From positions 18,207 through 47,516 of the IMG/VR virus record IMGVR_UViG_3300039106_000120: a DNA stretch of 29,310 bases; one strand, written 5' to 3'. Under the pieces are notes generated by a model that was not told the DNA's origin, searched no databases, and saw only the letters and a program-made list of their open reading frames with translations. The position numbers were made by a program, and so were the translations under genes. This DNA is from a virus. Below, in pieces: positions 1 through 29,310 of this stretch (positions within the stretch are counted from its first letter, which is position 1; every line of letters begins with the position of its first letter).

Positions 1-39
1 GTGAGTGAGCAGGTTTCAGACCTAGCAAATTTTCAATAG
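1..39 (+). CDS. Tail assembly chaperone G-like, C-terminal end (partial)
   Basis: The first frame is open from base 1 and ends with TAG at 37-39, encoding only the last 12 residues of an upstream gene. Its position directly before a second short frame and then the tape measure gene matches lambda gpG, the chaperone that coats the tape measure protein during tail assembly. Too little is present to recognise the family by sequence, so the assignment rests on synteny and on the slippery heptamer next to its stop codon. Confidence 0.5.
   Translation: MSEQVSDLANFQ
27..33 (+). promoter_or_regulatory. Probable -1 ribosomal frameshift site (G to G-T fusion)
   Basis: The heptamer A AAT TTT lies in the canonical X XXY YYZ register relative to the upstream frame (codons aat 28-30 and ttt 31-33). 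It is one codon before the in-frame TAG at 37-39. A one-base slip continues at 33 with tca-ata-gaa-cag-atg, exactly the frame of the 45-413 gene, which is open from base 9 onward. Lambda G/GT uses the same arrangement with a different heptamer. I did not find a clear downstream pseudoknot by eye. Confidence 0.7.
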
Positions 40-44
40 AACAG

Positions 45-413
45 ATGGAACTAGTACTCAAGCAAATTGATTCATTTCTAAAGAACTCTGAGGTCTCTAT
101 GACTAAAGAGCAATATTTTGAAATGTGTCAAATGCTTGGGTCAGAACCATCAGATGAAGAAATTCCCGTTGAATTTGAAGATTTCCCACTAGAAGTACAA
201 GAAGCATATTTATTATATAATATAATATCTGATAACTGGGATACCATGTCAGGAACCTATTTAGGTAAAAACATGGTAGGGATTAAAGATATTATGGAAA
301 TATATGGAATTGAAGATGCAAGGCTAACTCTTCAATTAATTAATAGTATAGACTCTATAAGACGTACGATTATTAATAATAAGAGAGCCAGTAAAAACCA
401 GCCTACTAAATAA
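45..413 (+). CDS. Tail assembly chaperone T-like domain (frameshift extension)
   Basis: This 122-residue acidic protein has no transmembrane segment or signal peptide. It is probably the T-like half of a G-T fusion chaperone that recruits tail tube subunits to the tape measure protein. Position supports this: it lies between a G-like end and the tape measure gene, and its frame is entered by a -1 slip at 27-33. The ATG at 45 has no convincing ribosome binding site (upstream is tttcaatagaacag), so translation most likely enters at base 33 from the upstream frame rather than initiating here. A mid-protein stretch with MSGTYLGK resembles uncharacterised tail chaperones of other phages as I remember them. 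The last codons run into a terminator-like hairpin. The role is inferred from context more than sequence. Confidence 0.65.
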   Translation: MELVLKQIDSFLKNSEVSMTKEQYFEMCQMLGSEPSDEEIPVEFEDFPLEVQEAYLLYNIISDNWDTMSGTYLGKNMVGIKDIMEIYGIEDARLTLQLINSIDSIRRTIINNKRASKNQPTK

Positions 414-431
414 TATAGAGGCTGGTTTTTT
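393..431 (+). terminator. Rho-independent terminator or attenuator before tape measure gene
   Basis: AAAAACCAGCCT (393-404) pairs perfectly with AGGCTGGTTTTT (419-430), with a 14-base loop and a T run at the end. The stem begins inside the chaperone coding region and ends 16 bases before the tape measure start, so no promoter fits between. It probably works as a partial terminator that lowers tape measure expression relative to the chaperone. Confidence 0.8.
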
Positions 432-446
432 ATTAAGGAGAAGGAA

Positions 447-3400
447 GTGGCAGCAAATACCGTTAACGTGGGAATTAATGTTTCAGACAATGGAACAGTA
501 GCACAATTACAAAATAAACTAAAAAGTTTAAATAAAGAAATTAAATCAGTTAAAGATGCATTAAAACAAACTACTTCTGGTTCTGCTGGATATAATGGTC
601 CAGGAAAACAAGAGAACATTATGTATCGTAATGCTCGTGGTGTAGCTGGTACTGGTGGTGGAGATTCTCGTGATTTCGCAAAACAAGCACAAGGATTAGG
701 TGGTTTAGTACATGTATACGCTACATTTGCTGCAAATATATTTGCAGTAGGGGCAGCTTTTACTGCATTAAGTAAAGCCCAAGCAAATGCTAATATGTTA
801 GCATCCGCAGAATCATTATCTTCTACTCTAGGGGTTAATGTAAAAGTATTAGCATCTGATGTACAAAAACTAACTGGATATACACTATCATTCCAAGATA
901 GTATTAAAGCAGTAAACGTTGGTTTACAATCTGGAATTAGTTCAAAGAATTTAAAAGAGTTAGTAGTAATAGCTAAAGGTGCTGCTAACGTAATGGGTAG
1001 AGACGTAACTGATTCCATAGATCGTGTAATCAGAGGTACAGCTAAACAAGAACAAGAGATTTTAGATGAACTTGGTATTATTATTCGTTCAAAACAGGCT
1101 TGGGATGAGTATGCAAAATCTATTGGTAAATCTGGTGCAGAGGCTTTAACAGCATCAGAAAAACAAGAAGGATATACTAGAGCAGTTATTAAAGCAGGGC
1201 AAAAACAAAAAGAATTTGCTAACTTATTTGCAAATCCTTATGATAAATTATTAGCTTCAATAACAGAAGTTGGTAATACTATGTTATCTGCTGTAAATAC
1301 TATTTTTGGCCCAATCGCCAATTTTTTAGCTGGAAATAAGGCTGCAATCTTTTCAATTATTTCTGCCTTAACAGCTTTCCTATTAACTAAGGCTATACCC
1401 ACACTAAGAGTTATAGGTGATAACTTAGCTGAGGAAAGGGATAAAAATCTTGCTAACTCTAAAAGATTAGTAGATAGTTATGCTAAACAAGGTACATTAT
1501 TTAATGAAAAAGAACGTTCAAATATACAAAGTCAACTAGGTCAAAGTACTAAAGATTTTGATAGCTATGCAACAAAAGTAAAAGCAACCTTTGCTAGTAT
1601 TGCAAGTAGTGTCTCAAAAAGTAATATTGAATTAAGAAAATCATTAAAAATGGACCCAACAGAGTTAGGGTCAAATGCAGAGAAACTAACTAAACAGTTG
1701 GATAGATCTGTAAGAGGCTTAAGAGCAGCGGCATCCAATGCATCAGCTGGTACAGGCATCTTCAAAAATATGGGTGAAGATGTAAGAAAAGCCAAAGCAT
1801 TAGATCTAGAAAACCGTGCACTTGAGATAGAAAAACAAAGAGATAATTTATTAACAGGTGAACAGTCACATCTTAGTAAAATTAATAGTCAGTTACAAAC
1901 TAAAAATGCACTAGAAGCTAGGTATAATGCATTATTAGTAGAAGGTGGGGCAATTAGTGTAAAAGCTCAAGCAGCTATAGATGCAATTAATCTTAAAAGA
2001 GATCTAAGAACAAATACTTTAAACCAATCACAAAAATTTGCAGATGTTTTAAATAATCCAATATCTACAATCGGTGAGAAAACAAAAACATTTTTTGGCG
2101 GTTTTGGTCAAGCTGGTAAAGCGCCTTCAGTAGTAGGTGAAGAGGGTCCTCTACAACCTAAAAAAGTCAGTATGTTTAGTGCCGGGGTTGAAAAAGCCAC
2201 ATATGGCTTCCAAGCTTTAAGTCTTGCAGGTGAGGCAGTAATAGGTGTTCTAGGTAAAGTATTTATATGGTTTACTATTCTTACAACTGTATGGAGTGGA
2301 ATCGAAGCATTAGCCAAAGCAACAGGATTATGGACAGATAAAACATCTAAATTAGAGAGCGCTTCAAAAAATCTAACAGATGTATTAGATACTCAAAATA
2401 AAACTTTCGAAAAACAAAGAGAATTATTAACAGCAACAGACCTAGATACTTCCAGTTATATTACTAAATGGAAAATACTAGCTGAATCTTATGCACAAGC
2501 TACAGAAAAATTAAAAGAATTAAAAGTTGCACAAGACAGTATGGAAAAAGGTAATATAGTTGAAAAAACTGTAATGACATTAAACCCTTTCGGACAAAGC
2601 GAAATGGATAGAGCTTATCAGATAAAGCAACAGTTAGAAGAGACTTTGAAAAAACCAGGAATAAGTGTAGATAATAAAACAGAAATAAGAGCATATCTAG
2701 AAAGACAAAAGGTTGCTAGTACTTGGAATGGTCTTTTGAAGGAAGGTTTTGATATACTAATAAAAGTAAATTCAGAATCTGCAAATACAGCCGAAGCTAA
2801 TAAAGTGCTAATGAAATCATTTGAAGGTTTAGGTGATGCTGCTAATGAGGCATATGGTAAAGTTTTTGATAAAAAATTACATACAGGATTTGCAAGCGAA
2901 ATAGGAGAAACTTTAAATAAACAATTAATTTCTCCATTAGATAATTTAGTTGAACGATACAAGTCGGGTGCTGTTAGTCAAGAAGCATTTGCAAACGGTG
3001 TAGCAAGTTTTACATCAGAAATGGAAAAAGTAGGTCCAGGTCTTAAGTCCGCCCTACCAGCCTTCGAAGAATATCTTAAAGCATTAATAGTTTTTGAATC
3101 TATATTAAATACTATTAAAACTGCAAAACCAGGTGAAGATTTACAGGTTGCAACTACTAAAGCTGCTTCTGCTGCATTAAAAGCAATGGATGCAAAACCT
3201 TTTAAAGAAGCCTTCGCTAAATTACAAGACGCAAAAGCCGCATTAGATAAACAAACTAGAGTTTTAGAAGCACCTAAAGAGGCATCTAGATCAGGATTAT
3301 CTATAGCTGATAGAGCCGAAGCAAAAGCCTTAGCCGATAAAATTAAAGTAATTTCTGCAGAGATTAAAACTTCAGATGCACTATTAAAAGATGCTACTTC

Positions 3401-5429
3401 AATAAATAGTAGAATATCAGCAGTACGCGGATATAATACTGAACTAGAATTAATGAGTGTTAAACAACTAGAAACTTCTAAAGTAGAATTAGAGTATAGT
3501 AAAACTAAGAAAGAAGCTGAGCTAGACTACTTTAGAATTATTAAAGATGTTGGTTCTACTAAAGAGGCTAAAGCCGACGCATTAATTAATAAAACCGATA
3601 AATTAGCAGAAGCTAGTCAACAACAATCTTTAAGTTTAAAAGCAGTTAATGATGCATATAACTCTTCAGCAATAGATAACTATATTAAGAAAAATAATAT
3701 ACTATTAGAATTATTTAACGCCCAGATAAATTCAGCTGAAAAAATGTATAATAATTTAGATAAACTAGGTAAATTATCTAGTAAAGATAAAATTAATATA
3801 GATGCTGGTATAAGGGATGCTCGCGATACAGCAAAATTTAATACTGATATGGCTAATTTAGATGCTAAATACTTTGGAGCTGGAAATCAGCTTTCTTATG
3901 AGGTATATGCTACAGAAAGAGTTAGATTACAAAATGACTATAATGATAAACTAAGAGAAAGCGTAGATTTAAAAATAACCGAAGAAGAATTAGATCGCAG
4001 AAATAGACGTGAAGCTAGGTTAAATAATGAAATATCAGCAATACAGAGTATTATGGATATAGAAAGAGAACGTGGAGTTATATCTATTAAATATCTTAAT
4101 GAACGTATGGCTGCTGAAGAAGCTTTATTTAATGAAAAAATGGATCAAGCAGCAAATGACCCAGAAAAACAAAGAAACCTAGAGATCGAAAGAGGAAATA
4201 GACTATACAGAGAACAATTAGAATTATTAGAGGCTAGAAAACGTAATTTTTCTACTTTAAGTACTACTGACCAAGCTCAAACAGTTTATGACGAAGCAGC
4301 TAAACGTGCAAATGATTTTGCTGCAAATATGAAAGATACTGTAACTGGTGTTTTCGATGCAGTCTATTCAGGTATGGATGCAGCTATAGATGATATAACT
4401 ACTAAAATGATGAATGGTACTAAGATTAAACTAAAAGAAGTTTTAGATTTATTCCGTAATACAGTTGCAGAAGGTTTCAGAGAAATGGCAGCAGAACAGA
4501 TGAAATCTAGTGCTCGTAATATGATTAGAGATATTATGGGTAAGGTTTTACCTGGTGTAGATATGCGTAATAATGAAGAAAAAGCACTTGATTATGCTAA
4601 ACGTACTGCTGAAGCTGTTGAAAGACTTGCAGGAACTAGCCCAGAAGATACTTTAAAAGGTATTGCAGGTATGTTCGGAAAAGATGCTCCAGGTATGGAA
4701 GGTCAAACAGCTTTTAGTATGCTTCCTTTATCTGCAAAACTAGAATCTAATACTGGTTTCAATATGAACTCAGTACAGGATAATTTAGATAACGCTAAGT
4801 CATCGGCAGAGTATTTTGCAACTGCAACTGATGAAGCAGGAAATAGTTTATCAGCTTTAGGTGATTCAGTACCCTCTATATTTAGTGGAATATCAGATAG
4901 TTTTGGTAGTCTATTTGGTAGTGAAGGTATAGTAATGAATCTACTAGGTGGATTAGGTAGTGGCATCAGTGGAATATTCGATGGTATTATGGGAATGTTC
5001 TCTGGTGGTGGTGGATTTGATATTGGTGGTCTATTAAGCCAAGGTATGGATTTCTTAAGTTCATTCTCCTTTGCTAATGGTGGCATCATGTCAGAGTATG
5101 GCGCACTTAAGTTAAATAAATATGCTAGTGGTGGTATTGCAAATTCTCCACAAATGGCATTATTTGGCGAAGGTAGAATGAATGAAGCATATGTTCCTCT
5201 ACCAGATGGTCGTTCTATACCAGTAACTATGCAAGGTAATAATACTAGTGGCGGAAACGGTCCTATTAGTGTTGTTGTTAATGTAGATGCTAAAGGTAAC
5301 GCAGATTCTCAAACCACTGGTACTACTACAGCCCAAGATGCTAAACAACTAGGCTTAATTATCAGTAGTAAAGTTAGGGAAGAGATTGTAAATCAACAAC
5401 GTTCTGGTGGTTTATTAAATAAGAGGTAA
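447..5429 (+). CDS. Tail tape measure protein (lambda gpH type)
   Basis: This 1660-residue protein sets tail length and is ejected ahead of the DNA. It is mostly long alpha-helical, coiled-coil sequence rich in Ala, Lys, Glu and Ser. Two hydrophobic stretches (around residues 295-317 and 595-615) are typical of the membrane-active part of tape measure proteins. The C-terminal ~150 residues are Gly-rich, with a FANGGIMSEYG segment, then YASGGIANSP, then GEGRMNEAYVPLPDG; this matches the conserved C-terminus of lambda-family tape measures. The start is a GTG at 447, supported by an AAGGAG six bases upstream. At roughly 0.15 nm per residue the length predicts a tail of about 250 nm. A strong terminator follows the stop codon. 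Confidence 0.95.
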   Translation: MAANTVNVGINVSDNGTVAQLQNKLKSLNKEIKSVKDALKQTTSGSAGYNGPGKQENIMYRNARGVAGTGGGDSRDFAKQAQGLGGLVHVYATFAANIFAVGAAFTALSKAQANANMLASAESLSSTLGVNVKVLASDVQKLTGYTLSFQDSIKAVNVGLQSGISSKNLKELVVIAKGAANVMGRDVTDSIDRVIRGTAKQEQEILDELGIIIRSKQAWDEYAKSIGKSGAEALTASEKQEGYTRAVIKAGQKQKEFANLFANPYDKLLASITEVGNTMLSAVNTIFGPIANFLAGNKAAIFSIISALTAFLLTKAIPTLRVIGDNLAEERDKNLANSKRLVDSYAKQGTLFNEKERSNIQSQLGQSTKDFDSYATKVKATFASIASSVSKSNIELRKSLKMDPTELGSNAEKLTKQLDRSVRGLRAAASNASAGTGIFKNMGEDVRKAKALDLENRALEIEKQRDNLLTGEQSHLSKINSQLQTKNALEARYNALLVEGGAISVKAQAAIDAINLKRDLRTNTLNQSQKFADVLNNPISTIGEKTKTFFGGFGQAGKAPSVVGEEGPLQPKKVSMFSAGVEKATYGFQALSLAGEAVIGVLGKVFIWFTILTTVWSGIEALAKATGLWTDKTSKLESASKNLTDVLDTQNKTFEKQRELLTATDLDTSSYITKWKILAESYAQATEKLKELKVAQDSMEKGNIVEKTVMTLNPFGQSEMDRAYQIKQQLEETLKKPGISVDNKTEIRAYLERQKVASTWNGLLKEGFDILIKVNSESANTAEANKVLMKSFEGLGDAANEAYGKVFDKKLHTGFASEIGETLNKQLISPLDNLVERYKSGAVSQEAFANGVASFTSEMEKVGPGLKSALPAFEEYLKALIVFESILNTIKTAKPGEDLQVATTKAASAALKAMDAKPFKEAFAKLQDAKAALDKQTRVLEAPKEASRSGLSIADRAEAKALADKIKVISAEIKTSDALLKDATSINSRISAVRGYNTELELMSVKQLETSKVELEYSKTKKEAELDYFRIIKDVGSTKEAKADALINKTDKLAEASQQQSLSLKAVNDAYNSSAIDNYIKKNNILLELFNAQINSAEKMYNNLDKLGKLSSKDKINIDAGIRDARDTAKFNTDMANLDAKYFGAGNQLSYEVYATERVRLQNDYNDKLRESVDLKITEEELDRRNRREARLNNEISAIQSIMDIERERGVISIKYLNERMAAEEALFNEKMDQAANDPEKQRNLEIERGNRLYREQLELLEARKRNFSTLSTTDQAQTVYDEAAKRANDFAANMKDTVTGVFDAVYSGMDAAIDDITTKMMNGTKIKLKEVLDLFRNTVAEGFREMAAEQMKSSARNMIRDIMGKVLPGVDMRNNEEKALDYAKRTAEAVERLAGTSPEDTLKGIAGMFGKDAPGMEGQTAFSMLPLSAKLESNTGFNMNSVQDNLDNAKSSAEYFATATDEAGNSLSALGDSVPSIFSGISDSFGSLFGSEGIVMNLLGGLGSGISGIFDGIMGMFSGGGGFDIGGLLSQGMDFLSSFSFANGGIMSEYGALKLNKYASGGIANSPQMALFGEGRMNEAYVPLPDGRSIPVTMQGNNTSGGNGPISVVVNVDAKGNADSQTTGTTTAQDAKQLGLIISSKVREEIVNQQRSGGLLNKR

Positions 5430-5440
5430 ACCAATAAGAG

Positions 5441-5469
5441 GCAAGGATAATTTTTATCCTTGCTTTTTT
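5441..5469 (+). terminator. Rho-independent terminator after tape measure gene
   Basis: A perfect 10-bp stem, GCAAGGATAA (5441-5450) with TTATCCTTGC (5454-5463), a three-base T loop and a run of six T. It lies 12 bases after the tape measure stop codon. Confidence 0.92.
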
Positions 5470-5488
5470 ATTACCTATATGGTATACT
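5460..5488 (+). promoter_or_regulatory. Sigma70-type promoter with extended -10
   Basis: TATACT at 5483-5488 is preceded by TGG (extended -10). A weak -35, TTGCTT at 5460-5465, lies 17 bases upstream and overlaps the 3' half of the terminator. The downstream TTAAAAT and the ATCCTTG lead-in resemble the two stronger promoters at 18967 and 25040. It would restart transcription for the nuclease and the M-to-J genes. Confidence 0.65.
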
Positions 5489-5494
5489 TATTAA

Positions 5495-5578
5495 AATCGG
5501 TGAAAAGAGTTGCAATCTCTTCTACTTGCTTATACCTAGTAGATAGCCGACCTAATTATATTCGTATAAGGAATAACC
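5495..5578 (+). ncRNA. Structured 5' leader upstream of GIY-YIG nuclease
   Basis: Starting at the predicted transcription start, the RNA can fold as a three-way junction. The closing stem is TCGG (5497-5500) with CCGA (5547-5550). One hairpin is AAGAG/CTCTT (5505-5509 and 5517-5521) with loop TTGCAAT, and the other is CTACT/AGTAG (5522-5526 and 5538-5542). The ribosome binding site (aagga near 5568) lies downstream of it. The stems are short, so this is a hypothesis. I do not match it to a named riboswitch or ribozyme. Confidence 0.4.
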
Positions 5579-6373
5579 ATGACTACATGGACAAATGAAG
5601 AAATAAAATTAATAAAAGATTTTTATGCTATTGAAGGTAAAGATATTATTAATAGATTTAAAAATAGAACTATTAATAGTATATCCAAAAAAGCAAGTAG
5701 GTTGGGTATAAAATCAAATAATAACTATCCATTAGGGTGGTCAAAAGAAGAAATACAAATATTAAAAGAATTTTACCCTACTGAAGGTAGAACAATAAAA
5801 AATAGATTAAATAAAAGAACAGAAGCTACTATTCAGGTAAAAGCTAGCTCTTTGGGTATTTATTGTATAAACCCGTATACTACTAAATGTACAAATACTA
5901 CTTTTGATATTAAAAATAATACGAAATATATTAGGATAGGGGATTATTTAAATAATTATACACCTATACTATTTAAATGCCCAGAATGTAATAATATATG
6001 GAAAACTGCTCCAAGTAGAATATTATCTAAAAGAGGTTGTCCAACCTGTTCAAAAACAGGTTTCAATCCAAATATAGGGGCATATTTATATTTTATAAAA
6101 ATTAATACCCCCCACGATTGCTTTTTAAAAGTAGGTATTACTAATAAAATACCTACTTTACGGTATAAAGAATTTAAAGGTATAGTAACAGAAATACTCA
6201 CTATTAGGGGTAATGGCTCTTCTATATATAATTTAGAGCAAAAAATTCATAATAATTTTACACACTATATACCTGCAGATAAATTTTCTGGGTATACTGA
6301 GTGTTTTGGATTAGATTTAAAAGATATAATATTGGAGTATTTAAATGGCAGCAACTTTCCTATACACCCCTGA
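5579..6373 (+). CDS. GIY-YIG superfamily homing-type endonuclease
   Basis: This 264-residue protein is probably a free-standing homing endonuclease that makes a site-specific DNA break to copy its own gene into related phages. Two N-terminal Myb/SANT-like repeats (about 4-44 and 54-94) each start with W-T/S-x-E-E-I and end in a K-A-S-x-L-G-I type helix. A zinc ribbon follows with C134, C137, C154 and C157. A GIY-YIG-like nuclease domain occupies about 167-245, with YLYFIKI, KVGIT (184-188), R195, a likely catalytic E220 in LEQKIH, and GYTECF. The gene lies between the tape measure gene and gpM, where lambda has nothing, and its last 29 bases overlap the start of gpM. Upstream are an RBS (ataaggaataacc) and a structured leader. 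Nuclease activity and target site are inferred. Confidence 0.75.
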   Translation: MTTWTNEEIKLIKDFYAIEGKDIINRFKNRTINSISKKASRLGIKSNNNYPLGWSKEEIQILKEFYPTEGRTIKNRLNKRTEATIQVKASSLGIYCINPYTTKCTNTTFDIKNNTKYIRIGDYLNNYTPILFKCPECNNIWKTAPSRILSKRGCPTCSKTGFNPNIGAYLYFIKINTPHDCFLKVGITNKIPTLRYKEFKGIVTEILTIRGNGSSIYNLEQKIHNNFTHYIPADKFSGYTECFGLDLKDIILEYLNGSNFPIHP

Positions 6374-6686
6374 CAGAGGATTTAGTAAGACTACTAAACC
6401 TAGAGTATTACTTTATCAGTTCGGAGACGGATATGCACAAAGAACTGGCGATGGTATCAATAGTATGCCCTCAGTATATAACCTAACTTTTAACGGTAGG
6501 GATGTTACTACAGCCGAGGCTATAATAGCGTTTCTAGAGGCTACAGAAGGTAGAACATACTTCTTATGGACCCCAGTTGGAGAAGCCAATGAAATTAAAG
6601 TAATTGCCTCTGAGTGGACCATGGTACATGATTCTTCAATTTCAAGAAATATATCTGTAACATTTACACAGGTCTTTGACCTTTAG
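6345..6686 (+). CDS. M: Minor tail protein M (lambda gpM-like)
   Basis: The 113-residue protein is close to the 109 residues of lambda gpM, a tail tip component that joins after the gpJ/I/K/L initiator and tape measure complex. Shared features include VLLYQFGDGYAQR near residues 24-36 (lambda VRKVRFGDGYSQR), a FLxxxEG segment, and FLWTP around 70-74 followed by an IKV strand. The ATG at 6345 has GGAG about 8 bases upstream (tattggagtatttaa). The start lies inside the end of the upstream nuclease gene in another frame, consistent with a nuclease gene inserted immediately before M. gpL follows after an 8-base gap. Confidence 0.9.
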   Translation: MAATFLYTPDRGFSKTTKPRVLLYQFGDGYAQRTGDGINSMPSVYNLTFNGRDVTTAEAIIAFLEATEGRTYFLWTPVGEANEIKVIASEWTMVHDSSISRNISVTFTQVFDL

Positions 6687-6694
6687 GATAATTT

Positions 6695-7402
6695 ATGCCA
6701 TTAGACGCACCAGTTAGCATAACCTCCGAAATACAAAAATTAGACGCTAACGCACTCATAGAATTATATGAGTTAGATACTACTAAACGAGGTGGAGGAA
6801 TTTATTACTTCCATTCTGATGTTAATACACTTAATGCCAATGTAGTTTGGCAAGGTACAACCTATGTACCATTCCCTTTAGAGGCAACAGGTTTCGAAGC
6901 ATCTGGAGTAGGTAGCCAAGCAAGACCAAAATTACTACTAGCAAATATATCGGGTATGATAGGTGCTTTAACTATATCTATGAATGACTTAGTTGGGTGT
7001 AAGTTTACACGTAAACGTACCTTTGTTAAATATCTAGATGCAGTAAACTTCCCAAATGATATTAATCCATTGGCGGATAGTAATGCACATTTTCCAGATG
7101 ATATATATTATATTGATAGAAAAAGTAGAGAAGATAAGATACAAGTAGAATTTGAACTAGCTTCCGCTCTAGAACTTACAGGTGTTGTATTACCTCGTAG
7201 ACAGATAGTTGCACATTTATGTTCATGGAATTATAAAAGTGCTGAATGTGGGTATACTGGAACAAACTACTTCAATGAGTTTGATGAGCCCTGTACTTTA
7301 GTTAATGATAAGTGTGGGAAACGCTTGGGTTCTTGTGAGGCTAGATTTGGTAGTGATATTATACCTTTCGGAGGATTTCCAGCAGTTGGGTTAATACGAT
7401 AA
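6695..7402 (+). CDS. L: Minor tail protein L with Fe-S cluster cysteines (lambda gpL-like)
   Basis: The 235-residue protein matches lambda gpL in length (232) and pattern. It is a tail tip ring protein with a C-terminal domain that binds an iron-sulfur cluster in lambda. The N-terminal domain has the conserved VxWQGTTYVPFPLEATGFE-type strand pattern and SQARPKLLLAN. The C-terminal region has CSW (C176), ECGY (C185), KCGK (C207) and SC (C214). These spacings of 9, 22 and 7 nearly equal lambda's 9, 23 and 7, so the four ligands appear preserved; C200 is extra. The protein ends in a GGF motif like lambda's. The stop codon overlaps the K start (TAATG). The cluster itself is inferred from the lambda precedent. 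Confidence 0.92.
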   Translation: MPLDAPVSITSEIQKLDANALIELYELDTTKRGGGIYYFHSDVNTLNANVVWQGTTYVPFPLEATGFEASGVGSQARPKLLLANISGMIGALTISMNDLVGCKFTRKRTFVKYLDAVNFPNDINPLADSNAHFPDDIYYIDRKSREDKIQVEFELASALELTGVVLPRRQIVAHLCSWNYKSAECGYTGTNYFNEFDEPCTLVNDKCGKRLGSCEARFGSDIIPFGGFPAVGLIR

Positions 7403-8115
7403 TGACAATAGAAGAATTGATTGAGACACAAATATATTCTCATGCAGAAAAACAAGCACCAATAGAGGCTTGTGGTGTAGTTATACTACTAAAAGGTAGA
7501 TTAAGATATATACCATGTACTAATCAATTAAATAGTGAAGATCATTTTATTATTTCTCCAACTGATTATGCAAATGCAGAAGATTTAGGTGAGATAGTAT
7601 ATATAGTACATTCACACCCTAAATCATCTCCTAAACCTTCGGAAACAGATTTAACTAGTTTAGAATTAGATACTATACCTTGGATTATAGTTAATCCATT
7701 TTTAAAAGAATATACAATAACTAATCCATCTGGATATGTTCAACCACTAATAGGGAGAACTTATCATTATGGTGTAGTAGACTGCTATTCTATAGTTAGA
7801 GATTATTATAAAGAAAAATTTAATATAGATTTATTTAATTATATACGAAAAGATTTATGGTGGGAACAAGGTCAAGATCTATATAATGAGAGATTCCCAG
7901 AACAAGGATTTGAAGTTGTAACTGATGGTAGCGTACAAGTAGGTGACTTACTATTAATGAGAGTAGGCGCAAGTACTGAAAACCATGCTGCAATTTATAT
8001 TGGTAATAATAAAATATTACATCACCCAATGAATAGATTATCTTCAGAAGAGATATATGGTGGTTGGTGGCAAAAGATAACTAGTAAAGTAATAAGACAT
8101 AAATCACTTATGTAG
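7402..8115 (+). CDS. K: Tail assembly protein K: JAB protease plus NlpC/P60 domain
   Basis: The 237-residue protein has two domains like lambda gpK. The N-terminal JAB/MPN metalloprotease domain (about 1-100) has E22, the zinc motif H70-S-H72-P, S80 and D83 in PSETD. The C-terminal NlpC/P60 peptidase domain (about 115-235) has the catalytic C128 in GVVDCYS, H195 in NHAAIYIG and a third polar position at H207/H208. In lambda gpK acts in tail tip assembly and may hydrolyse peptidoglycan or process tip proteins. Both active sites look intact here. It overlaps L (TAATG) and is followed after 9 bases by the two I genes, whose ubiquitin-like domains are candidate partners for the JAB domain. Confidence 0.92.
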   Translation: MTIEELIETQIYSHAEKQAPIEACGVVILLKGRLRYIPCTNQLNSEDHFIISPTDYANAEDLGEIVYIVHSHPKSSPKPSETDLTSLELDTIPWIIVNPFLKEYTITNPSGYVQPLIGRTYHYGVVDCYSIVRDYYKEKFNIDLFNYIRKDLWWEQGQDLYNERFPEQGFEVVTDGSVQVGDLLLMRVGASTENHAAIYIGNNKILHHPMNRLSSEEIYGGWWQKITSKVIRHKSLM

Positions 8116-8124
8116 GGGGTATAA

Positions 8125-8688
8125 ATGTCCGTTGAATTAAAAACTATAAAACTATATGGACATTTAGGTAAAAAGTTTGGAAAAAGTTTCCAATTAGCAG
8201 TATCTTCCCCCGCAGAAGCAATAAAAGCTTTATCTATAAATATAAAAGGTTTCAGAGAATACTTAACTAAGCATAGCAATCCTGGTTATCATATATTTAC
8301 AGATAAAAGGGATTTAGCTGAAGATGAATTAAACTATAATGTATCCTCAGATATTATAAAAATAGTACCAGTAACTGTTGGTTCTGGTGGATTCTTTAAA
8401 GTTATTATTGGGGTAGTATTAATAGTAGTAGGTACTATATTCGAACAACCTTGGATGGTTAATATGGGGTATACAATGACTATATCCGGTGTTGCAGAAG
8501 TATTATTTGCACCACCGACGCCTAAATCTTATAATGCAGAGAAACCAGAAAATAGTCCCTCATACATATTTAATGGTCCAGTAAACACTATTTCTCAAGG
8601 AAATCCTGTATCATTATGTTATGGGAAAGTAAGAGTGGGTTCTCAAGTTATATCAGCAGGACTTACTTCTAGGGAGATACCAATATGA
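8125..8688 (+). CDS. I: Tail assembly protein I, copy 1 (ubiquitin-like fold)
   Basis: The 187-residue protein resembles lambda gpI. It has an N-terminal beta-grasp (ubiquitin-like) domain (about 1-90) starting with LKTIKLYGHLGKKFG and ending IIKIVPVTVGSGG. A hydrophobic, glycine-rich central segment (about 91-130) follows. The conserved C-terminus includes GNPVSLCYGKVRVGSQVIS (lambda GNALPVLYGEMRVGSRVVS). gpI is needed early in tail tip assembly. The RBS is strong (tagggggtataaATG). The stop TGA overlaps the next ATG (ATGA), coupling it to a second, diverged copy. The GSGG at the end of the fold is where a JAB protease would be expected to cut, if it does. Confidence 0.88.
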   Translation: MSVELKTIKLYGHLGKKFGKSFQLAVSSPAEAIKALSINIKGFREYLTKHSNPGYHIFTDKRDLAEDELNYNVSSDIIKIVPVTVGSGGFFKVIIGVVLIVVGTIFEQPWMVNMGYTMTISGVAEVLFAPPTPKSYNAEKPENSPSYIFNGPVNTISQGNPVSLCYGKVRVGSQVISAGLTSREIPI

Positions 8689-9242
8689 ATGAATTAAAAA
8701 CAATAAAATTATATGGTCATCTAGGTAAAAAATTTGGTAAAAGTTTCCAATTAGCAGTATCAACACCTGCAGAGGCTGTAAGAGCCCTATCAATTAATTT
8801 AAAGGGTTTTAAAAATTATTTAAAACAATATAACTTCCATGTATTTTTAGATAAAATGGATATTGGAAGTGAAGAACTTAGCTCTATAACTTCAGTAAAT
8901 ATTATAAAAATAGTACCAGTTACTTTAGGTTCAGGTGGTATATTTAAAATCGCTATAGGCGCAGTTATGATGTGGTATGGGTATGATAATGGTGGTATGA
9001 CTTCTGCATGGTTTTCAGCAGGGGCATCGATGGTATTAAGTGGTGTTGCAGAAATATTATTTACCCCACCTAGACCAAAAAGTACTTCAAATGAAAAACC
9101 AGAGAATACTCCTTCATATATATTTAATGGTCCAATAAATACAACAGGTTCTGGTAATCCAGTTTCACTATGTTATGGTAAAGTACGTGTAGGTTCACAA
9201 GTTATTTCAGCAGGACTTACTTCAAGAGAGATTCCAATATAA
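8685..9242 (+). CDS. Tail assembly protein I, copy 2 (tandem paralogue)
   Basis: The 185-residue paralogue follows the first I gene with a 4-base overlap. The N-terminal ubiquitin-like part again begins LKTIKLYGHLGKKFGKSFQ and ends IIKIVPVTLGSGG. The C-terminus (GNPVSLCYGKVRVG through TSREIPI) is identical at protein level, while many synonymous third positions differ, so this is an old duplication held by selection. The middle hydrophobic segment and residues 45-70 differ most. Lambda has a single gpI. The stop TAA overlaps the J start (TAATG). Whether both copies enter the tip or one is specialised cannot be told from sequence. Confidence 0.88.
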   Translation: MNELKTIKLYGHLGKKFGKSFQLAVSTPAEAVRALSINLKGFKNYLKQYNFHVFLDKMDIGSEELSSITSVNIIKIVPVTLGSGGIFKIAIGAVMMWYGYDNGGMTSAWFSAGASMVLSGVAEILFTPPRPKSTSNEKPENTPSYIFNGPINTTGSGNPVSLCYGKVRVGSQVISAGLTSREIPI

Positions 9243-12200
9243 TGGCACAAAAAGAAATTATAGGTAGTGGTGGATGTTTTCCACAGTATGCTAAAGTTCT
9301 AACAACTTCAGGGTATAAAAATATATCTGAAATAGTTGTAGGTGATGAAGTAATCTCCTATAATGATACAGGTAGATTAGCTACCTCTATAGTAGAAGAA
9401 ATATTCTTCCATAAAAATAATGAAGTATCAAAATATACCTATTGGGGCGGAGAGATTTATGCTACTGCTAACCACTGGGTTTTAAACCAACTTAACTCAT
9501 TCTCAGAAATAGGTAATTTATCTACCCATGACTGCTTAGTTGATGTTGATGGAACACTAAGACCAATGCTATCCTCACAAGAGGCCGGTATTGAAGATGT
9601 ATATAACCTATCAGTAACCCCAGACCATACATATATAGTAGATGGAATTCGTGTACATAATGGTGGTGGTGGTAAAGGCGGTGGTGCTTCTCGCCCAGCA
9701 GTAGAAGACCCCAATACATTGCGCTCAAAACAATTTGCTAGAGTACTAGACCTAATTTCCGAGGGTGAAATTGGGGGATTAGTCTCGGAAGATCAATCTA
9801 TATTTATTAATGAAGTACCTCTACAAAATGCAGATGGTACTTATAACTTTAAAGATAGTTATATAGAAACTCGTAATGGTACACAAGATCAACCAGTTAT
9901 TGCAGATTTAAACTCTGTAGAAAATACTATTAATGTATCTACTAAAGTAGACCGCCCTAAATTATTAGAATCTACTTATGAAGCAGCTTCGCAAGCAAGA
10001 ACAAGTATAACATTAACTTTAACTAATCATGGATATTTAAGTGGACAAAGTTTATATATATGTTCTAAAACTGGTACTATACCAGAAAATACTTATACAA
10101 TATCATCAGTAACATCAGATACATATACAATTACTGTACCTAGTGCAATATATGCTGCTGGAATAGTATATGCAAATGCCAGCCTAGTTAATAATATTAA
10201 AATAGGTTCCCATGCAGCCTCTACTTTAGGTTGTACTAAACTTATAACTAAAACCGGTCATGGATATTCAGTTGGTGAGTCTATATATATATGGACTAAA
10301 GAAGAGTTAGGCATTACGTATACTAAAGGTAAAAAAGGTCGTATATATGCTGTATCAGGAGATTTCTTCCCATTATCTGTTTATACAGTAGAATCAAAAA
10401 CAGATAATACATTTACAGTTTTACTAGATAGTCCATATGCATTAAAGGCCTCAAATGTATTTATGTCTAGAGCTACGGGCATAGTACGTTCAGTAACTAA
10501 TTTAGATGCCGATGAATGTTATGTTACTATGGAAGTACCTCAACTTACAAATCAAGATACAACTACTGGAGATTTACATGGTAGTAGCGTATCATTTGTA
10601 TTTAATGTAAAAGATAGTACACCCGGTGCATTATATAAAAGAGTAGGTTTAACTTATAATACTAGAAATAATGGTGTATTATCTGGTACAGCAGTTGAAA
10701 TTCGTACTACAGGAAACTATTCTAGTCAGTCTGGAAGCAGTTCTGTATTATATGCAGAACCTCCACCAGATAATAATACTTATATGATGTATGGAAATAC
10801 AAGTAATAAGTCTAAAACTAAACTAACTGGTTATCCAGTATATACAGAAGTAGAAGACGCAATAGCTACCTCTTTAGTAGTTGGTTGGAGAACTACTAGC
10901 AGTAAAGAACAAAATGCTTCAGTAGGTATATATAAACGTTTAGTTGGTAGTTCTACTTGGATATTACATGCTACAACTACATTTAAAGGTAAAAATGAAG
11001 TAAGAACAAATGCCGGTATGTATAATCAAAGTGTACAAGTTTCAGTTTATATGACTAAAACTATTTCAGTTAAACATACTTTAGGTATATATGAATATAA
11101 ATGTGAATTTATAGGTACAGCAGCAGGAATTACTGGATTTACTAATGGTTCTTATACAGTTACTTATGATACTCTAGGGGTAATAGAGGGTAAAACTCTA
11201 GCTAAGTACCAAAGAGGATATACTATACCATTAAATGGTGTAGGTCCTTGGCAAATACAAGTAATTAGAGTTGAAGAAGAGTCTACAAAGGCTAGTATAT
11301 CTAATGAACTTTGGTGGAGTACCTATACTGAAGTAATAAAAGCCAAATTAAATTACCCTAATAGTGCTATGATGTACTGTGCTATAGATGCCGAACAGTT
11401 CTCAAGTATACCTTCTAGATCATATGAAATATATGGAATTAAATGTAAAGTTCCTTCTAACTATAATCCTCTTACTAGAGCCTATACAGGCTTTTGGGAT
11501 GGTACCTTTGTAACATCTTGGACAGATAATCCTGCATGGGTTTTTTATGATCTAATTACTAATACAAGGTATGGTTTAGGTGATATAGTTACAGGTGCTT
11601 TAGTAGATAAATGGACACTATATTCAATTGCGCAATACTGTGATGGTTTAGTACCTACTGGATTAGGTTTATCTGGTGTGGTAAAGGGCTCTATATCTGG
11701 AACTACTTTAACTATAACTAATGCCGGTATTTTAAATAGTATAGGTGTAGGTACTATAGTTACTGGTTTCGGCATAGAAGAATGTAGTATTACGGCTTTA
11801 GGTACAGCTACTGGTAGTGTAGGTACATATACTATTAGTAAATCTCAAACAGTAGTAGCAGGTTCATCAATTAATATTATTATTGATGATGCAGAACCTA
11901 GATTTACTTGTAATTTATACTTACAAACTAGAGAAGATGCCTATAAAGTGGTATCTAATTTAGCATCTATATTTAGAGGTATGGTTTTTTGGTCTACTGG
12001 ACTAGTTACTGCATCTCAAGATGCACCTAAATCTGTAGATGCAGTATATACTGCTGCTAATGTTATAGATGGAACATTTACATATACTGGTACATCTGCT
12101 AAAACTCGTCATAATGTAGTATTAGTTTCTTGGAATAATCCTAAGAATGGTTATGCTATTGAGATTGAGTATGTGCAAGATGAAGCTTCAATATTACAAA

Positions 12201-15200
12201 ATGGTATTATACAAACAGAAATATCTGCTATGGGCTGTACCTCTCAAGGACAAGCACATAGATTAGGTAAATGGTTATTATATACAGAACAAAATGAAAC
12301 TGAAACTGTAAGTTTTAAAACAGGTTTAGATGGTTTACTATCACAACCAGGTGACATAATCCAAACTCAAGACCCTTTCAGATCTGGGATTAGACTTGGT
12401 GGAAGAGTTTCATCTGTAGTATATAATACAGGTACAAGTATATCTGTAACTATAGATAATCCAATAAAATTTGAAGCTGGAAAAACATATACCGCACTAT
12501 TTACAAAAGATGATGGTACTATTATTACTTTGCCACTATCTAATATATTAGATTATCAAGAACAATCAGTTTTAATAGCAAATACAGCACTATCTTTTAC
12601 TATACCAGTAGGTTCAGTATGGGTAGTATCTGTAAGTGATTTAGCCTTACAATCTTGGAGAGTAGTATCTATATCAGAACCTTCAAAAGGTATTATGGAA
12701 ATTACCGCTTTAAGCTACAATGCAGAAAAATTTAATAATATAGAATATAATCATAGATTACAATCAAAGAAAATAAGTAAAGTATCGTTAATCCCTGAAC
12801 CAGTAGAGAATATTACTGTTAGTGAACATATGTACCTAATAGCACCACAAGTATTAAGTAATATATTATCTATTTCATGGGAAAGTCCTGATAGTAGTAT
12901 AGATACATATCAAGTAACGTATAAAAACTTAACTACAAGTAGTAATGAAACAGTTGTATATACTAATTTACCTCATGTAGAAATATCACCAATTACTGAA
13001 GCAGAATATAGTATAGCAGTACAGGCTGTAAATTCTTTAGGTACTAAATCACAAAAAACTGAAGTAGTACATACTGTAGTTGGCAAAACTGTAAATCCAG
13101 CAGATATACTTAATTTTAATGCTAACCTAGCTAACGATGCGATAACATTAAGTTGGTCAGCAGTACCAGATTTAGATATTGATTATTATGAAATTAGATA
13201 CGGTACTTGGGGATTAGATTCTGATAATGCTGCAGTATATCGTGGAAAAGATACTCAAGTAACTTTTCCAAAAAATGCCTATGTATCAGGAAAAAATCAT
13301 TTATTTTATATAAAAGCTAAAGATACCTCTGGGAATTGGTCAGCTTCATATACTTTAGGTGGAACATTAATAGATAATACAACAGCAAAAATACTACTTA
13401 CAAAAACACCAGTACCTTCTATACTACCAGTATTAGTACCTAATTCAGTTTCAAATGTTACTAATACTATTGCATTACCTAATACAGCTACAAATGCACA
13501 ACTTTTATTAAATGGTAATATTCTAAAAATAACTTGGTCTGCAGCTCCTGTAAATAGTAATAATATTTCTATATACGGGTATAGAATATACGTACTAGTA
13601 AATGGAGTGGAATCGTTAGTAGCAGAAGTAACTACCACATCATATGAATACCTATGGTTAGATAAAGAACTATCAAAAACATTTAGAATAGAAACTATTG
13701 ATAATAGTGGTCAAGTAAGTATACCAGATTTATCAATTACTAAAACTTTTACATTACCAAATTCTGTTACAGGAATAATAAGCTCATTTTCATCAAATAA
13801 ATTAACATTAAAATGGACCGCCCCAGTAGCAGATTCTACAGATGCAGCAACTAAACTATATAGAATATATATAGATTCAGTGGCTATTGCCGAAGTAACT
13901 AGTACTACATATGAGTATACCTGGGCAGATAGAAATCTATCTAGAACATTTTCAATAGAAACAGTAGATATAATAAATAATGTATCTCCAAGAGCTTCAG
14001 TAGTTATACCAGTATTAGTACCGGAAGTTCCAACTGGATTAACAAATACTTTAACTGGTACAACATTAAGAGCTACCTGGAATCACTCAGTATTAGCAAG
14101 CAATAGTTTACCAATAGCTAAATACAATGTATATTTTGGTGATATTGGCAATCCTATTAAAATAGGTGAAACAGTAGCAAACTCCTACTCGTTAGAGTGG
14201 ACTTATGGAGCTGGATCAAAAGCTATATTTATTGAAGCGGTAGATATTAATGGCAATGTATCTAGTACTAGAGCTACAGCAACTACTACTATAGTTGCAC
14301 CAAATGCTCCTAGTAACTTACAAGCAGTTATGAAAGAAAGTAAACTATTATTTTCATGGAATCCTGCAACTACTGCAACCAATTCTTTACCTATCGAATA
14401 CTATGAATTACGTGAGGGTGGAACAAGTTGGGCAAATGCTACATTTGTAGCTAATATTCCTACTTCTATTAATATACTACAATATTTATATGGTATAATC
14501 AATGTAACAGAGTTATCAACTGTACCGGTAGGTACATTGAAGTATAATCAGGAAAAAGTTTTTAGAATAGCATCAAAAGATACTTTTGGTTTAGCTTCTA
14601 CTAGTCAAACAACTGTATCTGTAACTTTAACTAAGCCAAGTGCTATATCTAGTTTAAGTGTAAATATTGTAGGCCAATTTATTAATGCAGCCTGGACTTC
14701 TATTATTACAGGCACTTTACTAGATGTATTTACTTTACCTATTGATAGATATGAAATTCGTGCAACCCGAAGCGCCAACATAGATGAAACCGCATGGAAT
14801 AATGCTACATCTTTGGCTTCATTAAGTGGTTCAGCAATATCACTAAACCCTCCAATTAATCCTAGCGTAGATCCTTTAAATAATGCAGATGGAACATGGT
14901 ACTATTTAATAAGAGCATACGATTCGTTTAATACAGCAGGGGCTTTAGCAAATAAACAACTAACTATAACTAAACCGACTAAACCACTTAATTTCTTTAA
15001 TAAAGTTATTGATAATAATATACTATTAAACTGGGAAGATTCAGTACAACATAGTTTCCCTATAGCTACATTTATGTTAAAGAAATCTTTTAATCCATTA
15101 GCAGCATATACTGAAGCGGAAACTATTGGTACTAAGTCTGGTAATTTTACTACAGTATTTGAAGAAACCTCTGGAAACTTCTCTTACTTTTTAGTTGCCA

Positions 15201-16306
15201 TAGATACTGCAGGTAATATTAGTGATATGTCTCATACAAATGCTGTTGTAAATCAACCACCAGACTATGTACTAACTGGTGATATTTACCGAGATAACTT
15301 TAACGTAACTAGTTATGGCTCAAATACTATAACGTCTACTAGAACTAATATAGTTAAATCCGATGCTTTAGGTACTACAGGTATTAATAAGCTTATTGGT
15401 CCTATGAGCCCTACTCAGACTTTTGAGACTCATTTTACTGGTAATTCTTGGACAATTATACAAGATCAAGTAACTGCTGGATATCCTGTATATGCACAAC
15501 CATCAACAAATACTGGTACTTTAACAGAAATTATTGACTATGGCATTATTTTTAATACCAATCAATATGTATCAATAGCTACTGATATATCTAATATATC
15601 TGGTACAACTGGAACATATCAAGTTATATTAAGTACAAGTACTGATGGTATCAACTATACTTCAACTACTTCAGCTATAAATGCAGCAAATGTAACTAAT
15701 TTAGTTTTTGGCACATTCGCATTAAATTTTAGATATGTAAAAGTTCAGATAATTTTAAACTCTAATACTACTGGCATAGATTTACTCCGCGTTAATAGTT
15801 ATAGATTGAAATTAAGTCTTAAATATACTAATGATGGCGGAAGCGGTTCTGTTAGTACAGATGGTATCTACCAAGTAAATCTATTGGGTGGTGGTTCTGG
15901 ATATACATCAGAACCTACAGTAACAATAGGTGGAAACGGTTCAGGGGCCGCAGCTAGAGCAATTATATCTGACGGAGCAGTTACTGGTATTGAGGTAACT
16001 AACTCAGGTTCTGGATATACTTCAATATTACCAGCTAATATTAGTATTACTGGTGGTGGTGGTACAGGTGCTTCTGTAGCATCAATAGTTAAAACTTCCG
16101 CAACTTCTGGTACTATAGTTGCATTTAATTATAATTATTTAGATGTTAGTGGGATACAAATAACTTATGGTGGTACAACACCTGGAATAGCTATCTATGA
16201 TTTTGTAGATATTACATATCCTAAGTTCTTTAGAGTATTATTATTTAATAATTCTGGTACTCCTATAACTGGTAATTTTTCATGGTCTACAAAAGGAACA
16301 ATATAA
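9242..16306 (+). CDS. J: Tail tip / central fibre protein J with embedded Hint domain
   Basis: The 2354-residue protein is a gpJ-like tip protein about twice lambda J's length; it forms the base of the tail and the receptor-contacting central fibre. Domains in order: short Gly-rich start (1-11); Hint domain C12-N140; Gly-rich linker, then the J core beginning RSKQFARVLDLISEGEIGG (lambda STQLLSVIDAISEGPIEG). An inserted region at about 245-400 holds two small beta repeats beginning NHGYLSGQ and GHGYSVGE. Core motifs resume with VPSNYNPLTRAYTGFWDGTF, QYCDG, a second inserted beta domain (about 816-880) and EPRFTCNLYL. Serial fibronectin III-like domains run from about 1190 to 2020. A C-terminal part has GGGSGYTSEPTVTIGG-type repeats (about 2215-2275). 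The start ATG overlaps the upstream stop (TAATG). No frameshift is seen across 7 kb. Confidence 0.93.
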   Translation: MAQKEIIGSGGCFPQYAKVLTTSGYKNISEIVVGDEVISYNDTGRLATSIVEEIFFHKNNEVSKYTYWGGEIYATANHWVLNQLNSFSEIGNLSTHDCLVDVDGTLRPMLSSQEAGIEDVYNLSVTPDHTYIVDGIRVHNGGGGKGGGASRPAVEDPNTLRSKQFARVLDLISEGEIGGLVSEDQSIFINEVPLQNADGTYNFKDSYIETRNGTQDQPVIADLNSVENTINVSTKVDRPKLLESTYEAASQARTSITLTLTNHGYLSGQSLYICSKTGTIPENTYTISSVTSDTYTITVPSAIYAAGIVYANASLVNNIKIGSHAASTLGCTKLITKTGHGYSVGESIYIWTKEELGITYTKGKKGRIYAVSGDFFPLSVYTVESKTDNTFTVLLDSPYALKASNVFMSRATGIVRSVTNLDADECYVTMEVPQLTNQDTTTGDLHGSSVSFVFNVKDSTPGALYKRVGLTYNTRNNGVLSGTAVEIRTTGNYSSQSGSSSVLYAEPPPDNNTYMMYGNTSNKSKTKLTGYPVYTEVEDAIATSLVVGWRTTSSKEQNASVGIYKRLVGSSTWILHATTTFKGKNEVRTNAGMYNQSVQVSVYMTKTISVKHTLGIYEYKCEFIGTAAGITGFTNGSYTVTYDTLGVIEGKTLAKYQRGYTIPLNGVGPWQIQVIRVEEESTKASISNELWWSTYTEVIKAKLNYPNSAMMYCAIDAEQFSSIPSRSYEIYGIKCKVPSNYNPLTRAYTGFWDGTFVTSWTDNPAWVFYDLITNTRYGLGDIVTGALVDKWTLYSIAQYCDGLVPTGLGLSGVVKGSISGTTLTITNAGILNSIGVGTIVTGFGIEECSITALGTATGSVGTYTISKSQTVVAGSSINIIIDDAEPRFTCNLYLQTREDAYKVVSNLASIFRGMVFWSTGLVTASQDAPKSVDAVYTAANVIDGTFTYTGTSAKTRHNVVLVSWNNPKNGYAIEIEYVQDEASILQNGIIQTEISAMGCTSQGQAHRLGKWLLYTEQNETETVSFKTGLDGLLSQPGDIIQTQDPFRSGIRLGGRVSSVVYNTGTSISVTIDNPIKFEAGKTYTALFTKDDGTIITLPLSNILDYQEQSVLIANTALSFTIPVGSVWVVSVSDLALQSWRVVSISEPSKGIMEITALSYNAEKFNNIEYNHRLQSKKISKVSLIPEPVENITVSEHMYLIAPQVLSNILSISWESPDSSIDTYQVTYKNLTTSSNETVVYTNLPHVEISPITEAEYSIAVQAVNSLGTKSQKTEVVHTVVGKTVNPADILNFNANLANDAITLSWSAVPDLDIDYYEIRYGTWGLDSDNAAVYRGKDTQVTFPKNAYVSGKNHLFYIKAKDTSGNWSASYTLGGTLIDNTTAKILLTKTPVPSILPVLVPNSVSNVTNTIALPNTATNAQLLLNGNILKITWSAAPVNSNNISIYGYRIYVLVNGVESLVAEVTTTSYEYLWLDKELSKTFRIETIDNSGQVSIPDLSITKTFTLPNSVTGIISSFSSNKLTLKWTAPVADSTDAATKLYRIYIDSVAIAEVTSTTYEYTWADRNLSRTFSIETVDIINNVSPRASVVIPVLVPEVPTGLTNTLTGTTLRATWNHSVLASNSLPIAKYNVYFGDIGNPIKIGETVANSYSLEWTYGAGSKAIFIEAVDINGNVSSTRATATTTIVAPNAPSNLQAVMKESKLLFSWNPATTATNSLPIEYYELREGGTSWANATFVANIPTSINILQYLYGIINVTELSTVPVGTLKYNQEKVFRIASKDTFGLASTSQTTVSVTLTKPSAISSLSVNIVGQFINAAWTSIITGTLLDVFTLPIDRYEIRATRSANIDETAWNNATSLASLSGSAISLNPPINPSVDPLNNADGTWYYLIRAYDSFNTAGALANKQLTITKPTKPLNFFNKVIDNNILLNWEDSVQHSFPIATFMLKKSFNPLAAYTEAETIGTKSGNFTTVFEETSGNFSYFLVAIDTAGNISDMSHTNAVVNQPPDYVLTGDIYRDNFNVTSYGSNTITSTRTNIVKSDALGTTGINKLIGPMSPTQTFETHFTGNSWTIIQDQVTAGYPVYAQPSTNTGTLTEIIDYGIIFNTNQYVSIATDISNISGTTGTYQVILSTSTDGINYTSTTSAINAANVTNLVFGTFALNFRYVKVQIILNSNTTGIDLLRVNSYRLKLSLKYTNDGGSGSVSTDGIYQVNLLGGGSGYTSEPTVTIGGNGSGAAARAIISDGAVTGIEVTNSGSGYTSILPANISITGGGGTGASVASIVKTSATSGTIVAFNYNYLDVSGIQITYGGTTPGIAIYDFVDITYPKFFRVLLFNNSGTPITGNFSWSTKGTI
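9275..9661 (+). other. Hint (intein-like) autoprocessing domain inside J
   Basis: This encodes residues 12-140 of J. It starts with Cys12 after GSGG (CFPQYAKVLTTSGY, block A), followed by ISEIVVGDEVISY. It has a block B TxxH (T75, H78 in IYATANHWVLN) and ends with a block F pattern, VYNLSVTPDHTYIV, then IRVH139-N140. The length of 129 residues leaves no room for a homing endonuclease. The residue after Asn is Gly rather than the Cys, Ser or Thr needed for standard splicing, so N- or C-terminal cleavage is more likely. Without the insert, the flanks would join as a Gly-rich J N-terminus like lambda's. Confidence 0.85.
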
Positions 16307-16309
16307 AAT

Positions 16310-17737
16310 ATGTCGTCAGCTAATTGGAGTCTCCCGACCCTAACTAGTACCTATTCAAATTTTGTCTCAGAGATAGGGTCTAGATTAGATGATCTAGCCC
16401 TAGGTATGGATACTACGCCTACAAATCTTCCAACTGGAGCAATCCAGTGGAAGGGGGCTAGTAGTAAGTGGCAAAAGTGGAATGGTACAGCATGGGCAGA
16501 TCTTTCTACAAATTATGCAATAAATGTGGCAACTGCTACTGCCTGGACTACTGCAAGAACTATTGCAATGACAGGAGATGTTACTTACTCTACTAGTATT
16601 AATGGTAGTGCTAATGTAATAGCCGCTGCAACATTAGCAACTGTTAATGCAGCTGTAGGTACCTATGGTTCCACTACAGTAGTCCCAGTAATTACAGTAA
16701 ATGCTAAAGGTTTAATAACTAATGTAAGCTCAGCAAGTCTGGCAAGCATGGCTACTCAAGCCGCATCATCAGTAGCCATTACTGGGGGTACATTAAGTGG
16801 GATTACATCCCTTAATATACCTAGTGGTGCTGGATCAACCGCAGAAGGCTTAGTTCAATGGGATGTAAATACTGATAGATTGACCATTGGTACAGGTGCA
16901 TCAACTAAAACTTTTGTAGACCTAGACAGTGTTCAAAGTTTAACTGGAAAAAGTTTTGTAACTCAAGTTGCTGGTAATAGTAGTTTACTACCAGCAACAA
17001 CAGAGTTTGTAACCACTGCCAATAATTTAAAAGCTAATGTAGCTAGTCCTAGTTTTACTGGTACTCCTGTAGCTCCTACACCAGGTATTTTAGATAATAC
17101 TACTAAAATTGCTACTACTGCGTATGTTAATAGTAATGCATTAATGTTACAAGCAGATATAGGCTCCGGTATAAATTTAGATACTAAAATAGCTTCTGGT
17201 ATATTCCATCAACCATCAGATGCAAATGCTTCTATAATATTAAATTATCCAGTTGCAGCAGCAGGTAAGTTAGAAGTATATGCTAATGGTCTTATGGTTT
17301 ATCAATATTATCATCAATATAATACTACAAATATTTATACTAGAGCTAAATATAGTGCTGGGGCTTTTACAGCCTGGAGTAGGTTAGCTAAAACTACTGA
17401 TACTACATCAGCATCTACACTAGCAGCTAAAGCATCTACATTGGCTCAAAATGGTGCTGATGGTACTGCAATGACTTTTAATTGGACTGCACAAAGTGGG
17501 CAGCCAACTGGATTATGGGGTAGTAATGATGGTATAAGCCATTATGTATACAACCCATCAAATTTTAGTGTAAGTTTCGCTACTAATGCTACTAATGCTA
17601 CCAATGCTACGAACGCTACAACAGCGGGTACGGCGGGCTATATTACAAATGCATTATATAATGGATATGGAATTAGAACTGTTTCCACAAGTGCCCCTAC
17701 TGGCGGCGGCGCTGGCGATATCTGGTATCAATACTAA
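16310..17737 (+). CDS. Tail fibre protein with pyocin-knob-like domain
   Basis: The 475-residue fibre starts 3 bases after J. An N-terminal attachment region has SSANWSLPTLTSTYSNF and a WKGASSKWQKWNGTAWADL motif often found at fibre bases. A beta-rich shaft follows, with GDVTYSTSINGSANV, SPSFTGTPVAPTP and ATTAYVN motifs typical of phage fibre repeats. A knob-like segment (about 295-370) runs from SGIFHQPSDANASI to YTRAKYSAGAFTAWSRL, matching the pyocin-knob pattern. Near the C-terminus are four NAT repeats, and the chain ends GGGAGDIWYQY, a common fibre terminus. It probably trimerises and binds cell-surface glycans. The next adhesin gene starts 2 bases after the stop. Confidence 0.85.
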   Translation: MSSANWSLPTLTSTYSNFVSEIGSRLDDLALGMDTTPTNLPTGAIQWKGASSKWQKWNGTAWADLSTNYAINVATATAWTTARTIAMTGDVTYSTSINGSANVIAAATLATVNAAVGTYGSTTVVPVITVNAKGLITNVSSASLASMATQAASSVAITGGTLSGITSLNIPSGAGSTAEGLVQWDVNTDRLTIGTGASTKTFVDLDSVQSLTGKSFVTQVAGNSSLLPATTEFVTTANNLKANVASPSFTGTPVAPTPGILDNTTKIATTAYVNSNALMLQADIGSGINLDTKIASGIFHQPSDANASIILNYPVAAAGKLEVYANGLMVYQYYHQYNTTNIYTRAKYSAGAFTAWSRLAKTTDTTSASTLAAKASTLAQNGADGTAMTFNWTAQSGQPTGLWGSNDGISHYVYNPSNFSVSFATNATNATNATNATTAGTAGYITNALYNGYGIRTVSTSAPTGGGAGDIWYQY

Positions 17738-17739
17738 GT

Positions 17740-18585
17740 ATGGCAGTTAAAACATCAGTTAACGTAGCCGGAACGTTCCAACCCGCTAAAAACATATACG
17801 TTAACGTAGCTGGAACGTGGCAAAAAACACAGGCAGTATACGCAAACGTAGCTGGAACGTGGCAGAGGGTACATACCCCTGTAGTGGAAATAATAATAGC
17901 TAGTAGTGTAAATGACTACAATATTGCAACAGCGGTAGCAACGGCTTTAGGATATACCCCAACTTTACCCGTAGATGTAAGAGTAACAGTAAACAGCGGG
18001 GTTGTTGTAGGTCAATCATATACGTTTAGTGGCACTAACCAAAATAGAATACAAACTAAAAGCTCGCTTGCAGGGATGCAAACTGGAACATTACCTACAG
18101 GGTCTTTATTGACATTAACTAATAATGGATATATTGTTGGCTGTGGTGGTCAAGGCGGTTCATTCGGTACACCAAATGCGACAGGGTTAAATACTAGATG
18201 GGCAGGTGGTACTGCACTTTATGCAACCTATGCAATTACTGTAATAAATAACGGCACAATAGGTGGCGGTGGCGGTGGTGGTGCAGGTGGTGATGGCGGT
18301 GGCGGTAATTCTACAGGTGGCGGTGGCGGTGCAGGTGCAACTGTTGGTTTAGGTGGTTATGGCTACAGTGGAGTATATAACCCATATGGTACTACCCCTA
18401 CATTAACGGTCGGCGGTATCGGTACTCACAACGGCAATAACGGCGGTGATTTAGGGTTACCAGGTTACCATACTCCTAGCTTTGATGGTACGGGGTTAGT
18501 TGGTAATGCAGGTGCTTACATTGTAGGAAACAGCTTAGTTACATGGACTACAACGGGAACACGTCTAGGCGTGGTAGTGGCATAG
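17740..18585 (+). CDS. Glycine-rich tip adhesin, gp38-like
   Basis: The 281-residue protein has three N-terminal repeats of the form VNVAGTF/W (about 6-13, 21-28, 36-43), probably a fibre-attachment element. A central beta region (about 50-130) is followed by a glycine-rich C-terminal half containing GCGGQGGSFG, a long Gly run (about 175-200), TGGGGGAGATVGLGGYG and GGIGTHNGNNGGDLGLPG. This layout recalls the polyglycine-II sandwich of gp38-type receptor-binding tips of T-even-like phages, where Gly runs form the core and the loops between carry host specificity. GC content is visibly higher than in flanking genes, suggesting recent exchange. The remnant of an M15 peptidase follows immediately. 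Similarity to gp38 is by pattern only. Confidence 0.65.
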   Translation: MAVKTSVNVAGTFQPAKNIYVNVAGTWQKTQAVYANVAGTWQRVHTPVVEIIIASSVNDYNIATAVATALGYTPTLPVDVRVTVNSGVVVGQSYTFSGTNQNRIQTKSSLAGMQTGTLPTGSLLTLTNNGYIVGCGGQGGSFGTPNATGLNTRWAGGTALYATYAITVINNGTIGGGGGGGAGGDGGGGNSTGGGGGAGATVGLGGYGYSGVYNPYGTTPTLTVGGIGTHNGNNGGDLGLPGYHTPSFDGTGLVGNAGAYIVGNSLVTWTTTGTRLGVVVA

Positions 18586-18586
18586 T

Positions 18587-18757
18587 ATGAAACTTTCGGA
18601 GCATTTTAGCCTAGATGAATTTACCGCATCAGAGACAGCGACACGCAAAAGCATCGACAACACCCCACCTCCAGTCGTTACGGAAAACCTTCGTATGCTG
18701 GCTGCGCTCCTTGAGCAAGTTCGTGAGCTTTTAATGTTTTTGCCTAAGGATATCTAG
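18587..18757 (+). pseudogene. Truncated M15-type peptidase (endolysin remnant)
   Basis: A 56-codon frame starts one base after the adhesin stop and reads MKLSEHFSLDEFTASETATR, then DNTPPPVVTENLRMLAALLEQVRELL, before ending in unrelated MFLPKDI and TAG. The first 48 residues match the N-terminus of M15 (D-Ala-D-Ala carboxypeptidase-like, Peptidase_M15_3) proteins, common as phage endolysins in betaproteobacteria. The catalytic region (SGYRS and the HxxGxAxD zinc site) is missing. Its composition is near 50% GC, far above neighbouring DNA. It looks like the edge of a recombination event. The frame may be translated, but it cannot be an active peptidase. Confidence 0.75.
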
Positions 18758-18803
18758 GTGAAAATGAGCAGTTAAATGGTCTTCATTTATAAATAAATCT
18801 TGT

Positions 18804-18829
18804 AAATAGACTATAAAAGGAGTCTATTT
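18804..18829 (+). promoter_or_regulatory. Hairpin with Shine-Dalgarno in the loop
   Basis: AAATAGACT (18804-18812) and AGTCTATTT (18821-18829) form a perfect 9-bp stem around the loop ATAAAAGG. The AAGGAG ribosome binding site spans the loop and the stem base. A short TTG-initiated frame begins at the end of the stem. It could hide or present the RBS; a weak terminator is the alternative. Confidence 0.4.
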
Positions 18830-18924
18830 TGGCGGTCGTAAATTTTGGATTGTATATCAATGAGGGAAGATTTGAAGATACTAATAAAATATTTGAAATA
18901 CCTTCTCACTATAAATTATCCTAA
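18829..18924 (+). CDS. Possible 31-residue peptide, no recognised family
   Basis: A TTG-started frame with AAAGGAG eight bases upstream encodes 31 residues (beginning AVVNFGLYINEGRFED after the start). It ends in TAA at 18922-18924, where the terminator stem begins. The composition returns to the AT-rich style of the phage after the GC-rich peptidase remnant. It may be a real small gene or the tail end of a deleted one. No function can be assigned, and only the RBS spacing supports translation. Confidence 0.25.
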   Translation: MAVVNFGLYINEGRFEDTNKIFEIPSHYKLS

Positions 18925-18962
18925 AAATACCCCTCTATAGAAATATAGCGGGGTATTTTTTT
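18924..18962 (+). terminator. Rho-independent terminator with GAAA tetraloop
   Basis: AAAATACCCC (18924-18933) pairs with GGGGTATTTT (18950-18959). After one T.C mismatch, CTATA/TATAG closes a GAAA tetraloop (18940-18943), and T residues follow. It shares loop sequence and layout with the terminator at 24997. Confidence 0.93.
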
Positions 18963-18966
18963 ATCC

Positions 18967-18995
18967 TTGACTTAACCTCCCATAGCTGGTATACT
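18967..18995 (+). promoter_or_regulatory. Strong sigma70-type promoter with extended -10
   Basis: TTGACT (18967-18972), a 17-base spacer and TATACT (18990-18995), with TGG just upstream of the -10. It starts 5 bases after the terminator and leaves a leader of about 28 bases before the ATG at 19030. Confidence 0.88.
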
Positions 18996-19029
18996 ATTTA
19001 AAATCATAGAAAATATACATAGGGGTTAT

Positions 19030-19239
19030 ATGAATATTATTTTAAATAATAATAAATCAGAGTCACTAGTGATAGGCGGTACTGGTCCTATGGGCCCTAT
19101 GGGATACCTATCAAGTAGCCCAGACGTTGATACAACTAGTTTACAAGATGGGTCTGTATTAGTTTACAAATCTTTAACACATAAATGGACTTCTTCTACT
19201 TTGCTTAATCTGCAAAATGTAGATGGTGGCGAATTTTAA
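19030..19239 (+). CDS. Small collagen-like tail-associated protein
   Basis: The 69-residue protein is the first gene after a strong promoter and has a good RBS (ataggggttat). An N-terminal Asn-rich segment leads to GTGPMGPMG, a short collagen-like Gly-X-Y stretch. A C-terminal region has DGSVLVYKSLTHKWTSSTLL, a pattern common at the base of phage fibres (a WTSSTLL-type beta strand). It has no membrane segment. It probably trimerises and forms an adapter or small fibre next to the long fibres that follow. A second small collagen-like protein lies at 25809 after the next promoter module. Function is inferred from motifs and position. Confidence 0.6.
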   Translation: MNIILNNNKSESLVIGGTGPMGPMGYLSSSPDVDTTSLQDGSVLVYKSLTHKWTSSTLLNLQNVDGGEF

Positions 19240-19253
19240 CGGAGAAATAAATA

Positions 19254-21410
19254 ATGGCTTCAATTTTACGCATAAAAAGGTCCTCTGTTAGCGGAAACCC
19301 AGCAACGCTTGCTGCAGGTGAGTTAGCTTATTCAGCTCTTACAGATACAGGTAGTAATGGTGGTGAACGTCTATACATAGGTATTGGTACTGAAACTGGT
19401 GGAAATGCCGCTAATCATCTAGTTATAGGTGGTACTGCATTTACTAACTTATTAGACCACAACCCTGGTACACTAACAGCTAGTTCGGCTTTAATTGTTG
19501 ATTCTAGCAGTAAACTAGACAACATCAAAGTAGATAATATTGACCTTAATGGCAATACTATTAGTACTTTAGATACTAATGGTAATTTAGTACTAAATCC
19601 CAACGGTACGGGTATGGTTCAAATTGCTGGTACATGGACACTTCCACGAAGTGCTGGTACCAACGGATATGCTCTTATTACAAACGGTACTTCTTCAGCT
19701 TCATGGGTAGAGATTAGTACTAATCTAACTATAGCTGGTGATACTGGTTCTGATATAGTATCAATAGTTAGTGATACACTAACCTTTGCCGGTGGTACTG
19801 GTATAACTTCTACAGTTACTAATAATAATGTAGATTTTAGTATAGATAATACAGTTGCTACTTTAACAGGCAGTCAAACCCTAACAAATAAAACAATAAA
19901 TTTAGCAAATAATACTTTAACTGCTACATCAGCTCAATTAGCCACTGCAATTAGTGATGAAACAGGTTCAGGTTCTCTAGTTTTTGCAACTAGTCCAACA
20001 CTAGTAACACCAGCACTTGGTGTTGCAACAGCTACTTCAATTAATAAATTAACTATTACTGCACCTACTACTTCAGCAACACTAAGTCTTGCGGATGGTA
20101 GTACATTTGGTACAGTAGGAGCTTTTTCAACTACGCTAACAGCTACTGGAATTACGGCTCTTACACTACCAACTTCAGGTACTTTAAGTACACTAGATGG
20201 AACCGAAACATTAACAAATAAAACTATCTCTACAGGGTCAACATGGAGTGGTAATACAATTGCTGTTGCCTCTGGTGGTACTGGTACTACTAATGGTTCT
20301 ATTACTGGTACAGGTGCTTTAACTTATACTGCTGGTGGTACAAATGCAAATATTAATCTAGTTCCAGTTGGTACTGGTACAGTTGATGTTGCTTCAAAAA
20401 GAATAACAGGTGTAGCAACACCTACAAGTGGTACAGATGCTGCAAATAAAAATTATGTAGATAATGCTGTAACAGGACTAGACTGGAAAGCTGCAGTAAA
20501 CTTACTAGCAGCATCTAATATTGCTTTAACAGGTCTTACTAATACATTAGTAATTGACGGTCACGCAGCATTAGATTCAGCAGATAATGATGTTTATAGA
20601 ATATTATTAAAAGGTCAAACTATTGCTTCAGAAAATGGTATTTATACATATTTTGATGATGGTACTAATTATACACTAACACGTTCTTTAGATGCTGATG
20701 TATATACTGAATTATTAGGTACTTCGGTATTTATTGAAGAAGGTACAACATATGGTAGTACTGGTTGGTTACAAACTAATCATTATTTAACTAGTTTTGC
20801 AGCACAAACATGGGTACAGTTCTCTGGTGCTGGTACTTATTCTGCTGGTAATGGTCTTACATTAACAGGTACTACATTTGATGTAGTAGGTACTACAGAT
20901 AGAATATCTGTAGCTGCTAACTCTGTTGATATTGCATCAACATATGCAGGTCAAAGTTCTATTACTACATTGGGTACAATAGGAACTGGTACTTGGCAAG
21001 CTGGTATAGTTGGTCCAATCTATGGGGGTACTGGCGTTAATAACGGTACTAAAACTATTACTCTTGGTGGTAACTTTACTCACACCGGTGCGCATACTTT
21101 AGACTTAACTACTACAGGTACTACCTCTGTAACCCTACCAACTACAGGTACTCTTGCTACCTTAGCAGGGACTGAATCTCTAAGTAATAAGACAATCACA
21201 GCATCAAGTTTCTCAGGAACTACAGTAGCTGTATCTGGTTTATCAACATTTACAAATGTTACAGATGCTTCAAGTCTAACAACTGCTGCCGTAATATTAT
21301 CTGGTGGTCTAGCAGTTACTAAACAAATATTTGTTGGTACACATTTAACAGGTGCAGGAGCCGCTACATCAACCTTAAGTGGTTTTGATATTGATGGCGG
21401 TACGTACTAA
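19254..21410 (+). CDS. Long tail fibre / structural protein 1
   Basis: The 718-residue protein has an N-terminal particle-attachment motif, ILRIKRSSVSGNPATLAAGELAYS, leading to GERLYIGIGTETGG; this resembles the N-terminal domain of Mtd-like and cyanophage fibres. The shaft carries repeats of the GSQTLTNKTI / GTETLTNKTIS / GTESLSNKTI type alternating with TLTLPTSGTLSTL-like strands. A more complex region at about 400-560 (DAANKNYVDNAVTGLDWKAAV onward) carries aromatic residues and may be the binding part. The RBS (ggagaaataa) is adequate. It shares its N-terminus and shaft motifs with the next gene, so the two are paralogues. It probably forms a trimeric side or tip fibre. Confidence 0.78.
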   Translation: MASILRIKRSSVSGNPATLAAGELAYSALTDTGSNGGERLYIGIGTETGGNAANHLVIGGTAFTNLLDHNPGTLTASSALIVDSSSKLDNIKVDNIDLNGNTISTLDTNGNLVLNPNGTGMVQIAGTWTLPRSAGTNGYALITNGTSSASWVEISTNLTIAGDTGSDIVSIVSDTLTFAGGTGITSTVTNNNVDFSIDNTVATLTGSQTLTNKTINLANNTLTATSAQLATAISDETGSGSLVFATSPTLVTPALGVATATSINKLTITAPTTSATLSLADGSTFGTVGAFSTTLTATGITALTLPTSGTLSTLDGTETLTNKTISTGSTWSGNTIAVASGGTGTTNGSITGTGALTYTAGGTNANINLVPVGTGTVDVASKRITGVATPTSGTDAANKNYVDNAVTGLDWKAAVNLLAASNIALTGLTNTLVIDGHAALDSADNDVYRILLKGQTIASENGIYTYFDDGTNYTLTRSLDADVYTELLGTSVFIEEGTTYGSTGWLQTNHYLTSFAAQTWVQFSGAGTYSAGNGLTLTGTTFDVVGTTDRISVAANSVDIASTYAGQSSITTLGTIGTGTWQAGIVGPIYGGTGVNNGTKTITLGGNFTHTGAHTLDLTTTGTTSVTLPTTGTLATLAGTESLSNKTITASSFSGTTVAVSGLSTFTNVTDASSLTTAAVILSGGLAVTKQIFVGTHLTGAGAATSTLSGFDIDGGTY

Positions 21411-21442
21411 ACCCAGCTATATAGCTAAATAAGGGAAGCCAC

Positions 21443-24379
21443 ATGGCAAACACAGTAAAAGTAAAACGTTCAGCAACACCGAGTGCAATTCCAACAGTAG
21501 GACAACTTGCACTTGGTGAAATAGCCGTTAATACATATGACGGTAAGATGTTCATTAAAAAAGATGTAAGTGGTGCGCAAACTATTGTAGAAGTAACTGT
21601 AGCAGGAGGTTCCGCCCCAGTTTTAGCTATTGCTGGCGACTCTGGTACAGATAACGTTACTGTTGGTACTGATACTCTAACTTTTGTTGGTGGTACAGGT
21701 ATTACATCTACAGTAACTAATAATACTGCTACATTTGATATTGACTCAACAGTAGCTACTTTAACTGATACGCAAACCCTTACAAATAAAACTTTAACAA
21801 GTCCAACACTAACAACTCCAGCGTTAGGAACTCCAGCTAGTGGTAACTTTAGTACTGGTACATTTACATGGCCAACATTTAATCAAAATACAAGTGGTAC
21901 TGCAACCAATGTAACCGGTACAGTAGCAGTAGCTAATGGTGGTACAGGTGTTACAACTAGCACAGGAACTGGTTCAGTGGTATTAAGTGCAAGTCCTACA
22001 TTAACAGGCACTATTAATGCAGCTAACTTAACATTAAGTGGTGATTTAAGTGTTAATGGTACGACTACTACAATAAACTCCACAACTATATCAGTTGATG
22101 ATAAAAATATTGAACTAGGTTCTGTAGCTAGCCCAACTGATATAACTGCTGATGGCGGTGGTATTACACTTAAAGGTGCTACTGACAAAACTATCTCATG
22201 GGGTACAACTAATGGTTGGACTTCAAGCGAAACATTTAATATCGCTACTGATAAAACATATAAGATTAATGGAACTACTGTTCTATCTGCAACTACGCTA
22301 GGTTCTGGTGTAACTGCTTCTAGTTTAACTAGTGTTGGCACTATTGCAACTGGTGTTTGGAATGGTTCAAGTATCAGCACAACTTACACAGATGCCAAAG
22401 TTACCAGCGTGAACGGCAGCACTGGTGCTGTAACTGGATTGGCCACAACTGCCAGTCTCAGTTCATATCAAGCAACCAGCGAAAAGAACGCAGTAAATGG
22501 ATATGCAGGCTTAGACGCAGGCGGCAAAGTAGCAGCCGCACAATTACCAAGTTATGTGGATGATGTTGTAGAAGCCGCCAATTTGGCCGCACTACCAGCC
22601 ACAGGTGAAACTGGCAAAATCTATGTGACCCTAGACACAAACAAAACATATCGTTGGAGCGGTTCAGCTTATGTTGAAATTAGCCCAAGCCCAGGTTCAA
22701 CTGATGCAGTAACTGAAGGTTCAACTAATCTTTATTTTACCACACAAAGAGCCCGTGATAGTTTTTCTGCTTCAACAGGCATTGGCATTACTAGTGGTGC
22801 TATCAGCATTGCCAACACAGCAGTCACAGCAGGTTCATATACCATTGCAAGTATTACTGTTGATGCGCAAGGTCGTATTACTGCAGCTAGTAATGGTACT
22901 GGTGGTGCAGGAACAGTAACAAGCGTTGCGATGTCAGTTCCAACTGGCTTATCTATTGCAGGTTCACCAATAACAGGAAGTGGAACATTAGCGGTTACTT
23001 ATACGGCTGGTTATGCGATACCTACAACGGCAAGCCAAACTAATTGGGATACTGCATATACAGATCGATTAAAATGGGATGGTGGTGCAACTGGTTTAGT
23101 TGCCGCAACTGGTCGAACATCATTAGGCGCAACAACCGTTGGCAGTAACTTTTTTACGCTAACAAACCCAAGCGCAATTACATTTCCTAGAATGAACGCT
23201 GACAATACCGTTTCAGCTTTAGATGCAGCAACATTTAGAACGGCTATTGGTGCAGGTACAAGTTCAACAACTGGTACAGTAACAAGTGTAAGTGCAACTG
23301 TACCTACTGGTTTATCTATTTCAGGTTCTCCAATAACAGGAAGTGGAACATTAGCGGTTACTTATACGGCTGGTTATGCGATACCTACAACGGCAAGCCA
23401 AACTAATTGGGATAGCGCATACACATATCGCGTGCCATCAGGCGGAATTATTATATGGTCAGGCGCATCAACGGCAATCCCAAGCGGATGGTTTTTGTGC
23501 AATGGTTTAAATGGAACTCCTGATTTACGCGATAGATTTGTTGTTGGTGCAGGTTCAACTTATGCAGTTGGCGCAACTGGTGGTAGTGCAAATGCCACAT
23601 TGGTAAGCCACACTCATACGGCAACATCAACCTTTACTGGAAATGCGTTAGGTACTCATAACCATACCGCTTCATTTAGTGGCACTTCTGTCACTCCAGC
23701 AGGTTCAATCAGTTCAACATTTACAGGTACTTCAGTAACTCCTGCTGGTAGTGTTTCTTCATCGTTTACTGGTACATCAGTAACACCAGCAGGTTCGGTT
23801 AGTTCAAGTTTTACTGGTACTGCGTTGGCAACACATAACCATACAGCATCATTTAGCGGAACGTCAGTAACTCCTGCTGGCTCAGTAAGTTCATCAGTAA
23901 GCGATCCCGGGCATTACCACAACTTGCCAGGAAACACATCATCAGGCAGCATTCGTCAGACACAAATTGGTGTTAACTCAACTGCTGTTAATGCAACTTC
24001 TTCATCTGTAACAACAGGTATTACTGTTTCATCAAGTTTCACAGGAACGGCATTTACTCCTGCTGGTTCTGTAACCAATACAGCAATTAGTGCTGGCACT
24101 CCAGCAGGTAGTGTTAGTTCATCATTTACAGGTACTGCATTTACTCCTGCTGGTAGCGTTTCATCTAGCTTTACTGGTACAGCGTTTACGCCGGCAGGTA
24201 GCGTATCATCATCATTTACTGGAACGGCATTTACGCCAGCAGGTTCAGTAACCAATACTGCTATTAGCGCAGGCACGCCGGCTGGTAGCGTTTCAACAAC
24301 AAACAGCACAGAAGGCGTTAGCGCGACAAATGCAAACTTGCCGCCTTATTATGCTTTGTGCTACATAATGAAATCATAA
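21443..24379 (+). CDS. Long tail fibre 2 with tail-collar, HxH-rich tip
   Basis: The 978-residue fibre begins with the same attachment motif as its neighbour (VKVKRSATPSAIPTVGQLALGEIAVN) and similar shaft repeats. From about residue 315 (base 22390) the codon style changes to a more GC-rich mix. Residues about 490-660 contain a duplicated segment (two copies of VPTGLSI to TNWD). A phage tail-collar domain follows (GWFLCNGLNG, PDLRDRFVVGAG, about 675-710). Next is a tip with HTHTA, two HNHTA and one HYHN motifs and about ten copies of a GTSVTPAGSVSSSFT-type unit. It ends LPPYYALCYIMKS, the usual collar-protein terminus. The RBS is aagggaag. HxH motifs bind metal in T4 gp37/gp12-type fibre tips. 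This is likely a main host-range determinant. Confidence 0.88.
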   Translation: MANTVKVKRSATPSAIPTVGQLALGEIAVNTYDGKMFIKKDVSGAQTIVEVTVAGGSAPVLAIAGDSGTDNVTVGTDTLTFVGGTGITSTVTNNTATFDIDSTVATLTDTQTLTNKTLTSPTLTTPALGTPASGNFSTGTFTWPTFNQNTSGTATNVTGTVAVANGGTGVTTSTGTGSVVLSASPTLTGTINAANLTLSGDLSVNGTTTTINSTTISVDDKNIELGSVASPTDITADGGGITLKGATDKTISWGTTNGWTSSETFNIATDKTYKINGTTVLSATTLGSGVTASSLTSVGTIATGVWNGSSISTTYTDAKVTSVNGSTGAVTGLATTASLSSYQATSEKNAVNGYAGLDAGGKVAAAQLPSYVDDVVEAANLAALPATGETGKIYVTLDTNKTYRWSGSAYVEISPSPGSTDAVTEGSTNLYFTTQRARDSFSASTGIGITSGAISIANTAVTAGSYTIASITVDAQGRITAASNGTGGAGTVTSVAMSVPTGLSIAGSPITGSGTLAVTYTAGYAIPTTASQTNWDTAYTDRLKWDGGATGLVAATGRTSLGATTVGSNFFTLTNPSAITFPRMNADNTVSALDAATFRTAIGAGTSSTTGTVTSVSATVPTGLSISGSPITGSGTLAVTYTAGYAIPTTASQTNWDSAYTYRVPSGGIIIWSGASTAIPSGWFLCNGLNGTPDLRDRFVVGAGSTYAVGATGGSANATLVSHTHTATSTFTGNALGTHNHTASFSGTSVTPAGSISSTFTGTSVTPAGSVSSSFTGTSVTPAGSVSSSFTGTALATHNHTASFSGTSVTPAGSVSSSVSDPGHYHNLPGNTSSGSIRQTQIGVNSTAVNATSSSVTTGITVSSSFTGTAFTPAGSVTNTAISAGTPAGSVSSSFTGTAFTPAGSVSSSFTGTAFTPAGSVSSSFTGTAFTPAGSVTNTAISAGTPAGSVSTTNSTEGVSATNANLPPYYALCYIMKS
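22967..23050 (+). repeat. 84-bp direct repeat, copy 1 (in fibre 2)
   Basis: By eye this is identical to 23330-23413. The two copies are offset by 363 bases (121 codons), so the reading frame is kept. The repeated DNA encodes PITGSGTLAVTYTAGYAI and the following PTTASQTNWD. Confidence 0.9.
23330..23413 (+). repeat. 84-bp direct repeat, copy 2 (in fibre 2)
   Basis: Second copy of the repeat at 22967-23050. Unequal recombination between the copies would delete or add exactly 121 codons in frame. The flanking sequence (VTSV and VPTGLSI) is also similar but diverged. Confidence 0.9.
23680..24300 (+). repeat. Tandem 45-bp protein-coding repeats in fibre tip
   Basis: About ten units encode a 15-residue motif of the form GT-(S/A)-(V/F)-TPAGS(V/I)-SS-S-FT. 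They are interrupted by the two HNHTA loops, the HYHN loop and two TNTAISAGTPAGS variants. Repeats are well conserved as protein, with synonymous changes between units. The unit suggests a repeating beta-turn fibre element. Confidence 0.8.
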
Positions 24380-24381
24380 TC

Positions 24382-24864
24382 ATGCTAATTAAAAACTTTA
24401 TAACATCGGAACAACAAACAGAATTATTGGCATGGTCAAATAATTTGCCACAAACCAATGAACCAAATTTTGTTTCATTTGAATTGATACCTGACGCGCC
24501 ATTATGTTTAGATGACATAAGGAACAAATGTGTAAATTCATCAACAAATGTTGCTTATTTAAAATCTATTACAGCGGATTTTATTTTGGAAGTTCCAGTA
24601 AATAGTGAAATTACAAACCATACCGATGGAAAAGCAATTTGGACATTTGACAAAGTTCTTGGAAATTATGACCATATAAGATTTATTATCTTATTGCAAA
24701 AGCCTACCGATGGTGGTGAGTTAATAGTAAATAATGAAACTGTTTTGATGGATGAATTAGATTGTTTTGTTTTAAATTCATCGGCATTAATACACGCTTT
24801 ATCAAAAGTTAATGGATTAAAAAATTATATGGCTATTGCTTTTCTTTTTGAATGTGAAATTTAG
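24382..24864 (+). CDS. 2-oxoglutarate/Fe(II) dioxygenase-like protein
   Basis: With the start at the ATG 2 bases after the fibre stop (24382), the protein has 160 residues beginning MLIKNFITSEQ. An earlier in-frame ATG at 24358 would overlap the fibre gene and is less likely. Residues fit the Fe(II)/2OG oxygenase pattern: H80-T-D82 (HxD), a hydrophobic strand HIRFIILLQ, a GGEL turn (111-114) typical of prolyl-hydroxylase-like members, distal H138 in ALIHALSKV, and K147 nine residues later where the 2OG-binding Arg or Lys sits. Such enzymes hydroxylate proteins, nucleic acids or small molecules. Its place after the fibre suggests fibre modification or a role in altering the cell surface; both are guesses. 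The base composition resembles the end of the fibre, so the two may have moved together. Confidence 0.65.
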   Translation: MLIKNFITSEQQTELLAWSNNLPQTNEPNFVSFELIPDAPLCLDDIRNKCVNSSTNVAYLKSITADFILEVPVNSEITNHTDGKAIWTFDKVLGNYDHIRFIILLQKPTDGGELIVNNETVLMDELDCFVLNSSALIHALSKVNGLKNYMAIAFLFECEI

Positions 24865-24873
24865 GATTATTTT

Positions 24874-24993
24874 ATGGACACTCAATCATTACTTAACCTT
24901 TTATTTTCATCCGCAGGGTTAGCTGGGCCAATTACAATAAATAGTGGAATTACAGTAACAATACCAAGTGGTGGTCGCTGGGTAGTCTTATAA
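24874..24993 (+). CDS. 39-residue peptide resembling a fibre C-terminus
   Basis: The short frame begins 9 bases after the oxygenase stop and reads MDTQSLLNLLFSSAGLAGP, then ITINSGITVTIPSGGRWVVL. The second half looks like the last beta strands of many phage fibre and tip proteins (TVTIPSGGRWVVL). It may be a genuine small tip peptide or the left-over end of an older fibre gene cut off by insertion of the GC-richer module. The RBS is weak (aggattattt). A terminator starts 3 bases after the stop. Confidence 0.5.
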   Translation: MDTQSLLNLLFSSAGLAGPITINSGITVTIPSGGRWVVL

Positions 24994-24996
24994 AAT

Positions 24997-25034
24997 AAAA
25001 TACCTCGCCATAGAAATATAGCGAGGTATTTTTT
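24997..25034 (+). terminator. Rho-independent terminator with GAAA tetraloop (second copy)
   Basis: AAAATACCTCGC (24997-25008) pairs with GCGAGGTATTTT (25021-25032). ATA/TAT inside closes a GAAA loop (25013-25016), and T residues follow. The stem and loop sequence parallel the terminator at 18924. Confidence 0.93.
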
Positions 25035-25039
25035 CATCC

Positions 25040-25068
25040 TTGACTTATCCCACCATAACTGCTATACT
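25040..25068 (+). promoter_or_regulatory. Strong sigma70-type promoter with extended -10 (second copy)
   Basis: TTGACT (25040-25045), a 17-base spacer and TATACT (25063-25068), preceded by TGC. It lies at the same distance from its terminator as the module at 18967 and drives the genes from 25095 on. Confidence 0.88.
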
Positions 25069-25094
25069 AAATAAAATTAATAAAGGATAAAATT

Positions 25095-25688
25095 ATGGCA
25101 ACCCCAGCGAAAGTAAATCTAGTAATTTACCAAGGCTCTACTTTTAGCGAAATCCTTCGTTGGGAAAGTAGCAGAAAAGTTTATAAACCTATTACAGGTA
25201 TAACTAATGCAGCTCCTGTTATTATAACAGCAACTGCACATGATGTTCCAGATGGCTGGAGAGTTAGATTTACCAATGTTTTAGGCATGAAAGAAATTAA
25301 TTCAGCAGCAGATACTTATTCTACAGCTGTACTAAAAACAGCTAATACAATAGAAATTAATGCAATTAATAGTATTGCATATACACCATATGCTTCCGGC
25401 GGTATTTTAGAGTATAATGAACCAATTAATTTAGCAGGATATACTGCTCGTATGCAAATACGTAATAAATTAGGTGATTCTACTTACTTACTAGATATGA
25501 CTACTGAAAATGGTAGAATAATTCTTAATAATTCTATTAAAACTATAGAATTAAAAATTACAGCTACTGATACTACAGCTATTACCTGGACTAGTGGTGT
25601 ATATTCACTAGAGCTAGTATCTGCTGGTGGTATAGTATCAACTTTAATGAATGGTACTGTAACTGTAAAACAAGAAGTTACACGATAA
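25095..25688 (+). CDS. Conserved phage tail-associated protein, unknown role
   Basis: The 197-residue protein starts with an NLVIYQGSTFSEILRW segment. It has NLAGYTARMQIRNKLGDSTYLLDM in the centre and ends WTSGVYSLELVSAGGIVSTLMNGTVTVKQEVTR. This N-terminal, middle and C-terminal pattern is common in small phage proteins encoded near fibre and lysis genes, often described only as hypothetical. Between its first and middle parts (about 40-100) is an inserted beta segment with TATAHDVPDGWRVRFTNV, like the small 'NHGY' repeat domains of J. The RBS is taaaggataaaatt. It is the first gene of its transcription unit and overlaps the next short gene (TAATG). A structural role is likely but unproven. 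Confidence 0.65.
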   Translation: MATPAKVNLVIYQGSTFSEILRWESSRKVYKPITGITNAAPVIITATAHDVPDGWRVRFTNVLGMKEINSAADTYSTAVLKTANTIEINAINSIAYTPYASGGILEYNEPINLAGYTARMQIRNKLGDSTYLLDMTTENGRIILNNSIKTIELKITATDTTAITWTSGVYSLELVSAGGIVSTLMNGTVTVKQEVTR

Positions 25689-25822
25689 TGTTTGAAGATC
25701 AAATTATAGTACCTACAGTTATAGTTCCTGTAATTTTGACTCAGCATACTTCTTCAACTATATATACAGTAGAATTTGATTCTACATATACTACTCTGGT
25801 AACTACCAATGAATACTTATGA
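25688..25822 (+). CDS. Small 44-residue protein, paralogue of the next gene's N-terminus
   Basis: The frame starts on the upstream stop (TAATG) and encodes MFEDQIIVPTVIVPVILTQ, followed by a beta-type C-terminal half. Its EDQIIV start is repeated in the next gene, and the DNA around it is a 20-base direct repeat. It looks like a small structural or adapter peptide that arose by duplication. The stop codon lies inside the start region of the next gene. No function can be assigned. Confidence 0.55.
   Translation: MFEDQIIVPTVIVPVILTQHTSSTIYTVEFDSTYTTLVTTNEYL
25693..25712 (+). repeat. 20-bp direct repeat, copy 1
   Basis: Identical by eye to 25820-25839. It encodes the shared EDQIIV segment at the start of two adjacent small genes. 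Confidence 0.9.
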
Positions 25823-26123
25823 AGATCAAATTATAGTACGTAATGTAGTTGAAACTACTACCCTAGTATCGCAAGGAGCTCCTGGCCCTAAAGGTGACAC
25901 TGGTATCCCTGAAGCATCAATTCCATACAGTAAAAATGTAGATTTTTACTCTGAAAATATAGTTTACAGAGCTGAAGCAGCCGTAAACTCTTTAAATAAT
26001 GCACCAGTATGGAGAATAAAAAAAGTTCTCATAGCTGGTGAAAATGTAACGGAAACTTGGGCAAGCGGTACTGCCTTATTTGATAAAATATGGGATAATA
26101 GAATATCCTACATATATAGTTAA
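25809..26123 (+). CDS. Small collagen-like tail-associated protein 2
   Basis: The 104-residue protein begins MNTYEDQIIVRNVVETTTLV, then a short collagen-like GAPGPKGDTG, then a beta-rich domain. That domain has YSENIVYRAEAAVNSLNNAPVWRIKKV and TETWASGTALFDKIWDN. The last part (WRIKKV to DKIWDNR) is a pattern seen in small cyanophage and siphophage fibre accessory proteins. The start overlaps the previous gene by 14 bases. It probably trimerises as part of a fibre or baseplate appendage. The collagen-like element parallels the 69-residue protein at 19030. Confidence 0.6.
   Translation: MNTYEDQIIVRNVVETTTLVSQGAPGPKGDTGIPEASIPYSKNVDFYSENIVYRAEAAVNSLNNAPVWRIKKVLIAGENVTETWASGTALFDKIWDNRISYIYS
25820..25839 (+). 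repeat. 20-bp direct repeat, copy 2
   Basis: Second copy of the sequence at 25693-25712, near the start of the collagen-like gene. Confidence 0.9.
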
Positions 26124-26132
26124 GGGTATCTA

Positions 26133-26390
26133 ATGGAAAAGTTATTTATATTGTTTGCTGATGGTATTGCCAGTGGCGGACCAGCAGCAATTATACTAAT
26201 ATTACTGGGAGTTATAGGAATATTAGTTTGGGATAGAGTAGGTTTAATTAAATCTATGAAAGAAAACTCCAAACTATATCGTAGTGATATTAATAGAGTT
26301 ATTGATAAATATCAAGAAGGTCAAATTAATGTTATTCAAGCTTTAAATGACATTAAATTAATCTTGGTAAAGGTAGAGGCTAAAGTATGA
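26133..26390 (+). CDS. One-TM membrane protein with helical tail (holin- or anchor-like)
   Basis: The 85-residue protein has one clear transmembrane helix (about 17-33, AAIILILLGVIGILVW). The residues before it carry little charge. After it comes a charged, coiled-coil-like C-terminal domain (about 38-83). By the positive-inside rule (R35, K40, K43 and R50 after the helix) the tail is cytoplasmic. Size and shape suit a small holin-like or antiholin-like protein or a membrane anchor; no endolysin is present in the window to support lysis. Its last four bases overlap the start of the PAS protein gene (ATGA type), so the two are translationally coupled and may form a complex. Confidence 0.6.
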   Translation: MEKLFILFADGIASGGPAAIILILLGVIGILVWDRVGLIKSMKENSKLYRSDINRVIDKYQEGQINVIQALNDIKLILVKVEAKV

Positions 26391-27325
26391 GCCTCCTAGA
26401 AAGTTTATCTAACCTAATATTCTGGAGGAAGTCGTATAAAGATACAATAGCCACTGATCTAAGCTCATTAGACTCTATTAATTCTAAATTAGAAGAGGTG
26501 GTATTAGATACTTCTTCTATTTCTAAACGTATTATTCGTAAGCTTGAAAATAAGATTGAATATATTCAACAGGAACTTTCTGAAAGAGAAGAATTATTGG
26601 GACATGTATTTTCAGGTGTATCTGATGTATTAATATTAAAAGATGGTGAAGGTCGTTGGAAACTTGTAAATTCTTATGGTAAAAAAGTATTTGGTATAGA
26701 ACATAATGAATATAAGAATAAAACAGATTTTGAGATGTGTGATGTATCTCCAAGATTTAAAGAAATGTTTGAGGTATGTATAAAAACAGATATTCAAGCA
26801 TGGGAAACAAAAGAAATTATTGAAACAGAAGAACGTTCTATAGATTCTTTTGGGGAAGAGGTAGTTTTTGATGTAATAAAAACTCCAATATTTAATGAAG
26901 ATGGAAGCAAAAAGCATTTATTAGTACACGGAAAAAATATAACAGAAGAACTAGAAAATACTAAACATATTCGTATGTTAATGAATGCTTTAAATAAGGC
27001 TTCAGATAGTATTACTGTAACTGACCATAATCATAATACTATTTATGCTAATGAGGCATTTTTAGACTTATATGGTTATAGTTTAGAAGAAGTATTAAAT
27101 AAACCTAGGAAGTTAGTAGCTTCTGGTCAAACTCCAAATGAAACATATATTGCTATGTTTGAAAAAATTACCAGAGCCCTGCCTTGGGCTGGTGAAATGA
27201 TAAATAAAACTAAATCTGGTGAAATATTGAATGAATTGATTTCAATAACCCCAGTTTTAAATGGGAAACCATATCCAATATACTATATTGCGGTAAATAG
27301 ACCAATTAGTAAGGAATCTGTTTAA
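26387..27325 (+). CDS. Two-PAS-domain sensory protein without output domain
   Basis: The 312-residue protein starts with a hydrophobic/basic patch (1-20). A coiled coil follows (about 28-70, including SKLEEVV and RKLENKIEYIQQELSEREELL). PAS domain 1 (about 72-188) has GVSDVLILKDGEGRWKLVN and ends with a HGKNITEELE PAC-type linker. PAS domain 2 (about 197-308) has ITVTDHNHNTIYANEAF, then YGYSLEEVLNK, then PW267AGEMINKTKSGE and PVLNG...YYIAVNR. The second domain strongly resembles the FAD-binding PAS domain of NifL, including the PWxGxxxN patch. There is no kinase, HTH, GGDEF or nuclease domain. It overlaps a one-TM protein gene by 4 bases. Ligand, signal and partner are inference. Finding a PAS sensor within a tail operon is unusual. 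Confidence 0.82.
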   Translation: MSLLESLSNLIFWRKSYKDTIATDLSSLDSINSKLEEVVLDTSSISKRIIRKLENKIEYIQQELSEREELLGHVFSGVSDVLILKDGEGRWKLVNSYGKKVFGIEHNEYKNKTDFEMCDVSPRFKEMFEVCIKTDIQAWETKEIIETEERSIDSFGEEVVFDVIKTPIFNEDGSKKHLLVHGKNITEELENTKHIRMLMNALNKASDSITVTDHNHNTIYANEAFLDLYGYSLEEVLNKPRKLVASGQTPNETYIAMFEKITRALPWAGEMINKTKSGEILNELISITPVLNGKPYPIYYIAVNRPISKESV

Positions 27326-27334
27326 TGGAAAAAT

Positions 27335-27706
27335 ATGACTACTACTCTTGTAATTAATTTTGGTGATATTTTAAAAAGCGATACCGCAGCTAAATTCTGG
27401 GTATTTTTTACTACTTTACCTAATTCAGTAAATAATTTTGGACGCACAGGTGCTATACTAGTAAAAGATATTAATTCAAATGATATGACTGGATTAATTG
27501 CAGGAGCTTCTAGTATTACATATACTTTTGATTACAGTAACAATTCACAAGGTGGTCGTACACCAAATACTCCAGTAGCTATTACAGTAGTTGGACTAGG
27601 CTTAGAAACTAGTCAATATATTAAAGCTACTACAACTATTACGAATACCCCCTTTAACTCAGTATCTTTAGTGTCTTTACTTGAACGTAATTACCTAAAT
27701 AATTAA
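27335..27706 (+). CDS. Hypothetical beta-rich structural protein
   Basis: The 123-residue protein is rich in Thr, Asn, Ser and hydrophobic beta residues, with no membrane segment and no cysteine. It begins MTTTLVINFGDILKSDTAAKFWVFFTTLP, and its last stretch is NSVSLVSLLERNYLNN. I do not recognise a family. The opening DILKSDTAAKFWVFFT resembles the end of the next gene's product (VLKADTAVSFFYTKYW), so the two may share a small module or interact. A modest AAGGAATCTG lies upstream at 27311. The context suggests a virion or fibre accessory role. Confidence 0.55.
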   Translation: MTTTLVINFGDILKSDTAAKFWVFFTTLPNSVNNFGRTGAILVKDINSNDMTGLIAGASSITYTFDYSNNSQGGRTPNTPVAITVVGLGLETSQYIKATTTITNTPFNSVSLVSLLERNYLNN

Positions 27707-27717
27707 GGAAAGCAATA

Positions 27718-29307
27718 ATGACTGATTTCATTTCACTTCCACCAGATGGTGTAGGTAAAAAAGTAAGACATAGAATACTAGCAGACTTGGTTGTTATAAA
27801 TCAATCAACTCCTCCACTAATCTATTCGACCATAGTAGGGTCAACATCTTTAGCAACTGCTATTATAGATAGTATTGATACTGATGTAACTGGTAAATTA
27901 AACTATTATTTATCTGATGTAGTTGGTACTTTTATACCTGGCGAAGTATTAAGAAATACTACTAATACTATTAATTATGCTACTATTTCAACAGTAACTC
28001 CTGGTATTTATACACCTCAAGTTAATATATCTGATGCTAATAATCCATCTCATACTCAAAAGGTAGATAAACGAGGAGCAGCATTAGCTACATTCCCAGA
28101 AGGTACTCCTCAATTTGATTCTTTTGGTCGTATGCAAGTATCGCAAATGTTGGCTGTTGGTGAATACTATCATGTAGGTGCCGATCAGCCTGGTAAGTAT
28201 TGGAATGATACTAATGGCACTGGTTCTATAACCTATAATCAGGCATCAAGTTCTATTAAATATAGTGCTGGTACAGCTTCTGGTGATAGAGCATATAGAA
28301 CTACTAATCAATACCACCCATATAAACCAGCAACATCTAATTTAATTTATACATCAGTAGCTTGTGGAGACTCAGGTAAAACTAATGTAATACGTGAGTG
28401 GGGCTATTTCGATGACCTTAATGGTTTTGGGTTTAGATTAAATGGTACTACCCTACAAGTATTTATTCGTTCAGATGTTACTGGAAGTGTTGTAGATACC
28501 GTAGTAAACCAAGCTAACTGGAATAATAATATTCTAGATAATAGTACAGCGTCAGACTTTGTTTTAAATCTAACTAAACTAAATATATTTTGGATGGATT
28601 TTGAATGGATGGGTGCCGGTACCGTTCGTCTAGGTGTAGTAACTCCTGATGGAAGACGTATTACTTGTCATACTTTTGAAAATACTAATAATGTTACATT
28701 ACCCTTTATGCGTACGGCTACATTGCCACTACGTTGGGGAATAAAAAATACTGCCATATCTGCTAGTACATCTGAAATGAGTGTAGTTGCTGGTGCAGTA
28801 TTTACTGAATCTGCCGATGTTCAATACTCTGGTACTTTAATTCATACAAGTCCACCAAATCCGATCGTATTAGTAAATTCCGATGTATATAGACCTTTCC
28901 TATCTTTTAGACCAAAACTAACTATTGGTGGATATCCTAATAGAATTATTGGTATACACGAGGCTTTTGATTGGGCAAGTATTGGTGATTCAGCAGTTCA
29001 TATTGGTATATTTGTAAATCCAAGTTCACTAACTGGTGCTATTTGGTCAAATTCTATAGTTCCTACTAGTATGTTACAAGTTGATAGATCCGCTAGTGAA
29101 ATGTCTCAAGACGGCACTTTAATAGAATCATTCCTTGTTGGTCCTAATAGTGCCGATAGAGTTACATTGGGTGATAGGTTAGAAAAATCTTTTGAACTAC
29201 CAGCAGATGGTGTAACTCAACCAGTATTTGTATTTGCTGCTAAAGTACTAAAAGCTGATACAGCAGTTAGTTTCTTCTATACAAAATATTGGAAAGAGAT
29301 TAGATAA
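27718..29307 (+). CDS. Large phage structural protein (fibre/baseplate-associated)
   Basis: The 529-residue protein belongs by pattern to a family of structural proteins found in many marine and freshwater phages. An N-terminal beta region comes first, then PQFDSFGRMQVSQ near 125-138, GKYWNDTNGTGS, and NQASSSIKYSAGTASGDRAYR. Next is a lectin-like core with REWGYFDDLNGFGFRLNGT, then VFIRSDVTGSVVDTVVNQANW, then LTKLNIFWMDFEWMGAGTVRLGVV and LPLRWGIKN. The C-terminal part carries the module VLKADTAVSFFYTKYWKEIR. The jelly-roll-like core suggests carbohydrate binding or virion decoration. The RBS is taaggaaagcaata. The stop overlaps an ATG at 29307 (TAATG), so the operon continues beyond the window. 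Confidence 0.75.
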   Translation: MTDFISLPPDGVGKKVRHRILADLVVINQSTPPLIYSTIVGSTSLATAIIDSIDTDVTGKLNYYLSDVVGTFIPGEVLRNTTNTINYATISTVTPGIYTPQVNISDANNPSHTQKVDKRGAALATFPEGTPQFDSFGRMQVSQMLAVGEYYHVGADQPGKYWNDTNGTGSITYNQASSSIKYSAGTASGDRAYRTTNQYHPYKPATSNLIYTSVACGDSGKTNVIREWGYFDDLNGFGFRLNGTTLQVFIRSDVTGSVVDTVVNQANWNNNILDNSTASDFVLNLTKLNIFWMDFEWMGAGTVRLGVVTPDGRRITCHTFENTNNVTLPFMRTATLPLRWGIKNTAISASTSEMSVVAGAVFTESADVQYSGTLIHTSPPNPIVLVNSDVYRPFLSFRPKLTIGGYPNRIIGIHEAFDWASIGDSAVHIGIFVNPSSLTGAIWSNSIVPTSMLQVDRSASEMSQDGTLIESFLVGPNSADRVTLGDRLEKSFELPADGVTQPVFVFAAKVLKADTAVSFFYTKYWKEIR

Positions 29308-29310
29308 TGC

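Follow-up and report, generated by a model that had tools for sequence, protein, structure and literature searches.

A membrane protein gene and the coil-PAS gene directly downstream of it apparently form a real, conserved two-gene viral module that has so far gone undescribed. The two genes lie in the window, by which we mean the whole stretch of DNA that was analyzed; it covers the final 29.3 kb of a 47.5-kb virus record, and its end is the end of the contig. We consider it an even call that the pair is a bipartite, virus-encoded, membrane-anchored sensory module, in which the PAS protein would bind the membrane protein and signal through it. The features of the locus are as follows.

26133..26390, + strand: 85-amino acid protein with one transmembrane (TM) segment, probably N-out/C-in, with predicted cytoplasmic C-terminal helices around the conserved turn KYQEGQI(N/S)V(I/V)QA.
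26387..27325, + strand: 312-amino acid soluble protein with an N-terminal coiled coil and two PAS domains, without an output domain.
26393..26617, + strand: coiled-coil region, residues 3-77, the part common to the PAS proteins of the large viruses.
26612..26950, + strand: PAS1, residues 76-188, located where the distant relatives have their only PAS.
27002..27271, + strand: PAS2, residues 206-295, NifL/MmoS-like, with Phe258, Arg241, and Asn273, and without a counterpart in the distant relatives.

The two reading frames, of 85 (26133-26390) and 312 codons (26387-27325), overlap by 4 bp, as had been predicted. Another 4-bp overlap is found in the same genome (8125-8688/8685-9242), and short overlaps are ordinary among its neighboring genes, so the overlap alone says little about a partnership and was dropped as a special sign of one. 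A comparison with L003, the 95% identical relative, showed strong purifying selection on both genes, with a dN/dS of 0.12 for the membrane protein gene and 0.07 for the PAS protein gene, and the coil, PAS1, and PAS2 segments of the latter each gave values of 0.06-0.08. We regard both as real genes. They are flanked by a small gene (25809-26123) on one side and a gene for a 123-amino acid protein on the other, which precedes the gene of a virion structural protein (27718-29307, phrog_1645), all on the + strand. According to PHROGs, the window genes are of the long-tailed phage type (head, connector, tail, and fiber), and the terminase shares 48% identity with those of 113-kb Vibrio phages. Upstream, at 25095-25688, a 197-amino acid phrog_1084 protein contains a stretch resembling the FCCH domain of ubiquitin-activating enzymes (E 9e-6, below cut-off); the phrog_1084 profile spans only 123 positions. 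The translation of an ORF that overlaps window positions 1-39 (L002:17862-18245 in record coordinates) contains four X residues, and the record must therefore have a short N stretch near the window start.

The 85-amino acid protein has a single hydrophobic segment (residues 14-32, Kyte-Doolittle 2.41), and Lys and Arg are more numerous C-terminal of it; its topology is probably N-out/C-in. The structural model comprises helices at residues 2-13, 17-61, and 67-84, with a pLDDT of 80-85 around the conserved turn, and predicts a helical hairpin after the membrane segment. A viral fold search with this model returned no significant match. The protein contains no recognized signaling or effector domain, and no chemoreceptor signaling domain was matched in any of the membrane proteins (85-97 amino acids) of the pair loci.

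Profile searches bore out the original prediction that the downstream product is made of a coiled coil and two PAS domains without an output domain. Pfam PAS_4 matched residues 76-188 (54.9 bits against a cut-off of 23.1), PAS_9 matched residues 206-295 (E 2.8e-17; 63.3 bits against 27), TIGR00229 scored 73.2 bits against 22.9, and beyond PAS no other domain type was significant. Residues 3-77 are predicted to be helical and show a heptad-like hydrophobic periodicity. The structure prediction for the whole protein was poor (pLDDT 41 from five sequences). The full-length NifL model, TIGR02938, reached 76 bits against a cut-off of 242 and matched only the PAS part, so the protein is not a NifL equivalog.

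Relatives were sought in viral contigs with the membrane protein, both as a single sequence and as an alignment, and homologues were found in four other uncultured viruses. The 52-kb contig L003/L006 encodes a membrane protein 95% identical to that of the window. Those of L005/L007 (80 kb), L008 (345 kb), and L009 (55 kb) are distant, with 30-39% identity to the window protein, and all three keep the C-terminal signature KYQEGQI(S/N)V(I/V)QA. In each of the five viruses, a gene for a coil and PAS protein lies directly downstream of the membrane protein gene, at a distance of -4 to about +20 bp; the linkage on which the predicted pairing depended is thus conserved. Pfam PAS was clear in the L005 partner (E 4e-8, above cut-off) and fell below cut-off in the L008 and L009 partners (E about 0.005). 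The three distant viruses share one neighborhood, in which the opposite strand carries genes for a cpYpsA/SLOG protein and a phosphohydrolase of the HD type. We therefore counted two independent lineages rather than four, and the known members number five from about two lineages. The linkage supports a partnership of the two genes well, and we infer that their products are in physical contact.

Beyond these members, an exact DNA-pattern scan for KYQEGQI gave chance matches only, seven in number, which came without a membrane protein and without a PAS neighbor. At the sensitivity used, 50,697 annotated phage records yielded no member of the pair, with matches only at chance level or to host-type aerotaxis and chemoreceptor proteins, and GTDB genomes yielded no relative of the membrane protein. 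PAS2 matched bacterial PAS-like sequences in GTDB at 26-43%. Among terminase-based relatives beyond the 95% relative, only G004 reaches the neighboring phrog_1084 gene, and its remaining 0.9 kb holds no pair. Models of defense systems gave chance-level matches only. In L003, the PAS gene is directly followed by an extra gene (10936-11346) for a Cys-rich protein of 136 amino acids, with a CxxC motif and several more cysteines, which is missing from the window phage (27325-27335) and gave no match in Pfam, PHROGs, or NCBIfam.

The partners in the distant viruses have a single PAS and a length of about 220-240 amino acids. The coil of the window protein aligned to those of L005 and L009 without gaps and in the same register (p 0.02-0.04 in shuffles keeping the hydrophobic pattern); the L008 coil was not significant on its own, and over the distant partners p ranged from 0.02 to 0.28. 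A Thr is common to the aligned coils, with Asp-Thr in most. Using hhalign, the coil and the start of PAS1 were joined to the distant partners with an E of 0.0018 and a probability of only 15%. By these comparisons, the conserved core consists of the membrane protein, the coil, and the first PAS, with a coil similarity that is modest. PAS2 is missing from three of the five members and is found only in the lineage of the window, where the NifL-like domain appears to be an addition. In two of the three large-virus PAS proteins, L005:5291-5950 (CNECLKDELPFC) and L009:6161-6883 (SCDEDCANC), a Cys cluster lies in the middle of the PAS region and is possibly a metal or iron-sulfur site; L008 does not have it.

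In the sensory module that we propose, the small protein would cross the inner membrane once, with a short stalk of helix and a hairpin on the cytoplasmic side. The PAS protein would dock on it, most simply through the N-terminal coiled coil, and its PAS domain or domains would report a cytoplasmic condition, which could be a bound small molecule, the state of a cofactor, or only the state of assembly. By way of the coil, the signal would then reach the membrane protein, which would relay it to a process at the membrane or to a membrane protein of the host. Adjacency at all five loci despite membrane protein identities down to 30-39%, a coil and PAS in every partner, and purifying selection on both genes argue for such a module; the ungapped, single-register alignment of the coils, the hairpin in the predicted TM-protein structure, and the precedent of CetA/CetB are consistent with it. 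Against it stand the PAS model with its pLDDT of 41, the modest similarity of the coils, a membership of five in about two lineages, and a membrane protein in which no signaling or effector domain is recognized.

By analogy, CetA/CetB is the nearest functional parallel. The membrane protein CetA and the PAS protein CetB, a peripheral membrane protein, amount to one Aer-type receptor split in two (PMC2628428; PMC12442639), and CetB is membrane-associated and probably also bound to CetA (PMC2628428). As in Campylobacter, and in CetA2/CetB2 of Magnetospirillum, the membrane and PAS proteins of the phage pair are encoded together, adjacent at all five loci, and the phage PAS protein may likewise work at the membrane via its partner. 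However, CetA has a HAMP and a chemoreceptor signaling domain, whereas the phage membrane protein has no known output domain; because it lacks the chemoreceptor domain, the pair is not a member of the CetA/CetB family. CetB2 also keeps the FAD residues, which the phage PAS2 does not, and CetA/CetB is bacterial rather than viral. Among phages, vibriophage VP882 encodes the PAS sensor VqmA, a transcription factor (PMC8284805). It resembles the window protein in being a phage-encoded PAS protein and senses the surroundings of the cell, but VqmA binds DNA, whereas no DNA-binding domain occurs in the window protein, which comes paired with a membrane protein. In the literature searched, we found no phage-encoded PAS sensor beyond VqmA and no phage TM/PAS pair, in agreement with the original impression that no phage system of this arrangement had been described.

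In sensor kinases such as WalK, PnpS, and AtoS, too, a membrane segment is followed by a helical linker that runs into a PAS domain, but the phage pair has the membrane segment and the coil-PAS part on two different proteins and lacks the kinase. Matches of NCBIfam models of these kinases to the large-virus partners, L008 and L009 among them, span the junction of coil and PAS, and in the window protein PAS2 is matched by NifL. Together with the absence of a catalytic part and the presence of other host-signaling-type genes near the pair in the large viruses, these matches could mean that the PAS protein is a decoy subunit, which would dimerize with a host sensor kinase through its linker-PAS-like part to block or bias it, with the membrane protein as a tether. 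Such matches are, however, expected for any coil-PAS protein, and we consider a decoy unlikely.

The prediction had further likened PAS2 to the FAD-binding PAS of NifL and cast it as a redox sensor. The likeness stood in part. The PWxGxxxN patch and the PVL..YY pattern are present, and the best solved relative of PAS2 is NifL PAS1 (2gj3; E 2.5e-17, 34% over 106 ungapped residues), followed by MmoS. We mapped the flavin-site positions, in NifL and Aer numbering, by an ungapped alignment of PAS2. PAS2 keeps the conserved Asn (Asn273; NifL N102, Aer N85) and the PWxG turn, including Trp267 and Gly269. In place of the F-alpha Trp (NifL W87, Aer W70) that marks FAD-PAS clusters 4, 9, and 14, it has Phe258, a residue unchanged in L003, and Arg241 occupies the conserved His position (Aer H53, MmoS H132; Glu70 in NifL). 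Unlike NifL, MmoS, and Aer, the window protein also has no kinase-like or chemoreceptor part.

A 2023 survey of PAS domains named the F-alpha Trp as the primary determinant of FAD binding throughout the FAD-PAS clusters and the His and Asn as secondary ones (PMC10468136). In the Aer structure, W70 stacks on the adenine and H53 on the ring of the flavin, with O4/N3 bound by N85 (PMC9668731). The PWxGxxxN patch is not diagnostic of flavin because it also occurs in MmoS PAS-B, which has the same PWSGxxxN patch without the Trp and His and is listed without a ligand and with a small pocket (PMC8694187). In Pseudomonas PA0285 PAS2, the Trp and Asn are retained, but the domain did not bind FAD in vitro (PMC10874727), and the W71M substitution at the corresponding Trp abolishes the function of CetB2 (PMC12442639). 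Given these precedents and the differences at two of the three flavin-site residues, FAD should not be the default ligand, and we dropped the FAD redox sensor as the default reading; FAD binding by PAS2 is possible, as the aromatic Phe258 could still stack on the adenine in the manner of Aer W70.

These residues bear on the full form of the redox proposal, in which PAS2 would bind FAD and sense redox or energy state while the membrane protein gates lysis or DNA entry. The closeness of PAS2 to NifL and MmoS, the retained Asn, Trp, and Gly, and the same-strand lysis cassette that lies downstream of the pair in L003 speak for it. The altered Trp and Glu/His positions, the CetB2 and PA0285 results, and the three members without PAS2 speak against it, as does the lysis cassette itself, which supplies these functions separately. 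In L003, it follows the PAS gene at a distance of about 2.9 kb. Its products are a small, hydrophobic, 2-TM-like membrane protein of phrog_1322, a protein with a weak resemblance to Rz (E 0.003), a small one that is lipoprotein-like, and an endolysin of the M15 type; the window contig stops before the matching point. The phage family of the window would therefore have holin and spanin candidates besides the TM protein, which is ruled out as the sole holin candidate. In the stretches read from the large viruses, no lysis gene lies beside the pair, which adjoins signaling-type genes rather than DNA-entry genes. Neither gating of lysis nor gating of DNA entry was thus borne out, and we place the redox-lysis account among the less likely readings and consider it quite improbable. 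Lysis control is just one of several possible outputs of the sensory module.

The same cassette counts against the view that the TM protein is itself a holin or holin-like lysis protein with the PAS protein as its cytoplasmic regulator. Its size, its single TM segment, the late-gene position of the pair in the window lineage, and a weak likeness of the L005 homologue to phrog_1625 (bacteriocin production or immunity, E 0.0024) would fit this view. The window protein, however, matched no holin family in Pfam, PHROGs, or NCBIfam, L003 has its candidate membrane, Rz-like, and endolysin genes elsewhere, and no lysis neighbors accompany the pair in the stretches read from the large viruses, so that this role is very improbable.

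The neighbors in the large viruses are SLOG, phosphohydrolase, and TROVE or PrkA-type genes, with a glycosyl hydrolase family 16 protein in L005, and this neighborhood hints at host-state sensing. To our knowledge, few phage-encoded sensors of host physiology are known. Conservation of a membrane-anchored PAS pair from small to very large phages would suggest that phages are able to monitor the state of the cell while infecting it and to act on its envelope, and the unit, two genes with about 310-400 amino acids altogether, is small enough to be easy to test. For the sensory module, we put forward a more specific form as a tentative, somewhat doubtful proposal: from small tailed to jumbo phages, the PAS protein would read a metabolic variable of the infected cell and the complex, devoid of any known output domain, would act on a process at the membrane, the variable differing by lineage, with a NifL-like PAS added in one and a different single PAS in the other. 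Near the pair, L005:2761-4749 encodes a PrkA-type serine kinase and L008:7762-9312 a TROVE/Ro60-type protein, both host-stress-type genes that are unusual for phages.
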